A stretch of DNA of 64,000 bases from Natronomonas gomsonensis (GTDB lineage: Archaea; Halobacteriota; Halobacteria; Halobacteriales; Haloarculaceae), in NCBI RefSeq assembly GCF_013391635.1, contig NZ_JACAWU010000001.1, positions 558,001 through 622,000 on the forward strand. Reading direction: 5' to 3'. Below, piece by piece: positions 1-64,000 of the stretch. The translations under genes and the position numbers were made by a program. The notes under the pieces were generated by a model. That model saw only the letters and a list, made by a program, of their open reading frames with translations, made no database searches and was not told the origin of the DNA. Every line of letters starts with the position of its first letter. The first letter of the stretch is position 1.

Positions 1-154
1 TGGCGACCTCGGCGAGGCGGAGGCGGCGCTCGTTCGCGAGATAACCAACCTGACCCGACGGGCCGAGGAGACCCGAGACGTGGGTCGGAAACGCGACCTC
101 TTCGCCGCCGCCCGCGAGGCGACCGAGACGCTTCGGGAACTCCGACGGGTCTGA
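1..154 (+). CDS. C-terminal end of an unrecognised protein (partial)
   Basis: An open frame enters from the left edge (first full codon at base 2) and stops with TGA at 152-154, giving about 50 residues. The visible tail is charged and helical (GDLGEAEAALVREITNLTRR near its start, ending TETLRELRRV) and looks like an alpha-helical or coiled-coil C-terminus. Acidic and basic residues alternate with alanine, as in other real genes here, and codon third positions are G/C-rich. It abuts the convergent gene that ends at 155, with no spacer. I cannot assign a family from this fragment. Confidence 0.6.
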   Translation, partial: GDLGEAEAALVREITNLTRRAEETRDVGRKRDLFAAAREATETLRELRRV

Positions 155-784
155 TTAACACACCGGCTTGGGGTCGATGCCCAGCGAATCGAGACTGTCG
201 GCATACTCGCCGTAGGCGGCGTCGATGGCCTCGCCGGCGGCCACCGCAGCGCGCTCCCAGTCGTCGTCGCTTTCACACACCGCGTCCAACAGCGCCGCGC
301 CCGCCTCGACCTGTTCGTCGGTTTCGGTTCGGAGGTCACGGAACGTCTCGGCGGCGTTGTCACCTTCGTTGACGAAGAAGTTGATGACCTGCAGGAGGCT
401 CCGGGAGGCGACGAGCGGTCGAGCGACGAGTCCCGCACCGACACGGGCGGCGGTGTCGTCGAGTCCCCGAAGGTAGTCGTGGAGGTCGTCGGGGGAAGGG
501 TCCCCGGCGTCCACCTCGCCCAGCGCGGACACCCGCTCGGCGTGGTCGCGCTCGCGGTCGGCCGCCTCGGCAAACGCCGCCCGGGCTTCGTCGTTAGCTT
601 CGTCGTCGGCCCACGTCTCGAAGGTCGCCGCGGCGCGGGCCTCCGCTTCGGCGGCGGTTTCGAGCACCGTCTCGCGGTCCAGTGCGGCCCGCGTCGTCGC
701 GACGAGTGCCTTCTCGGAACCGAGGCGGTCCAGCGCCGTCTCGTTGTCCGCCCGGACCCGGTCGATGAACTCGGAACTGTCCAT
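155..784 (-). CDS. Ferritin-like / rubrerythrin-fold protein
   Basis: A 209-residue acidic, almost all-helical protein. The segment around residues 55-95 carries repeated glutamates and an E-R-D-H-A-E pattern (EAEARAAATF, then ADRERDHAER), which resembles the iron-binding helices of ferritin-like or rubrerythrin-type four-helix bundles. Relatives in haloarchaea are often labelled transcription antitermination protein or rubrerythrin family; the diiron function is inference. I chose the ATG at 784 (MDSSEFIDRV) rather than the longer frame from 856, because a TATA-like TTATTT lies about 27 bases before it, which fits a leaderless transcript. It is divergent from the rhodanese-MBL gene. Confidence 0.6.
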   Translation of the reverse strand: MDSSEFIDRVRADNETALDRLGSEKALVATTRAALDRETVLETAAEAEARAAATFETWADDEANDEARAAFAEAADRERDHAERVSALGEVDAGDPSPDDLHDYLRGLDDTAARVGAGLVARPLVASRSLLQVINFFVNEGDNAAETFRDLRTETDEQVEAGAALLDAVCESDDDWERAAVAAGEAIDAAYGEYADSLDSLGIDPKPVC

Positions 785-868
785 GCGGTGTGTGGGTGTC
801 CCACGCACAAATAACTCCGCGGCGCGCCGGCGGGTCGGTTTATGCCACCGAAACACGTAGAGTGAGGC
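785..868. promoter_or_regulatory. Divergent leaderless promoters
   Basis: The 84 bases between the two divergent start codons contain one TATA-like element per direction. TTATTT on the minus strand (about 808-815) is about 27 bases before the ATG at 784. TTTATG on the plus strand (839-844) is about 27 bases before the ATG at 869. Haloarchaeal TATA boxes centre near -27 of transcription, so both transcripts should start at or next to the start codon. Confidence 0.5.
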
Positions 869-2017
869 ATGTCCGACACCGCAGGTGAAATCGCTCCGGA
901 GGCACTCGCCGACCGCATCGAGTCCCGACGGCGGGTCGCTCTCCTCGACGTGCGGAACCGCGAGGAGGTCGACGCCTGGCGAATCGACGGTCCGAGCGTC
1001 GAATCGGTGAACGTCCCGTACATGAAGTTCCTCAGCGCCCAGGCGACCGGTGGCGTCGAGGAGTTAGTCGACCCCGAGGAGTCCTACGTCGTCGTCTGCC
1101 CTCGCGGTGAGGCCAGCGCCGAAGTCGCGGCGATGCTCACCGACGCCGGCGTCGACGCGGTCAATCTCGCCGGCGGCATGCACGGCTGGGCGCGGGTGTA
1201 CCGCCGACAGCGAATTTCCGGCGACGCGACGGCGGCGACTGTGTATCAGTACCACCGGCCCGCGAGCGGCTGTCTCGGCTACCTCGTCGTCTCCGGCGAG
1301 GAGGCACTCGTCGTCGACCCGCTGCGGGTGTTCGCCGACCGCTACGCCGCCGATGCGGAAGCCGACGGCGCCTCGGTCGAAGCCGTCCTCGATACGCACG
1401 TCCACGCCGACCACTTCAGTGGCCTCCGGCGCGTCGCCGAGACGACGGGGGCGAGGGCACACCTCTCGGAGACGGCGGCCGACCGCGGCGTCGCCTACGA
1501 GGTCGAGACGGTTGCCGACGGCGACCGAATTCACGTTGGCGACCACACAATCGAGGTGCGCTCGACGCCCGGCCACACCACGGGTGCGGTGTCGCTGCTC
1601 GTCGACGACCTGCTGTTGTCGGGGGATTCGCTCTTTCTCGACGGCGCTCCCCGCCCCGACCTCCAGAAGGGCGACGAGTCCGCCCCCGAGTTCGCCCGAA
1701 CGCTCCACGAGACGCTCACCGAACGCCTCGCAGCGCTCCCCGACGAGACGGTCATCGTACCGGGTCACGTCCCGCCCGGAACAGAACCAGCCGAAGACGG
1801 CACCTACACCGCACGACTCGGCGACCTTCGGGAGCGACTCGCCGTCTTCTCGGAGTCACGCGAAGCGTTCGTCGAGCGAGTGCTGGAGTCGATGGGGGCA
1901 CCGCCCGCGAACTTCGAGCGCATCATCGCGACGAATCTCGGCCGCGAGACCGTCGCCGAGGACGACGCCTTCGAGCTGGAACTCGGGCCGAACAACTGCG
2001 CCGTCGCGGCCGACTGA
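869..2017 (+). CDS. Rhodanese-MBL fold fusion hydrolase (persulfide dioxygenase-like)
   Basis: A 382-residue two-domain protein. Residues 1-115 form a rhodanese domain with candidate active cysteine C77 in VVCPRGEAS. Residues 120-370 form a metallo-beta-lactamase domain with HVHADH at 177-182, STPGHTTG and SGDSLF metal-ligand motifs. MBL enzymes fused to rhodanese domains commonly handle sulfane sulfur (ETHE1/PDO type glutathione or thiol persulfide dioxygenases, or Blh-like proteins). The order here is rhodanese first, so the exact reaction is uncertain. It is probably a cytoplasmic sulfur-handling enzyme. It ends one base from the convergent Hef gene. Confidence 0.8.
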   Translation: MSDTAGEIAPEALADRIESRRRVALLDVRNREEVDAWRIDGPSVESVNVPYMKFLSAQATGGVEELVDPEESYVVVCPRGEASAEVAAMLTDAGVDAVNLAGGMHGWARVYRRQRISGDATAATVYQYHRPASGCLGYLVVSGEEALVVDPLRVFADRYAADAEADGASVEAVLDTHVHADHFSGLRRVAETTGARAHLSETAADRGVAYEVETVADGDRIHVGDHTIEVRSTPGHTTGAVSLLVDDLLLSGDSLFLDGAPRPDLQKGDESAPEFARTLHETLTERLAALPDETVIVPGHVPPGTEPAEDGTYTARLGDLRERLAVFSESREAFVERVLESMGAPPANFERIIATNLGRETVAEDDAFELELGPNNCAVAAD

Positions 2018-2018
2018 T

Positions 2019-4478
2019 TCATTCCTCGCGGCGGTCGGCGTACGCCGTGCCGGTCACTTCCCGAATCCGCTCGGCGGTCACCGCGCCGACGCCCTCCACG
2101 TCGAGCAAGTCGTCTTCCTCGGCAGTCATCACACCCTCAACGCTGCCGAAGTGTTCCAACAGCGCCCGCGCGGTGATGGGTCCGACCTCCGCGATAGAGC
2201 CGACGACGTACTCCTGCTGTTCGGTCAGCGTCTTGCCGCCCTTCTCGCCGTGGACCGAGACGGTCCGGTCGTCGGTCTCCTGTTCGCGCGTGGCGATGAC
2301 CTCCAGTAAGTCGGCGGTCTCCTCCTCGTCGGCGGTTTGCATCACGCTCGCGCCGAAGTCGACCGCGAGCGACGCGAGCGCCCCCCGAATCGCGTTCGGG
2401 TGGACGTTGCGGGCCTCGTAGAGCCGTTTGCCCTCGATGATGACGACCGGCCGGGCGTAGTAGCGGGCGGCCGCGCCGACCTGCTCGAACATCGAGCGGT
2501 CGCCGCCGACGAGCGTATCGAGGAAGTCCTCGACGGATTTGCGCTCGACGACGACCCTATCGGAGAGGACGTAGTCGCCGACTTCGAGCGTCTCCAGTCG
2601 CGTTTCGATGCCATCCCGCGTCGAGAGGTCCCGAGCGATGTGGGAATCGAGTTCGCGCTGGTCGGCGACGATTTCGACCGTCTCGCCGTCGGGTTCGGCC
2701 GCTGCGACGGTTCTCTCCGGTTCGGTGTCGTCCGTCTCGCCGTCGGCCTCGCTGTCGGCCACCTCGCCGGCGAAATCGGTGAGGCCGGCCTGTCCGTCGC
2801 CGTCGGTTTTGTCGGCGGTTTCGGCGTCGGCTTCCGTCTCGTCGTCGCCGTTCTCGTCCTCGTCGTCCTCGTCGTCACCCGCCGCGTCCTCGAACTCCGC
2901 CAATCCGGTCTGTTTGGCGATTTCGGCCTCGATTTCGCCCTCCATGTTCTTCAGTTTCCGGAGTTCCTCCTCCATCTTCTTCTCCTCGTTGCGGGAAATC
3001 CAGAAGAACGCCTCGTCGCGGGTGTCCTCGGCGAGGAGGACGACCACGCGGCCATCGCTGGCGCGGCCGGTTCGGCCCTTCCGCTGGATGGAGCGGATAC
3101 CCTTTGGGACGGGTTCGTAGAACAACACGAGGTCCACGTCGGGAACGTCCAGCCCCTCCTCGGCGACGCTGGTGGAGACGAGCACCTCGAACTCGCCGTT
3201 CCGGAAGGCGTCGAGGGTCTCCTTCTGTTCTTTCTGGGTCATCCCGTCGGAGCCCTCCTTGTCGCCCTGCCCGACGAACCGCTCGGTGGTGAAGTGCTCG
3301 CCGAGGAACTCCGTCAGCGTCTCGGCGGTGTCCCTGGACTCGGTGAACACGATGACGCGTTCGCCGTCCTCGATACCCAGCGTCTGGGCCAGGAGGATGC
3401 GCGTCCGGCGGAACTTCGGGTGGAGGTCCTCGAAGGCCTCGGCATTCCGCATCGCGTTTTTCACCTTCGGCTCGCTCACGAAACGCTGGCTGGCTTTCGA
3501 TGCACCCGAGGAACGGGCGGCGTCCCGCTGGCGTTCGAAGTACCGACGTAGGGACTCGACGCTCTGGGTTTCGACCAACTCGACGGCCCGCCGGAGTTTC
3601 ATTATCTCGGCGTGGGCGGACATCCCTTTGTAGCCGTCACCGTCGTCGTTGTGGATGAGGTCCTGCAGTTTCGCCCGGATGGCGTTCAACTGCGTCTGGG
3701 ACATACTCGGGTCCGTCGAGTTGGTGACACCGAGTTGCTTGAGTTTCTCCAGTCGCTCCGATATCACCTCGTTGAGGGCGTCCCGAATCTCGATGACCGT
3801 CTCGGGAAGTTCGACGCGCTCCCACTCGACGCTGGTGTCGTGGGTGTGTTCGGCCACGTCGGCGTCGTCTTCGGTCATCACCGCCACCTCCCGCAGGCCG
3901 AGGTTGTCACAGACGGTGAGAATCTCCTCCTTGTCGCCGCCCGGCGAGGCGCTCATCCCCGTGACGAGCGGATTCTCGGCGTCCTCGTGGTAGCGTTCGG
4001 CGATGTAGTTGTAGGCGTAGCCGCCGGTGGCGCGGTGACACTCGTCGAATGTGATGTGTGTCACGTCGGCCAGCGAGACGCGGTTGCCGACGAGGTCGTT
4101 CTCGACGACCTGCGGGGTCGCACAGACGACCTTCGCGGAGTCCCACAACTCGGCGCGGTCGTCGGGCCGGACGTCGCCGGTGAAGACGACCACGTCCTCG
4201 TCGTCGACGGCCAGCGCCTCCCGGTAGAAGTCGGCGTGCTGTTGGACGAGTGGTTTCGTCGGCGCGAGCAGCAGCGACTTGCCGCCGTGCTCGGCCAGCC
4301 GCTCGGCGGTGACGAGCAGGCTCACGGCCGTCTTGCCGAGTCCGGTCGGCAGACAGACCAGAGTGTGGTCGCGGGTCGCGGTGTCGGCCAGCCGGAGCTG
4401 GTAGCGGCGCTTCTCGAGGAGGCCGTCTTCCAGCATCGGCCCCTCGATGTACTCCGGGCCGTCCGTCGCTGTCGCCAT
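2019..4478 (-). CDS. hef: Hef: SF2 helicase fused to XPF/ERCC4-type nuclease
   Basis: An 819-residue archaeal Hef (FANCM/XPF-related), which remodels and cuts stalled or branched replication forks. The SF2 helicase half has Walker A PTGLGKT (44-50) and a DECH box (145-148), with the helicase C domain up to about residue 510 (SVAEEGLDVPDVD, QRKGRTGR). A very acidic linker of about 70 residues follows. The ERCC4 nuclease carries GDYVLSDRVVVERK with the metal-binding ERK signature. The C-terminus has a helix-hairpin-helix pair (VEGVGAVTAERI). Length and domain order match the family. A TATA-like CTTATCC lies about 29 bases upstream of the ATG. It is convergent with the rhodanese-MBL gene. Confidence 0.95.
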   Translation of the reverse strand: MATATDGPEYIEGPMLEDGLLEKRRYQLRLADTATRDHTLVCLPTGLGKTAVSLLVTAERLAEHGGKSLLLAPTKPLVQQHADFYREALAVDDEDVVVFTGDVRPDDRAELWDSAKVVCATPQVVENDLVGNRVSLADVTHITFDECHRATGGYAYNYIAERYHEDAENPLVTGMSASPGGDKEEILTVCDNLGLREVAVMTEDDADVAEHTHDTSVEWERVELPETVIEIRDALNEVISERLEKLKQLGVTNSTDPSMSQTQLNAIRAKLQDLIHNDDGDGYKGMSAHAEIMKLRRAVELVETQSVESLRRYFERQRDAARSSGASKASQRFVSEPKVKNAMRNAEAFEDLHPKFRRTRILLAQTLGIEDGERVIVFTESRDTAETLTEFLGEHFTTERFVGQGDKEGSDGMTQKEQKETLDAFRNGEFEVLVSTSVAEEGLDVPDVDLVLFYEPVPKGIRSIQRKGRTGRASDGRVVVLLAEDTRDEAFFWISRNEEKKMEEELRKLKNMEGEIEAEIAKQTGLAEFEDAAGDDEDDEDENGDDETEADAETADKTDGDGQAGLTDFAGEVADSEADGETDDTEPERTVAAAEPDGETVEIVADQRELDSHIARDLSTRDGIETRLETLEVGDYVLSDRVVVERKSVEDFLDTLVGGDRSMFEQVGAAARYYARPVVIIEGKRLYEARNVHPNAIRGALASLAVDFGASVMQTADEEETADLLEVIATREQETDDRTVSVHGEKGGKTLTEQQEYVVGSIAEVGPITARALLEHFGSVEGVMTAEEDDLLDVEGVGAVTAERIREVTGTAYADRREE

Positions 4479-4590
4479 CTACCCGGCAGTTCGTCGTTTC
4501 GGCGGATAAGGGTTCGGCCAGCACGGTGAAAGTAAACGACAGCCGTCCGTGACCGTGCGTTGCGACGCCGTACCACGAAAAATCCGACGT

Positions 4591-4596
4591 TTTAAA
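4591..4596 (+). promoter_or_regulatory. TATA element of the aIF1A gene
   Basis: TTTAAA is centred about 26 bases before the GTG at 4620, so the mRNA should begin at or next to the start codon. This spacing supports the GTG as the real start. Confidence 0.5.
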
Positions 4597-4619
4597 CGTT
4601 CAGAGAGTCTATTTGTATT

Positions 4620-4904
4620 GTGACAGAAGAGACACAACGCAAGAACCTCCGGATGCCGGGGGAAGACGAGATGTTCGCCGTCGTAACCGAGATGCTGGGT
4701 GGCCGCCGCGTGCGCCTCCGGTGTAACGACGGCAAGGAGCGAATGGGCCGAATCCCCGGCCGCATGCGCTTCCGGACGTGGGTCAACAAGGACGACGTGG
4801 TTCTCATCGAGCCGTGGTCGTTCCAAGACGAGAAGGCGGACGTCGAGTGGCGATACGACGGCCAAGACGCCGCCCAACTGCGTCGCGAAGGCCACATCGA
4901 GTAA
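4620..4904 (+). CDS. eif1A: Translation initiation factor aIF1A
   Basis: A 94-residue S1/OB-fold initiation factor that binds the small ribosomal subunit near the A site and helps place initiator tRNA. The family pattern is complete: basic N-terminus with [12 protein letters not shown], the OB core ([21 protein letters not shown]), and the [12 protein letters not shown] segment, followed by an acidic tail. The length is normal for archaeal aIF1A. The start is GTG; a TTTAAA box about 26 bases upstream implies a leaderless transcript. It stands alone between divergent Hef and the antiporter pair. Confidence 0.96.
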
Positions 4905-4964
4905 TTTATTCAGTTCGGCGCGCCTCCGCGGGCCGACAGTTGATTCCAGCCCACTCCCGAACGC

Positions 4965-6173
4965 TCAGTCCGCACTCGAAGCCGCCCGTTCGCCGGTCGT
5001 AACCAACCGCTCGAACAGCCCGGCGTACTGCATGAACAGCGTTCCGAGGATGCTCATCACGAGGACGTAGCCAACGGCCACGGAGGGAATCGTCTCGGTC
5101 AGCACGACCGAGCCGCCGGAGCCGGCCGCGAGCGCCGCGATGATGAGCGAGAACTCCCCGCGAGTGACCATTCCACAGCCGACACGGACGCTACGGCGGT
5201 CGTCGAGGCCGTAGATGCGACCGCTGAGAAAGCCCGTCAGGAGTTTCGTCGGCGTCGTCGCGACGACTAACACGACGAGGAGCCCGGCAATCGCCACGCT
5301 CCCGAAGACTGTCGGGTCCGTGTTGAGCCCAATCCAGAAGAAGAAGACGGCCGCGAACACGTCGCGAAGGGGGATGAGTCGTCGTTCGAGGTCGTGAAGG
5401 TGGTCGGTTCCCGAAAAACCCATGCCGATGAAGAAGGCGGCGACGGCTTCGCTGACGCCGAGCGCCAACGCACCCCCGGCGACGAGGACCGTGATGGCGA
5501 CAGCGCGGATGACGAACATCTCTTGGGAGTCGACATCGAGGAACGCCTCGAAGTACGCCGACCCGAAGTAGACCGCGGCCACGAGGACGGTCAGAAAGCC
5601 CATCGCGATTGCGACCTGCTGGAGCACCTCGATGAACGTCCCGCCGCCGAGTATCACCGCCGACAGCACGGCGAGATAGAAGGCGATGAACAGGTCCTCG
5701 AAGACGAGCGTCCCGAGCATCGGTTGGGCTTCGTCGTTGGCAATCCACCCTAAATCGATGAGCGACTTCGTGATGACCGCCGACGAGGAGATGTAGACGA
5801 TGCCGCCGAGGACGAACGCCTCCAGAACCGACCACCCCAAGGCGAGTCCGATGGCGACGCCGATAGGGAGGTTGACCGCGAGGTCGAGCGCTCCGGCTTT
5901 CCCGATGTTCTCCTTCGATTCGAGCAGTCGGTCGAGGCTGAACTCCAGGCCGAGAAAGAACAACAGGAAGACGATACCGAACTCCGCCAACAGCGTAATG
6001 AACTCCTGGTCCTGCAGGGCGGGCAGGCCGAGCGCCCCGAAGACGTACGGACTGACGAGCACCCCGGAGATGACATAGAAGGGAATGACCGACAGGTCGA
6101 TTCGGTGTGCGACCGCCCCGGCAACGGCGAGAACGCTGAACATCACACCCGCCTCGAACAACAGCGCCGCCAT
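4965..6173 (-). CDS. Monovalent cation:proton antiporter (CPA2, KhtU/KefB-like)
   Basis: A 402-residue integral membrane protein with about 12 hydrophobic segments and no soluble C-terminal domain. It matches the Na+/H+ exchanger (CPA2) fold. Seen segments include VIPFYVISGVLVSPYVFGAL near the N-terminus, LLFFLGLEFSLDRLLESKEN, and SSAVITKSLIDLGW. It should exchange K+ or Na+ for H+ at the cytoplasmic membrane. The gene upstream (start 6724) encodes a TrkA-C regulatory subunit and is separated by only 2 bases, so the two form an operon like Bacillus khtTU. The physiological ion is inferred. Confidence 0.88.
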   Translation of the reverse strand: MAALLFEAGVMFSVLAVAGAVAHRIDLSVIPFYVISGVLVSPYVFGALGLPALQDQEFITLLAEFGIVFLLFFLGLEFSLDRLLESKENIGKAGALDLAVNLPIGVAIGLALGWSVLEAFVLGGIVYISSSAVITKSLIDLGWIANDEAQPMLGTLVFEDLFIAFYLAVLSAVILGGGTFIEVLQQVAIAMGFLTVLVAAVYFGSAYFEAFLDVDSQEMFVIRAVAITVLVAGGALALGVSEAVAAFFIGMGFSGTDHLHDLERRLIPLRDVFAAVFFFWIGLNTDPTVFGSVAIAGLLVVLVVATTPTKLLTGFLSGRIYGLDDRRSVRVGCGMVTRGEFSLIIAALAAGSGGSVVLTETIPSVAVGYVLVMSILGTLFMQYAGLFERLVTTGERAASSAD

Positions 6174-6175
6174 CG

Positions 6176-6724
6176 TCAGGCGTCCGTGTCGGCGTCTTCG
6201 GTGGGGTCGTCGGCCGCCGCCGCGGCTTCCTCACCGGGTGCGTCCGTCCCGGCGGCCAACCGCTCGACGCGGTCACAGGCGTCGCGGCCCCCGATGATGA
6301 CCAGCGTATCGCCTGCCCGGATGGTGGAGTCCGCATTAGGGTTGGATTCGGTCTCGTCGTCGCGCTGGATGGCGACGACGGACGTGCCGGTCGTCTCCCG
6401 GAAGTCGACTTCCGCTAGCGTCTTGTCGACCAACTCCGACCCCTCGACGACGTTCACCCACTCGAACAGCGTGTCGTCGTCGAGCATCGTCTCGGTCGTC
6501 TCGGTGGCGACGGGCTGGAAGTACGCCCCCTCCAGAATCGTCCCCACCTGTCGAGCCAGTCGGTCCGAGAGTTCGAACAGTTTCTCGGAGTCCTCCTCGC
6601 CGCGCCGCCGGAACACCTCCCGCTTGCCGGTGTTGTGCGTGACGACAACGAGTTGTTCGTCGTCGTCGATTTCGATTTCGAACTTCTTGCCGACGCCCGG
6701 CAAGTCCGACTCGTAGACGGTCAT
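6176..6724 (-). CDS. TrkA-C domain regulatory subunit of the antiporter (KhtT-like)
   Basis: A soluble protein of 182 residues. The N-terminal part (MTVYESDLPGVGKKFEIEID) is the KhtT-type domain, and the C-terminal part, roughly residues 90-165, is an RCK/TrkA-C domain (ELVDKTLAEVDFRETTGTSV, AGDTLVIIGG) that senses nucleotides or ions and gates the partner antiporter. The start at 6724 is preferred over 6748, because a TTTTATT box on the minus strand lies about 26 bases upstream of 6724 and overlaps the longer version. It is first in a two-gene operon with the antiporter gene. Confidence 0.87.
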   Translation of the reverse strand: MTVYESDLPGVGKKFEIEIDDDEQLVVVTHNTGKREVFRRRGEEDSEKLFELSDRLARQVGTILEGAYFQPVATETTETMLDDDTLFEWVNVVEGSELVDKTLAEVDFRETTGTSVVAIQRDDETESNPNADSTIRAGDTLVIIGGRDACDRVERLAAGTDAPGEEAAAAADDPTEDADTDA

Positions 6725-6772
6725 ACCCGGTCGTCGGTCCGTGGTCAATAAAAGGTGTAGGTCGGACCAGCC

Positions 6773-8509
6773 CTACAGTTCCGACAGCGTCGCGCCACCG
6801 ACCAGTCGCCGCAGCGCGCCGGGCAACTCGTCGACGGCGACGCGAGTCTGGTCGGTCGAATCGCGCTCCCGGACCGTCACCGTCTCGTCTTCGAGCGTCT
6901 CGTAGTCGACGGTCACGCAGTAGGGGGTGCCGACCTCGTCCTGTCGGCGGTACCGACGGCCGATGTTGCCGGTGTCGTCGTAGGCGACCTCGAAGCCACT
7001 TTCGCGGAGTTCGTGGGCCAACTCCTCGGCGCGGTCGTCGAGGCCGTCTTTCGTCATCAACGGGAAGACGGCGACCGTCGTCGGCGCGATGTCGGCGGGC
7101 AAATCGAGGAACGCCCGCTGTTCGCCGTCGACCTCGTCGGTGCCGTGACGATGGATGAGGACGCTGTAGACGAGGCGGCCGACGCCGAAGGAGGGTTCGA
7201 CGACGTGCGGCGTGATGTGCTCGCCGGCCTCGGTCTGTTCCTCGACCGAAAAGCCGGTCTTCTCGACGGGGACGGTGTAGGACTCGCCGTCGACCTCGAC
7301 GGTGACTTCCTCGCCGTCGAACGCCGAGCGGTCCCGGCCCGCAAGCGACTCCAGGGCGTCGGCCACGTCGCCGGCCGAACCGCCAAATTCGGGGCCGAGA
7401 TAGCTCATATCGGGGTCGACCGTCGCCCGCTCGACGGTCTTCGGTTCGTCGTACTGGCGGAACAGCGTGAAGTCCTCGCCGGAGTACTCGCCGTGTTTCG
7501 AGAGGTCGTAATCCGAGCGGTAGGCGAAGCCGGTCACCTCGATCCAGTTGCCGCCGAGTTCGGTTTCGGCGTCCCAACAGTCGGCGGCGTAGTGTGCCCG
7601 CTCGCCCGCGAGGTGCTGGCGGTACCGGAGCCGCTCCATATCGATGCCGATTCGCTCGTAGAAGTCCATCGCCCGACCGAGGTAGTAGGCGACCCACTCG
7701 CTGCCGATGACGCCCTCCTCGACGGCCTCGCCGACGGTGTAGGTTTCGACGCCGCCGTCGTCGGCGTTCTGTGCTTCGGCGGAGTACAGCGGTACCTCGA
7801 CGTCCGCGACGCGCTCAAGCGGCGGTTCGTCCGTTTCGGGGTCGATGAAGTGCTCCAACTCGGCTTGGGTGAACTCCCGAACGCGGACGAGCGCCCGCCG
7901 CGGTGAAATCTCGTTGCGGTAGGCGCGACCGATTTGGGCGACGCCGAACGGTAACTGATTGCGGGCGTACTCCTTCAGTCGAGGGAACTCGACGAAGATG
8001 CCCTGTGCCGTCTCGGGCCGGAGGTACCCAGGCGAGGACGACCCGGGGCCGATGTTCGTGCCGAACATGAGGTTGAACTCCTCGACGTCCGTGTCGGCCA
8101 GCGACGCGCCACAGGAGGGACACTCGATGCCGTGGTCGGCGATGAGTTCGGCCACCTCCTCGGGTTCGTACGCCTCGGCGTCCTCGATGTCTTCGACGGC
8201 GTCCTCGACGAGGTGGTCGGCGCGGTGGGTCGCGCCGCACTCCACACACTCGATTATCATGTCGTCGAAGCCGTCGAGGTGGCCAGAGGCCTCGAAGACG
8301 GCCTCGGGCATCACGGTCGGCGCCTCCAGTTCCATGTGACCCTCCTCGCGGACGAAGATGTCGCGCCAGGTGTCCTCGAGGTTGCGCTTCAGCGCCGCGC
8401 CCTCCGGACCGTAGGTGTAGAAACCGGCCGTACCGCCGTAGGCCTCGTTCGACGGGAAGAAGAAGCCACGGCGCTTTGCCAGTTCCGCGAGGTCGTCCAA
8501 CTCGGTCAT
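6773..8509 (-). CDS. glyS: Glycyl-tRNA synthetase, archaeal/eukaryal class II type
   Basis: A 578-residue homodimeric-type class II glycyl-tRNA synthetase that charges tRNA-Gly. Features seen: N-terminal AKRRGFFFPSNEAYGGTAGF; a zinc-binding insertion with CVECG and CPSCG pairs; motif 2 RVREFTQAELEHF; motif 3 near SFGVGRLVYSVL; and a C-terminal anticodon-binding domain (TVAVFPLMTKDGLDDRAEEL). The start ATG at 8509 overlaps the stop of the upstream CBS gene (ATGA), so the two are co-transcribed. Longer frames extending to 8749 only read the CBS gene out of frame. Confidence 0.95.
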   Translation of the reverse strand: MTELDDLAELAKRRGFFFPSNEAYGGTAGFYTYGPEGAALKRNLEDTWRDIFVREEGHMELEAPTVMPEAVFEASGHLDGFDDMIIECVECGATHRADHLVEDAVEDIEDAEAYEPEEVAELIADHGIECPSCGASLADTDVEEFNLMFGTNIGPGSSSPGYLRPETAQGIFVEFPRLKEYARNQLPFGVAQIGRAYRNEISPRRALVRVREFTQAELEHFIDPETDEPPLERVADVEVPLYSAEAQNADDGGVETYTVGEAVEEGVIGSEWVAYYLGRAMDFYERIGIDMERLRYRQHLAGERAHYAADCWDAETELGGNWIEVTGFAYRSDYDLSKHGEYSGEDFTLFRQYDEPKTVERATVDPDMSYLGPEFGGSAGDVADALESLAGRDRSAFDGEEVTVEVDGESYTVPVEKTGFSVEEQTEAGEHITPHVVEPSFGVGRLVYSVLIHRHGTDEVDGEQRAFLDLPADIAPTTVAVFPLMTKDGLDDRAEELAHELRESGFEVAYDDTGNIGRRYRRQDEVGTPYCVTVDYETLEDETVTVRERDSTDQTRVAVDELPGALRRLVGGATLSEL

Positions 8510-9357
8510 ACAAGCGCCTCCAGGAGGTCGACGTCTCTCACGACGCCCACCAGTTCGTCGCCGGAGACGAGCGGTATCTGCTCGATGTCGTTGGAAATCA
8601 TCAGCTGAGCGGCCTTCCGTGCCGTCTTCGTCCGGGAGACGGTGACGAGGTTGGCGGTCATGTACTCCGAGACGGGGTCGGAGGGAATCTCGACGTTCAG
8701 CGTCGGCACCGCGCGGCTCCCGACGGCCTTGATTCCCTCCCACATCCACTCGTCGTCCTGATTGGCGACGGCGTCACCGGGGTCGGTCTCCCCCTGGACG
8801 ACGCGTGCGACCTCGATGATGTCGACCTCGGTGAGCATCCCGCTGAGTGCACCCGAATCGTCCAACACGACGGCGTAGGGCACGTCGGCGTAGGAGAGTT
8901 CCCGCTCGGCGACCGTCAGCGGCGTTCCCTCGTAGACGGTGTTCACTTCGCGGGTGGCGAGGCCGCCGACCGACGTGTCGCCGTCCTCCTCGCCCTCGGC
9001 GATGGCCCGGACGATGTCGGTGACGGTGACGATACCGACCAACTCGCCGTCGTCGACGACGGGGACGCGGCGCTCGCCGGAGTCGACGACCAACTCGGCC
9101 ACCTCGGTCAGCGTCGCCGACGACCCGATGGTGGGCACTTCCCGAACCAGAAGCGCCAACTGGTCTTCGTCGGGCTGTTCGATGAGCGACTCCCGCGTGA
9201 CGAGTCCCCGAAACACCTCGCCGTCGTCGGTCGATTTGATAATCGGAACCGACGAAAATCCGCGATCCTGGAGGTACTCCAGAACGTCCTCTCGGGTACC
9301 GGGGATTTCGACGGTCACGACCTCCGACCGGGGCGTCATCGCGTCAGCAACGTTCAT
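8506..9357 (-). CDS. Four-CBS-domain protein
   Basis: A 283-residue protein made of two CBS pairs. Repeats begin at MTPRSEVVTVE, then VPTIGSSATLTEVAELVVDS, then TREVNTVYEGTPLTVAEREL, and finally MTANLVTVSRTKTARKAAQL, each ending in the usual GxxxGxVTxxD-like turn (GELVGIVTVTDIV, GELVGVVRDVDLL). CBS pairs bind adenine nucleotides or SAM and act as energy or ligand sensors. No catalytic domain is attached, so the target is unknown. The 4-base overlap with glyS suggests co-expression with glycyl-tRNA synthetase, an arrangement worth noting but of unproven meaning. Confidence 0.88.
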   Translation of the reverse strand: MNVADAMTPRSEVVTVEIPGTREDVLEYLQDRGFSSVPIIKSTDDGEVFRGLVTRESLIEQPDEDQLALLVREVPTIGSSATLTEVAELVVDSGERRVPVVDDGELVGIVTVTDIVRAIAEGEEDGDTSVGGLATREVNTVYEGTPLTVAERELSYADVPYAVVLDDSGALSGMLTEVDIIEVARVVQGETDPGDAVANQDDEWMWEGIKAVGSRAVPTLNVEIPSDPVSEYMTANLVTVSRTKTARKAAQLMISNDIEQIPLVSGDELVGVVRDVDLLEALV

Positions 9358-9437
9358 ACCCACTGAGTATCCGCGCCTTCGTACTAAGTCCACCGACACC
9401 GATTCGTGTCCGTCGGCCGCTCGCGGAGGTGTCTTCT

Positions 9438-9803
9438 CTACTCCTCGATTCGCTCCTTCGAGAGGAACTGCCCCCACAGCCCCCGTCGGTCGGCGACCTC
9501 GTGGTAGGCGCGCTCGCGGAACTGCTCGTAGTCCTCGAACTGCCGGAGGAAATCGAAGATGTCCCGGGAGCCGGGGGGAACGTCGGCCCGTGCCAGCGCC
9601 TGCTCGATGGCGGCGCCACAGGAGTACACCGCATCGTCGGTGACCAGATGCGAGCAGTCCTCGTAGTCGTCGGGGAGTCGTTCCAGTTGTGCGTCGGTGA
9701 GTTCCGCGAACCCGACGATGTCGAGCGTCGTCTTGTCGGCGAAGTAGTCGGCCCACCACGTACAGAAGCCGCAGTCGTCGTCGTAGACGAACGTGTCGCT
9801 CAT
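9438..9803 (-). CDS. DCC-family thiol-disulfide oxidoreductase-like protein (DUF393)
   Basis: A 121-residue protein with the DUF393 signature near its start, VYDDDCGFCTWWADYF, which includes a CxxC pair (C11, C14). The family is predicted to have a thioredoxin-like fold and thiol-disulfide activity, but its substrates are unknown. The start is the ATG at 9803 rather than the TTG two codons earlier. A CCTAAACC element about 27 bases upstream on the minus strand supports a leaderless message. The rest of the protein is acidic and ends KERIEE. It is a single-gene unit. Confidence 0.8.
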   Translation of the reverse strand: MSDTFVYDDDCGFCTWWADYFADKTTLDIVGFAELTDAQLERLPDDYEDCSHLVTDDAVYSCGAAIEQALARADVPPGSRDIFDFLRQFEDYEQFRERAYHEVADRRGLWGQFLSKERIEE

Positions 9804-9842
9804 GTCCAACCGGAGGAACGCCGGCGGTTTAGGTTCCCCGTC

Positions 9843-10310
9843 TCAGGTAAACCGTCCAGTCTCGGCGCCACAGTCGACACACAGCGTCACCAGGGCGGCG
9901 CCGTCGTCGACCGAGTCGATTTCTTGGTCGGTCCGCTCGCCGCACTCCGGACACTCTCGGAGCAGAGTCAACTCGCCGGCGTCGGCCGGCGCGCCAATGC
10001 CGAGAGTTCGGACGCGGCCGTCGGTGTCGTTCCTGCTCCGCTGGAACTCGCCGGCGGCGAACCGAATCGCTTCACCCTCTTCGACCGCCACGTCGCCATC
10101 CTCGGTCTCGAACGTCAGGGTCCCGTCGACGACGTAGAACACCTCCTCTTGGTTCTCGTGGGCGTGATAGCCGAAGGCGGTGCTCTCGCCGGGGTCGAGT
10201 TCGTAAAAGCGCATGCTCATGTGCTCGGTTCCGAGAGCCTTCCCGAGCGGCCGCTTGACCGCCGACGGTCCCATCCAGTTGTCGAGGTCGTCTATGGTGG
10301 CTTTCTCCAT
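9843..10310 (-). CDS. Cupin domain protein with C-terminal zinc ribbon
   Basis: A 155-residue protein. Residues 30-105 form a cupin barrel with candidate metal ligands in GYHAHENQEEVFYVVDG (H49, H51, E55 region) and the second motif EAIRFAAGEFQRS. Residues 115-150 carry two CxxC pairs (C120/C123 and C144/C147), a probable zinc ribbon. Cupins of this size act as small metal enzymes or sensors; the ribbon suggests binding to nucleic acid or a partner. No substrate can be deduced. The ATG at 10310 fits the conserved MEKATIDDLDNW beginning better than an upstream start at 10337. Confidence 0.75.
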   Translation of the reverse strand: MEKATIDDLDNWMGPSAVKRPLGKALGTEHMSMRFYELDPGESTAFGYHAHENQEEVFYVVDGTLTFETEDGDVAVEEGEAIRFAAGEFQRSRNDTDGRVRTLGIGAPADAGELTLLRECPECGERTDQEIDSVDDGAALVTLCVDCGAETGRFT

Positions 10311-10362
10311 ACGCCGCTCTGGGAGGGCGATTAGCAAAAAGGAACCGGGCAGTTGGGCTACG

Positions 10363-11400
10363 TCACTCCGGCTTCAGCCCTTCGCCCTGCACGCGCATGA
10401 CCGATTCGCCGTCGGGGAGGTTCGGCGCGTCGACCAGTTTGACGATGCGTTTGTTCCCCTTCGACTTCCGGAGGTACATCCGGAACGTCGACTTGTGGCC
10501 GAGGATGTTGCCACCGATGGGCTTCGTCGGGTCGCCGAAGAAGGCGTCGGGATTCGACTGGACCTGGTTCGTGACGACGACCGCGGAGTTGTAGAGGTTG
10601 CCGACGCGGTCGATGTCGTGGAGGTGCTTGTTGAGTTTCTGCTGGCGGTCGGCCAACTCGCCGCGGCCGACGTACTCCGCACGGAAGTGGGCCGTCAGCG
10701 AGTCGACACACAGCAGGCGGACCGGATACTCGTCTTCCTCGTATTCGCTTGCGATTTCCTTCGCCTTCTCGGCGAGCAGAATCTGGTGGTTGGAGTTGAA
10801 CGCCTTCGCGACGTGAATCTTGTCGAGGAACGACTGGACGAGTTCCTCCATCGTCTCCTCGTCATCGATACTGCCCTCGATTTCGCGGTCTTCCAGCGCC
10901 GCTTCGAGGACGTCGTCCGGCAGGCCGCGGACCATCTCGTCGATGCGCTCCGGTCGGAACGTGTCCTCGCTGTCGACGAAGATACAGCGGCCGTGGAGTC
11001 CGCCCTGCTCTTTGGGGAGTTGGACGTTCACCGCGAGCTGATGGGTCACCTGCGATTTCCCGGCGCCGAACTCGCCGTACACTTCGGTGATAGATTGGGT
11101 CTCGACGCCGCCACCGAGCATCTCGTCGACTTCGGGAATGAGCCACTCGAGTTTTCCGATTTTCTCCCGGCGTTCGAGTACGTCCGTGCCGGTCTCGAAG
11201 CCACCAATGTCGGCGGCCTCGCGTGCGGCCTGGATGATGTCGTTGGCGTTCGATTCGCCCACGTCGGCGGTGTTCGAGAGTTCGCCGGGACTCGCGACGG
11301 CGACGCTCTGATACGATTCGAAACCGTTCTCCTGAAGCTTCTCTGCGGTCGCGGGCCCGACGCCCGGGAGGTCCTCGAGGTCTTCGCCTGATGCTGCCAT
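10363..11400 (-). CDS. radA: DNA repair and recombination recombinase RadA
   Basis: A 345-residue archaeal RadA (Rad51/RecA family), which forms filaments on single-stranded DNA and catalyses strand exchange. The N-terminal helix-hairpin-helix reads [15 protein letters not shown]. The ATPase core has Walker [10 protein letters not shown] and Walker B-like [14 protein letters not shown]1/L2 regions lie near [16 protein letters not shown], and the C-terminus ends VQGEGLKPE. There is no intein insertion and the length is typical. The ATG at 11400 is supported by a TATA-like TTTATGTA (minus strand, 11423-11430) about 27 bases upstream. Confidence 0.96.
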
Positions 11401-11422
11401 ATCCGTCCCTGTGTCCGCCCGG

Positions 11423-11430
11423 TACATAAA
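11423..11430 (-). promoter_or_regulatory. TATA element of radA
   Basis: TTTATGTA on the minus strand is centred about 27 bases before the radA ATG, which indicates a leaderless transcript and excludes the longer open frame from 11427. Confidence 0.5.
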
Positions 11431-11516
11431 GCCTCGTTAACAGCCAAGTGAAAGTGAAAATGCGGGCAAGGAGCGGGGCGAAAATCGTGACCGACCGAAG
11501 GTTTAGAAACCGAGCC

Positions 11517-12119
11517 TCAGCCCCACGGGTGTGTGTCTCCCTCGGGCCACATCGGATACCAGTAGGTCGTGTCGTCCTCAACCGACAACTCGCCGTCGAG
11601 GACGCTCTCCAGTTTGAACTCGACCTTGTTGTCGCGCTCGCGACCGCCCGTCGGAACGAACGGGTAGTACGACCCCCGGCGGAAGGAGTACACCCAGTAG
11701 GCGGTCTGTCCGTCGCGTTCGAAGGCGAAAAGCGCCGCCAGCAGTCGCGAGCCGAACCCCTCCTCGACGAGCGTGTCCGCAGCGAAGTGGATGCTCGTCA
11801 CGAGGTCCTCGAACCCGGTGTCGTGGAGGACGACCCAGTGGTAGCCGTGGGCGTCCTCGACGAACTCGGCTGTCGTCCCCGTCTCGGCTTCGCCGGCCGC
11901 GAGGATGGCCTCGACTTCCTCGCGTGCACGCTGGAACGCCGTGCTGTCGACGTTCGAGAAACACAGCGCCGCGTCGCCGGTCGGCGCGAAGTCGAGGTCG
12001 GCCTCCATCGTCAGATACGCCGTCGACATCCCGAACAGGTCCTCGGGGTCGGCCTCACGGGCCGCGTCGGCCTCCGCGCTCAACCCCAGCACCTGCCGGA
12101 TGGTGTCGAACACTCCCAT
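11517..12119 (-). CDS. PspAB-like haloarchaeal protein
   Basis: A 200-residue acidic cytosolic protein beginning MGVFDTIRQVLGLSAEADAA. It contains DPEDLFGMSTAYLTMEADL and a tryptophan/tyrosine-rich C-terminal half (YWVYSFRRGSYYPFVP, TTYWYPMWPEGD). I recognise this pattern as the haloarchaeal family annotated PspAB, associated with PspA or HtpX membrane-stress genes. That link comes from memory of annotations, and no pspA or htpX neighbour is visible here. The ATG at 12119 is chosen because a CTATAA element (minus strand, about 12145-12150) lies about 28 bases upstream. No catalytic motif is evident. Confidence 0.6.
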   Translation of the reverse strand: MGVFDTIRQVLGLSAEADAAREADPEDLFGMSTAYLTMEADLDFAPTGDAALCFSNVDSTAFQRAREEVEAILAAGEAETGTTAEFVEDAHGYHWVVLHDTGFEDLVTSIHFAADTLVEEGFGSRLLAALFAFERDGQTAYWVYSFRRGSYYPFVPTGGRERDNKVEFKLESVLDGELSVEDDTTYWYPMWPEGDTHPWG

Positions 12120-12281
12120 TGGCGAATCCTCGGTTCCCCGGCGGCTTATAGCCGGCGCGTCCGGCCGAGGGTTCATATACCGGAACGCGGCCACCAGCCG
12201 TGTGACCTGACGACCGACGGCGGTCCGCCGGGGCCGGAGTGCGGGACACGGGCCGTCGACCGGGAGCGTCCCGCCTGTTCG

Positions 12282-14381
<2,100 letters not shown>

Positions 14382-14424
14382 TCAAAAATCGCGGTGTCAC
14401 ACTGTCCGGCGCTGGCAGTTGTTG

Positions 14425-15534
14425 TTACAACTCGGCCACGTCCTCGATGGCGTCGGTCAGTTCCTTGATGCTCTCGACGGTGTGTTCGCCCATGTGGCCA
14501 ATGCGGAACGACTCCTCGCCAATCGACCCGTAGCCGCTGGAAAAGGCCATGTCGTACTCCTCGGAGACGGCCTCGACGGTTTCGGCCACGTCGATGCCGC
14601 GGGTGTTCTCGACGCAGGTCACGGTCTGGGACTCGTAGCCCTCCTCGGCGAACAGCCCGAAGTGCTCTTCGGCCCACTCGCGGGTGTACTCGGCCATCTC
14701 GCGGTGTCGCTGGTCGCGGGCGTCGTGGCCCTCCTCGAGCATGTGTTTCATCTGCTTGCGGTAGGCGAGCATGAGCGGAATCGCCGGCGTCGAGTGGGTC
14801 TGACCCTTCCGGTCGTAGTAATCCAGCGTGCGCTGGAAGCCGCCGTACCACGAGGCCGACTCCTTGCCGACCTCACGCTCGTAGGCGTCCTCGCTGACGG
14901 TACAGACCGCGAGTCCGGGCGGCATGGCGAAGGCCTTCTGGGTCGACGTGAAGATGGCGTCGATGTTGTGGCCCTCGATGTCGATGAAGTCGCCGCCGAG
15001 ACAGGAGATGGCGTCGACGACGAAGTAGGTGTCCGGATAGTCGCCGAGCAGGTCGCCGATTTCCTCGACCGGGTTGCGGACGCCGGTCGACGTCTCGTTC
15101 ATCACGACGCCGACGGCGTCGTATCCCTCTTCGCTCTCTTCGAGTGCGGCGCGGACGTCGTCGGGTTTGACCGCCTGCCCCCACTCGTACTCGATGCGGT
15201 CGACCTCCTTGCCGAGTCGCTCGGCGACGTTGGCCTGCCGTTCGCTGAACGCCCCGCTCGTCGGAACGAGCATCCGGTCGTCGACGAGGTTGAGCGTCGT
15301 CGCCTCCCAGAACTCCGTTCCGGAGGCCGTCAGGATTACCACGTCCTGTTCGGTGTCGAGGAACTCCTTGGTGTCCTCGACGATGGTCGTATAGAGGTCC
15401 GTCATCCGGTCCATGCGGTGGCCGAACATCGGTTCACACATCGCCTCGATGACGTCCTCGCGCACTTCGGTCGGGCCGGGAAGATACAGCGTCTTGTCGG
15501 GATAATCCCCCGTGTATTCGCTTTTTTCGGTCAT
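14425..15534 (-). CDS. Class V aminotransferase (serine-pyruvate / alanine-glyoxylate type)
   Basis: A 369-residue PLP-dependent enzyme of fold type I, class V. It starts MTEKSEYTGDYPDKTLYLPG and contains TASGTEFWEATTLNL, the cofactor aspartate region YFVVDAISCLGGDF, and the PLP-lysine segment FTSTQKAFAMPPGLAVC. It ends with a small-domain pattern FRIGHMGEHT. Members transfer amino groups between serine, alanine or aspartate and glyoxylate or pyruvate; the actual pair cannot be read from sequence. Its promoter probably lies in the AT-rich palindrome at 15576-15590. It is a single-gene unit. Confidence 0.88.
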   Translation of the reverse strand: MTEKSEYTGDYPDKTLYLPGPTEVREDVIEAMCEPMFGHRMDRMTDLYTTIVEDTKEFLDTEQDVVILTASGTEFWEATTLNLVDDRMLVPTSGAFSERQANVAERLGKEVDRIEYEWGQAVKPDDVRAALEESEEGYDAVGVVMNETSTGVRNPVEEIGDLLGDYPDTYFVVDAISCLGGDFIDIEGHNIDAIFTSTQKAFAMPPGLAVCTVSEDAYEREVGKESASWYGGFQRTLDYYDRKGQTHSTPAIPLMLAYRKQMKHMLEEGHDARDQRHREMAEYTREWAEEHFGLFAEEGYESQTVTCVENTRGIDVAETVEAVSEEYDMAFSSGYGSIGEESFRIGHMGEHTVESIKELTDAIEDVAEL

Positions 15535-15575
15535 AGGAACACCTAGATACCAGTACCCTCTACGCGGGACGGCAT

Positions 15576-15590
15576 GGTATTTTTGATACC
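15576..15590. promoter_or_regulatory. AT-rich palindrome, candidate promoter/operator
   Basis: GGTAT and ATACC flank TTTTG, forming a 5-base inverted repeat in an otherwise GC-rich area. On the minus strand it supplies a TATA-like ATCAAAAATA about 45-50 bases before the aminotransferase ATG. On the plus strand it could serve the putative RNA that follows. The double role is inference. Confidence 0.35.
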
Positions 15591-15833
15591 GTCGGGGCGA
15601 CCGCCGCTGCGCCAGCGGTCGGGCGTCGAAACCCGAACCTTCGGAGATTGCGTGTATCAACCGAAGCAATGTCGAGCATCCGCCGAACGGGGCGCTTGGA
15701 AAGCGCCCTTGAAGGCGGTTCCCGGTGCCGACCGGAGGGAGGCACCGTAGCGCGTACGGACTGGAGGCGGCCGTCAGGCCGTCGAAAGGAGTACGCGCGC
15801 ATATTTTCCCCAAGTTTTTGTCGCGGAGGCGTG

Positions 15834-15854
15834 TTCGGCGCGTTCCGCGCCGAA
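15834..15854. terminator. Perfect 9-bp hairpin downstream of the MFS gene
   Basis: TTCGGCGCG, TTC, CGCGCCGAA form a perfect 9-bp stem with a 3-base loop, 27 bases past the end of the minus-strand MFS gene. It may help to end or stabilise that transcript, or belong to the structured region to its left. Confidence 0.35.
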
Positions 15855-15880
15855 TCGCCGGAGCGTGCAAAAAGTGGGTA

Positions 15881-17071
15881 TCACTCGGGACTGCCGAACG
15901 TCGCCGTCGGGTCGGGCACGACCCGTAGCAACACCGGCAACGCGAGGAGGACGATACCCATCTCCAGTGCGCCGGCGACCGCGAAGGCCGCGAAGAAGCC
16001 GTACGCCGAGGCGATGGTGCCGCCGCCGAGAATCCCGCCCAGGAAGCCGAGACTGCCGAAGATGTTGAACCCGCCCATCGCCGCCCCGCGCTCGCCGGCG
16101 GCGGCCATGTCGGTGACCAGCGCCATCGTCGCGGGCGCGACCAGCGCGCCGAGGACGCCGACCAGCACCATTCCGGCGGCGGCGAGTTCGACGGTCGGCG
16201 CGAGGCCGACGCCGACGATGGCGGCGCCGTATCCGACCGACCCCGCGACGATGGGGACGACGCGGCCAACGCGGTCCGACAGCACGCCGAGGGGGTACTG
16301 CAGGAGCGCAAAAGGTGCGAAGAAACACGCGAGGACGAGTCCCGTCGCCGCCGGGTCGAGGTCGAACGTCTGCCGGAAGTAGAACGTCCCGACCAATCCG
16401 AAGAAGCCGGCGGTGAAGCGGTCGGCGAACCCGAAGGCGTAGGGGACGAGCAACTCGGGTGTCGCCCGAACGCCGTCGAGGACGCGGTCGAGGCCGCCGC
16501 GGGCGGTCGGCGCGCGGTCCGGAACCGTCGCCATCACGACCGCGACGACCAACAGCAGGGCCGCCGAGACGACGATGGGGCCGAGGGGCCCGAAATTGTA
16601 CAACTGTCCGCCAATCGGTGCGCCCAGCGCCGCTCCCGCGCCGATGGCGATGCCCGCAGCCCCCATGTTCCGGCCGTGGCCGCCGTCCAAATCCATCAGC
16701 ATCGTTATCGACAGCGAGAACGCGCCGATGGTGAACGACCCTTCGAGGAACCGGAGCGCGAGCGCAGTCCGGAAATCGCCGATTCCGGTGACGACGACGG
16801 CCAGCAGGGCGAGATAGGCGACGGCACCGCCGAGGGCACCCGCGACGATGAACGGGATTCGTCGGCCGGCACGGTCGGACAGCACTCCCCAGACCGCCGA
16901 AAACAGCACGAACGCGACCAACTGGACGGCGAGAAACGCGGTGCTGGCGTCGATGGTGGTGTCGCCGCCCAGCGCCGCGACGAGTTCGTCGACCCCCGGA
17001 TACACCAAGAGCTGGGTGAACAGGACGACGAACACCACGCCGGCCAGTCGGGCGCGTTCGCTACGGCTCAC
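15881..17071 (-). CDS. Major facilitator superfamily transporter
   Basis: A 396-residue membrane protein with about 12 hydrophobic spans in two six-span halves. The MFS loop signature is visible after span 2 (GVLSDRAGRRIPFIVAG) and again in the second half (GVLSDRVGRVVPIVAG). The substrate is unknown; the pattern fits drug- or sugar-efflux type MFS carriers. The start is GTG at 17071 (VSRSERARLAG); an AAATAC element about 25 bases upstream supports it, and the nearby ATG is out of frame. It is divergent from the PhnP-like gene. Confidence 0.85.
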   Translation of the reverse strand: MSRSERARLAGVVFVVLFTQLLVYPGVDELVAALGGDTTIDASTAFLAVQLVAFVLFSAVWGVLSDRAGRRIPFIVAGALGGAVAYLALLAVVVTGIGDFRTALALRFLEGSFTIGAFSLSITMLMDLDGGHGRNMGAAGIAIGAGAALGAPIGGQLYNFGPLGPIVVSAALLLVVAVVMATVPDRAPTARGGLDRVLDGVRATPELLVPYAFGFADRFTAGFFGLVGTFYFRQTFDLDPAATGLVLACFFAPFALLQYPLGVLSDRVGRVVPIVAGSVGYGAAIVGVGLAPTVELAAAGMVLVGVLGALVAPATMALVTDMAAAGERGAAMGGFNIFGSLGFLGGILGGGTIASAYGFFAAFAVAGALEMGIVLLALPVLLRVVPDPTATFGSPE

Positions 17072-17156
17072 GCCATCCCGTTGACTCTCGAAGTATTTGT
17101 CTCGCGTGGCTCACGTCGGCAGGCGGCTTTTTGACCGGCCGGCCCCACAACCGCCC

Positions 17157-18041
17157 ATGACGCTCTCGGTCACGGTGCTCGGCAGCGGGGGTAACTCCCC
17201 GATTCCGACGCCGACCTGCGGGTGTCGGGTGTGCGAACGCGCACGCGAAGTCGGCGTTCCCCACGCCCGACACGGCAACTCGCTGTACATCGAGGAGCTG
17301 TCGGCGATGGTCGACGCCCCAGAATTCGTCTACGAGAACCTCGAACGCGAGGCCGTCGACGACCTCGAGTACATCTTTCTCACCCACTGGCACCCGGACC
17401 ACGCCGCCGGCCTCCGCGTCGTCCAGTCGCGCTCGATGGAGCGGATATTCGACGACGCCGACCACGGCCTCATCGAGACCGCCCGAAGCAACCGACCGAC
17501 GCTGGTGACGACGCGTCGCGTCTACGAGCGCACCTGCGAGCTGTACGACGGCCTCAGACACTTCGTCGAAGACATCGGCTTCGCCGACACCCACTTCCTC
17601 GACGACGACCCCCTGACCGTCGGCGACGCCCGAGTCGAGGCGATTCCCTATTCGCTGTCGGGCGATGGCGACCCCGATGCGACCGCCTTCGTACTCGAAC
17701 GTGGCGAGACGACAGCCGTGTTCGCCGTCGACGACGCCAGACACCTCGAGGAGGCGGCACTGCCCGACGACATCGACCTCGCGGTCTTCGAGTGTGGGTA
17801 CTTTTCGGAGACGCCCGACGGAACGCGGATTTTGACCGAAGTCGACGACGCCATCATGAGCGAGGAACTCACCCACGAGGAGGTCATGACACGGGTCGAA
17901 CGGGTCGACGCCGACCGAACCGTCTTGACCGAAATCGAACACCTCTACGGCCGCACGTACGACGACTTCCGCGCCCTCGAATCGACCGACGGCTACGAGG
18001 GCGTCGAGTTCGCCTACGACGGCCTCCGGTTTACCGTGTGA
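17157..18041 (+). CDS. MBL-fold phosphodiesterase, PhnP-like
   Basis: A 294-residue metallo-beta-lactamase fold protein. N-terminal MTLSVTVLGSGGNSPIPTPT precedes a cysteine cluster C21, C23, C26 (CGCRVCERA), a zinc-site trait of PhnP and related phosphodiesterases. The metal motif HWHPDH is at 77-82, followed by later ligands in SLSGDGD and AVDDARHLEE. It probably hydrolyses a cyclic phosphate or phosphodiester in the cytoplasm. No phosphonate genes are nearby, so a PhnP role is not implied. The ATG at 17157 is preferred over upstream starts, as the conserved fold begins at once. A TTTTTGAC element sits about 26 bases upstream. Confidence 0.75.
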   Translation: MTLSVTVLGSGGNSPIPTPTCGCRVCERAREVGVPHARHGNSLYIEELSAMVDAPEFVYENLEREAVDDLEYIFLTHWHPDHAAGLRVVQSRSMERIFDDADHGLIETARSNRPTLVTTRRVYERTCELYDGLRHFVEDIGFADTHFLDDDPLTVGDARVEAIPYSLSGDGDPDATAFVLERGETTAVFAVDDARHLEEAALPDDIDLAVFECGYFSETPDGTRILTEVDDAIMSEELTHEEVMTRVERVDADRTVLTEIEHLYGRTYDDFRALESTDGYEGVEFAYDGLRFTV

Positions 18042-18094
18042 CCCCGTCGCGCTCCACCGGCATTTAAGCCACCGCGCCGCAACGCCCGGCGTGT

Positions 18095-18796
18095 ATGCCG
18101 AACGCCATCATCGTCGGCGCGTCCTCCGGTATCGGACGGGCGCTGGCGAAGGAACTCTCCCGAGAGTACGACCTCGGGCTCGCGGCCCGTCGGACCGACC
18201 GCCTCCGGGCCGTCGGCGAGGACATCGGCGGCGCCCACGTCGCCGAAATCGACGTGACACAGCCCGAGGCCCGCGAGCGATTCGACGACCTCGTCGACTC
18301 GCTGGGCGGCGTCGATTTGGTCGTCATCTCCTCGGGCATCGGCCGGCACAACCCCGACCTCGAGTGGGAGCCCGAACACGACACCGTCGCCGTGAACGTC
18401 CGTGGCTTCACCGCCATCGCTACCGCCGCGATGGAACACTTCGAGGCGACCGACGGCGGCCACCTGGTCGGTATCTCCTCGGTGGCCGGCGAAATCGGCA
18501 GTCCGTCGCTTCCGGCCTACAGCGCCTCGAAGGCCTACGTCTCCCGGTATCTGGAAGGGCTCCGGTATCGCGCCGGCGACGAAATCGCCGTCACCGACGT
18601 TCGCCCCGGGTTCGTCGACACGCCGATGTCACCCGAAACCGAGCGCTTCTGGGAGTGTTCGCCCGAAACCGCCGCCGGCCAGATTGCCCGCGCCATCTCG
18701 AAGGAGAAGTCCGTCGCCTACGTCACCCGCCGCTGGTGGCTCGTCTCGAAGGTGCTGGGTCTCCTCCCCGACCGCTATCGAGCGGGCGTGATGTAA
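18095..18796 (+). CDS. SDR-family oxidoreductase
   Basis: A 233-residue short-chain dehydrogenase/reductase. It has the Rossmann nucleotide motif GASSGIG at 8-14, an NVRGF stretch at about 101-105, catalytic serine in GISSV (128-129), and the YxxxK pair Y142/K146 (AYSASKAY). ARRTDR after the second strand suggests NADP(H) preference. The substrate cannot be read from sequence. An ATTTAAG box about 30 bases upstream gives it its own promoter. It follows the PhnP-like gene by 53 bases on the same strand. Confidence 0.87.
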   Translation: MPNAIIVGASSGIGRALAKELSREYDLGLAARRTDRLRAVGEDIGGAHVAEIDVTQPEARERFDDLVDSLGGVDLVVISSGIGRHNPDLEWEPEHDTVAVNVRGFTAIATAAMEHFEATDGGHLVGISSVAGEIGSPSLPAYSASKAYVSRYLEGLRYRAGDEIAVTDVRPGFVDTPMSPETERFWECSPETAAGQIARAISKEKSVAYVTRRWWLVSKVLGLLPDRYRAGVM

Positions 18797-18959
18797 CCGG
18801 AGTGAATGTAGTCGCCGATTCTCACGGGGGCGCGCTGGCGGGCCGTTCCGGGTCGCTGTGTGCGGTATCCTATCGGTTCCAGTCGAACTAGGGGGGTTGC
18901 GATTTGGGTGAAAACTCGTCGGTCGGGAGGGTTTTGTCGCTCGGCGTCGGTGTCGGCGT

Positions 18960-19697
18960 ATGGACGACCTACACGGGACGGTCGGAACGTGGGTGTCGCT
19001 GACCGACCCCTCCGTCGCGGAAATCGCCGCCGGCGAGGCGTTCGATTTCGTCGTTGTCGACACCGAACACGCGCCGCTGGGGCTGGAAGCCGTCGCCGAC
19101 TGTCTGCGCGGTATCGACGCCACCGGAACCGCCGGCGTCGTCCGCACCCCCTGGAACGACCCCGTCCGCATCAAGCGACTGCTCGATTTGGGGCCCGATG
19201 GCCTGCTGGTGCCGATGGTCGAAAGCGCCGCCGAAGCACGGGGCGCCGTCGGCGCGACGCGGTACCCGCCGGAGGGTGACCGCGGCGTCGCCGCCGCCCG
19301 TGCCGCCGACTACGGCCGGAACTTCGAGTCCTACGTCCGCGAGGACCACCGCGACGTCTCGGTCATCGTCCAGATAGAGACCGAAACGGCCGTCGAGAAC
19401 GTCGCCGACATCGCCGCAGTCGACGGCGTCGACGCCCTGTTCGTCGGCCCGGCGGACCTCTCGGCGTCGCTGGGCGTCTTCGCGGAGTGGACCGACCCGG
19501 CGTTCCTCGGCGCTATCGAGACGGTCATCGACGCCGGCGAGGCGGCGGGCGTCCCCGTCGGAACGCTCGGGACGACCCCAGAACAGATTCAGGCTCTGGG
19601 GTCGCTCGGCTTCGATTACATGGTCGCCGGCGCCGACTTCACGCACCTCGTCGAGGGGCAGAGACGGTCCCTCGAGGCCGCCGAAGACGTGCTGTAG
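18960..19697 (+). CDS. HpcH/HpaI-family aldolase
   Basis: A 245-residue class II pyruvate-type aldolase of the HpcH/HpaI family, a TIM barrel using a divalent metal. Signature parts are FVVVDTEHAPLGLE near residue 30, GLLVPMVESAAEA, the metal-binding glutamate in VIVQIETETAVENV, and FVGPADLSASLGV. Family members cleave or form 2-keto-3-deoxy acids from pyruvate and an aldehyde. The natural substrate here is unknown; neighbours give no catabolic context. The 163 bases upstream show no other gene. Confidence 0.85.
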   Translation: MDDLHGTVGTWVSLTDPSVAEIAAGEAFDFVVVDTEHAPLGLEAVADCLRGIDATGTAGVVRTPWNDPVRIKRLLDLGPDGLLVPMVESAAEARGAVGATRYPPEGDRGVAAARAADYGRNFESYVREDHRDVSVIVQIETETAVENVADIAAVDGVDALFVGPADLSASLGVFAEWTDPAFLGAIETVIDAGEAAGVPVGTLGTTPEQIQALGSLGFDYMVAGADFTHLVEGQRRSLEAAEDVL

Positions 19698-19735
19698 CGG
19701 GTACATGACGGCGGTCGAACTGCCGGATTCCCGGG

Positions 19736-20314
19736 TTAGAATTCGGCTTCGACGGTGCCGTCTTCGTCGAGATAGACGATGCCGTCGAACAACTCCTTGA
19801 ACGCGGCCACGTCGGCGTCGTCGTGGACCTCCTCGGAGAGGTGGAACAGCCCGACAGCATCGTGTTCCTCGAGGAGTTCGAGGATTTCCTCGACGGCTTC
19901 GAGGGCGCGCTCTTCGTCGGCGTAGTACGCCATCTCGGTGATGGAGTCGAGGCTGACGCGCCGTTTCCCCTCGTTTTCGGCGAGGAACTCCCGTGTCGTC
20001 TCGACGATGCCCGCGAGGTCGTCCGGCGAGGAGACGTAGTGGACGCGGTCCGAGGAGCGCCGGGAGTAACCCCGCTCGACCGACAGCGTGTCGAGGATGT
20101 CCGCGCTCTTCTCGTCGACGCCGTAGTACTCCAGTTTCTGTTGGACCTCCCGGGCCGTCGTCCGCGTCGAGATGACGAGCAGTCGGTCGGTGTCGGTTTT
20201 CAGGAAGTCGGTGTCGATGCGGTCGGTCTCGCCGGTTGAGGGGTGGATGAGAAGGACGCCGGTGCCGCCCGGAATCGATTCCGGTGCGTTCTCGATGGCG
20301 AGTTCGTACTCCAT
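19736..20314 (-). CDS. HTR-like protein (RecA-superfamily-like, no P-loop)
   Basis: A 192-residue acidic protein (MEYELAIENAPESIPGGTGV, LLVISTRTTAREVQQKLEYY, RRVSLDSITEMAYYADEERA). Its overall pattern recalls RecA/KaiC-like folds, but the segment where a P-loop would lie (PGGTGVLLIHPS) lacks GKT/S. It matches what haloarchaeal annotations call HTR-like protein, a family of unknown function. The ATG at 20314 is favoured over a GTG two codons earlier, since ATTTAAG (minus strand) lies about 27 bases upstream. It is convergent with the aldolase gene. Confidence 0.6.
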   Translation of the reverse strand: MEYELAIENAPESIPGGTGVLLIHPSTGETDRIDTDFLKTDTDRLLVISTRTTAREVQQKLEYYGVDEKSADILDTLSVERGYSRRSSDRVHYVSSPDDLAGIVETTREFLAENEGKRRVSLDSITEMAYYADEERALEAVEEILELLEEHDAVGLFHLSEEVHDDADVAAFKELFDGIVYLDEDGTVEAEF

Positions 20315-20374
20315 ATCCACGTAGGCGGGCGGCGGCGTCTTAAATCCACAGCAGGCCGGACCTCGGTCAGTGGG

Positions 20375-21424
20375 TTATCGCGTCTCGGGGTCGAACTCGG
20401 TACGTTCCGAGACGAGGTCTCGCGGCGAGTCGGCATCGACGTGGACGTCCGAGTAGGCCGCGCGGTAGCGCTGGAGTTTGCGATAGAGGATATAGAGGAA
20501 CAGGCCGTCGTAGACGACGACGAACCCGAGGAACAACACCAGCACGGGAACGCCGGGGACGATGAGGCTGACGAGGACGGGGACGACGCCGACGAGGCTG
20601 TTGTACGTCGCATGAATGAACGCGGCGATGAGCAGTCCCTTGACGACGATGGGGCCGGCGTCGTCGGGGTTGAACTTCGCGAGACCGAGATAGTAGCCCG
20701 CAAACGCCGAGTAGATGACGTGACCCGGCCCGGCGAGGCCGCGGACGGCCGTAATCTGGCCACCGGCGTCGATGGTCTCGAAGAACTGACTCGCGAACCC
20801 GCCGGCGCTCTGGGCGAGTACCATCGCCGGCGTCTCGATGTTCTGGGTGATGTAGAGGACGTTCTCGATGGTGGCGAAGCCGAGGCCGGCGACGGCGCCG
20901 TACACCGCACCGTCGATGACCGAATCGAAGCGGTCGTCGCGGAAGGCGTACAGCCGCACCGCGAGCAGTTTCACCGTCTCCTCAATTGGACCGACGACGA
21001 GGAAATAAAAGAGGACGAACCCGACCAGCGGGAGCAGTTGGATGAACCCCAGCGCCGTGTTGACGAAGGCGGCGAAGCCGGCGAACAGAATCGAGAGGAC
21101 GAACGTCGCCGCCAAAAGTGTCGCCGGTTCGTCGGTCGTGATGTCGGTGCGATAGACGTACAGCGCGAGCAGTCCGGCCGGGATGACCGAGAGCCCGATT
21201 AACCCGAGAATAAAGGGGTTGTCGATGATGAGGGCGCCGGCACCGCCGCCCAGAATGAGCACCAAGACGAGCAGGCCGAGTGCGACGAGCGACGCCCGGC
21301 CCGCCTTGAGCGCGCCGCGATACGTGCTTATCGCCAGTCGGTCCAGTCCCGTGCGTGGTTCCCACGACGCGATGTCGTAGAGGTCACGCGACTCGTCGGC
21401 GCGCTCCTCGACCGGGTCGTTCAT
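20375..21424 (-). CDS. PrsW-family intramembrane metalloprotease
   Basis: A 349-residue membrane protein with about eight or nine hydrophobic spans. It carries the conserved PrsW/CPBP-like motifs: EETVK (in GPIEETVKLLAVR), FATIEN, and HATYN in the span FIHATYNSLVGVV. Bacterial PrsW starts the cleavage of an anti-sigma factor; archaea lack such anti-sigma factors, so its substrate here is unknown. The cytosolic N-terminus is short (MNDPVEERADESRDLYDIAS). It is divergent from the 124-residue unknown gene at 21522. Confidence 0.82.
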   Translation of the reverse strand: MNDPVEERADESRDLYDIASWEPRTGLDRLAISTYRGALKAGRASLVALGLLVLVLILGGGAGALIIDNPFILGLIGLSVIPAGLLALYVYRTDITTDEPATLLAATFVLSILFAGFAAFVNTALGFIQLLPLVGFVLFYFLVVGPIEETVKLLAVRLYAFRDDRFDSVIDGAVYGAVAGLGFATIENVLYITQNIETPAMVLAQSAGGFASQFFETIDAGGQITAVRGLAGPGHVIYSAFAGYYLGLAKFNPDDAGPIVVKGLLIAAFIHATYNSLVGVVPVLVSLIVPGVPVLVLFLGFVVVYDGLFLYILYRKLQRYRAAYSDVHVDADSPRDLVSERTEFDPETR

Positions 21425-21521
21425 ACCACGACGTATTGGGGAACCGTCGTAACGTTTTGGCTCTTCGGCGGCGCCGACGAAAAGCCGGGACGCTTTCGGT
21501 CCCCGCCCTCGAAGCCGGGGT

Positions 21522-21896
21522 ATGCACTTCGATCAGCGGACACAGCGGGCGCTTCGGGAGTTCGGTCTCTCTGCCGATGAGGTTCGCGAGGTCTCCGAGG
21601 CGGTCGTCGAGGCGACCGCCGAGGAGGCCGCGGCGCTCGAGGCGTTCTTCGAAGGTCTCGACACCGTTTACTCGGATATGGACCAGGCCCACTCGACTGC
21701 CGAGTTTCCCGAACACGGACTGGAGTACGTCGACTGTTACACCCACGCCGCCGACCTCCGCGGGTACGTGAAGTTCGAGGGCTGGGGCGTCCCCATCGAG
21801 GACGGACGGGTGTTGAGCGACGACGTCGTCGAGTTGTCGCTCGGGCCAACGGTCCACGACCGGGTGCGGTTCGCCGACGACCGCGACGACCTATGA
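21522..21896 (+). CDS. Unrecognised acidic protein, coupled to FAU-1 gene
   Basis: A 124-residue acidic protein (MHFDQRTQRALREFGLSADE, then ATAEEAAALEAFFEGLDTVY, and YVKFEGWGVPIEDGRVLSDD). It has no membrane span and no catalytic motif that I recognise. Its TGA overlaps the ATG of the FAU-1 gene (ATGA), so the two genes are translated from one message. This tight coupling suggests a shared role in RNA handling, which is inference only. Confidence 0.7.
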   Translation: MHFDQRTQRALREFGLSADEVREVSEAVVEATAEEAAALEAFFEGLDTVYSDMDQAHSTAEFPEHGLEYVDCYTHAADLRGYVKFEGWGVPIEDGRVLSDDVVELSLGPTVHDRVRFADDRDDL

Positions 21897-23263
21897 GAGT
21901 CCGGGTCCGCGGCATCTACACGACCGCGCTGACCGAACTGCTCCGCGAGGAGTGGGCTGTCGTACAGGCCTCCCCACCCATCCGCGAGCGGTTCGATGCG
22001 GACTTCGAGACCGACCCGGCCGACGCCACGGTCCGGACGACCGACGACAGACAGGGCATCGGAGTCAGCGGCGACGGCGACGCCGTCGAAGCACTCCAAG
22101 AGCGGTTGCTCGGCGTCGGCCGCGATGCCTTCGCCTTCGACGACCCGGCACCGAAGGGTGCCGTCTTCCGGGGCGTCGTCACGGAGACGCTGGGCTCCGG
22201 TGCGGTCGTCGATTTGGGCGAAACGGAAGGATTTCTCCCGTACGACCGCACCGACGGCTACGTCGAGGAGGGCGACAGCTATCGCCTACAGGTCGCGCGT
22301 GCGGAACCGCCGTGGACCGACTCGCGGCCGTCGCTGGCGACGGACCTCCGGGTTCCCGGCGGTCTCGTCGAACTGCGGCGCGGCAGCGGCGGGTCGATGA
22401 GCGAGACAGCGCGGATGGCCGACCTGCTCCCGGTCGACCCGCCGGAGGGGTGGACGCCGCGGTGGTCCCGAACCGCCGACGACGCCTCACTGGAGGCGAT
22501 GGGCGAGGCGCTACAGCGGGCGAGCGAGCGCGCCGAGACGGTGATGAAGGCGGTTGCGAACGCCGACAGCGACGAACCGGGGCGTATCGTCGCGCCCCGG
22601 GACGGCGCGTGGGTGTGGTTCGGTCGGGAGTGCCGCTTCGCCCTCGACGACCTCCGGTCGGCAGTCGAGACGACGATGCCCGGCCATCACCGCATCAAAG
22701 CCGGCGCAGACGACGCCAGCGCTGCGGTCGACTTCGCCGAAGCCGTCTGTGAGCCCTCGGGGGAGTTCCCCTTCGGCGTGACGACCCGACAGTTCGGCCC
22801 GCGTGAGGGCGACACCGTCGCCATCGGTCACGGCAAGCCGAGCGGTCGGACCATCGTGTTGGGTCGCGGCGAAGTGACCGACCTCGACAGCGAGGAAGGG
22901 TCGATTACCGTCGAACGGGAGATGACCGCCGGCGGCACGTACGACGCGTTGGGCGTCGAGCGCCGGTCGGGCGACGTGGCGACGACGACGTTCGTCGAGG
23001 GTCGGTGGTGGTACGCGACGGTGTATCGCGGCACCGATGGCGACCACCGCGGAACGTACGTCAACGTCTGTACGCCGGTCGAAATCTTCCCGGGAACGGT
23101 TCGGTACGTCGACTTGCACGTCGACGTGGTGAAACATCCGGACGGCGAGGTACGCCGCGTCGACGACGACGAACTCGACGAGGCGGTCGCCGCCGGAGAA
23201 GTGACCGAACCGCTCGCCGAGCGCGCCCGGCAGGTCGCGGGCTCCATCGAGAACGCGCTGTAG
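21893..23263 (+). CDS. FAU-1-like RNA-binding protein/ribonuclease (S1-like + DUF402)
   Basis: A 456-residue protein of the archaeal FAU-1 family, known for binding AU-rich RNA and related in part to RNase E/G. Residues about 85-130 form an S1/OB-like RNA-binding domain (GAVFRGVVTETLGSGAVVDL, EGFLPYDRTDGYVEEGD). The middle includes ITASK-like HHRIKAGADDASAAVDF. The C-terminal third is a DUF402 domain (TYVNVCTPVEIFPGTVRYVD, LHVDVVKHPDGEVRRVD). Length is normal. It overlaps the upstream 124-residue gene by four bases. Confidence 0.85.
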   Translation: MRVRVRGIYTTALTELLREEWAVVQASPPIRERFDADFETDPADATVRTTDDRQGIGVSGDGDAVEALQERLLGVGRDAFAFDDPAPKGAVFRGVVTETLGSGAVVDLGETEGFLPYDRTDGYVEEGDSYRLQVARAEPPWTDSRPSLATDLRVPGGLVELRRGSGGSMSETARMADLLPVDPPEGWTPRWSRTADDASLEAMGEALQRASERAETVMKAVANADSDEPGRIVAPRDGAWVWFGRECRFALDDLRSAVETTMPGHHRIKAGADDASAAVDFAEAVCEPSGEFPFGVTTRQFGPREGDTVAIGHGKPSGRTIVLGRGEVTDLDSEEGSITVEREMTAGGTYDALGVERRSGDVATTTFVEGRWWYATVYRGTDGDHRGTYVNVCTPVEIFPGTVRYVDLHVDVVKHPDGEVRRVDDDELDEAVAAGEVTEPLAERARQVAGSIENAL

Positions 23264-23266
23264 GCG

Positions 23267-24607
23267 TCACTCCCGGCGCAAGCGTCGGGCCACCGCCGCA
23301 GCGCCGACGCCGACGGCCCCTGCCAGCAAGCCCAGCCCCGACCCGTCGCCGGCCGTCTCGGGGGTGGGAGTGGCGTCGGGGTCGGCTGGGTCCGGGAACG
23401 TGTAGACGGCCGCCGCGGATTCGGGGTCGTCGGCGGAGGGGTCGCGCCAACTGCTGGCGACGACGCAGTCGGGGCCGCGCTGGGCGGTCCAGAACTGCGT
23501 CGTCTCCGTCTCTCGCCAGTGGGCCACCTCGCGGGGGTCGGCGGGGTCGCTCACGTCGTGGACGCGCACGCCGCCGCGGTACCACGAGGTGTAGAGGCGG
23601 TCGTCGACGAACTCGAAGTTGTGGGCAGTGGTCCAGACACCGCTGAAGGTGGCGTCTTCGGTCGGCAGCGCCTCGATTCGGGACAGTCGTTCGCCGGCCT
23701 CGGCGTCCCACAGTTCGACGCCGCCGAGTTCGCTGGTCGACGCGTTGGCATCGGTCGCCCACGCCTCCTCGTTGACCGCGAAGAGCCGTCCGTCGCCGCC
23801 GCGCTGTGGCATGGCGAAGTGGTCGTTGCCCGGCAGGGTGAGCAGCGCCTCCCGGCGGTCGCCCCTCGTCTCGATGTCGGCCTGTTCGGCCGGGTCGAGA
23901 CCACGGACGTTCGTCACCGGGGTCGGGTCGGCGGGGTCGCTCACGTCGAGGAGCCACGTTCCGGCGTTCCACAGCGCACAGTAGGCGATGCCGTCTTCGA
24001 CCCACACGTCGTGGAACTCCCGGAGACGGTGGTCGACCTCGCTCCACCGCTCCTCGGCATCGACGACCGACCAGCGACCCAGTTCCGTACCCGAGTCGAT
24101 GTCGACGCAGACCAGCGGGTTCCCCTCGCCGTCGTTGCCACAGAGGAACAGCGTCTCGCCGTCGGTGTCGAGGTTGTGGTGGTAGAACTCCGTCTCGTGG
24201 GTGAGCACTTTCTCTGGGGATTCGGGGTCGGAGATATCGAAGACGACGGCGGCGTAGGGAACGCCGTTTCGGGGGTGGGCTGGGCCGGCGAGAGCGTAGT
24301 AGTCGCCCCCCAACTTCCCGTCCTGAATCCCCGCCATCGGACCGTCGGAGTGGTCGGCGAGGAGGCCGCGCCGTTCGGCCAGAACGACCGGGTCGGTGGG
24401 GTCGCTCACGTCGACGGTGGCGAAGCCGTCGGTCACCGCAACGTAGGCGACTCCGTCGTCGACGACGAGTTCCTTCGCACCCGGCAGTTCGAGACGGCCG
24501 AGCGGGTCGAATCCATCGGCGGCCGCGGCCGACGCGGAGAATCCGCCGAACAACCCCGTCGCTGTCAGCACCGACCCGCCGGCACGAAGCGCCTCACGTC
24601 GTCGCAT
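23267..24607 (-). CDS. Exported LVIVD-repeat beta-propeller protein
   Basis: A 446-residue secreted protein. The N-terminus MRRREALRAGGSVLTATGLF with a hydrophobic core and alanine-rich cleavage region is a likely Tat-type signal peptide. The body consists of LVIVD-like repeats marked by DVSDPTDPV, DISDPESPEK, DVSDPADPTPV and DVSDPADPREV, which build a beta-propeller. The C-terminus (PTPETAGDGSG, then a hydrophobic stretch and RRLRRE) resembles a PGF-CTERM-style surface anchor. No enzyme activity is predicted. The ATG at 24607 is chosen since the signal peptide begins there, although the frame extends further upstream. Confidence 0.82.
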   Translation of the reverse strand: MRRREALRAGGSVLTATGLFGGFSASAAAADGFDPLGRLELPGAKELVVDDGVAYVAVTDGFATVDVSDPTDPVVLAERRGLLADHSDGPMAGIQDGKLGGDYYALAGPAHPRNGVPYAAVVFDISDPESPEKVLTHETEFYHHNLDTDGETLFLCGNDGEGNPLVCVDIDSGTELGRWSVVDAEERWSEVDHRLREFHDVWVEDGIAYCALWNAGTWLLDVSDPADPTPVTNVRGLDPAEQADIETRGDRREALLTLPGNDHFAMPQRGGDGRLFAVNEEAWATDANASTSELGGVELWDAEAGERLSRIEALPTEDATFSGVWTTAHNFEFVDDRLYTSWYRGGVRVHDVSDPADPREVAHWRETETTQFWTAQRGPDCVVASSWRDPSADDPESAAAVYTFPDPADPDATPTPETAGDGSGLGLLAGAVGVGAAAVARRLRRE

Positions 24608-24686
24608 TGCACGCCGTAGGGCCGTCGGCAGCGTATGGGTTTCGGCCGCCACCGAAGCTAAGTTCTGGTAGTTGGTAGCAATACAC

Positions 24687-25088
24687 ATGGACGAACCGAA
24701 CCTCACGGAGACGGAACTGCACGCCATCCACAGCGTCGAGTTGGGTCTGGAGTGGCTCCACCGCGCCCACGGCGCGCTCGTGGCGTTTCACCACAAGACG
24801 GGCCACGCGATGGACCACCTCGCGGCCGCGGAGGAGGCCTTTCGGGAGGCAGGCCACGACGACCTCGCCGATACCCTCCGCGACGAGTTGCTGCCGCGCG
24901 GCGTCGTCCCCCGCGAGGACGGACCGGGACGGTGGACGTACGAGGTGTTGGAGGCGTTCGAGACGGGCGTGTACGCCGACGCGCGGGCGTTCGAAGGCGA
25001 GGCACGGGCGTCGGTGACCGATGGCGTCCGCCACGCCGCCGAGCGCCGCCAGCAGAAACGATGGCGCTCCCGCGCCGAGAAGTTCTGA
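24687..25088 (+). CDS. Unrecognised helical protein, divergent from LVIVD gene
   Basis: A 133-residue protein (MDEPNLTETELHAIHSVELG, RAHGALVAFHHKTGHAMDHL, ending RRQQKRWRSRAEKF). It is histidine-rich in residues 5-45 and predicted helical, perhaps a small bundle; the histidines may bind metal, but I know no family. The ATG at 24687 is preferred over the GTG five codons earlier. It shares an 80-base divergent promoter region with the LVIVD-repeat gene. Confidence 0.65.
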   Translation: MDEPNLTETELHAIHSVELGLEWLHRAHGALVAFHHKTGHAMDHLAAAEEAFREAGHDDLADTLRDELLPRGVVPREDGPGRWTYEVLEAFETGVYADARAFEGEARASVTDGVRHAAERRQQKRWRSRAEKF

Positions 25089-25274
25089 GGGTGCCGCCCC
25101 GACAGGTACGCGCCGGTACGCTCGGCGACAGCGTCGTTCACGAGAACCGAAGTCCGACAGCGGCGAGAACGTCGAAATCGACGGCAAATGGCTGCCGGAA
25201 ACCGTCCGAATGCCCGCAGACAGGACCCGAAATGCACCATAGATTGATACGTTTTAGGCTGAAAGAAACACCGG

Positions 25275-26291
25275 ATGGACCCGCCGTTGGATGACCGAGG
25301 TCAGCTGCTCGTCGTCGTTGCGCTGCTCGTCGCGGCGACGTTCGTCGCGCTCGCACTCGTTCTCAACTCCGCAATCTTCGCCGAGAACCTCTCCTCGCGG
25401 GAGACGACAGATTCGGAGGCCGCCACCGCCTACGCCGCCGACGCGAATCGAACGGTAGCCCAGGCGGCCACCCGGACCGCCGACGCGGAGGTCGCGACCG
25501 CCGACGGCGCCCGCGCGGTGTTCGACGGCATCGTCGACGACTGGGCGCGGAGTCGGTCGGCCACCGCGGCCGAACGGGGAGCGTCGGCCGACCTCCAGCG
25601 GACGGCCCACGTCGGGTGGCGACTCGAACAGGCCGCCGACCGCGAGTACATGCCGGAAAGCGAGACGACGACGGCCGACTGGACCGTCGCCGAGGACGCA
25701 TCAAACGTCTCGACGATGCGGTTCGAGGCCGACACCTCGAGTCTCTACGACGCCACGCTGTCGTTCAACGACACCGACGAGCGGGCGTTCCGGGTCGTCG
25801 TCGACGACGGCACCGACACCTGGACGATGTACCTGTTCCGCGAGGGCGGAACCGACGACCGGTTTGTCGTCCACGTCGGCGACCCGAGCGGCTTCGACGA
25901 CCTCACGGATTTGCTCAATAGTTCCTCAAGTTGCGACGTGGTCGCCGACCGGGCAGCGGTCGACCTGCGGGACCACACGCTCGCCGGCAACGGTTGCCCG
26001 GCGCTGGATTTCGCCGACGACCTCGACGGTCCGGTCTCGATTCGATACGAGAACGCATACAATTCGACGCTCGACGAGAGTCGCATCGTCGGCAGCTACG
26101 ACATCGTCGTCAACGGCACCGTCGCCACGAACGCCACCGGCCACCCCCAAAACTTCACGGCGCCCGGCGGAACCGACCCGACCGCACAGGCGGTCGTCTA
26201 CAGCGTGAACTACCGGACGGTCTACGAGCGCGAGGAGATTCGGAACGTCCGAAACGGGCGGTATGCACCGCGGGAAGAGGCGTACCCCTAG
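25275..26291 (+). CDS. DUF7261-like protein with pilin-like N-terminus
   Basis: A 338-residue protein. After a short polar start (MDPPLDDRGQ), residues 10-30 form one hydrophobic span (LLVVVALLVAATFVALALVL), followed by a long extracellular-type region rich in Asp, Thr and Asn with several N-x-S/T sequons (NRT, NDT, NGT, NAT, NFT). It matches the haloarchaeal DUF7261 pattern, usually found with other single-span proteins in pilus-like clusters; here it stands alone. Export and anchoring by the N-terminal span is likely. The preceding 186 bases hold no gene that I can see. Confidence 0.65.
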   Translation: MDPPLDDRGQLLVVVALLVAATFVALALVLNSAIFAENLSSRETTDSEAATAYAADANRTVAQAATRTADAEVATADGARAVFDGIVDDWARSRSATAAERGASADLQRTAHVGWRLEQAADREYMPESETTTADWTVAEDASNVSTMRFEADTSSLYDATLSFNDTDERAFRVVVDDGTDTWTMYLFREGGTDDRFVVHVGDPSGFDDLTDLLNSSSSCDVVADRAAVDLRDHTLAGNGCPALDFADDLDGPVSIRYENAYNSTLDESRIVGSYDIVVNGTVATNATGHPQNFTAPGGTDPTAQAVVYSVNYRTVYEREEIRNVRNGRYAPREEAYP

Positions 26292-26358
26292 CCGCACTCG
26301 ACCGGTGACGTAGCCGCAACCGACAGGGTTTCACCCCGCCAGTTCGTGCCTTTTCGCA

Positions 26359-29292
26359 ATGACCGACGACATCGTCGTCCGTGGTGCCTCCGAGCACAAC
26401 CTGAAGGACATCGACGTGTCCATCCCCCGCGAGGAGTTCACCGTCGTCACCGGCCTCTCGGGGTCGGGGAAGTCGTCGCTCGCCTTCGAAACCGTCTACG
26501 CCGAGGGCCAGCGCCGCTACATCGAATCGCTGTCCGCGTACGCCCGCAACTTCCTCGGCCAGATGGACAAACCGCAGGTCGAGAACGTCGAGGGACTGTC
26601 GCCCGCCATCTCCATCGACCAGAAGAACGCCGCCAACAACCCCCGTTCGACGGTCGGCACCGTCACCGAACTCCACGACTACCTCCGCCTTCTCTATGCG
26701 CGCGTCGGCACGCCCCACTGTCCCGAGTGCGGCCGTGAGGTCGGCGAACAGTCCGCCCAGCAGATGGTTCGGCGGCTGCTGGAGTTGCCCGAAGGCACGC
26801 GTGCGAAGTTGTGTGCGCCGGTCGTCCGCGACCAGAAGGGCGCCTTCGAGGACCTCTTCGACGAACTCGTCGCCGAGGGCTACACCCGCATCGAGGTCGA
26901 CGGCGAGGAGTACGACCTCTCGGTCGAGCGGCCGGACCTCGACGAGAACTACGACCACACCGTCGACGTGGTCGTCGACCGCGTGAAACTGAGCGACGAC
27001 GCTCGCTCCCGGGTCACCGACTCCGTCGAGACGGCCCTGGAGGAGGCCGACGGCCTGCTGAAAGTCGTGCTTCCTGACCCGCCGGAAGGCGTCGATGTCG
27101 GCTCCGAGACTCGAAGCACCGGCGACCTCGCAGGAGACGGCGACGACCGCCTCGTCGTCGAGTTTTCCGAGGAGTTGGCCTGCACCCACTGCGGCATCGA
27201 CCTCCCGGAAATCGAGACGCGCTCGTTCTCGTTCAACTCCCCGCACGGCGCCTGCCCGGACTGTGAGGGCATCGGCGAGACGAAGGAGGTCGACGAGGAA
27301 CTCGTCGTCAAAGACCCCTCGAAACCCATCAAGGACGTCTTCGAGCCCTGGAGCTACAACCGCTCGTACTACCGGACGCGCCTCGACAGCGTCGCCGCCC
27401 ACTTCGGCGTGAGCGTCGACACGCCGTTCGAGGAACTCGATGAGGACGTACGGCGGCAGTTCCTCTACGGCACCGACGAGGAGGTCGTCTTCGAGCGGCA
27501 GACGAAAAACGGCACCCGACGGAAGGAGAAGCGCTTCGAGGGAGTCATCCCGAACCTCGACCGCCGCTACATCGAGACGGACTCGGAGGGAACCCGCGAG
27601 CACATCGAGAAGTACATGGCGACGACGACGTGTCCGGCCTGCGACGGGACGCGTCTGAAACCCGAATCCCGGGCCGTCCTCGTCGACGGCACCTCGATTA
27701 CGGAAGTCAACCGGCTGTCCATCGGCGACGCCCTGGAACACTTCGAGAGCCTCAACGCGAACCTCGATTCGCGGGAGCAGAAAATCGCCGAGGAGATTCT
27801 CAAGGAGATTCGCGAACGCCTCGGCTTCATGGACGAGGTCGGCCTCGAGTACCTGACGCTCGACCGGGAGGCCTCGACGCTGTCGGGCGGCGAGAGCCAG
27901 CGCATCCGGCTTGCGACACAGGTCGGCTCCGGACTGGTCGGCGTGCTGTACGTACTCGACGAACCCTCAATCGGCCTCCATCAGCGGGACAACGACAAAC
28001 TGCTGGACACGCTCGAAGGCCTCCGCGATTTGGGCAACACGCTCGTCGTCGTCGAACACGACGAGGAGACGATGTGGCGCGCCGACAACGTCATCGACAT
28101 GGGGCCGGGCCCCGGCAAACGGGGCGGCGAAGTCGTCGCGAACGGCGACGTAGAGGACGTGATGGCCGCCGACCGCTCGGTCACCGGCGACTACCTCGCC
28201 GGCCGGCGGTCGATTCCGGTTCCGGAAGAGCGCCGAGAGGCCGACGGCTACCTCACCGTCCGAGGCGCGCGCCAGCACAACCTCCGTGACCTCGACGTAT
28301 CCTTCCCGTTGGGGTGCTTTACGGCGATTACGGGCGTCTCCGGGTCGGGGAAGTCGACGCTGCTCCACGAAATCCTCTACAAGGGCCTGGTCCGGCGGAT
28401 GAACGACACCGACGTGAACCCCGGCGACCACGACGACATCGAGGGCATCGACCAAATCGAGACGGTTCGGCTCATCGACCAGTCGCCCATCGGCCGGACA
28501 CCCCGCTCGAATCCGGCGACGTACACCGGCGTCTTCGACCACATCCGAGAGTTGTTCGCGGAGACGAAACTGTCGAAACAGCGCGGCTACAAGAAGGGCC
28601 GCTTCTCGTTCAACGTCAAGGGCGGCCGCTGTGAGTCCTGTGGCGGGCAGGGCACCGTCAAGATTGACATGAACTTCCTCTCGGACGTGTACGTCCCCTG
28701 CGAGGAGTGCGACGGGGCCCGCTACAACGACGAGACGCTGGAGGTTACCTACAAGGACGCCACCATCTCGGACGTACTCGACATGGAGGTCGACGAGGCC
28801 TACGACTTCTTCGAGGGCCACCCCGGCATCCGCCGACGCCTCCAACTCCTGAAGGACGTGGGGTTGGGCTACATGCGCCTCGGCCAGCCGTCGACGACGC
28901 TGTCGGGTGGGGAAGCCCAGCGCGTGAAACTCGCCGAGGAACTCGGCAAGAAGGACTCCGGCGAGGCGCTGTACCTGCTGGACGAGCCGACGACGGGCCT
29001 CCACAGCGAGGACGAACGAAAGCTCATCGAGGTGCTGCATCGACTCACCGACGACGGCAACACGGTCGTCGTCGTCGAACACGAACTCGACCTCGTGAAG
29101 AACGCCGACAACATCGTCGACCTGGGACCGGAGGGCGGCGAGAAGGGCGGCGACCTCGTCGCCGAGGGAACCCCCGAATCGGTCGCACGCGTCGAGGACT
29201 CCCACACCGGTCGGTACCTCCGCGACCACCTGCCCGCGGTCGAGTTGGACGGGCCACGCGCCGGTCGCTCGCCCGCAGCCGGCGACGACTGA
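26359..29292 (+). CDS. uvrA: Excinuclease ABC subunit A
   Basis: A 977-residue UvrA, the damage-sensing ATPase of bacterial-type nucleotide excision repair. It has two ABC modules: Walker [11 protein letters not shown] near residue 35, signature [14 protein letters not shown]; and [13 protein letters not shown] with signature [15 protein letters not shown]. Zinc-binding cysteines are seen in [28 protein letters not shown], and CESCGGQGT with CEECDGARY. It is full length with no intein. uvrB lies 23 kb away on the other strand, so the two are not in one operon. Haloarchaea use UvrABC. Confidence 0.97.
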
Positions 29293-29350
29293 GCGCCGGC
29301 CCCCCGCGTTCCTACGTGGGTTCAAGTGTCGTCGTCCCCTACACTAGAGC

Positions 29351-30514
29351 ATGTCCGACAGCGCCGCCCGCGAACTCGGCCGCAAGAGCACCGGCCTCCC
29401 GACGTGGGCGACCGCTGTGCTGCTCGCCACTCTCGCGGTCGGAGGGGCCGTTTGGCTCGACATCATCGAGTTCGACCCGCTCGTCGTCGCCGGCCTCGCG
29501 CTGCTCGTCATCGCCATCGCTGCCGTCGCCAGTGCGGTCGAAATCGTCGAGGCCTACGAGAAGCGCGCCCTGACGGTGTTCGGCGAGTTTCGCGAACTGC
29601 TCGAACCCGGCCTCCACGTCGTCCCACCGTTCGTCTCCCGGACGTACCGCTTCGACATGCGGACCCAGACGCTCGACGTGCCGCGACAGGAGGCCATCAC
29701 GCAGGACAACTCGCCGGTCACCGCCGACGCCGTCGTCTACATTCGGGTGATGGACGCGAAACGGGCGTTCCTCGAAGTCGAAGATTACGAGCGTGCGACC
29801 TCGAACCTCGCCCAGACGACGCTCCGGGCGGCGCTGGGCGATATGGAACTCGACGAGACGCTGTCGAACCGCGCGCGCATCAACACCCGCATCCGGCGGG
29901 AACTAGAGGGGCCGACCGACGAGTGGGGCGTCCGCGTCGAGGCCGTCGAGGTCCGGGAGGTCAACCCCTCGCCGAAGGTCCAGGGCGCGATGGAACAGCA
30001 GACCGCCGCCGAGCGGCGACGACGGGCGATGATTCTGGAAGCCCAGGGCAATCGACGTTCGGCCATCGAGCGCGCCGAGGGTGACAAGACCGCGAACATC
30101 CTCGAAGCTCAGGGCGAAAAGCAGTCCCAGATTCTGGAGGCCCAGGGTGAGGCCATCTCGACCGTGCTGCGGGCGAAATCCGCCGAATCGATGGGCGAAC
30201 GCGCCATCGTCGAACGCGGGATGGAGACGTTGGAAAAGATCGGTACCGGCGAGTCGACGACGTTCGTCCTGCCACAGGAGATGACCTCGCTTCTGAGTCG
30301 CTACGGTCGACACCTCTCCGAGAGCGTCGACGACGGCGGGACGAACCTCCAGTCGCTCGATTTCGACGCCGAGACGCGGGAGTTACTCGGCATCGACGAC
30401 ATCGAGGAACTCGCCGCCGGCGACGGCGACGTGGAGTACGACATCGAGAGTGCGGACGTCGAGAGCGCCGACATCGAAAGCGAGGACCTCGAACTGGACG
30501 AAAGCGTCGAGTGA
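29351..30514 (+). CDS. SPFH/band-7 (stomatin-like) membrane protein
   Basis: A 387-residue protein. Two hydrophobic segments (about 17-36 and 43-65) precede an SPFH domain (about 66-240) with VEAYEKRALTVFGEFRELLE, RTYRFDMRTQTLDVPRQEAI and DAVVYIRVMDAKRA. A long helical region rich in EAQGEK/EAQGNR repeats follows, then an acidic C-terminal tail with DVES/DIES repeats. SPFH proteins form large membrane-bound oligomers that scaffold proteases or membrane domains. An NfeD partner, common for this family, is not adjacent. Its ATG is 58 bases after uvrA. Confidence 0.88.
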   Translation: MSDSAARELGRKSTGLPTWATAVLLATLAVGGAVWLDIIEFDPLVVAGLALLVIAIAAVASAVEIVEAYEKRALTVFGEFRELLEPGLHVVPPFVSRTYRFDMRTQTLDVPRQEAITQDNSPVTADAVVYIRVMDAKRAFLEVEDYERATSNLAQTTLRAALGDMELDETLSNRARINTRIRRELEGPTDEWGVRVEAVEVREVNPSPKVQGAMEQQTAAERRRRAMILEAQGNRRSAIERAEGDKTANILEAQGEKQSQILEAQGEAISTVLRAKSAESMGERAIVERGMETLEKIGTGESTTFVLPQEMTSLLSRYGRHLSESVDDGGTNLQSLDFDAETRELLGIDDIEELAAGDGDVEYDIESADVESADIESEDLELDESVE

Positions 30515-30531
30515 GGGCGGACCGGCCGTCT

Positions 30532-30942
30532 TCACAGCGCCGACCGAATCTTCTCTGCGACCTCCGTTCCATCTCCTTCGGTCAGCTCTCCAGCCGGCCA
30601 ACTGACTTCCACGTCGTCGTTCTCGTAGCGCGGCAGCACGTGGACGTGGGCGTGGAACACCTCCTGTCCGGCGGCTTCGCCGTTGGCCTGCAGGAGGTTC
30701 AGGCCGTCGAGGTCGAACGCCGTCTCGACCGCTTCGGCGACCGCTCGGGCGCTCCGGAACGTGTCGGCGACGAGGTCGCCGTCCATCTCGGTCAGCGTCT
30801 CGCGGTGGGGTTTCGGTACCACGAGCGCGTGACCGGGGTTCAGCGGCTCGATATCGAGGAAGGCGAGCGTGCGGTCGGTCTCGTGGAGTCGGTAGGCGGG
30901 CGCGTCACCGGCGACGATATCACAGAAGACGCAATCGGTCAT
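30532..30942 (-). CDS. HIT-family nucleotide hydrolase
   Basis: A 136-residue HIT (histidine triad) protein that hydrolyses or transfers nucleotides such as AMP-lysine or Ap4A. It has a zinc-like CVFCDIV N-terminus, ALVVPKPHRETLTEM, and the active triad HAHVHVLPRY. Size and motif spacing are standard for the branch. The start at 30942 (MTDCVFCDIV) is chosen over a frame from 30969. It is divergent from cbiT, with 128 bases between them. Confidence 0.9.
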   Translation of the reverse strand: MTDCVFCDIVAGDAPAYRLHETDRTLAFLDIEPLNPGHALVVPKPHRETLTEMDGDLVADTFRSARAVAEAVETAFDLDGLNLLQANGEAAGQEVFHAHVHVLPRYENDDVEVSWPAGELTEGDGTEVAEKIRSAL

Positions 30943-31024
30943 ACCGCCGACTGCGTGGGGCACCACCAAATGTGCTGTGTCGAGGGGAACAACCCCACCA
31001 GCGCGAATAGAAAGTAGAATTTAT

Positions 31025-31047
31025 CTAAAACAAGCAAAATTGTTTTA
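31025..31047 (+). promoter_or_regulatory. Palindromic operator over the cbiT promoter
   Basis: AAAACAA (31027-31033) and TTGTTTT (31040-31046) form a perfect 7-base inverted repeat around GCAAAA, preceded by CT. It lies 25-44 bases before the cbiT ATG and so covers the TATA position. The core CTAAAACAAGC recurs in other cobalamin-locus promoters, and ACAAGCAA/TTGT recurs before cbtB. Confidence 0.55.
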
Positions 31048-31070
31048 CCTGCGCCTGCAGTTGTAGCCCT

Positions 31071-31610
31071 ATGGCACGCGTAGCGCTTCCACACGACGCG
31101 AAGGCGGGGCCGACGAAGCCGGAGGTCCGGTCGGTGACCCTCGGGAAACTGGAGTTGGGCCCGACCGACCACTTCGTCGAGGTCGGCTCCTGTACCGGCG
31201 CGGTGACAGTCGAAGCCGCCCGGCAGGCCGGCCGAGTGACCGCGATAGAGCGGAAACCGAAACGGCTGGAGACGACCGAAAAGAACCTCGCGGCCAACGG
31301 AATCGACGGCGTCGAACTGGTCGAAAGGGAGGCCCCCGAGGGGTTGCCCGAGGACGCCGACGCCCTGTTTCTGGGTGGGTCGCGGAACTACGAGGAAGTC
31401 CTCGATTTCGCCGCCGAGACCGGAATCGACCGGGTCGTGATGAACGTCTCGCGGCTCGAAATCGCCGGCGACGCCGTCCGGGCGTTCCGCGAACGGGACC
31501 TCTTCGAGGAGGTCCTGCAGGTGCAGGTGTCGACGGGCTACGAACTCGCCGGTGCGACGAGTTTCGACTCGAACAACCCGGTGTACGTCATCGTCGGAGG
31601 GTCGGAATGA
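31071..31610 (+). CDS. cbiT: Cobalt-precorrin-6B C15-methyltransferase (decarboxylating)
   Basis: A 179-residue class I SAM methyltransferase of the CbiT family. It methylates C15 of the corrin precursor and removes the ring C acetate carboxyl in anaerobic cobalamin synthesis. SAM-binding glycine motif VEVGSCTGAVTVEAA and acidic loop ERKPKRLETTEKNL are visible; an AIDPS-like region is replaced by FLGGSRNYEEVLDF. It is the first gene of an eleven-gene plus-strand run. Its stop overlaps the ATG of cbiL (31607). The partner C5 enzyme CbiE is encoded separately at 47742. Confidence 0.9.
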   Translation: MARVALPHDAKAGPTKPEVRSVTLGKLELGPTDHFVEVGSCTGAVTVEAARQAGRVTAIERKPKRLETTEKNLAANGIDGVELVEREAPEGLPEDADALFLGGSRNYEEVLDFAAETGIDRVVMNVSRLEIAGDAVRAFRERDLFEEVLQVQVSTGYELAGATSFDSNNPVYVIVGGSE

Positions 31611-32371
31611 CGCTGTACGGCATCGGGTTGGGACCCGGCGACGCCGGGCTGATTACGGTCCGAGGTCGGGAACTGCTGGAGTCAGCCGACGTGGTGTACA
31701 CCCCCGGTCGGCTCTCCCGCAACGTCGCATGCGAGTACGTCGCCGAATCCCAGCTCGGCGACCTGGACTTTCCGATGACACGCGACGAAGACGAACTCCG
31801 GCGAGCCTGGAAGGCCGCCGCCGAGGAGGTCGCACCACGCGCCGAGGACGGAACCGCGGCGTTCGTCACGCTGGGCGACCCCAACGTCTACTCGACGTTC
31901 GGCCACCTGCGCCGAACCCTAAAGCGGTTCCACCCCGACGTCGACCTCGAAGTCGTTCCGGGCGTCTCGACGGTGACGGCGTTCGCGACGGCGCTCGACG
32001 TCGAAATCACGGCCGGGTCGGACCTCGTGTTGCGGGAGGCCGCAAACGGTGCCGCCCCCGTCGGTCCCGACCGACTCGTGTTGTTCAAGGTGACCGACGT
32101 GCCCGCGACCCACGAGAAGCTCCTCGAGGCCGGCTACGACGTGACCTACGGCCGGCGGCTGTTCATGGACGGCCACGAATCGGTAGTGACTGACGACACC
32201 GACCGACTGGCCGAACGCGACTACTACACCGTCGCCTACGCCGAGAAGCCGGGCGCCGGCGAGGAGCCGGCGACCGCCGCGTTCGGTCGAGAGACGACCG
32301 CCGACGGCGGTGTCCACCGAGAAGAAATCGCCACGGCGGAATCGGTGGGGGAGGAAATCCACGATGACTGA
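31607..32371 (+). CDS. cbiL: Cobalt-factor II C20-methyltransferase
   Basis: A 254-residue tetrapyrrole methylase (CbiL/CobI). Conserved parts are the N-terminal YGIGLGPGDAGLITVRG, ADVVYTPGRLSRN, the LGDPNVYSTFGHL SAM/substrate loop, and VVPGVSTVTAFATAL. The C20-methylation is the first step after cobalt-factor II formation. Translationally coupled on both sides: it overlaps cbiT by four bases, and the cbiF ATG (32364) lies inside its end. Its C-terminal tail is acidic and low-complexity. Confidence 0.9.
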   Translation: MTLYGIGLGPGDAGLITVRGRELLESADVVYTPGRLSRNVACEYVAESQLGDLDFPMTRDEDELRRAWKAAAEEVAPRAEDGTAAFVTLGDPNVYSTFGHLRRTLKRFHPDVDLEVVPGVSTVTAFATALDVEITAGSDLVLREAANGAAPVGPDRLVLFKVTDVPATHEKLLEAGYDVTYGRRLFMDGHESVVTDDTDRLAERDYYTVAYAEKPGAGEEPATAAFGRETTADGGVHREEIATAESVGEEIHDD

Positions 32372-33251
32372 CGACACCGACCCCCAACGCGCCATCGACG
32401 CCGAGCGCGAGAAACACGCCCACGAACGCGACGCCCGCGTCTACGACCACACCGCGGGCGACGAACAGGAGGGCATCCCCTTCGTCGGCGCCGGACCGGG
32501 CGACCCCCGGCTTCTGACCGTCGCCGGCAAGGAAGCGCTCGAATCGGCCGACCTCGTGGTCCACGCCGGCTCGTTGGTCAACAGCGAACTGCTGGAGGCG
32601 TACTGTGCGGACGCCGAGTTAGTCAACAGCGTCGGCAAGGACCTCGAAGAGCTGATTCCCCTCATGCGTGACGCCCACGAGGACGGACGCGAGGTCGTCC
32701 GCCTCCACTCGGGGGACCCCGCGATTTACGGCGCCGCCTTAGAGCAGATGGACGCCTTGGAACACGAGGACGTTCCCACCTACCTCGTTCCGGGCGTCAC
32801 CTCGGCGTTCGCCGCCAGCGCGACCCTCCGGACGCAGTTGACGCTCAACGAGACGGCCAACCACGTCGCATTCACCAGACCACAGGGAAAGACGCTGGAC
32901 CCCGAAGACGACCACATCGCGGAGTTCGTCGAGATGGGCGACGTGACGACCTGTATCTACCTCGGGACCCACGCCGTCGGCGATACGATGGACCGCCTGC
33001 TGGAGGACGGCGTCGACCCCGAGACACCCGTCACGGTGGTGTACCACGCCTCCTGGCCCGACGAGGACGTAATCGAGGGCACCGTCGCCGACATCGGCGA
33101 GAAACTGGCCGAGGCGGGCTACCGCGCCTCGGCGATGGTGCTCGTCGGCGAGGCGGCCGCGGGCGCCGGCTACGAGCGGTCGTACCTGTACGGCGACTGG
33201 GCGAACCGGAGCGAAAACGACGCGAGCGACACCGCGGAGAGCGACGACTGA
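32364..33251 (+). CDS. cbiF: Cobalt-precorrin-4 C11-methyltransferase
   Basis: A 295-residue tetrapyrrole methylase of the CbiF/CobM type. An extra acidic N-terminus of about 35 residues precedes the core FVGAGPGDPRLLTVAGKEAL. The substrate pocket reads ADLVVHAGSLVNSELL, with LHSGDPAIYGA, YLVPGVTSAFAASA and the YLGTHAVGDTM segment. It methylates C11 before the ring-opening step done by CbiG. The ATG at 32364 overlaps the cbiL stop, and frames beginning earlier belong to cbiL. The acidic ends are typical of haloarchaeal versions. Confidence 0.92.
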   Translation: MTDDTDPQRAIDAEREKHAHERDARVYDHTAGDEQEGIPFVGAGPGDPRLLTVAGKEALESADLVVHAGSLVNSELLEAYCADAELVNSVGKDLEELIPLMRDAHEDGREVVRLHSGDPAIYGAALEQMDALEHEDVPTYLVPGVTSAFAASATLRTQLTLNETANHVAFTRPQGKTLDPEDDHIAEFVEMGDVTTCIYLGTHAVGDTMDRLLEDGVDPETPVTVVYHASWPDEDVIEGTVADIGEKLAEAGYRASAMVLVGEAAAGAGYERSYLYGDWANRSENDASDTAESDD

Positions 33252-33252
33252 C

Positions 33253-34275
33253 ATGAGCACCGACAACGACACCGACAGCAGCGACGGCGGGAAGGCGAGC
33301 GAAGCGAGCCGACCCTCGTCGGACGATGCGTCCGACGGCGGCCACTGCTCGACACCCGACTCCGACGGCGAAGTCGCAGAGGAGATCGCCATCGTCAGTT
33401 TCGAGCGGAAACTGCCGGTCGCGGAGGACATCAAGGAGGAACTGGCCGACGACTACGACGCCATCGACATCATCGAGTATCACGGCGATGTGTTCGAAGA
33501 GCACTGGGGCGCCTACGACTGCTTCGTCGGCCTGATGGCCTCCGGCATCGCGATGCGGAAGACAGCACACCTTCTCGACGACAAGTGGGACGACCCCGCA
33601 CTCGTCGTCGTCGACGAGGCGTTGACGTGGGCCATCCCGATAACGGGCGGCCACCACGGTGCCAATCAGGTCGCCTACGACCTCTCGAAGATGGGCGCCG
33701 TCCCGGCGATGACCACCGCCTCGGAAGCGGCGGGCAAACAGGGCATCGAGTCGAAGGCCAAAGCCCTCGACGCCCACGTCGTCAACGGCGATTCGACGGT
33801 GGCGACGAACCTCGCGGTGTTGAACGACGACATCGAGGCGGTCGAACGCCTCGACGGCCCCCGAGCAGTCCTCGTGGGCGACGACGTGACCGTCATGAAA
33901 CGCAACGACGACGGCGTCGTTCTTGGAACCGGCACCGTCGACGGCGTGAAGAAAGAGCAGGTGCTGGACGCGTGGGAGGCCGCGCTTTCTGACCTCGACC
34001 TTGACTTCTCGGACGTCGAGTTCGTCGCCACCGCCACCCGAAAGGAGGGCGAGGAAGGGCTCTACGAGGCCGCCCAGGAGATAGGCGCCGGCGTCGTTCT
34101 GTTCGAGAAGGAGACGCTGTTGGAGTTCGAGGGGCCGACCCCATCGCGAGCGAAGGAACTCATCGGCTGGCCTGGCATCGCCGAGGCGTCGGCGATTGCC
34201 GGCGGCCGCGAACACGAACTGGCGCGCGAAAAGGAGCGCTTCGACGAGGCCGTGACCGTGGCGGTGGGTCGGTGA
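33253..34275 (+). CDS. cbiG: Cobalt-precorrin-5A hydrolase CbiG
   Basis: A 340-residue CbiG, which opens the delta-lactone and releases acetaldehyde from cobalt-precorrin-5A. After a low-complexity Ser/Asp-rich leader of about 42 residues come the CbiG N domain (GAYDCFVGLMASGIAMRKTA), the mid segment with ALTWAIPITGGHHGANQVAY, and the C domain (FVATATRKEGEEGLYEAAQE, ending AIAGGREHELAREKERF). It starts 1 base after cbiF and its TGA overlaps the cbiH1 ATG. Confidence 0.92.
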   Translation: MSTDNDTDSSDGGKASEASRPSSDDASDGGHCSTPDSDGEVAEEIAIVSFERKLPVAEDIKEELADDYDAIDIIEYHGDVFEEHWGAYDCFVGLMASGIAMRKTAHLLDDKWDDPALVVVDEALTWAIPITGGHHGANQVAYDLSKMGAVPAMTTASEAAGKQGIESKAKALDAHVVNGDSTVATNLAVLNDDIEAVERLDGPRAVLVGDDVTVMKRNDDGVVLGTGTVDGVKKEQVLDAWEAALSDLDLDFSDVEFVATATRKEGEEGLYEAAQEIGAGVVLFEKETLLEFEGPTPSRAKELIGWPGIAEASAIAGGREHELAREKERFDEAVTVAVGR

Positions 34276-35135
34276 TGGCGGGGAAAACGAACGCAGACAC
34301 CGACGAGTACGGCACGCTGTACGTCGTCGGCATCGGCCCGGGCCTGCCGCACGCGATGACACAGCGGGCCCGCGACGTGATTCGAACCGCCGACTGCGTC
34401 ATCGCCTCGAACCTCTATCAGGAGTTCCTCCGGCAGGACGGAACGATTCCGCCGGAGGCGGCGACCGATGGCGGGGCCGCCACCACGCCAACCGGCGACG
34501 AACAGGAAATCGTTCGCTCGTCGATGGGCCAACAGGTCGAATTGACCCAAGAGGCCTTCGAACGCGTCCGAGACGGACAGGACGTAGCCCACGTCTCCGG
34601 CGGCGACCCGAACGTCTACGGGAAGTCCGATTTGGTCTTCCTGATGGCCGAAGAGGAGGAGGCGTACGACGTTCCAATCGAAATCGTCCCCGGCGTGACC
34701 GCGGCGCTCGGCGGCGCGGCGAACCTCGGCGCGCCACTGAGTAACGACTTCTGTACGGTCTCGCTGTCCGATAAGTGGCGGGGCTGGGATGAAATCGCCG
34801 AGAAACTCCGGGCCGCCGCGATTTCGGGGTTCGTCATCGTCCTGTACAACTGCTGGCGCGACTACGTGCGGGCCATCGAAGTCGTCCGCGAACAGCGAGC
34901 CGACGACGTGCCGGTCGCCATCTTCAACGACGCCGGCCGCGGCGAGGCCGGCCGCAACCTCGATGACGAGACCCACACCATCACGACACTCGGGGAGGCC
35001 ACCCAATTCGACGAGCAGGTCGGCGGGATGGGCACCTCGATTCTCATCGGCACCCACGAGAGCCACGAGTGGCGCAACGACCACGGCGAGTACCTCGTGA
35101 CGCCGCGCGGCGGCCGCGAGGTGGAGGACTTCTGA
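34275..35135 (+). CDS. cbiH: Precorrin-3B C17-methyltransferase-type protein, copy 1
   Basis: A 286-residue tetrapyrrole methylase of the CbiH/CobJ ring-contraction family. Core motifs are LYVVGIGPGLPHAMTQRARD, HVSGGDPNVYGKSDL, EIVPGVTAALGGAANLGAPL and SLSDKWRGWDEIAEKL. Unlike the neighbouring copy it lacks the usual GYxxYxDL signature after the first strand and instead reads IASNLYQEFLRQDG, so the two may have split the reaction or differ in substrate. It overlaps cbiG by one base and ends two bases before cbiH2. Confidence 0.85.
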   Translation: MAGKTNADTDEYGTLYVVGIGPGLPHAMTQRARDVIRTADCVIASNLYQEFLRQDGTIPPEAATDGGAATTPTGDEQEIVRSSMGQQVELTQEAFERVRDGQDVAHVSGGDPNVYGKSDLVFLMAEEEEAYDVPIEIVPGVTAALGGAANLGAPLSNDFCTVSLSDKWRGWDEIAEKLRAAAISGFVIVLYNCWRDYVRAIEVVREQRADDVPVAIFNDAGRGEAGRNLDDETHTITTLGEATQFDEQVGGMGTSILIGTHESHEWRNDHGEYLVTPRGGREVEDF

Positions 35136-35137
35136 CA

Positions 35138-36109
35138 ATGAGCACCGACGACACTACGGATACGGCAGCAGCATCGGCGACGGAAACCGAATCGAAGTGT
35201 GGCGCTTCGAGCACCGACACCAGCACGGAGTCGAAGTGCGGTGCCTCGAAGACTGATTCCTCGCCGTCCTCGACGTGCGGCGCCTCCACGAACGACGAGA
35301 AGGAGGTCGGCGCCACCGTCGAGGACTTCGAGGGCGACCCCGGCCGACTGCTGGCAGTCGGTCTCGGCCCGGGCGAACCGGAGGGGATGACCGCCCGCGC
35401 GAAGGCGGCGCTGGCCGACGCCGAACACATCGTCGGCTACACGACCTACATCGACCTCCTGCCCGACGACATCACCGACCAAGCCGACGACATCTACTCG
35501 ACGCCGATGTGCGGGGAAGTCTCCCGAACCGAGGAGGCCATCGACCGCGCGCTGGCTGGCAACGACGTGGCCATCGTCGGGTCGGGCGACCCGAACGTCT
35601 ACGCGCTCGCGGGGTTGGCACTGGAAATCCTCGAATCGAAGGGCGGCACCGCCTCGGCGGTCGACTTCGAGGTCGTGCCGGGCGTCCCCGCAGCGCAGTC
35701 CTGTGGGGCGCGTCTCGGCGCCCCGCTGGTCAACGACACCGTCTCGGTGTCGCTGTCGGACCACCTCACGCCGATGGAAGACATCGAATCGCGTCTCCAC
35801 GCCGTCGCCCCGGAGGGGTTCACCATCGCCATCTACAACCCCTGGAGCCGAAAGCGTCGGGAGAACTTCCAGCGCTGCTGTGAGATCCTGCTGGAGCACC
35901 GCGACCCCGAGACGCCGGTCGGCATCGTCCACGGCGCCTCCCGGGAGGACGAGGCGACCCGAATCACGGACCTCGGAACCCTCCCCGAACTCGGCGAGGA
36001 GGACATCGTCGACATGACGACGACCATCGTCGTCGGCAACGAGGAGACGTACGTGTGGGACGGCCGGATGGTCACCCCGCGCGGCTACGAGACGAAGTAC
36101 GACTACTGA
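35138..36109 (+). CDS. cbiH: Precorrin-3B C17-methyltransferase-type protein, copy 2, with Cys-repeat N-terminus
   Basis: A 323-residue CbiH paralogue. Residues 1-50 are a low-complexity leader with three copies of an S-K/T-C-G-A-S motif (ESKCGASST, ESKCGASK, SSTCGAST). The methylase core begins at LLAVGLGPGEPEGMTARAKA and keeps the classic IVGYTTYIDLLPD, VGSGDPNVYALAGL and LSDHLTPMEDIESRL segments. It should perform C17 methylation and ring contraction of cobalt-precorrin-3. A small ferredoxin gene follows after two bases. Three spaced cysteines in the leader could bind a metal or cluster; this is inference. Confidence 0.88.
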   Translation: MSTDDTTDTAAASATETESKCGASSTDTSTESKCGASKTDSSPSSTCGASTNDEKEVGATVEDFEGDPGRLLAVGLGPGEPEGMTARAKAALADAEHIVGYTTYIDLLPDDITDQADDIYSTPMCGEVSRTEEAIDRALAGNDVAIVGSGDPNVYALAGLALEILESKGGTASAVDFEVVPGVPAAQSCGARLGAPLVNDTVSVSLSDHLTPMEDIESRLHAVAPEGFTIAIYNPWSRKRRENFQRCCEILLEHRDPETPVGIVHGASREDEATRITDLGTLPELGEEDIVDMTTTIVVGNEETYVWDGRMVTPRGYETKYDY

Positions 36110-36111
36110 CG

Positions 36112-36345
36112 ATGACCGAATACACCGTTTCAGTCGACTTGGAGGCGTGTGACGGCGTCTTCGCCTGTCTCGTCCGCGACGGACGCTTCGCTGAGGCCGA
36201 CGACGGCCTCGTGACGCTGCCCGGTGGGGACCGTGAGGAGGGTAGACTCACTGCAACGTTCGACGACGGCGACCGCGAGGACGCCGAGCAGGCCGCTGCC
36301 GCCTGTCCGCTGGACGCGATTTCGGTGGAGGAGGTGGAACCGTGA
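36112..36345 (+). CDS. Small ferredoxin-like protein of the cobalamin operon
   Basis: A 77-residue acidic protein with a ferredoxin layout: C13 and C19 in EACDGVFACLVRDGRF and C65 in AAAACPLDAISVEE. Only three cluster cysteines are present, as in [3Fe-4S]-type single-cluster ferredoxins. It probably donates electrons to, or assists, a corrin-ring enzyme such as CbiH or the missing reductase step (no CbiJ is visible in this window). It is coupled: two bases after cbiH2, and its TGA overlaps the GTG of the next gene. Confidence 0.75.
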   Translation: MTEYTVSVDLEACDGVFACLVRDGRFAEADDGLVTLPGGDREEGRLTATFDDGDREDAEQAAAACPLDAISVEEVEP

Positions 36346-37010
36346 GCGTCGAGACCGGCGCGCCGCGGAACCTGCTGGATGCCCACCCCGAGACGGCGTA
36401 CTTCTGGGGCCGCGTCATCGGCGACGGCGAGGTGACGAGCGATGGCGTGACCGTCCGGACGAACGACGAGACGGCCGCCGAGCGTCTCGCCGCCATCGCG
36501 GGTGCCGACGGCGTCGACCACCGCATCGTCGACCGCGAGTACGCCCACGACACCTCGATTACGCGCGCCGCGGACACCTACACGGTACAGTCACTCGGGG
36601 GTGTCGGCGACCGCGCGGCCGCCGCGCTCGGACTCCCCTTCGAGGGCGAATCGGGCGGCTATCGTCTCGATTCGTTCACGGAATTCGACCGACAACTGCT
36701 CCGCGGCCTGCTGGAGGGGTGTGGGACGGTCTGTTTCAAGTCCTCTGACGGCACCGTCGGCGTCTCCTTCGTCCACGACGACAGAAAGGCGCTGGACCGA
36801 ACCCGAGGCCTGCTCGATTCGGCGGCCGTCGAGGCGCCACACGGCGACATTTCGGAAACGTCGTCGGGCGGTTACTGGTTCGGTCTCGACGACGACGCTG
36901 CGCCGGCGTTCGGCGAGTGGGTGTACGTCGGCAGCGAGAACTCCGGACTGTTCGCCCCGAGTCGCCGGCGAAAACTTCGCCGGAGCGTCGAGCAAGCGGA
37001 GGGGTACTGA
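36342..37010 (+). CDS. LAGLIDADG-fold-like cobalamin operon protein
   Basis: A 222-residue protein, start GTG at 36342 overlapping the ferredoxin stop. Two segments look like the paired LAGLIDADG helices of homing endonucleases: YFWGRVIGDGEVTSDG (D28 kept) and LLRGLLEGCGTVCFKSSDG, where the catalytic acid is replaced by C127. After each comes the expected beta-strand pattern (VTVRTNDETAAERL, VGVSFVHDDRKALDR). No intein splice motifs are present. It sits inside the cbi operon with overlaps on both sides, so it appears domesticated. Its function is unknown; a role in RNA/DNA binding or corrin metabolism is possible. Confidence 0.7.
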   Translation: MSVETGAPRNLLDAHPETAYFWGRVIGDGEVTSDGVTVRTNDETAAERLAAIAGADGVDHRIVDREYAHDTSITRAADTYTVQSLGGVGDRAAAALGLPFEGESGGYRLDSFTEFDRQLLRGLLEGCGTVCFKSSDGTVGVSFVHDDRKALDRTRGLLDSAAVEAPHGDISETSSGGYWFGLDDDAAPAFGEWVYVGSENSGLFAPSRRRKLRRSVEQAEGY

Positions 37011-38197
37011 TGTTGGACAGCGAGGCCGTCGTCCTCGCGGGTCACGGGTCGCGTCGCGAGAAATCCAACGAACAGGTCCGAACCCTCGCGGCGAACCTCG
37101 AAGGGCGGCTCGGCCTGCCGGTTGACGCCGGGTTCATCGAGTTGGCCGACCCCACCATCGCCGAAGCCGTCGGCTCGCTCGCACCCTCGGCGACGGACGT
37201 GACTGTCATCCCGCTGTCGCTGTTCGCCGCCAGCCACGTCAAAGCCGACGTGCCGCTCGTCGTCAACGAGGCCCGAACAGAGTACGATGTCTCACTCCAC
37301 AACGGAAGACACCTCGGCGTCCACCCGGCCATCGTGGAGTTGCTCGACGACCGCGCGGCCGCCGTCGAAGACGGGTTGGGCGTCGACCGAACCGACGACG
37401 ACGTCATCGTTGTGGTGTGTGCCCGCGGGTCATCCGACCCCGATTCCAACGCCGACGTACACAAACTCGCCCGCCTGCTGTACGAGGGCCGTGGGTTCGC
37501 CGGCGTCGAAGCGTCGTTCATCGGCGTCACCGAACCGCTGTTGGACGAGACGCTCCACACCGTCGCCAAGCGCCGCCCGGACGCCGTCGTCGTCCTGCCG
37601 TACATGCTCGGCGACGGCGTGCTCACGGAACGCATCCGCGAGGGCGCCGCGGCGTTCGACGGTGACTACCCGTACGTCAACGCCGACTGTGGGGAGCCGC
37701 TGGGCACCGACGACCGGCTGTTGGAGGTGTTGGCCGACCGATTCGAGGAGGCCCGCGCTGGCGACGTGTCGATGTCGTGTGACACCTGCAAGTACAAAGT
37801 CGAGATGGACGGCTTCGAGGACGACTCGGGCGGCGCGCGTGCGATGCTACGAGCGATGACCCACCGGGCCGCCCACGCCGACCGCTCCGATGTCGACGAC
37901 GAACCCCACGTCCACGACGCTCCCGAAAAGCACGTCGCCGTCTGTACGAACCGCACCTGTGCGGGCGACGGCGCGGCGACGGTACTGGAACGACTCCGGC
38001 AGGCCGTCCGCGAACGTGACGTCGATGCCCGAATCACGCGCTCGTCGTGTCTCGGCCAGTGCGGCGACGGCCCGAACGTCGCCGTCTACCCCGACGGCGT
38101 CTGGTACGGCGAGGTGTCGCCGGACGACGCCGACCGCATCGCCTCCTCGCTCGACCGCGACCGTATCGTCTCCCAATTGGTCTCACAGACCCTGTAG
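37010..38197 (+). CDS. cbiX: Sirohydrochlorin cobaltochelatase CbiX fused to a [2Fe-2S] ferredoxin domain
   Basis: A 395-residue fusion. Two CbiX-type repeats (about 1-125 and 130-260) insert Co2+ into sirohydrochlorin; the metal histidines are H12 in AGHGSRR and H76 in ASHVKAD, while the second repeat has CARGSSDPDSNAD. A linker carries a CDTCKYKVEMDGFE motif (C267, C270) and a His/Asp-rich stretch. Residues 308-395 form a thioredoxin-like [2Fe-2S] ferredoxin with C312, C317, C347 and C351 (CTNRTC, CLGQC). The ATG overlaps the preceding TGA. The ferredoxin may pass electrons in corrin synthesis. Confidence 0.9.
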   Translation: MLDSEAVVLAGHGSRREKSNEQVRTLAANLEGRLGLPVDAGFIELADPTIAEAVGSLAPSATDVTVIPLSLFAASHVKADVPLVVNEARTEYDVSLHNGRHLGVHPAIVELLDDRAAAVEDGLGVDRTDDDVIVVVCARGSSDPDSNADVHKLARLLYEGRGFAGVEASFIGVTEPLLDETLHTVAKRRPDAVVVLPYMLGDGVLTERIREGAAAFDGDYPYVNADCGEPLGTDDRLLEVLADRFEEARAGDVSMSCDTCKYKVEMDGFEDDSGGARAMLRAMTHRAAHADRSDVDDEPHVHDAPEKHVAVCTNRTCAGDGAATVLERLRQAVRERDVDARITRSSCLGQCGDGPNVAVYPDGVWYGEVSPDDADRIASSLDRDRIVSQLVSQTL

Positions 38198-38199
38198 CC

Positions 38200-38571
38200 A
38201 TGACTTGTCACGAAATCGAAGCGCTTCGACTCGGCCTGATGAACAGCCTCGGCGTCGACGACGACGCCGCACGAAAACACGCCCGCGAGGAGTTGGGCGA
38301 AGAGCCCGCACCCCACATCGCGGCGCTCGCCGACGCGGACACCCTCGCCGACTGCGCGCGACACCTCGACACAGCGTTGGTCGAACTCGAAGAGGAGGTC
38401 GCCGCGACGCAAGCAGACGACCCCTCATACGACTACCTCCGCGGCCGCCTCGTCGCGGTTCGGGACGCCGAAGCGTCGCTGGACCGACTGCTGAATCACG
38501 GCGAGAGCCTCCTCGAGGACCTCGGCGAGAGCCATCACACGCTCCACGAGGCGTTCCCGGTCGATGAGTGA
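38200..38571 (+). CDS. DUF3209 family protein
   Basis: A 123-residue acidic helical protein starting MTCHEIEALRLGLMNSLGVD and ending HTLHEAFPVDE. I recognise it as DUF3209, a family found mostly inside cobalamin gene clusters of archaea and some bacteria. The CHE motif at residues 3-5 and later histidines may bind metal, but no function has been proved. It lies two bases after cbiX and overlaps the next gene by eight bases, so it is part of the operon. Confidence 0.8.
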   Translation: MTCHEIEALRLGLMNSLGVDDDAARKHAREELGEEPAPHIAALADADTLADCARHLDTALVELEEEVAATQADDPSYDYLRGRLVAVRDAEASLDRLLNHGESLLEDLGESHHTLHEAFPVDE

Positions 38572-39751
38572 GACGGCGGCCCGAATCCCGCTCGGCGACA
38601 TCGACCCTTGTGGCTCCCGACAGGCCGGGCGCCGCTCCGGCATCACGCTGACCGATTCGGGACCGGTCGTCGGCCTCGTCGACGGCACCGTCCGCGCCTT
38701 CGACCATGCCGGCGCCGAGCGCTGGTCGGTCGACGGCGAGGCCAGCGCTATCACGCTCGTCCCGTTCGGGTCGGGCGTGCTGGTCGGCGAGCGGTCGAAG
38801 CGCGGCACCGTTCGACTGCTCGAAGACGGCACCGAGCGGTGGCGACACGACGCCGCCGACGCTGTCGGTGACCCGACCAAGGAGACGCGATTTTTTCTGC
38901 CGATGGTCGTCGACGCAGTCACGGACGCCGACACCGCCTACGTCGCCGCTCGGCGCTACGAACGGCGGGACGGGGCGCGTCACTTCGAGAGTTCGGTGTA
39001 CGCCCTCGCCTCGGACGGGACCGTCCGCTGGCGCTACGACGCCGACGCATCGCCGATTTCCCTCGCTGCGTTCGACGGTGGCGTCGCCGTGGCGTACAAT
39101 CGCTGTCCTGGCGAGCACGACGACGGAGTCGTTGTGCTCGACAGCAGCGGTTCCGAACGGTGGGTTTGGGACGCCGACCGTACGGCGACGCGCCGAATCG
39201 GGGACGTGGCGGCCGCCGACGGGAGCCTCTTCGTCACGAGTCACGCCGACTACCGCGGCTACCGACTCCGCGACGGCGAGGCCGTATGGAGTGCCGACCT
39301 CGGTACACAGCGGTCGAGTGGCGACGAGGTGTACACCTACCCCAATCACGTCCACGCGAGCGTCGACGGCGTCGTCTTTCTGACCGGCAACACGTTCCCC
39401 GAGGAGGGCCGGGAGACCGACGAACGCCACCCCAACGAACAGACCGCGTTCGGGTACTCGCGGTCGGGGACCGAACGGTGGCGCGAGGAGGTCGGCGGGT
39501 TCTCTCACGGCATCGCGGCGGACGGTAGCCGCCTGCTCGTACCGGTCGCACAGCACTTCCGCGAGCGTGACCCCTCGGTTCACGGCTGGCGGTCCCTCGA
39601 CGTGACGGACGGCCTCCGGGCTTCAACGACGACCGACGGCGTCGTGACGGCCGCCGCCGTCGTGGGTGACAGCCGTGCGCTCGTCGAGGAGCCGGTTCGG
39701 TACCACGACGACGGGACCGTTCGCGGTCGGTACGCACTCCACGTCGCGTAA
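38564..39751 (+). CDS. PQQ-like beta-propeller protein of the cobalamin operon
   Basis: A 395-residue protein with repeated blades of the type VRAFDHAGAERWSVDGE, VRLLEDGTERWRHDA, VYALASDGTVRWRYDADA, VVVLDSSGSERWVWDADR and AFGYSRSGTERWREEVGG, each ending in a tryptophan docking motif as in PQQ-like eight-bladed propellers. There is no signal peptide, so it should be cytosolic, unusual for such propellers. Its start overlaps DUF3209. Haloarchaeal annotations call such genes cobalamin operon protein; the role could be scaffolding or ligand binding. No catalytic residues are evident. Confidence 0.75.
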   Translation: MSETAARIPLGDIDPCGSRQAGRRSGITLTDSGPVVGLVDGTVRAFDHAGAERWSVDGEASAITLVPFGSGVLVGERSKRGTVRLLEDGTERWRHDAADAVGDPTKETRFFLPMVVDAVTDADTAYVAARRYERRDGARHFESSVYALASDGTVRWRYDADASPISLAAFDGGVAVAYNRCPGEHDDGVVVLDSSGSERWVWDADRTATRRIGDVAAADGSLFVTSHADYRGYRLRDGEAVWSADLGTQRSSGDEVYTYPNHVHASVDGVVFLTGNTFPEEGRETDERHPNEQTAFGYSRSGTERWREEVGGFSHGIAADGSRLLVPVAQHFRERDPSVHGWRSLDVTDGLRASTTTDGVVTAAAVVGDSRALVEEPVRYHDDGTVRGRYALHVA

Positions 39752-39800
39752 TGTTGTCCCGAGCCACGACATTATACGCTCGCCGCTCACACGTCGCGGC

Positions 39801-40097
39801 ATGAGCGAGATTACGCTTCGGCTCTCCAGCCCGGACGGCACCGAGACGCGAACCCTGAGTTCCGAGGAGGCGTCGCTGATTTGTCGCCCGACGACCATCG
39901 AGTTGCTTCGAACTATCGCCCGCGAGGAACCGTCGAGCATCCGCGAAACCGCTCGGCTGGTCGACCGAGACGTCCGGCAGGTCCACGACAACCTCTGGAC
40001 GCTCGGCGGCGAGGGACTCGTCGAGTTCGAGCGGGACGGACGCGCACACCGGCCGGTCGTCGATTACGACGAGATAGAACTGGAGATCGGACTTTAG
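39801..40097 (+). CDS. HVO_A0114-type winged-helix DNA-binding protein
   Basis: A 98-residue protein with a helix-turn-helix region (TIELLRTIAREEPSSIRETA, then RDVRQVHDNLWTLGGEGLVE) and a short wing (FERDGRAHRPVVDYDEIEL), matching the haloarchaeal HVO_A0114 family of putative transcription regulators. A TATA-like ATTATACG lies about 27 bases before the ATG at 39801, so it has its own leaderless promoter, although it directly follows the operon. It overlaps the end of convergent cbtA. It is a plausible regulator of this locus, which is inference. Confidence 0.75.
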   Translation: MSEITLRLSSPDGTETRTLSSEEASLICRPTTIELLRTIAREEPSSIRETARLVDRDVRQVHDNLWTLGGEGLVEFERDGRAHRPVVDYDEIELEIGL

Positions 40098-40804
40098 TCG
40101 GCCGCGGTCGGCGCGACGCCGTGAGCATCGGGCCTCAAGGCGGTGTCGAGCCGACTGTGGGTGGCAGCAGCGATGCCCCACAATCCGAGTTGCCCGACGA
40201 CGACGCTACCAACGTAGGCGGCCTCGAACGTCGCGGGCAGCGTGCTCTCGTAGCCCGGTGACGGCGCCGCGAAGGCGGCGACACCGACGGTCGTGACGAA
40301 CACTGCGAGTGCCGCCGCCGTGCCGACCGGTCGACCGTACTCGGCGAGGCGGTGATACACCCACCCGGAAGCGAGGCAGGCGACGGCACCGACGGCCATC
40401 AGTCCCACGTAGAGAGACAGCGCGAAGTCGGTCGCCACCGTCGTCTCGACGCCCGGTGCAGCAGGAGGCAAGACGAGCCACGGGACGCCCGACACCGTGA
40501 GAAAGCCGCCGAGGCCGAGCAGGTAGCTCCCGCCGCGGTCGGGGAGTGCCGGTTCGAGGAGATACCCCACGAAACCGAAGACGACGAGGCCGAACAGCAG
40601 GCCGAGGGCGGCGCTGCCGCCGACGGAGACGACGCTCGTGACGCCGTCGGCGACGACAGTCGCCTCGTGCCCGTGGCCGTGTCCGTGATGAGCCAGTTCC
40701 TCGGCGTGTTCGACGAGGGGGTTGCCGACCAGCGCCACGTACAGGCCGTAGGCGCCGCCGCCGACCGCACCGGCAATAGCCCCGCGTCGGAGCGCGTCGT
40801 ACAT
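40094..40804 (-). CDS. cbtA: Cobalt transporter subunit CbtA
   Basis: A 236-residue membrane protein with about six hydrophobic spans. The N-terminus (MYDALRRGAIAGAVGGGAYG) forms a first span, followed by a histidine cluster HHGHGHGH at 39-46, a likely cobalt-binding loop. CbtA is a predicted cobalt transporter subunit, usually paired with the single-span CbtB, which lies just upstream and abuts it. The pair probably imports Co2+ for the chelatases encoded on either side. Its end overlaps the HTH gene by four bases. Confidence 0.85.
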   Translation of the reverse strand: MYDALRRGAIAGAVGGGAYGLYVALVGNPLVEHAEELAHHGHGHGHEATVVADGVTSVVSVGGSAALGLLFGLVVFGFVGYLLEPALPDRGGSYLLGLGGFLTVSGVPWLVLPPAAPGVETTVATDFALSLYVGLMAVGAVACLASGWVYHRLAEYGRPVGTAAALAVFVTTVGVAAFAAPSPGYESTLPATFEAAYVGSVVVGQLGLWGIAAATHSRLDTALRPDAHGVAPTAAD

Positions 40805-40992
40805 CAGTGACAGACGACGCCCGCGACGTGGCGGCCGTTGTGCATCGCGTCGTGGACGAGTGGCTCCTGTGCGAACGCCAGTAGGAACACCGCAAGCGTC
40901 ACCGCCAGCAGACCGAGGCCGGCCTGCGTCGGCGAGAGCGTTCCACGGGCGGTGTCGATTCGGTTCCGAACGGAGTCGTTGGCTGCCGACAT
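40804..40992 (-). CDS. cbtB: Cobalt transporter subunit CbtB
   Basis: A 62-residue protein with one membrane span (about 24-41, LGLLAVTLAVFLLAF) and the CbtB C-terminal metal motif HDAMHNGRHVAGVVCH. It is thought to work with CbtA in cobalt uptake. It is the first gene of the cbtBA pair; the stop touches the cbtA start. Only 40 bases separate it from the end of the upstream chlID-type gene, and these hold a palindromic element at 41015-41028 that places its own promoter there. Confidence 0.88.
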   Translation of the reverse strand: MSAANDSVRNRIDTARGTLSPTQAGLGLLAVTLAVFLLAFAQEPLVHDAMHNGRHVAGVVCH

Positions 40993-41014
40993 TGAAACTC
41001 TATTTGCCTAAAAA

Positions 41015-41028
41015 ACAAGCAAGGTTGT
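41015..41028 (-). promoter_or_regulatory. Operator-like palindrome over the cbtB promoter
   Basis: ACAA (41015-41018) and TTGT (41025-41028) flank GCAAGG, with CCTAAAA just to the left. It is 23-36 bases before the cbtB ATG, at the TATA position. It shares ACAAGCAA-N2-TTGT with the cbiT promoter (31030-31043), which supports joint control of cobalt uptake and corrin synthesis. Confidence 0.5.
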
Positions 41029-41032
41029 AAAA

Positions 41033-43150
41033 CTATCGACGGGCGTCGCTGACGGCTCGTTCGACCCGTTCGGGCGTCAGGGCGTCGAGCGGAACGCGTT
41101 CGCCGCCGGTTGCAGCGAGGATTTCACCGAGTACGCCCCGCCGTTCACCGGCGTCGACACAGACGACGCGGGCGTCCGTCTCTGCGAGAGATTCGGCCGC
41201 CTGCCGTGTCTCGGCGGTCGGTGATTCCGCGGCGTTGGCCCGACCGTCCGAGACGACGACGACGACGGCTGCCTCCGGGTCGGCGGCGTCGACGACCTCC
41301 CTCGCCGTCCGCAGCCCCGCAGGTAATGGCGTCCGGTCGCCGGTCGGCAGTTCCTTCAGGTGCCGCGCCGCGAGCGTCACCGAGTCCGTCGGCGGCAACA
41401 GCACCTCGGCGTCCTCGCCCGCGAAGGCGACGACTGCGACGCTATCGCGTTCGGTGTAGGCATCCTCCAGCAGTTCGAGCGTGACGCCCTTCGCCGCCCG
41501 CATCGCCGGTCGCATCGAGGCGCTGGCGTCGACGGCGAAGACGACCAGCGCCTCGCCGTCGCCCGACCGTACCGACTGCCGGAGGTCGCGCCGCTCGATT
41601 CGCGACGAGCCCCGTTTAGCCGCCGTCCGTGCCGAGGCGGCGGCGTCGATTCCGGCCCTCCCGTCCGTTCGTTCGGTGCGGAGCCGCGTCCCACGATTGC
41701 CCGCCGCGGGCGCGACACCGGCCCGTCCCGACCCCGTCCCGCAGTCGGTCTCCGGGGCGTCGATTTCGGGGGCGGCCGCCGCCTCCGACCTCCCGGCGAG
41801 TTCTTCCCGGGGTTGGCCGGGGACGAGCGGCGCCGCGTCTTCCTCGTCGTCCGACTCCGAATTCCCGTCTCCTCCGCCGGTGTCATCGTTCGGCGTCTCG
41901 ACACCGTCGTCAGCCGACCCTGGCTGTGGGTTCGGGGCCAGGGCGTCGTCGGTATCGCCGTCCGCGTCCGGGTCCGCTTCTGGGCCGGTCTCCGGCGAGG
42001 GCTGGTCGCTCGGGCCTTCGGATGGCTGTTCTTCCGTTTCGGCGTCGTCGCCGGCGTCGGTACTCTCGGGCCGGGTATCGGAGTCCGATTCGGACTCGGA
42101 ACCGGTGCCCTCATCCGCCGACTCCTCCGCGTCCGAGTCGTCTTCGCCGTCCTCGAAGTGGTCGTCTATCACGTCCTCGGCGTCGGGTGCGTCCTCGAAC
42201 GGCGCCGACTGCATTCGGTGGCTCAACGCGAATTCGGCGGCTCGTCGGAGATCGCCGTCGGTGGCCGTGGGGCGTCCGGCGAGAGCGGCGAGCGCGCGGG
42301 CGGCACGAGCGGTCGCGATGTCCGCACGGTGGCCGTCGACGCCGGCATCGACACACAACGCCGCGATATCGCGCTTCTGGTCGTCGGTCAGCGCGACCGA
42401 ATCGAGCAGGTCACGCGCCCGGTGGAGTCGCCGGCGGTGGTCGTCGGTGTCGTCGTCGGCCGGCGACGTGCCGTGGAGGTCGCCGTCGATGACGGCGACG
42501 CGGTCCTCGATGTCGCGTTCGCCTCGCACCTCGACGGAGAGTCCGAAGCGGTCCCGAAGTTGCGGCCGGAGGTCACCTTCCTCGGGGTTCATCGTCCCGA
42601 CGAGGGTGAACTCGGCAGGGTGGACAACGCTGACGCCGTCGCGTTCGACGCGGTTGACTCCCGAGGCAGCGACGTCGAGCAACACGTCGACGAGGTGGTC
42701 ATCGAGGAGGTTGATTTCGTCGACGTACAGCAGACCGCGATTGGCCTGTGCGAGCAACCCGGGGTCGAACTCGGCGTCGCCGGCCAGCGCATCGGAGACC
42801 GACAGCGTCCCGACGACGCGGTCCCGTGTCGCCCCCAGCGGGAGGGTCACGAGCGGGACGGGCCGCGTCGCGACCGGCAGCGCCGCGCGCTCGCGGCACG
42901 ACTCACACTGCCGGGTGCGGTCCTCCGGCGGACAACCGTAGGGACAGTCCGCGACGGCGCGTTGCTCCGGCAACAGTTCCGCGAGGCCGCGAACGAGCGT
43001 CGACTTTGCGGTCCCTTTCTCGCCGGAGACGAGCAGGCCATCGAGGCCGTCGTCGACGGCGACCGCCAGCAACGCCTCCTTCAGTCGCTCCTGACCGACC
43101 ACCGCCCCGAACGGCGTGGAAACGCTTTTGGTTTCGCCCGAATCAAACAC
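41033..43150 (-). CDS. chlID: ChlI/ChlD-type fused AAA+ and VWA chelatase subunit
   Basis: A 705-residue fused chelatase subunit. The N-terminal AAA+ part has Walker A SGEKGTAKSTL, a cysteine motif region (DCPYGCPPEDRTRQCESC), Walker B LLYVDEINLLDD and arginine-finger segment NPEEGDLRPQLRDRFG. A long acidic Asp/Glu/Ser linker (about 330-440) leads to a VWA domain with MIDAS DASAS (VVFAVDASASMRPAMRA). It should hydrolyse ATP and drive CobN in cobalt insertion. The GTG at 43150 is preferred to the TTG at 43180, as a TGATAAAC element lies about 25 bases upstream. It is divergent from cobN. Confidence 0.88.
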   Translation of the reverse strand: MFDSGETKSVSTPFGAVVGQERLKEALLAVAVDDGLDGLLVSGEKGTAKSTLVRGLAELLPEQRAVADCPYGCPPEDRTRQCESCRERAALPVATRPVPLVTLPLGATRDRVVGTLSVSDALAGDAEFDPGLLAQANRGLLYVDEINLLDDHLVDVLLDVAASGVNRVERDGVSVVHPAEFTLVGTMNPEEGDLRPQLRDRFGLSVEVRGERDIEDRVAVIDGDLHGTSPADDDTDDHRRRLHRARDLLDSVALTDDQKRDIAALCVDAGVDGHRADIATARAARALAALAGRPTATDGDLRRAAEFALSHRMQSAPFEDAPDAEDVIDDHFEDGEDDSDAEESADEGTGSESESDSDTRPESTDAGDDAETEEQPSEGPSDQPSPETGPEADPDADGDTDDALAPNPQPGSADDGVETPNDDTGGGDGNSESDDEEDAAPLVPGQPREELAGRSEAAAAPEIDAPETDCGTGSGRAGVAPAAGNRGTRLRTERTDGRAGIDAAASARTAAKRGSSRIERRDLRQSVRSGDGEALVVFAVDASASMRPAMRAAKGVTLELLEDAYTERDSVAVVAFAGEDAEVLLPPTDSVTLAARHLKELPTGDRTPLPAGLRTAREVVDAADPEAAVVVVVSDGRANAAESPTAETRQAAESLAETDARVVCVDAGERRGVLGEILAATGGERVPLDALTPERVERAVSDARR

Positions 43151-43152
43151 AA

Positions 43153-43166
43153 TTGTATTAGCACAA
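43153..43166. promoter_or_regulatory. Shared operator between cobN and chlID
   Basis: TTGTATTAGCACAA is an interrupted palindrome (TTGT, N6, ACAA). It lies 19-32 bases before the cobN ATG, over its TATA position, and immediately upstream of the chlID GTG. A near-identical copy (TTGTATTAGCGCAA) is at 49235-49248, and a related one at 49328 before cobT. Confidence 0.6.
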
Positions 43167-43184
43167 GCGGAGTTTATCAAGATT

Positions 43185-46100
43185 ATGCCACGGGTTGGAC
43201 TCTACACCGCGACCGAAAACGAACTGGGCGCGCTACAGCGCGCCGCCGGCGAGGTCGATTCGGACCTCGTCGTCCGCTCGGAGAGCGACCTCGACGACCC
43301 CGAAGCCGTCGAGGCGTTCTGCGACGAACTGACCGACTGCGACGTGGCCGTGCTGTGGCTCCACGGCGCCGAGGACAGCATGCCCGGCTACGACCGCGCA
43401 ATCGAGGCCTGCTACGAGGCGGGCGTCCCCGTCGTCGTGAAGGCGACCGGCGACGCCTTCGCTATCGAGGATACGTCCGTTCCCGGAAGCGTCCGGGAGA
43501 CTGTTTCGGCGTACCTCGAACGCGGCGGGAGCGCGAACCTCGCCAACGCCGTCCGGTATCTTGTCGACCGCTTTACGCCCGAGAAACCGGCCTACGACGA
43601 CCCCGTCGACCTGCCGACCGAAGGGGTGTATCACCCCGATTTTCCCGGCTACTCCTACGAGGAGCTGTGCGCCGAGTTGGACCCCGAAACGCCGACCATC
43701 GCGGTGTGGTTCTACGAATCCCACTGGACCCACGAGAACACCCGCTACGTCGACGCGTTGGTCGAAGCCATCGAAGCCGAGGGCGCCGACGCCCTCCCCG
43801 TCTTCTGTAACCCGGTGACAGATAGCGACGAACAACAAGACGCCGAATGGGTCGTCGACGAGTGGCTGACCAGCGAATCGGACGAACCACTCGTCGACGC
43901 CGTCTGCTCGTCGTTCATGTTCTCGCTGTCGATGGCCGAGCGCGGCCGCGATGCCGACGACGAGGGCGGTGACGCAGAGGAAGTGTTCCTCAAGCGTCTC
44001 GGCGTGCCCGTCCTCCAGACGGTGACGACGATGCGCTCGCGTTCCCGATACGACTCCAGCGACACCGGCGTGATGGGGTTCGAGTTGGCGCTGTCGGTGG
44101 CGCTGCCGGAGTTCGACGGCAACGTCATCACCCACCCCATCTCCGGGAAGGAACGCACCGACGACACCGCGGGCATCGGGTCGGCGCCGAAACAGCACTT
44201 CCCCATCGAGGACCGCATCGACCACGCCGCCTCACTGGCGGTCAACTGGGCGACCCTCCGTCACACGCCGAACGACGAGAAAAACGTCGCCGTCGTCCTG
44301 CACAACTACCCGCCGAGCGACGACGGCATCGGCACCGCCTTCGGACTCGACTCGCCGGAGTCGACGGTGAATCTGCTGTCGGAGCTCCGAGGCCGAGGCT
44401 ACGAGTTAGGTGGACAGTTCCCCGAGTCGGGCCAATCCCTCGTCGAGACGCTCACCTCGCAGTTGACGCTCGACGACCGCTGGGTCGCACCCGATGACGT
44501 CCGAGAGCGCTCCGTCGACATCGTATCGCCGGAGCAGTACGGGTCGTGGTGGAGCGACGCCGACGAGGCCTTCCGCGAGAACGTCCGAGAGGAGTGGGGC
44601 GAGGCCCCCGACCGACCGTTCGCCATCCCGGGGGTCGAGTTCGGTAACGTCCTCGTGACCGTCCAGCCGCCGCGCGGGTTCGGGATGGACCCCTCGAAAG
44701 TGTATCACGATTCGGACCTCCAGCCGCCACACGACTACTACGCCTTCTACGCGTGGCTTCGCAACGACTTCGACGCCGACGCCGTCGTCCACCTCGGTAC
44801 TCACGGTTCCCTGGAGTGGCTTCCCGGCAAGACCGTCGGCCTCGATTCCGAGAGCGCTCCCGACGCGCTCCTCGCCGATTTGCCGAACGTCTACCCCTAC
44901 ATCGTGAACAATCCCGGCGAAGGTACGCAGGCCAAGCGGCGCTCCTATGCCGCAATCGTCGACTACCTCACGCCGCCGATGGCCTCGGCAGGGACCTACG
45001 ACGACCTCGCCGAGCTGGAGGAGTTGGCCGACCAGTACCGCGAGGCCGGCAGTGCGGCCGGCGAAACGGTCGAACGGCTCCTCCGGGAGAAAGTCAAGGA
45101 ACTCGATTTGGCCGTCGAGTTGGCTATCGCCGGTGAAATAGACGAACAGGCCGACGTTCGCGGTCCCGACGAAGCCGGCACGACGCTCGCGGAAGGTGCC
45201 GTAGACGGCGATGAGGTCGACATCGACGAACTCGTAGAGCGCATCCACGCCTACCTCACGGACGTGAAGACGACCCAGATTCGGATGGGGCTGCACACGA
45301 TGGGTGAACCGCCCGAAGGCGACCGCCTAATCGAGTATCTCGTCGCGCTGACGCGGCTCGAAAACGCCGGCGCACCGTCGCTGCGAGAGTCCGTCGCGGG
45401 CGTACTGGGTGTCGACTACCAGACGATGCTCGACTCGCCGGGCGAGTACGACGAGACGCTCGGGATGACCTACTCACAGGCCGCCGACGAGGTCCACGAA
45501 ACGAGCGTCGAGTTGGTCGAGACGCTCGCGGAGTACGACTTCAACGTGCCCGAATCGAACGTCGACGCCGACCCCGACGACGAGGTGAACATGAACTTAC
45601 TCGTCGTCGACATCGACCCCCTCGGCGATGCACGCGTGGCCGGCGGCGCCCACGACGACCTCCGGGAGGTGCTGGCCTACATCTGCGAGGAGGCTGCTCC
45701 GCGAGTGTTCGGCGCCGCCGAGGAGATTCCGCGGACCGCCGACGCCCTGAACGGCGAGTACGTCCCGCCGGGCGGCTCCGGTGCGCCCACTCGCGGCGGC
45801 GTCGACCTGTTGCCGACCGGGCGGAACTTCTACACGCTGGACCCCCGGAAGGTGCCCGCCAAGTCGGCGTGGGAAGTCGGCAAGGAGGTGGCCGACGGGA
45901 CGCTACAGCGCCACCACGGCGAACACGACGAATACCCCGAAGAGGTCGGCGTCGTCGCGTGGGGGACGCCCACTGTCCGCACGCGCGGGGAGACCATCGC
46001 ACAGGTGCTGGCGCTGATGGGCGTCGAACCCGTCTGGACCGACGCCGGACGAATCGACGGCGTGGAGCCGATTCCGCTGGAGGAACTCGGCCGGCCCCGC

Positions 46101-47063
46101 GTGGACGCGACGACGCGGGTGTCGGGGCTGTTCCGTGACGCCTTCCCGCAGGCCGCCGGGGTGATTCACGACGCCGTCGAGGCCGTCGTCGACCTCGAGG
46201 AACCTCACGAGATGAACTACGTGAAGAAACACGTCGAGGAGGAAGCCGAGGAACTGGAAGCCGAAGGGGTGGACCCCGACGACGCCCGCGACGCCGCGAT
46301 GCCGCGCGTCTTCACGACGCAGCCGGGCGGTTACGGCGCCGGCACGAACAAGGCCGTCGACGAGGGGAACTGGGAGGACCGTTCCGATTTGGCGGAGGTG
46401 TACGTCCAGTGGGGCGGCTACGCGATGGGGTCTCGCGGCCGCGTCACCGAGAACCACGACGCCTTCCGGCGCCGCCTCGGCAGCGTCGAGGCGACGGTCA
46501 AAATCGAGGACACGATGGAACAGGACGAGTTCGACTCCTCCGATTGGTACGCCTTCCACGGCGGCTTCATCACCGCCGTCTCCGAAGTTTCGGGCTCCGA
46601 ACCCGCCTCCTACGTCGGCGACTCCTCGGATCCCGACAACGTCTCCGTCTACAGCAACGAGGAGAAGGTCCGCAAGGCGATGCGGGCCCGCGTGCTGAAT
46701 CCGGAGTGGCTCGATTCGATGGAAGAACACGGCTACAAGGGCGCCGGCGACCTCTCCTCGACGGTCGACGTGACGCTGGGGTGGGACGCCACCACGGGCG
46801 TCGTCAGCGACACGCTGTGGAACGAGGTCGCCGAGGCCTACGCCTTCGACGCCGACAGACAGGAGTGGCTGCGCGAGGTGAACCCGTGGGCGCTGGAGTC
46901 CATCACCGACACGCTGTTGGAGGCCATCGAACGGGGACTGTGGGACGCCGACGACGAGACCGAAGAACGGCTGACGGACCTCAATCTCTCCGTCGACGGT
47001 GACCTCGAAGAACGCGCTTCCGATTTCACCCCCGCCGCGGAGGTGACCAGCGATGACGACTGA
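43185..47063 (+). CDS. cobN: Cobaltochelatase large subunit CobN
   Basis: A 1292-residue CobN/BchH-family protein, the large subunit that binds the corrin (or porphyrin) and receives the metal. Family landmarks seen are VVVKATGDAFAIEDTSVPGS near the N-terminus, LHNYPPSDDGIGTAFGLDSP, HLGTHGSLEWLPGKTVGL with the metal-ligand histidines, and near the C-terminus TTQPGGYGAGTNKAVDEGNW and YAFHGGFITAVSEVSGSEP. It is likely to pair with the ChlID-type ATPase divergently encoded next to it. The ATG at 43185 (MPRVGLYTATENEL) is preferred, since the longer frame runs into the shared operator. It overlaps cbiC by 11 bases. Confidence 0.95.
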   Translation: MPRVGLYTATENELGALQRAAGEVDSDLVVRSESDLDDPEAVEAFCDELTDCDVAVLWLHGAEDSMPGYDRAIEACYEAGVPVVVKATGDAFAIEDTSVPGSVRETVSAYLERGGSANLANAVRYLVDRFTPEKPAYDDPVDLPTEGVYHPDFPGYSYEELCAELDPETPTIAVWFYESHWTHENTRYVDALVEAIEAEGADALPVFCNPVTDSDEQQDAEWVVDEWLTSESDEPLVDAVCSSFMFSLSMAERGRDADDEGGDAEEVFLKRLGVPVLQTVTTMRSRSRYDSSDTGVMGFELALSVALPEFDGNVITHPISGKERTDDTAGIGSAPKQHFPIEDRIDHAASLAVNWATLRHTPNDEKNVAVVLHNYPPSDDGIGTAFGLDSPESTVNLLSELRGRGYELGGQFPESGQSLVETLTSQLTLDDRWVAPDDVRERSVDIVSPEQYGSWWSDADEAFRENVREEWGEAPDRPFAIPGVEFGNVLVTVQPPRGFGMDPSKVYHDSDLQPPHDYYAFYAWLRNDFDADAVVHLGTHGSLEWLPGKTVGLDSESAPDALLADLPNVYPYIVNNPGEGTQAKRRSYAAIVDYLTPPMASAGTYDDLAELEELADQYREAGSAAGETVERLLREKVKELDLAVELAIAGEIDEQADVRGPDEAGTTLAEGAVDGDEVDIDELVERIHAYLTDVKTTQIRMGLHTMGEPPEGDRLIEYLVALTRLENAGAPSLRESVAGVLGVDYQTMLDSPGEYDETLGMTYSQAADEVHETSVELVETLAEYDFNVPESNVDADPDDEVNMNLLVVDIDPLGDARVAGGAHDDLREVLAYICEEAAPRVFGAAEEIPRTADALNGEYVPPGGSGAPTRGGVDLLPTGRNFYTLDPRKVPAKSAWEVGKEVADGTLQRHHGEHDEYPEEVGVVAWGTPTVRTRGETIAQVLALMGVEPVWTDAGRIDGVEPIPLEELGRPRVDATTRVSGLFRDAFPQAAGVIHDAVEAVVDLEEPHEMNYVKKHVEEEAEELEAEGVDPDDARDAAMPRVFTTQPGGYGAGTNKAVDEGNWEDRSDLAEVYVQWGGYAMGSRGRVTENHDAFRRRLGSVEATVKIEDTMEQDEFDSSDWYAFHGGFITAVSEVSGSEPASYVGDSSDPDNVSVYSNEEKVRKAMRARVLNPEWLDSMEEHGYKGAGDLSSTVDVTLGWDATTGVVSDTLWNEVAEAYAFDADRQEWLREVNPWALESITDTLLEAIERGLWDADDETEERLTDLNLSVDGDLEERASDFTPAAEVTSDDD

Positions 47064-47745
47064 TTCGGGGGAGTTCGAGGCCTACGCCGACCTCGGTGCG
47101 ACCACCTCGGATGCGATGGACATCGCCGAGACGAGCATGGACCGCGTCCACGACCTCGTTTCTCAGGAGACGCTGGCCGACCGGGTTCGGGCGAAGGCCG
47201 TCCACGCCACCGGCGACCCCGAGTTCCAGTACCTCGTGCGGTTCACGGGGAGCGACGACTCCGAACCGCTCCGAGCGGGAGCGCGGGCAGTCCTCGGTGA
47301 ACGCCCCATCGTCACCGACATAACGATGGTCAAATCGGGTATCACGGGGCGGGGCCACGACTGCGACGTGCGGAAGGCCATCGGCAACGGCGCCGAGCTG
47401 GCTGCCGAAACGGGGATGACTCGGACGGCCGCCTCGGTGCTCGAACTCGACAAGCAAGGCGTCTACGAGGGCGCAATCGCCGTCGTCGGCAACGCCCCCA
47501 CCGCGGCGCTGGCGCTGGCCGACTGCATCGAGCAGGGTACCCGACCGGCAGTCGTCGTCGCCACGCCAGTCGGCTTCGTGAAAGCCGCCGAGAGCCGAAA
47601 TCGACTGCGTGAAGTGTGTGCCGAACACGGCGTCCCGGCGATTACGAACGTCGGCCGCCGCGGCGGCAGCGGCCTCGCGGCGGGGCTGACGAACGAACTG
47701 GTCCACGTCGCGAGCGACGTACGCGATGGCGAGGTAGAGTTGTGA
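47053..47745 (+). CDS. cbiC: Cobalt-precorrin-8 methylmutase
   Basis: A 230-residue CbiC/CobH methylmutase that shifts the C11 methyl to C12. Key parts are VHATGDPEFQYLVRF, TDITMVKSGITGRGHDCDVR with the catalytic histidine, TRTAASVLELDKQGVYEGAI, and VGNAPTAALALADCIEQGTR followed by ATPVGFVKAAESRNRL. Translation is coupled at both ends: the ATG at 47053 is inside the end of cobN, and its TGA overlaps the GTG of cbiE. Confidence 0.95.
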   Translation: MTTDSGEFEAYADLGATTSDAMDIAETSMDRVHDLVSQETLADRVRAKAVHATGDPEFQYLVRFTGSDDSEPLRAGARAVLGERPIVTDITMVKSGITGRGHDCDVRKAIGNGAELAAETGMTRTAASVLELDKQGVYEGAIAVVGNAPTAALALADCIEQGTRPAVVVATPVGFVKAAESRNRLREVCAEHGVPAITNVGRRGGSGLAAGLTNELVHVASDVRDGEVEL

Positions 47746-48497
47746 CCGACGAGGTCTCCTTCCCAGACGAACCGGCCGAATACGCCGCCGACGCACCCGA
47801 AGCGGAGGGCGCCAGCGGTGACGCGGAATCGGTGTACGCCGTCGGCATCGGCCCCGGCAACTCCGAGTACCTCACTCGTCGAGGCGCCCGCGCCATCCGG
47901 GAGGCGGACGTGGTCGTCGGCTTCGAGACGGTCGTCGAGTTCGTCCGCGAGGAAATCACTGGCGAGGCACTGACGTGTGGCTACCGCGACGAACCCGAGG
48001 TGCTGGCGACGTTCCGCGAACGCGTCACCGACGGCGCCAGCGGGACGGCGGTGTTGATGGGCGACCCGAACCACTCCGGCTACCAGTTCGTCGGCAAGGT
48101 CGAATCGGCCCTCGAGGGAGTCGCCCCCGTCGAAGTGGTTCCGGGGATTTCCTCGCTACAGGTGGCGGCGAGTCGCGCCAGAACGCCGATGGAAGAAACG
48201 ACGTTCGTCACGCTCCACAAGAGCGGGCCAATCGAGGCCGACCTCCGACGACTGGAGCGCGACGTCCGCGACCGGCACCTGCTGGTTCTACCGCGACCCT
48301 ACGACTGGATGCCCGAGCGCATCGCCGCCCGCCTGCTAGAGTCGGGCGCACCCGACTGTGAGGCGCTCGTCTTCGAACGGCTGACTCACGCCGAGGAATC
48401 CGTGACACGAACGTCGCTGTCGGCGCTGTCCGACGACATCGATTCGAAGGAAGAGACGGCGTTTTCGGACCTCTCGGTGCTGGCAGTGCGGCGGTAG
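47742..48497 (+). CDS. cbiE: Cobalt-precorrin-7 C5-methyltransferase
   Basis: A 251-residue tetrapyrrole methylase of the CbiE type, which methylates C5 and works together with CbiT. After an acidic leader of about 27 residues comes VYAVGIGPGNSEYLTRRGAR, then VLMGDPNHSGYQFVGKV, VVPGISSLQVAASRARTPME and FVTLHKSGPIEADL. The GTG start overlaps the cbiC stop. Its partner CbiT is encoded 16 kb upstream in the other cbi run. It is the last gene of the cobN-cbiC-cbiE unit and is convergent with the CbiX-like gene. Confidence 0.9.
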   Translation: MTDEVSFPDEPAEYAADAPEAEGASGDAESVYAVGIGPGNSEYLTRRGARAIREADVVVGFETVVEFVREEITGEALTCGYRDEPEVLATFRERVTDGASGTAVLMGDPNHSGYQFVGKVESALEGVAPVEVVPGISSLQVAASRARTPMEETTFVTLHKSGPIEADLRRLERDVRDRHLLVLPRPYDWMPERIAARLLESGAPDCEALVFERLTHAEESVTRTSLSALSDDIDSKEETAFSDLSVLAVRR

Positions 48498-48506
48498 AGT
48501 CGGCGG

Positions 48507-49214
48507 TCAGCGGCCGCCGTCGGTGGCGACCGGGTCGACGGCGGCGGTACCCGAGCCGAGCGAGCGGGCCTTCGCCACCTCGGCCTGGATGGCGTCGGTG
48601 ACGGCCTCGTGGTCGCCGAGTGGGTCGGCGTAGGCGAGCCCACCCCGCTCGAGTTCTAGTTTCGACGGCAGGGCGCTGTCGGTCTCCTCACACGGGGCGA
48701 TGAAGAACGGGACGGCGACGGCTCGGTCGCCGGTGAGGTTGTAGCGGACACACTCCGCCGCCGGGTTCTGCAACAGGTAGGCAGCCGTGATTTCGCCGTA
48801 TTGGGTCGACTCCCGAAGGCGAGTCGCGTGGGCCTCGGTCGCCCGCCGGTGGCCCTCTCGGGAGGTGTCGCCGAAGGCCAGAAGCGCCAGCGAGGCGTCG
48901 TCGCCAGGAGCGACGGCCTCCCGAGCGCGGTCGGCGAGCGCGCGACTCACGGCGGGACTGGCACCGACCGGTTCGCAGTGGTGGGCAGTCGGCAGTGCCC
49001 CCGGTATGCCGCGAGTCGTATCCCGGTTCGGAGCGACGGCCATCGGGACGACGTACGTCTCCCCACCGGCGTCGGCGGATAATTCCGCCGGGTCGCGCTC
49101 GTACGTCGCCACGGTGATGCGGTCGGCCACGCTGCGCTCGCGGAGCCGCTCCGCGTGTGTCTCGGCTACCGCACGCGTGTGTTGGCGCCCGACGAGCAGG
49201 AGTGTGTCCGTCAT
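48507..49214 (-). CDS. CbiX-like chelatase-family protein
   Basis: A 235-residue two-repeat CbiX-fold protein. The usual active-site GHGSR of repeat 1 is replaced by LLLVGRQHTRAVAETHAERL, and repeat 2 has LLAFGDTSREGHRRATEAHA; both keep histidines at nearby places. It also has YVVPMAVAPNRDTTRGIPG and AVPFFIAPCEETDSALPS, as CbiX proteins do. It may be a second cobalt (or other metal) chelatase or a metal-delivery protein. The promoter region carries the TTGTATTAGCGCAA operator 21-34 bases before the ATG. It is divergent from cobT. Confidence 0.72.
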   Translation of the reverse strand: MTDTLLLVGRQHTRAVAETHAERLRERSVADRITVATYERDPAELSADAGGETYVVPMAVAPNRDTTRGIPGALPTAHHCEPVGASPAVSRALADRAREAVAPGDDASLALLAFGDTSREGHRRATEAHATRLRESTQYGEITAAYLLQNPAAECVRYNLTGDRAVAVPFFIAPCEETDSALPSKLELERGGLAYADPLGDHEAVTDAIQAEVAKARSLGSGTAAVDPVATDGGR

Positions 49215-49234
49215 GGATGTTTAATCAAGCGCGC

Positions 49235-49248
49235 TTGTATTAGCGCAA
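49235..49248. promoter_or_regulatory. Operator copy upstream of the CbiX-like gene
   Basis: TTGTATTAGCGCAA differs in one base from the cobN/chlID site at 43153-43166. It lies 21-34 bases before the CbiX-like ATG at 49214, at the TATA position of a leaderless gene. Confidence 0.6.
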
Positions 49249-49325
49249 CCTTTCTTGTAGTACGCTGTGAGGGCATCCAGTAAATAGATTTCGGGCAACG
49301 AGCCGCGACCCGCAAACTCAAGTTC

Positions 49326-49344
49326 GATTGCACTAACACCAATC
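49326..49344 (+). promoter_or_regulatory. Operator-like element just before cobT
   Basis: GATTG (49326-49330) and CAATC (49340-49344) flank CACTAACAC. The inner TTGCACTAACACCAA matches the minus-strand reading of the 49235-49248 site (TTGCGCTAATACAA). It ends three bases before the cobT ATG, so a bound protein would block transcription or early elongation. Confidence 0.5.
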
Positions 49345-49347
49345 GTA

Positions 49348-50376
49348 ATGACTCGACTCGTCTGCTGTGCCGGTTCGACCCGAACGGCCCGAATCGACGG
49401 CATCAGCGCCGCCGGCGCCGACGCCGACCTGATGGCCCACACGCCCAGCGCCGACGCCGAGATACTCGCCTACGGCCGCCCCGTCCGCTCGCCCGTCGTT
49501 CCGGTCTCCCCGAGCGGCTGTCCGACGCCCGCCGTCGTGACCCGGGCCGTCCTCGAACGGCTCGAAATCGATTGCACCGTCGTCGATTCTGGGCTGGCCG
49601 AACCGACCGGCGCGCCGACCGTCACCGTCGGCGCACGCACTGGCGAGGACATCCGCGAGCGCGACCCCGTCCCCTCCGCGCCCGGCGCCTTCGCCGCCGC
49701 CCGACAGTTCGGCCGAAAGTTGCCCGACGACGAACTGTTCCTCGCCGAAACCGTCCCCGGCGGCACGACGACCGCACTCGGCGTCCTCACCGCCCTCGGC
49801 GAGGCCGACGTGCTGGGCGACCGCACGGTCTCCTCGTCGCTGTCGGAGAACCCACTCGAACTGAAACGGCGGGTGGTCGACGAAGCGCTCTCGGCCTCGT
49901 CGCTGGACCCCGGCGACGCCGCCGGCGAACCGACGGTTGCGCTCCGACGCGCCGGCGACCCCGCCCTCGCCGTCCTCTGTGGTATCGCCGCCGGCGCCCT
50001 CGAAACCGACACCGCCGTCACGCTGGCGGGCGGCACACAACTCGTCGCCGCCGCGGCCTACCTCCGACACGACGACTACGACGGCCCCCTCACGCTGGCG
50101 ACCACCTCCTTCGTCGACGACGACCCCGCCGTCGACCTCGACCGCGCCGGCCGCGAACTCGACCTCTCGGTGACGACGACCGACCCCGGGTTCACCGACG
50201 ACCACCCCGCGATGGCCGCCTACAACCGCGGGGAGGCCAAAGAGGGCGTGGGAATGGGCGGTGCACTCGGGTTGGCCGACCGCGCCAGCCTGCCGATGGC
50301 CGACGTACGCGATGGCGTCCGCGAGGTGTACGACCGCCTCCTGGCCGACACCGACCGGGAGGTGCCCGAGGCGTGA
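49348..50376 (+). CDS. cobT: Archaeal CobT-type nicotinate-nucleotide:base phosphoribosyltransferase
   Basis: A 342-residue protein of the archaeal CobT-like family (TIGR00303 type), which transfers phosphoribose from nicotinate mononucleotide to the lower-ligand base. Visible features are [60 protein letters not shown] and the catalytic-type [17 protein letters not shown]. The TGA overlaps the GTG of cbiA. A TATA element (AGTAAATAGA) lies about 60 bases upstream, so this gene probably has a short leader containing the operator. Confidence 0.88.
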
Positions 50377-51668
50377 ACGGCGTCGTCCTCGCGGGCACGT
50401 CCTCCGGCGTCGGCAAGACCGTCGCCACGCTCGCCGTCCTGCGGGCGCTCCAGCGGGCGGGAGAGAGCCCCCAACCGGCGAAGGCCGGGCCGGACTTCAT
50501 CGACCCGAGCCACCACGCCGCCGTCTGTGAGAGACCGTCCCGGACGCTGGACCCGTGGCTGTCCGGCGAGGAGGGCTGTCGCCGCAACTACCACCGCGGG
50601 TCGGGCGATATCTGTGTCGTCGAGGGGATGATGGGACTGTACGACGGGACGAACTCGACGGCGTACGTCGCGGAGACGCTCGACCTTCCGGTCGTCCTCG
50701 TCGTCGACGCGAAAGCGGGCATGGAAAGCGTCGCCGCCCAGGCGCTCGGCTTCCGCGAGTACGCCGCCGAAGCCGACCGCGACATCGACGTGGTCGGCGT
50801 CCTCGCCAACCGCGCCCACGGCGGCCGCCACGAGGCCGGGATTCGGGATGCGCTCCCCGATTCGTTGTCGTACTTCGGCCGCGTGCCGCCACTCGAAGGG
50901 CTCGAAATTCCCGACCGGCATCTCGGCCTCCACATGGGTCGGGAGGCACCCATCGACGAGGAGACGCTGGACGAAGCCAGCGAGGAAATCCACGTCGGAA
51001 GACTGCTGGAGGTGGCGGCGGAACCAGCACGGCCGGAGCCCCGACCGCCCGGAACAGACACGGAAAAAACCGTCGCCGTCGCCGACGACGCTGCGTTCTG
51101 TTTTCGTTATCCGGCGAGTCTCGAACGCCTCAGGGAACGCGCCGAGGTGGTCACCTTCTCGCCGGTCGCCGGCGATTCGCTCCCCGACTGCGACGGGGTC
51201 TATCTCCCCGGCGGCTACCCCGAACTCCACGGCGCGGCGCTGGCCGCGGGCGGCACGCTGTCGGAACTCGGAGGGCGGGCGACCGAGGGCCTGCCCGTCC
51301 TCGGCGAGTGCGGCGGCCTGATGGCGCTGTCGGAGACGCTGACCGACACCGACGGGGACACCCACGCGATGGCCGGTGTCCTCCCCGCCGACGTGACGAT
51401 GTGCGAGCGGTATCAGGCGCTTGACCACGTCGAGTTGGTGGCACGCGACGACACCCTCACCGCCGGGTCCGGCCAGCGACTTCGCGGCCACGAGTTCCAC
51501 TACTCGACAGCCGACGTGGCCGGCGACGCCGACTTCGCATTCGAGGTGAAGCGAGGAGACGGCATCGCCGACGGCAAGGATGGCCTCACCGAGTACCGCA
51601 CGCTGGGCACCTACGCTCACGTCCACGCCGACTCCGGCGCCTTCGACTCCTTCGTCGACTCACTCTAG
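50373..51668 (+). CDS. cbiA: Cobyrinate a,c-diamide synthase
   Basis: A 431-residue enzyme that amidates the a and c carboxylates of cobyrinate with glutamine and ATP. The N-terminal dethiobiotin-synthetase-like ATPase has P-loop [15 protein letters not shown], and [15 protein letters not shown]. The C-terminal class I glutamine amidotransferase-like part has [15 protein letters not shown], the nucleophile cysteine in [12 protein letters not shown], and [11 protein letters not shown]. The start is GTG at 50373, overlapping cobT (GTGA). Its TAG overlaps the stop of the convergent membrane-protein gene in a CTAG tetramer. Confidence 0.94.
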
Positions 51669-52387
51669 CGGTAGAACTCCCGGTCGCCGTCGTCGTCGAC
51701 GTACGTCGCCGCCCGCCACGCCGAATCGATTGCGGCGGTGACGACACAGCCGAAAACCCCGACGGAGAGGGCCGCGACGAGCGGCCACGTGGTCCCGTCG
51801 ATGGCAGCTCCGCCGCCGAAGGTCCCGACGGCGAGAACCGCCGTGAGACCGAGCGATGCAACGGCGACGCGCTCGCGGCCACCCGTAGGCGTCACCCGGT
51901 TGGCCCGGCCGACGGCCTCGGGCAGCGTCCCCGAATCGAGGACCAACGCCGGGACGACGAACGGCGCACACCCCAACCCCACCTCGTTTTGCGCCACGTC
52001 GTCCTCGTCGAGCAGTCTGTCAGCGAGGTCGCCGACCGCCAACCGGGTCTTCAACCACCGGTACAGCCACCACCGGCGTTCGTACACGGCGGTACCGGCC
52101 GCCGAAACCGACGCACCGCCGCCGTACTCGGTCCGACCGACCGCGTAGGCGACGGCGGCGCCGAAGGGATACCAGACGAGGACGAGAACCGCAATGACGA
52201 CGACGGCGACCGCGACGGTCAGCAGTTCGCCGAAGCCGACGAGAAAGCCCGGTCCCGCCCCGGTGACCGTCTGCCGGACGGCCGCGAGGGCCTGCCAGCC
52301 CGCGGCGAAGACGACACCGACGGCGAGCGCTCCGAGGAGCGTCCAGACGACGGCGGCGGGCGAACGAAGCAGCGCACGAACGGCCAT
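51665..52387 (-). CDS. Unrecognised membrane protein
   Basis: A 240-residue protein with about five hydrophobic spans: two near the N-terminus (VVWTLLGALAVGVVFAAG; LLTVAVAVVVIAVLVLVWYP), a central cytosolic loop (YERRWWLYRWLKTRLAVGDL, then LLDEDDVAQNEVGLG), and two or three more at the C-terminal side (VAVASLGLTAVLAVG; PLVAALSVGVFGCVVTAA). It ends [11 protein letters not shown] do not recognise the family. Convergent overlap with cbiA is by chance or for compactness; there is no sign that it belongs to the cobalamin pathway. The ATG at 52387 is the first that gives a membrane-type N-terminus. Confidence 0.7.
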   Translation of the reverse strand: MAVRALLRSPAAVVWTLLGALAVGVVFAAGWQALAAVRQTVTGAGPGFLVGFGELLTVAVAVVVIAVLVLVWYPFGAAVAYAVGRTEYGGGASVSAAGTAVYERRWWLYRWLKTRLAVGDLADRLLDEDDVAQNEVGLGCAPFVVPALVLDSGTLPEAVGRANRVTPTGGRERVAVASLGLTAVLAVGTFGGGAAIDGTTWPLVAALSVGVFGCVVTAAIDSAWRAATYVDDDGDREFYR

Positions 52388-52439
52388 ACCGACCGGTCGG
52401 AGGGGGAGGAGAAAAAGACGACGCCGACGCGTGTCGGTT

Positions 52440-54491
52440 TCAGAACTCGTCTTCGGGCGTCGGAACCCCTTCGTCGGGGTCGTCCAACTCCTCGAAGGCC
52501 CCCCGGAGCTCGCGGATGCGGTCGCGGATGTCCGCGGCGAGTTCGAACTCGAGGTTGTCGGCGGCCTCCTGCATCCGGTCTTCGAGCCGTTCGATGAGTT
52601 CTTCGGCCTCCTCGGCGGAGTCCGCGTCGAGTCCCGAGACGCCGCTGGTGTCGGTCTTCGACCCCGGAAGGTTCGTCTCGCCGACCGCCTTCTCGATGGT
52701 CGTCGGTTCGTGGCCGTGCTCTTCGTTGAACTGCGTTTGAATCTCCCGGCGACGGCGGGTCTCTTCGATTGCGGACTCCATGGCGCCGGTCGTCTCGTCG
52801 GCGTAGAGGACGACCCGGCCATCGACGTTCCGGGCGGCCCGGCCCATCGTCTGGACCAGCGTCGTCTCCGACCGGAGGAACCCCTCCTGGTCAGCGTCGA
52901 GGATGGCCACGAGCGAGACTTCGGGAATGTCGAGTCCCTCCCGAAGGAGGTTGATGCCGACCAGCACCTGAATCTCGCCGAGACGGAGCGACCGGACGAG
53001 TTCGTGGCGTTCGAGCGTGTCCGTCTCGTCGTGCATGTACGCCACGTCGACGCCGGCGCCTTCGAGGTACTCCGTGAGGTCCTCGGCCATCCGTTTGGTC
53101 AGCGTCGTCACGAGGACGCGTTCGTCGTCGCTCGTCGCCTCGATGCGCTCCATCAGGTCCTCGATTTGGCCCTCGGCCGGTTGCACCTCGATTTCCGGGT
53201 CGACGAGGTACGTGGGTCGGACGATTTGCTCGACGACCCGGTCGCTTTCTTCACGTTCGTACTCGCCAGGCGTCGCCGAGACGTACAGCGTGCGGTCGGT
53301 CTTCTCCTCGAACTCCTCGAAGGTCAGCGGGCGGTTGTCGTAGGCCGTCGGCAACCGGAAGCCGTTCTCGACCAGCGAGTCCTTCCGGGATTTGTCGCCC
53401 TCGTATTGGCCCTTGATTTGCGGGAGCGTGACGTGAGATTCGTCGACGACGGTGAGGAAGTCGTCGGGGAAGTAATCGAGCAGGGTGTACGGCGCCTCGC
53501 CGGACTCGCGGTCGGACATGTGCACCGAGTAGTTCTCGATGCCCGAGCAGTAACCCGTCTCCTGGAGCATCTCGATGTCGAAGGTGGTTCGCTCCTCGAT
53601 GCGCTGGGCGGCGACCAAATCGCCCTGCCGCTCGAAGTACGAGACGCGTTTCTCCTTCAGTTCCGCTATCTCGTCGATGGCCCGCTGGAGGCGCTCTTCG
53701 GGGATGGAGTAGTGTTCCGCCGGGTGGACGAGCCCGGCCGGCTCCTCGGAGACCACTTCGCCGTTCAGCGTATCGACTTTCATGATGCGGTCGATTTCGT
53801 CGCCCCAGAACTCCACGCGGAGGGCGTATCGGCCGTACATCGGGAACACCTCGACGGTGTCGCCGCGGACCCGGAAGGTTCCCTGCTGGAAGTCCACGTC
53901 GTTGCGCTCGTAGTTCAAATCGACCAGTTTCTTCAGGAGGTTCTCCCGGCCGATTTCCTCGCCGCGCTCCAGCCGGAGCGCCATCGACTCGTAGTTGTTC
54001 GGGTCGCCGAGGCCGTAGATGGCCGACACCGAGGCGACGACGATGACGTCGTCGCGGGTCAAAAGCGACCGGGTCGCCGAATGCCGCAGGCGCTCGATTT
54101 CCTCGTTTATCGACATGTCCTTGTCGATGTAGGTGTCGGTCTGTTCGACGTACGCCTCCGGCTGGTAGTAGTCGTAGTAGGAGACGAAGTACTCGACGGC
54201 GTTGTCCGGGAAGAGGTTGCGGAACTCCTCGTACAGTTGGGCCGCCAGCGTCTTGTTGTGGGCGAGGACGAGCGTCGGCTGTTGGAGTTCCTCGACGACC
54301 CACGAGACGGTGTTTGTCTTGCCGGAGCCGGTGACGCCCAAAAGCGTCTGTTTGTCGGCGCCGGCTTCGTAGCCGTCGACGAGTTCGCGGATGGCCTCGG
54401 GTTGGTCGCCCGCCGGGTCGAACGGGGCGTCGACCTCGAACCGTCGGGCGGCGTCGGGACGGTCGGGCTGTAGCGGGCCGGTGTCGCTCAT
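52440..54491 (-). CDS. uvrB: Excinuclease ABC subunit B
   Basis: A 683-residue UvrB, the helicase-like damage-verification subunit of nucleotide excision repair. It has Walker [11 protein letters not shown] near residue 50, the beta-hairpin region [19 protein letters not shown]-like [11 protein letters not shown], helicase C motifs [13 protein letters not shown] and QTMGRAARN, and a C-terminal UVR motif ([20 protein letters not shown]) that contacts UvrC. The ATG at 54491 ([20 protein letters not shown]) is the first consistent with family length. It is divergent from the methyltransferase gene. Confidence 0.97.
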
Positions 54492-54589
54492 TACCGAGTG
54501 GTGGGCGTCGGGACACTTGAGGCGAACGCTCGCGGCGACGGGCCGGGACGCTTCGTGGGCGTTAACCCCTCCGACGACCAACGCCGCCC

Positions 54590-55270
54590 ATGAGCGTTCG
54601 CGCGGAGTTCGACGACTGGGCCGCCGACGGCCGCGACAAGGGGATGGAGCAGCGCCACTGGCACACCGCAAAGTACGCCCTCGGACGGATGCCAATCGAG
54701 GCGGGCGACACCGTCCTCGATTTGGGCTGTGGCAGCGGCTACGCCGCCCGCGCAATGCGTGAGGCCAAAGACGCCGGCCGGGCCTACGGCCTCGACGGCG
54801 CCCCCGAGATGGTCCGAAACGCACGCGCCTACACCGACGACGACAACGTCGGGTACGTCGTCGGTGACTTCCAGTCGCTTCCCTTCGGCGACGACGAAAT
54901 CGACCACGCCTTCTCGATGGAGGCGTTCTACTACGCGCCCGACCCCGTCGGCGCGCTCGAAGAACTCCGCCGCGTTCTCCGGCCCGGCGGGACGTTCTAC
55001 TGTGCGGTGAACTACTTCGAGGAGAGCGAGCACACCCACGCCTGGCAGGACAACATCGCCATCGAGATGACGCTGTGGAACTACGACCAGTACCGGGAGG
55101 CGTTCCGGGAGGCCGGCTTCCACGTCGCCGAACAGGACACGATTCCGGACCGCGAAACCGAGATTCCGCCGGAAAGCGAGTTCCCGACCGACGACTGGGA
55201 AACTCGGGAGGCGATGGTCGAACGCTACCGCGAATACGGGACGCTGCTGACCGTCGGCATCGCGCCGTGA
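54590..55270 (+). CDS. Class I SAM-dependent methyltransferase
   Basis: A 226-residue methyltransferase. The SAM motif I reads [15 protein letters not shown] (residues about 42-56), followed by the acidic loop [15 protein letters not shown], motif II region [16 protein letters not shown], and the late motif [20 protein letters not shown]. This is the UbiE/Coq5-like small-molecule type; the substrate is unknown. It is convergent with the acyl-CoA dehydrogenase gene, one base apart, so the context gives little help. Confidence 0.85.
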
Positions 55271-55271
55271 C

Positions 55272-56474
55272 TCAGTAACTCCGAGGTAATCCGAGTACGT
55301 GCTCGCCGAGGTAGTTCAACGCGAGTTGCTGGGTGATGGGGACGAGTCGCGTCAGCCGTGCCTCCCGGAAGTACCGCTCGACATCGTACTCGCGGGCGAC
55401 GCCGAAGCCGCCGTGGGTCTGGACCGCGGCGTCGGCGGCGTCGAAGGCCGCCTCCGCGGCGAGGTACTTCGCGACGTTGGCTTCGGCACCGGCGGCCTCC
55501 CGCGGGAGGTCATCGAGGCGACCGGCGGCGTCGTAAATCACTTTCTTCGCCGCCAGCAGGTCGGCGTAGGCGGCCGCAAGCGGGTGCTGAATCGCTTGGT
55601 TAGCGCCGATTGGTCCGCCGAACACCTCCCGCTCGCTGGCGTACTCGATGCCCCGTTCGAGTGCGACCTCGCCCAATCCGAGACACTCCGCGGCGATGAC
55701 GACTCGCTCCTCGTTGAGGCCGTCGAGCATCTGGTAGAACCCCTCGCCTTCCTCGCCGACGAGATTCTCCGCGGGTACCCGAACCCCGTCGAACCACAGT
55801 TGGTAGGAGCCGACCGCCCGACTCGCTGTCTTGGGAATCGATTCGATTTCGAGGCCGTCGTCGTAGGCGTCTTCGAGGTCGAGTAGGAACATCGAGATGC
55901 CCTCGGTCCGTTTGTCGACCGCCTCTCGCGGGGTCGTCCGCGCCATCAGGAGGAGGTAATCGCTGGCCGCCACGCGGGAAATCCAGATTTTTGCCCCGTC
56001 GACGACGTACTCCTCACCCTCCTTCCGCGCCCGGGTCTCCATCGCCGTCGACTCCGACCCGGCGTTGGGTTCCGTCAGGCCGAACGCCTGAATCCGAACG
56101 TCTCCCGAAGCGACCTTCGGCAGCAGGTCGGCTTGCAGCGACTCGTCGGCGTATTTCACCAGCGGCACCGAGTTGTACACGCCGCCGTGAATCGCCTGAG
56201 CGGCGGCGAACCCGCCGCCGCTGGCCGCGATTTCCTCCATCATGACGACCGCCTCGGCCGTCGACATCCCCGCGCCGCCATCGGCTTCGGGAATCAGGAT
56301 TCCGAGCCAGCCCTCCTCGGCCAGCGTGTCGACGAACTCGTGGGGGTACTCGCCCGTTCGGTCCTTCTCGCGCCAGTAGGCGTCGTCGAACCCCTCGCAT
56401 ATCTCGCGGATGTTCCGCCGGACCAGCCGCTGTGTCTCGGTGAGGTCGACGGAATCCCGCCAGTCGTGTGGCAT
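55272..56474 (-). CDS. Acyl-CoA dehydrogenase
   Basis: A 400-residue flavoprotein that oxidises acyl-CoA to enoyl-CoA. It has the N-terminal helical domain (TETQRLVRRNIREICEGFDD, GWLGILIPEADGGAGMSTAE), the central barrel with AFGLTEPNAGSESTAM and KIWISRVAASDYLLLMART, and the C-terminal domain with RQ-like GANQAIQHPLAAAYADL and QTHGGFGVAREYDVERYFRE. The chain-length preference cannot be deduced. No partner electron-transfer flavoprotein or CoA-ligase gene is nearby. The ATG at 56474 gives the usual length; the longer frame runs into the DUF1684 gene. Confidence 0.9.
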   Translation of the reverse strand: MPHDWRDSVDLTETQRLVRRNIREICEGFDDAYWREKDRTGEYPHEFVDTLAEEGWLGILIPEADGGAGMSTAEAVVMMEEIAASGGGFAAAQAIHGGVYNSVPLVKYADESLQADLLPKVASGDVRIQAFGLTEPNAGSESTAMETRARKEGEEYVVDGAKIWISRVAASDYLLLMARTTPREAVDKRTEGISMFLLDLEDAYDDGLEIESIPKTASRAVGSYQLWFDGVRVPAENLVGEEGEGFYQMLDGLNEERVVIAAECLGLGEVALERGIEYASEREVFGGPIGANQAIQHPLAAAYADLLAAKKVIYDAAGRLDDLPREAAGAEANVAKYLAAEAAFDAADAAVQTHGGFGVAREYDVERYFREARLTRLVPITQQLALNYLGEHVLGLPRSY

Positions 56475-56524
56475 AAAGTATCGTGGTATGCGGTGGGCAA
56501 AAAGACGTGGCTCGGGGAACCCCC

Positions 56525-57091
56525 TCAGCCCTCGTAGCGCTCGCCGGCGGCGATGGCGATTTCCAGCCAGTTTTCCTCGGGCGGCAGCGGGCACTCGTAG
56601 GCCTCGCTGTACGCACAGAAGGGGCTGTACGCGAGGTTGAAATCCAGGGGGACGGTCGCACCGTCTTCGAGTTCGCCCTCCGCGTGCAGTTCCATGTATC
56701 GCCCGGCCGGATAGGTCTGCTGGCCCGTCGTCTTGTCGCGGAAGGGGACGAACAGCGACCCACCGTCGTGGTCGATGCGCTGGTAGGCGACGAGGGTGTG
56801 TTCGTCGACGTCGCCGCTGGCGTCGGGCACCTCGAAGTGGAGGCGAGCGGCGCGTTCGTACAGTTGCTCGCCCTCGGCGGTCGTCTCCATCGCCACCGTC
56901 TCGTCGCTGTCGACGAGTTCGACCGTCGCCTCGACGCGGTAGGCGGGGTCGGGGTCGAAGTACGCGAGGCCGTCGAAGTCCTCGCGCTCTCCGGGCGGCA
57001 GCGGCGACTGCCGCGAGGTGCCGAACTGCTCGTCCTTCTCGGCGCGGTAGGACTGTAACTCCTCGCGCCACGCCTCGGTGTCGAACTCCAT
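56525..57091 (-). CDS. DUF1684 family protein
   Basis: A 188-residue protein of the DUF1684 family. The hallmark C-terminal block is clear: PLDFNLAYSPFCAYSEAYEC followed by PLPPEENWLEIAIAAGE. N-terminal MEFDTEAWREELQSYRAEKD and FVPFRDKTTGQQTYPAGRYM also fit. Function is unknown; members are widespread in haloarchaea and bacteria. The ATG at 57091 starts directly in the conserved part. It lies 50 bases upstream of the acyl-CoA dehydrogenase start, on the same strand, and may be co-transcribed. Confidence 0.85.
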   Translation of the reverse strand: MEFDTEAWREELQSYRAEKDEQFGTSRQSPLPPGEREDFDGLAYFDPDPAYRVEATVELVDSDETVAMETTAEGEQLYERAARLHFEVPDASGDVDEHTLVAYQRIDHDGGSLFVPFRDKTTGQQTYPAGRYMELHAEGELEDGATVPLDFNLAYSPFCAYSEAYECPLPPEENWLEIAIAAGERYEG

Positions 57092-57147
57092 ACCCGAATC
57101 TCGGGGGTCGGACGGATAAGCCGCCCGGCACTCGGGCGGGACCGCCG

Positions 57148-57588
57148 CTACCCGCCGCTGGCGAATCGGTCGAGGAGTCGGACCCGGAGGCCGTTGGCGA
57201 GAAGCGCCGCCAGCGCGCCCTCGACGGCGTGAATCGGCACCGCGAGGACGAACAGCGCAATCGCGCGGAAGCCGTACTGGGCGGCGAACACCGAATCGAA
57301 GCCGAAACCGAGCCGCCACGACGCGTAGGACCCGTAGGCGAACAGCACGACACAGGCCGCCGCGCCGCCGAGTGCGCCCGCCAACAGCCCGTTCGACATG
57401 GCGTTGCCGTAGCGGTCAGTCAGCACGCCGGCGACGAAACCCGCCAGCAGACCGCCGAGATACACCTCCCGACGGATTTCCAGCCGAAGCAACCCCGGGA
57501 GGAGGACGGCCAACAGCGTAGCGGCTCCGAGGAGCGTCGGCCGCCAGTTCACGTCGAAGGAGGGTCGAAGCGAGCGTTCGCGGGCCAT
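57148..57588 (-). CDS. DUF5518-like membrane protein
   Basis: A 146-residue protein with four hydrophobic spans (ATLLAVLLPGLL; YLGGLLAGFVAGVL; LLAGALGGAAACVVLFAY; IALFVLAVPIHAVEGALAAL) and a short basic start MARERSLRPSFDVNWR. The glycine-rich spans and DRYGNAMSNG loop fit haloarchaeal DUF5518 proteins of unknown function. A TTTATT box (minus strand, 57613-57618) is about 28 bases before the ATG, which supports a leaderless start at 57588. It is divergent from the truncated helicase gene. Confidence 0.72.
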   Translation of the reverse strand: MARERSLRPSFDVNWRPTLLGAATLLAVLLPGLLRLEIRREVYLGGLLAGFVAGVLTDRYGNAMSNGLLAGALGGAAACVVLFAYGSYASWRLGFGFDSVFAAQYGFRAIALFVLAVPIHAVEGALAALLANGLRVRLLDRFASGG

Positions 57589-57672
57589 CGGACCGAGTTG
57601 GTTCCCGATGGCAAATAAACCCACGGCCGCCCCGTTCGACACGTCTTTAGGCGAAGACGCGTCACTCCCGGT

Positions 57673-58608
57673 GTGTCCCACGACGCCGAGGAGTCGAGCG
57701 GAAGCGGCGACGGAAGCGGCGCGTCTGTCGGGAGGGGCGACGGCGCCGACGGCCCCGACTGGCGGCCCATCTTCGGCCACGACGAACCCTACGACGACCA
57801 AATCGACGGCATCGAGACGGCCGTCGAGACGGCCCGCGAGGGCGGCTTCCTCGCCCTGGAGGGCGCCTGCGGCACCGGCAAGACGATGCTGGCACTGACG
57901 GCCGGCATCCACCTCGTTCGCGACCCCGACTCGACGTACGAACGCGTCTTCGTCCTCACGAGCGTCAAACAGCAACTCCGGCAGTTCGAGGAGGACCTCC
58001 GGACAATCAACGGAAACCTGCCCGACGACTGGCACCCGATTTCGGCGATGACGCTCGTCGGAAAGGCCGACGTGTGTCCGTACAACCTCGCGGGCGCCGG
58101 CGGCATCGACGAGACGAACGTCTACGAGCGCTGTGAGGGCCTCCGTGAGCGCACTCGTGGGCTGACCGACGAGACGACCGCCGACTCGCTGGCGGCACAG
58201 GCCCGCAGCCAGCAGGTCGGACTGGGCGATTCCGGAAGCGGCGCTTCGTATCTAGAAGCGGCCAGCGAACCGACGCCGTATCCCCGAGAGATGCCCGAGG
58301 CCGGCGACAGCGGCGTCGAGTACTGCCCCTTCTACGCGCAGTACCTCGCTGACCTACCGGAGGACGGTGACCCCGTCGAGGCCGTCCCCTTCGACCCCAC
58401 CGAGTTGGGCCTCATCGAGAGCGAAGACCTCGTGCAGTTGTCGGCCGGGCACGGGGCCTGCCCCCATTCGGTGATGGGCGCGCTGCTGCCCCACGTCGAG
58501 GTGCTGGTCGGCAACTACTACCACGCGTTTGGTGAATCCGCACACCCCGGCTCACCGGGTACTGAAGGCGGCACAGGGCGGACGAATACACGGCGAGCGG
58601 CTGCGTAA
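57673..58608 (+). pseudogene. Fe-S SF2 helicase (XPD/DinG-like), truncated by element insertion
   Basis: An open frame of 311 residues that matches only the N-terminal part of a haloarchaeal ATP-dependent Fe-S helicase. It has Walker A GACGTGKT (64-71) and four cysteines that would hold the [4Fe-4S] cluster: C135, C154, C218 and C263. Homology-like sequence ends at VGNYYHAF (F286, base 58530), exactly where the family's DEAH-box region should follow. The last 25 residues (GESAHPGSPGTEGGTGRTNT...) are proline/glycine-rich nonsense leading to TAA. The start is GTG at 57673 with TCTTTA about 26 bases upstream. I infer inactivation by insertion; the rest of the gene must lie beyond the window or be lost. 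Confidence 0.75.
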
Positions 58609-58626
58609 CGGCTGTTCTGAGGAGAG

Positions 58627-58650
58627 GCCGACCCCAGCGGGGTGGTCGGC
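58627..58650. repeat. Inverted repeat at the rep start, candidate replication origin
   Basis: GCCGACC (58627-58633) and GGTCGGC (58644-58650) are perfect 7-base arms around CCAGCGGGGT, so a stable cruciform can form right at the rep start codons (GTG at 58642 or 58651). Rolling-circle Reps nick at such hairpins, often beside their own gene. No conserved nick sequence could be verified. Confidence 0.35.
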
Positions 58651-60231
58651 GTGAGGGCGAGCGCAACGGTGACGGCGACGGCCCCCAGCGGCGGTGCTGG
58701 CGTGGCGTCCGCGTCGGTGCCTGAGTCGGTGGTCGACTCGGACCCATGGTTCACTGACCCGAACAGGCTGGCCGGGTGGGCCGACGACGTGGCCGGGTCG
58801 GTGGGGGCGGCCGAGTTGACCGGCTACCCCGACGCCAACGCGCTGGGCGAGGCAGCCGACGTTTACCTAAACCGCAACCGCCGGAAACACCGAGAGCGAC
58901 TCGGCGGGCTGGTAGAGGACCGACCGCTCGGGAGCGACTTGTGGGCGGCTGAAGCCGACGCACGCCTCGCGGCGGTGGCTGGCCCGGCCAGTACCGAGTC
59001 TGAATCAACCACCACTGTCCCAACGGTCACGTGTGTGTCCGACCCCTTCCCGTGGGCGGGCGACCCGACGGCCGACGACAAGACCCGACTGGTGTTGACC
59101 GTCGCCGCGTCGGGTGATTCACCGACCGAACCGGTGCCGCTCGGAGCCACGCTGGACGCGGCGTTCGGCCAGCACACCACCACGGAGTACGCCCGAGCGT
59201 CGTGGGTGGACGAACACCACCCGGAACTGATGGAAAAGTGCGACACTGCGGAGGGGTTGAGCCTCCGAGTGAGCGAGAAGGCGCTCTACTTGTTACGTAC
59301 AGGGATGGGGCGCTCCGGAACGGTCCCGTGGGCGACGCTCCCCGACGCCCACGACGCGGACGGCAACCCACTCCCTGTCCGGCGGTTTCACGAGTATCTC
59401 AGTGGGAGCCGTCGCGGTCTAACAGACGGGCGTCGGGCAATAGCGTTCGACCTGCTCGCTGACAACCGGGCGCGGTTCGTGGACGGACCGGACGAGACGC
59501 CCCGCGTGCTGAAGGGCGGGACGGTCCCGGTAGTTCAACGATTCACCTCCTCACGTGAGGCCGAGCGGCTCCGGTCGGGGCTGGCGGAGGTGTTCAACGC
59601 TGCCGAGGCGGCAGCCCAAGAGTGTACGGTGTGGGTGTTGACGCTCCCGCGTGAGTCGGCCGACGGGCCGTGTCACTCCTACGAGGTGTTTCAGCGGGCG
59701 TGGGAGCGGCTGTACGACCGGCTCCGGTACGCCCGAGACGTGGGGGACGGTCGTGGTTCACTCCCACCCTATTGGTATGTGCAAGAGGCACAGCCACGTT
59801 CCGGCTGGTGCCACCGCCACATCGGCTGGTGTGGCCCAGTGGGCGGGTCGGACCCCGGCCTGTCGACAACCCGGCTTCGACGGTGGTGGGCTGACGCGCT
59901 CCGAGTGCCATCGGGCGAGTGGGTTGTCGTTGACGTGGAAGAGCCGTTCGCACTGGCCGACGGCTGGCACACGGCCGACAGCGACAGTCACACGCACACC
60001 GACGGGGAGGGCAAGCGTGTGCTGGCTGATGGTGGGCCGGGCCTCCGGCACTACTTCGGGAAGGGGCCGCGGCGGCTGGTGGAGGTAGCGAGCGCGGACG
60101 TGGCGACGCTCCGGGAGTGGGCGGCGCGGTGTCGGAGGGGTGAGTCAACCGAGGCACTCAGGGAGCGGGCGTCGTTGGCGTTCATGTGGGCAACCGAGAG
60201 ACGGTTTTACGGAACGGGAGGCGGCCTTTGA
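58642..60231 (+). CDS. Probable HUH rolling-circle replication initiator (Rep)
   Basis: A 529-residue protein with the three HUH-endonuclease motifs in order: strand motif VWVLTLPRES (about 330-339), metal motif GWCHRHIGW with H391 and H393, and motif III RHYFGKGPRR with Y471 and K474. Such proteins nick the plus-strand origin and stay bound through the tyrosine to start rolling-circle replication of plasmids or viruses. The N-terminal 300 residues are unlike classic small Reps and may add DNA-binding functions. No ATG is available; GTG at 58642 or 58651 must serve. It is convergent with the element's helicase. Confidence 0.62.
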   Translation: MVGVRASATVTATAPSGGAGVASASVPESVVDSDPWFTDPNRLAGWADDVAGSVGAAELTGYPDANALGEAADVYLNRNRRKHRERLGGLVEDRPLGSDLWAAEADARLAAVAGPASTESESTTTVPTVTCVSDPFPWAGDPTADDKTRLVLTVAASGDSPTEPVPLGATLDAAFGQHTTTEYARASWVDEHHPELMEKCDTAEGLSLRVSEKALYLLRTGMGRSGTVPWATLPDAHDADGNPLPVRRFHEYLSGSRRGLTDGRRAIAFDLLADNRARFVDGPDETPRVLKGGTVPVVQRFTSSREAERLRSGLAEVFNAAEAAAQECTVWVLTLPRESADGPCHSYEVFQRAWERLYDRLRYARDVGDGRGSLPPYWYVQEAQPRSGWCHRHIGWCGPVGGSDPGLSTTRLRRWWADALRVPSGEWVVVDVEEPFALADGWHTADSDSHTHTDGEGKRVLADGGPGLRHYFGKGPRRLVEVASADVATLREWAARCRRGESTEALRERASLAFMWATERRFYGTGGGL

Positions 60232-60270
60232 CCCTGCCACAAACGGCCAGCGGTGACGGGCTGACGCCCG

Positions 60271-60291
60271 CGACCCCTTCGCTTCGGGTCG
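60271..60291. terminator. Hairpin between convergent rep and helicase genes
   Basis: CGACCC (60271-60276) pairs with GGGTCG (60286-60291) across a 9-base loop. It lies in the 73-base gap between the ends of the convergent rep and helicase genes, so it could act as a two-way terminator; no T-run is present on either side. Confidence 0.35.
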
Positions 60292-60304
60292 AACGCCCCC
60301 GGCG

Positions 60305-61957
60305 TTAGCGATGGATGGCGTCCGTGAACCAGTCCGGCAGGTCCACCTTCTGCAGCACGTCGAAGAACGATGCGTCGAGGACGTAGTACGCGCAGTCGTC
60401 GTCCGGGGCGCGAACCCCGCGCCCAACGGACTGCTGTATGTCCTGAGCGGTGGTTTCGTAGTACCAGTCCCATGCGTTGCGTTCATCCATCATGTATCGG
60501 GTCCGCGGGTCGCCCATGTGTGGGTACGGTACTTTGACGAGGGCCTGCCACCGGCAGTCCTCATACGGCAGGTCTACACCATCGGTGGCGGCGGGCGAAA
60601 AAAACATATCGTCGTCCGAGCGCAACCATCGTTCAATCTGCTCGGACAAGTCGGTATCCTCGTATGAGTTGTGGACGCGGCTATTTCGCCGAAACTCCCG
60701 CCCGAGTTGCTGTGCTCGGTCGTAACTGGCGGTGTGAATTAGCCCCTTTTCGCCGCGGTGTTGGTGCGACAGTGATTCGAGCATCTTCACGACTTCGTCA
60801 GCGTGTGTGTCCCAGCCTCCGGACGACATTTTACCGACAACCTTGTCGGTGTAGATAGGCCGGTTTTCCGCTGGAAAAGGCATCGGATACTGGACGACAT
60901 GCGTCTCAGCCGGGTCCAACCCCAACCGCGTAACCCACCGGTCGGGGTCCGAAGCGAAAGGCATCGTTGCCGTCGACAACACCCGTTTGTCAGCCCGGGA
61001 CCAGACGTGTTCCTGTAAGAACTTGTCCACGTCTACTGGCTGTACGTGGATGCTGTACCGTACGTTATTCCCGACAGTCGTTTCTTCGCGGCTGACGACC
61101 CACGGGCGGCCCTTATCCACCTGCATCTTTGCCCACTTGAACTTCCGCTTGAAGTTGCGGCACGCCTGTACCTCTAAAGACTCCTCCTCCGGCACCATCC
61201 CTGTGGACCCCTTGTCGCTGATATACGAAACCGCTCGGTCGAAAGTCCGGTTCAGCTCCATTCGTACGTCGTCAAGTTCGGTCACATCGTCGTCTGGCAG
61301 CTCCCCGACCTCTTGGTCCACCTGTGCGAATACTCGGTCTGGTAACGTGTGCGGCGAAACTTTGAATCCGGCGTGGAGTGACGCGACTTGCCCCTCCAAC
61401 TTGTGACACTCATCCACCACCAACAGCTCTCGGTTCCCGAATGAAACGCGTTTGTTATCCTCGGTTGAGACCGGCAGATAGCCGTCCACGATTAGATAAG
61501 AGAACGTGATGGATGCGACCGACGCTGACATAGCATCCTCCTTCCGATTCCAGTAAGTGCAGTTGGCCGTGTTTATGCAGGATTGCTCGTCCGAACGGTT
61601 CACCGGGCAGTCCTTGCAATCGTAAGTCTCCTCGTCGTCCGTGGTCGCTAAACAGTTGTAGTCAACTCGGCTTCGAAGCGTCGAATAGTACGGATTCAGG
61701 TCTGCATCGCGTTCCAACTGGGTCCGAAGGGCCTTCTGAGGCGTCGTGATGAACGCGTCACCGGACTGCCGAGCAAGCGCCACGTTGATAGGCGACTTGC
61801 CGATACCTGTCGGCAGATTCAGCACCACGTTGCTCACTTCCTCTTTTGACCATAACGCGTTCGCCGCCTCATGGAGTGCCGCCCGCTGATATGGGCGATA
61901 ATCACCACCCTCGTAGAAGTCAAACACCTCATCTGGGTCCGGTCTGTCGGCACTCAT
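60305..61957 (-). CDS. Fe-S cluster DinG/XPD-type DNA helicase of the element
   Basis: A 550-residue superfamily 2 helicase. Walker A LPTGIGKS covers residues 48-55, and DECH is at 182-185. Between them lie five cysteines (C102, C114, C117, C127, C133: YNCLATT, YDCKDC, SCINTANC), which can hold the [4Fe-4S] cluster typical of XPD/DinG/FancJ. The C-terminal helicase motifs include STATMPF, MFFSPAATDGVDLPYEDC and QDIQQSVGRGVRAPDDD (motif VI). It probably unwinds DNA 5' to 3' during replication of the element. Its composition is less GC-rich than the chromosomal genes. Confidence 0.85.
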   Translation of the reverse strand: MSADRPDPDEVFDFYEGGDYRPYQRAALHEAANALWSKEEVSNVVLNLPTGIGKSPINVALARQSGDAFITTPQKALRTQLERDADLNPYYSTLRSRVDYNCLATTDDEETYDCKDCPVNRSDEQSCINTANCTYWNRKEDAMSASVASITFSYLIVDGYLPVSTEDNKRVSFGNRELLVVDECHKLEGQVASLHAGFKVSPHTLPDRVFAQVDQEVGELPDDDVTELDDVRMELNRTFDRAVSYISDKGSTGMVPEEESLEVQACRNFKRKFKWAKMQVDKGRPWVVSREETTVGNNVRYSIHVQPVDVDKFLQEHVWSRADKRVLSTATMPFASDPDRWVTRLGLDPAETHVVQYPMPFPAENRPIYTDKVVGKMSSGGWDTHADEVVKMLESLSHQHRGEKGLIHTASYDRAQQLGREFRRNSRVHNSYEDTDLSEQIERWLRSDDDMFFSPAATDGVDLPYEDCRWQALVKVPYPHMGDPRTRYMMDERNAWDWYYETTAQDIQQSVGRGVRAPDDDCAYYVLDASFFDVLQKVDLPDWFTDAIHR

Positions 61958-62155
61958 GCGGGCACATCCGCTTGAATGTAGAGCGTCGGCATAAGGACGT
62001 GGTCACCGTGGCGGAAGTGAAATGCGCCCCTGCACGATGGGAGTACGTGGGTGTCGCCCAATACACGGCCTTCCCGGCGTCCATCACCGATGGGGCGACG
62101 GTCTGCACCCGTGGGGGCAATACAATGGGCCGACCCCCTCCGGGCGGCTGACCCG

Positions 62156-62659
62156 CTACTCGTCCCAGTCATTAGAGTTCAGCACGCCAGCCCGGTAGAG
62201 TTGGGTGTAGAAACCGACTAGGAGGACACCTGCCAAGACGGTCATTATACCGGGTACGAGGCGATATATGGGGTTGGAAACCTGTACGGTAAGAGCCATC
62301 GCCTGTGCCACTCCGACGAAGGCAAGCACGAGCGTCAGGCGGGTTACAGCGCGGTTTGAGCGGAGACTCCGTTGCTCCTGACGACGTTCCCGGGCATAGG
62401 AGTACCCCTTACCTGTGAGTTCCAGTTCGTTTCGAGTTGGGTCGTCATCATCGCCCAAAATGAGTGCTGTTCTCTCGGCGAGGCCCATACTAACCAGCGT
62501 TTTTGAGGCAGTTGCAATCGCCTCCTCGGAGAGGCCGGTTTGCTCGACTAAATTCACCTCTGGGTCAAGTTGTGGTCCGTCGCCGTGGCGGGGAAATTCT
62601 CCCCGTCCGCCCATCTCGTAGAGCGTTTCCAGCACCTCCTGCCACGGGTTATCTCGCAT
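62156..62659 (-). CDS. Winged-helix plus two-span membrane protein of the element
   Basis: A 167-residue protein. Residues 1-95 look like a winged-helix fold (WQEVLETLYEMG, EQTGLSEEAIATASKTLVSM, LELTGKGYSYARERRQEQ). Two hydrophobic segments follow (TRLTLVLAFVGVAQAMALTV; LVPGIMTVLAGVLLVGFYTQ). Such membrane-tethered HTH proteins are frequent in haloarchaeal plasmids and proviruses, but their function is unproven. The ATG at 62659 shares a 150-base divergent region with the HalOD1 gene. Confidence 0.65.
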   Translation of the reverse strand: MRDNPWQEVLETLYEMGGRGEFPRHGDGPQLDPEVNLVEQTGLSEEAIATASKTLVSMGLAERTALILGDDDDPTRNELELTGKGYSYARERRQEQRSLRSNRAVTRLTLVLAFVGVAQAMALTVQVSNPIYRLVPGIMTVLAGVLLVGFYTQLYRAGVLNSNDWDE

Positions 62660-62809
62660 AGAATCACATCAGGGAGCGCCGACTTAAAACGCGGCCAACG
62701 TTGGAGATATGCAATCGAGATTCAGTGGAATAACGGACAGTACCGTCGTAAATACGCAGGCGAATCCAAACTGATTTTTGCAATGGTGAGAATTGGCATC
62801 CGTTGAGTG

Positions 62810-63037
62810 ATGCTCATAGAATCACTTATCGGGGCAATTGCGGACGCTAAGGGCAAAGAGCCGGATGAACTGGAGTTCGTTCTCGAAGACCACATTTCGG
62901 CGGAGGCGATTCAGCAGTTGGATGACCATGCGAGCGAATCATGGACGCTTCAGTTCGAACTCCCGAATCACACCGTACAGGTTGGAGGTGACGGTACCAT
63001 CCTCGTAGACGGCACAGAGGAACAGATGTGCCCCTGA
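62810..63037 (+). CDS. Stand-alone HalOD1 domain protein
   Basis: A 75-residue protein that consists of one HalOD1 output domain: ESLIGAIADAKGKEPDELEF, the central helix SAEAIQQLDDH, and the strand pair WTLQFELPNHTVQVGGDGTI. In haloarchaea this domain ends signalling proteins or stands alone; its biochemical role is unknown. The ATG at 62810 is chosen over an adjoining GTG at 62807. An AT-rich stretch (CTGATTTTTGCAATG) about 30 bases upstream may be its promoter. Confidence 0.75.
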   Translation: MLIESLIGAIADAKGKEPDELEFVLEDHISAEAIQQLDDHASESWTLQFELPNHTVQVGGDGTILVDGTEEQMCP

Positions 63038-63046
63038 ACGCCAATT

Positions 63047-63105
63047 CTGTTGGAACAGCGGACCCATTGTGTCTGTCACTCGACGGCCACTAAGAATTCC
63101 AACAG
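63047..63105. terminator. Long inverted repeat between convergent element genes
   Basis: CTGTTGGAA (63047-63055) and TTCCAACAG (63097-63105) are perfect 9-base arms with a 41-base spacer, located between the end of the HalOD1 gene and the end of the next, convergent gene. The left arm is itself within the palindrome CTGTTGGAACAG. It may end both transcripts or mark a recombination or processing site. Confidence 0.35.
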
Positions 63106-63132
63106 GCCCATACATAGCGAATCGTCCGCCGT

Positions 63133-63630
63133 CTAAAACGCCGACAACAGTAGACGCAAGAAATTAGCCTCGCTCTCGTCCGGCTTCCGTGGAGCGACCC
63201 GCCGACCCTCCATCGAACTGGGCGCTTTGTACTCCCAGTCGTGGTCGATAAACTCCGCCAACTCGGGGTTGATGAGTTGGGCCGAGGACACCCAGTACGT
63301 CTTGCCTTCGACCTCCAGCCCGGTCATCTCCTCGAACGGCAGAAGTTTGGTCCCTTTCGGGATGAACAGTTCTTGGGAACACCGGAGCAGAATCGGGTCC
63401 GATAGGTTCGGGTCAACGCCGTAGATGAGTTCGTACTCGGATTTTTTCTTCCCAGTTGGCCACCTATCCGCGAAGATAACGCTAATTTCATCGCTCAAGT
63501 CCTCCCGAGTGTATCCTTCGGCTTCGTAATCGTCCGAATCGGTGTAGTCGGTATGCCGCTCCCCACGCTCCGTTGAGCCGTCCTCTGATGCCTCCGACGA
63601 CCCCCCAGTGAACTTGTCAAAGAGTCCCAT
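63133..63630 (-). CDS. Unrecognised acidic protein of the element
   Basis: A 165-residue protein. A charged low-complexity N-terminal third (MGLFDKFTGGSSEASEDGST, then an E/D/Y-rich stretch) is followed by a folded part with ISVIFADRWPTGKKKSEYEL, LLRCSQELFIPKGTKLLPFE and KTYWVSSAQLINPELAEFID. It has no membrane span or known motif, and I do not recognise a family. Codon use with full-length acidic frame and an ATG start suggest a real gene. It is convergent with the HalOD1 gene. Confidence 0.6.
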   Translation of the reverse strand: MGLFDKFTGGSSEASEDGSTERGERHTDYTDSDDYEAEGYTREDLSDEISVIFADRWPTGKKKSEYELIYGVDPNLSDPILLRCSQELFIPKGTKLLPFEEMTGLEVEGKTYWVSSAQLINPELAEFIDHDWEYKAPSSMEGRRVAPRKPDESEANFLRLLLSAF

Positions 63631-63946
63631 TGGGCCGCATGACTGTCCCTCGGACCATCAAACTTTGTCGTTGAGCCGACCGCTGGAACACCTGAAAACC
63701 CGAGCGGATGGAGCCGCCCGGATTCAAACAAGAACTTCGATGTGGCACCATTGGAACTGAATGAGTCCAACAGAGCGGGTCGTTGTGGGAACAACCCAGT
63801 CAAACCCACGGGCTATTTCGACTTACGTGTATCGACACATACCAACTTACAGATATACTGTTTCTTTGTGCCATACAAAGGTTTTTGAGTGAAATACTCT
63901 TTTTCTGATACGGAGTATTAAGACCATAGACCACCCATAGTCGGGT
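63631..63946. other. AT-rich intergenic region of the element with promoter-like and palindromic sequence
   Basis: These 316 bases hold no convincing gene. The left part has mixed composition with GTTGT/ACAAC repeats near 63783. The right part (about 63825-63946) is the most AT-rich stretch in the window and contains GTGT-ATCG-ACAC and an AATACTC/GAGTATT pair. It looks like a regulatory region for the gene starting at 63947 and, to the left, for the gene starting at 63630. Confidence 0.5.
63893..63919. promoter_or_regulatory. Inverted repeat, likely operator of the last gene
   Basis: AATACTC (63893-63899) and GAGTATT (63913-63919) are perfect 7-base arms. The right arm (AGTATTAAG) also looks like a TATA box about 28 bases before the ATG at 63947, so a dimeric regulator bound here would block that promoter. 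Confidence 0.45.
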
Positions 63947-64000
63947 ATGGCACCTAACGGTACAGACGACGAGAGCGACGAGCGCAAGACCTACGACGAG
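63947..64000 (+). CDS. Start of an unrecognised protein (partial)
   Basis: An ATG at 63947 opens a frame that runs to the window edge: 18 acidic residues (MAPNGTDDESDERKTYDE). The strong upstream TATA-like AGTATTAAG and the inverted repeat around it support a real gene, perhaps a regulator or partition protein of the element; too little is visible to name it. Confidence 0.5.
   Translation, partial: MAPNGTDDESDERKTYDE

Follow-up and report, generated by a model that had tools for sequence, protein, structure and literature searches.

The Natronomonas chromosome examined here harbors a gene for a Rad3/XPD-type iron-sulfur helicase that is split by a plasmid-like element of 9.7 kb, and the element very probably entered through strand exchange by a tyrosine recombinase. 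With the core sequence found at both of its ends, the element extends from position 58518 to 68242 (C1:616518-626242), and the part from 58518 to 64000 lies within the window, the 64,000-nucleotide stretch of DNA that was analysed. A window position is that on contig C1 minus 558000, and some features are given in the numbering of locus L006. The insertion provides a clean case of an archaeal element whose target is a protein gene and not a tRNA gene. It is unusual in that it falls mid-gene and leaves the gene unrepaired, in that the shared core is very short, and in that the integrase is a fusion of what its relatives encode as two neighbouring genes.

The 5' half of the host gene is chromosomal DNA and occupies positions 57673 to 58526 on the forward strand, where it runs up to the codons for NYYHA. 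It is 94-96% identical to the intact orthologs of sibling Natronomonas genomes, and the similarity stops at 58526. A sequence-only reading of this DNA had placed the loss of homology at about 58530, just before the DEAH region, in good agreement with the measured break and with a split that precedes the DEAH box. The same reading had recognized Walker A and all four Fe-S cysteines in the frame from 57673, and these are indeed present as GACGTGKT and within VCPYN, YERCEG, EYCPFY and GACPHS. The frame is 311 amino acids long (57673-58608) and closes with a stop codon at 58606-58608, rather than at 58660 as had been given. Its last part, from 58527 to 58608, is element DNA translated in the helicase frame, which appends the tail FGESAHPGSPGTEGGTGRTNTRRAAA and the stop. 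The 311-residue fragment alone has no Pfam match, whereas the intact, full-length ortholog matches both DEAD_2 and Helicase_C_2, as well as archaeal XPD structures. In the relatives of the interrupted gene, Walker A, the four Fe-S cysteines, the DEAH box and Helicase_C_2 are all found within one frame.

The C-terminal half occupies C1:626234-627806 (window 68234-69806), on the contig of the first half and 9.7 kb further downstream. This is past the right edge, which is where it had been suggested that it should be sought. When the 3' half of the sibling G001 gene was used to search the genome, one strong match was returned, at C1:626236-627755 on the same strand and with 94% identity. Two siblings align continuously across the site, whereas the query breaks at L006:5526 and resumes at L006:15234, with 9707 bp of unmatched DNA between the helicase flanks. 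The sibling alignments of the two flanks overlap by 9 bp, CTACCACGC, and joining the flanks in silico yields an open frame of 805 codons. The two ends and the empty site thus share an identical core, the flanks are collinear with the two siblings, and no host DNA has been lost. With the other half 9.7 kb downstream and the gene uninterrupted and free of the insert in the siblings, the proposal that an Fe-S helicase gene had been cut by an integrated element is borne out; relatives with an equally short helicase, or a missing C-terminal remnant, would have spoken against it, and neither was encountered.

The helicase gene is unsplit in all 80 of the named haloarchaeal loci retained by the search, and these loci cover nearly the whole protein. 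The 15 bases coding for GNYYH read GGNAACTACTACCAC in 71 of the 80, and the target stretch is therefore very well conserved. No other inserted element was found in the helicase gene among 30 relatives, several of which are draft genomes with partial matches only; where a relative has one full match, the gene is not split.

The comparison with the empty site of two siblings defines the attL core as the 9-bp direct repeat at 58518-58526, of which CTACCAC (58518-58524) is the presumed 7-bp overlap. It lies inside the interval 58515-58545, in which a repeat had been anticipated. The attR core consists of the same 9 bp at C1:626234-626242 (window 68234-68242), and the direct repeat sits within conserved codons for NYYHAF. 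The left terminal inverted repeat, GCGTTTGG-TGAATCC-GCACACCC, is found at 58525-58547 and has its partner at C1:626211-626233. As inverted repeats the two ends agree at 20 of 23 positions (P ~1.6e-9 at fixed register), a match that was seen 0 times in a control of two million random pairs. Joined in the order of an excised circle, the ends read GGGTGTGC-GAATTAG-CCAAACGC-CTACCAC-GCGTTTGG-TGAATCC-GCACACCC. Here, the inner half-sites form perfect 8-bp inverted repeats that flank the 7-bp spacer CTACCAC, and the outer arms are also perfect 8-bp inverted repeats, placed at equal distances. A 7-bp spacer between inverted half-sites is canonical for tyrosine recombinases. On each strand of the genome the pattern GGTGTGC-N7-CCAAACGC has a single occurrence, which falls at an element end, and it is absent from 390 other haloarchaeal genomes. 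Viral contigs gave matches to the element ends in 22 cases, with a single match in each, and these were judged to be due to chance, as was the one lead among inverted ends near integrase relatives, which falls inside a KH-domain-like gene in L064.

A palindrome, CCCGG-CTCA-CCGGG, is found just inside the left end, and at the corresponding place at the right end there is another, CTCGGG-CTGC-CCCGAG. The former had been suggested as part of the attachment site; the palindrome is real, but it lies at 58546-58559 and not at 58556-58569, and it was rejected as the att core as it is wholly inside the element, the core being CTACCAC(GC) at 58518-58526. A tRNA gene as the target was likewise rejected, there being none in the window or the locus.

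These features suggest a route of entry. The element would form a circle whose attP, GGGTGTGC-N7-CCAAACGC-CTACCAC-GCGTTTGG-N7-GCACACCC, combines inverted half-sites, a 7-bp spacer and outer inverted arms, and the chromosome would offer an identical stretch of 7 bp (or 9 bp, counting GC) within the N-Y-Y-H-A codons. The integrase of the element would exchange strands over CTACCAC, leaving a copy at each end. The gene is divided before the DEAH box into a first part, with Walker A, the Fe-S cysteines and a tail and stop coded by the element, and a second part with DEAH and the C-terminal helicase domain. The shortness of the shared identity, 9 bp or only 7 if GC is a chance match, counts against this explanation, as identities of 40-50 bp are usual for the att sites of suicidal archaeal integrases and 13-14 bp are found in SNJ2 (PMC8371274).

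The likely agent of the exchange is a tyrosine recombinase of 573 amino acids, which matches Pfam Phage_integrase (PF00589) above the cut-off; its gene, at L006:13202-14923, is 311 bp away from the right core. Residues R364, K434, H510, R513 and Y551, the presumed catalytic set, do not vary when the protein is aligned with 19 relatives. In a structure model, the C-terminal part matches Xer, Cre, lambda Int and Tn1549 Int, which supports a tyrosine-recombinase fold for this part, and the N-terminal part is of low confidence. The frame lies whole and unsplit within the element, rather than being divided by its own att site as in suicidal integrases of the SSV type.

The remainder of the element has a plasmid-like content. 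A frame at 58642-60231 on the forward strand encodes a probable HUH (rolling-circle type) Rep of 529 amino acids, with an uncertain start codon and the motifs VLTLP, WxHRH[IV] and HYFGK, and the element may replicate by means of it. The earlier observation that Rep-type and other element genes follow directly holds, with the Rep-like frame beginning 34 bp past the truncated stop. The motifs are largely conserved in two distant relatives, and such distant Rep relatives occur in only 2 other of 391 genomes; the protein has no family match and no counterpart in the phages and plasmids searched, and its fold model is weak (pLDDT 45, no significant fold match). This Rep-like gene points in the same direction as the truncated helicase, at a distance of 34 bp (58527-58642), so that the host helicase promoter could drive rep when the element is integrated. 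On the reverse strand, positions 60305-61957 encode a halovirus-type Rad3/DinG-like helicase of 550 amino acids, with Walker A and a DECH box (PHROG 2488, E=1e-103; Helicase_C_2). There follow, on the same strand, a 167-residue protein (62156-62659) without a family match, which by eye has an apparent winged-helix-like N part and a hydrophobic C part; on the forward strand, a small HalOD1-domain protein of 76 amino acids (62807-63037; PF18545, E=1.3e-9); on the reverse strand, a 165-residue protein without a family match (63133-63630); and on the forward strand, from 63947, the start of an acidic protein of 207 amino acids that continues past the window to 64570 (L006:10947-11570). The element also encodes an Arc-like RHH regulator, and four of its proteins are without a clear family. 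Its G+C content is 49-64% over most of its length compared with 63-69% in the flanks, and is not lower at the rep end. The genome holds no second copy.

Capsid, terminase and spike families have no match in the element, in which the helicase is the only viral-type component. A relaxase with a coupling protein or type IV secretion likewise gave no match, the Rep-like protein having HUH-type motifs only, and family searches recognized neither a DDE transposase nor Cas1, as a casposon would carry. Since no gene for capsid, terminase, conjugation, DDE transposition or Cas1 was recognized, integrated plasmid is the best label.

The helicase of the element is 41% identical over 97% of its length to HRTV/HCTV helicases, and it has almost no direct similarity to the interrupted helicase (best E=0.006), of which it is therefore not a copy. 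An element that breaks a Rad3-type helicase gene thus brings a virus-type Rad3 helicase of its own (60305-61957), which possibly replaces the lost host enzyme. It also resembles the DinG associated with type IV CRISPR systems (PADLOC, E=5.5e-49), and no CRISPR protein was recognized in the element.

Other accounts of the locus can be weighed against the same evidence. An assembly artefact or a naturally short helicase is exceedingly improbable: we found no point in its favour, and it is opposed by the exact homologous break, the duplicated core, the inverted ends, the integrase at one end and the intact gene in relatives, with the empty-site comparison refuting a naturally short protein. Cut-and-paste transposition by a DDE-type enzyme would explain the ends as 23-bp terminal inverted repeats beside a 7-bp target duplication, and perfect 8-bp inverted tips adjoining a 7-bp direct repeat are a transposon signature that such a transposase could produce. 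It is nonetheless very unlikely, given that the element has no DDE transposase or Cas1 match, is present as a single copy with ends that are missing from the 390 other genomes, and carries a complete tyrosine recombinase adjoining one end, for which the 7-bp spacer is equally canonical.

A variant of the preferred explanation, which leaves the insertion itself undisputed and which we regard as a real though lesser possibility, is an element of relaxed specificity, similar to Tn916/Tn1549, that inserted opportunistically into the helicase gene. The shared sequence of only 7-9 bp, the ~325 CTACCAC sites per genome (an extrapolated figure) and the single occupied site known are all in keeping with this. 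The empty chromosomal site agrees with the left attP half-site at 3/8 positions and with the right one at 5/8, and its half-site score is above the mean of background CTACCAC sites, yet not unique; with a match of only 8/16, a dedicated site remains putative. Against opportunistic insertion, the 7 bp found at each end are those of the empty site, whereas spacer mismatches are tolerated by Tn916-like elements, and the site belongs to a coding motif that is strongly conserved, as is expected of a durable attB. A regulated, reversible interruption, in which excision would restore the helicase in some of the cells or some of the chromosome copies, appears unlikely. The two halves contain neither stops nor frameshifts, their omega values against the nearest sibling are 0.056 (first half) and 0.065 (second half), and their lineage-specific amino-acid changes (3 and 5) are close in number to those of the sister lineage (3 and 3). 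The absence of decay means that the insertion is recent or that excision restores the gene with a frequency sufficient to maintain it, but a merely recent insertion predicts the same pattern, and no excisionase was recognized in the element.

The first half of the broken helicase gene keeps its own start codon. The second is preceded immediately by a stop (TAG CCA AAC GCC TAC), and the earliest codon from which it could start is a TTG 46 bp in, just before the DEAH box, so that no product can have both Walker A and DEAH. Neither piece can function as a helicase. The other Rad3-type paralog of the genome, at C1:698984, has an open frame of 726 codons with no stops; of these two Rad3-type helicases, the insertion has naturally knocked out one. 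Strains of H. volcanii that lack either or both rad3 genes were made (PMC12873603), which renders a null allele plausible; in that species the G4 signal rose when rad3b was lost, but not when rad3a was (PMC12873603).

Tyrosine-recombinase conjugative transposons of the Tn916/Tn1549 family have inverted ends, a short spacer and an integrase at one end. The element described here shares these features, and the Tn1549 integrase is one of many structures that its integrase model matches; unlike that family, it has no recognized conjugation genes, and the spacer at its two ends does not differ from that of the empty site. Archaeal att sites are found mostly in tRNA genes, as the sequence-only reading had assumed in calling a protein-gene target less usual; protein-gene sites are documented, with recombination there being putative (PMC8371274). 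They include BJ1 in a gene for HMG-CoA reductase, Msmi-Pro1 and NitGar-E6 (PMC8371274), which likewise combine a tyrosine recombinase with a protein-coding target. In contrast to these, the exact empty site, the core and the symmetric attP are defined here, the target gene is a different one that is cut mid-way and not rebuilt, and the element is plasmid-like with no virion genes recognized. SNJ2-type elements (PMC8371274) resemble it in being haloarchaeal, with an unsplit tyrosine integrase and a very short att identity of 13-14 bp in SNJ2. However, SNJ2 uses a tRNA gene, whereas the present element has a core of 7-9 bp in a protein gene and no recognized virion protein. The helicase of the element resembles the Rad3-related helicases of HRTV-5, HCTV-7 and other haloarchaeal tailed viruses, but is carried by a small, non-viral element. 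A search of an open-access library turned up no description of the element and none of an insertion into this helicase gene, most subscription journals being outside that coverage.

A 2021 review asks whether protein-gene targets have the dyad symmetry needed by tyrosine recombinases (PMC8371274). The present locus is an exactly delimited case of strong dyad symmetry in attP and little in the protein-gene attB. Both sites are known base by base, so that short oligonucleotides can be used to put the review's question to the test. A broader suggestion, which we offer as speculative and improbable as a whole, is that there is a lineage of haloarchaeal plasmid elements that employ an integrase with fused tandem core-binding domains and a fully symmetric attP with a 7-bp core to insert at the conserved NYYH codons of the host Rad3 gene, knock it out and bring in a virus-type Rad3, possibly in a reversible manner.

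The integrase also shows a fusion to a core-binding protein that its relatives encode separately. The integrase part is 34-40% identical to these relatives; close ones are lacking in the genome contigs, viral contigs and phages searched, with only distant ones on two plasmids. In the neighbourhoods of the best relatives, the first ~160 residues form a separate frame directly upstream, often after an RHH gene. The N-terminal part is homologous to the integrase's own core-binding domain (profile comparison, probability 97.5%, E=5.8e-12; in L064, also a weak SAM-like Pfam match), and the integrase is therefore a fusion with two core-binding domains. A module of RHH gene, stand-alone core-binding-domain protein and tyrosine recombinase surrounds most of the 20 best integrase relatives (L063-L082), and here spans L006:12606-14923 with its last two genes fused. 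The haloarchaeal module often has its RHH gene upstream too, but in the best 20 neighbourhoods the core-binding domain was mapped as a separate frame, whereas here it is part of the 573-residue integrase. A tRNA gene is nearby in only 1 of the 20 neighbourhoods, a hint rather than proof that the integrase family is tRNA-independent. Two relatives are found in G002, another Natronomonas, whose siblings are too diverged to define targets. In L075, L077 and L082, a convergent protein gene lies downstream of the integrase relative, with 20-35 bp between the ends of the two genes; this gene is MutS-like by eye in L082 and tandemly repeated in L077, and such gene ends are possible target sites.
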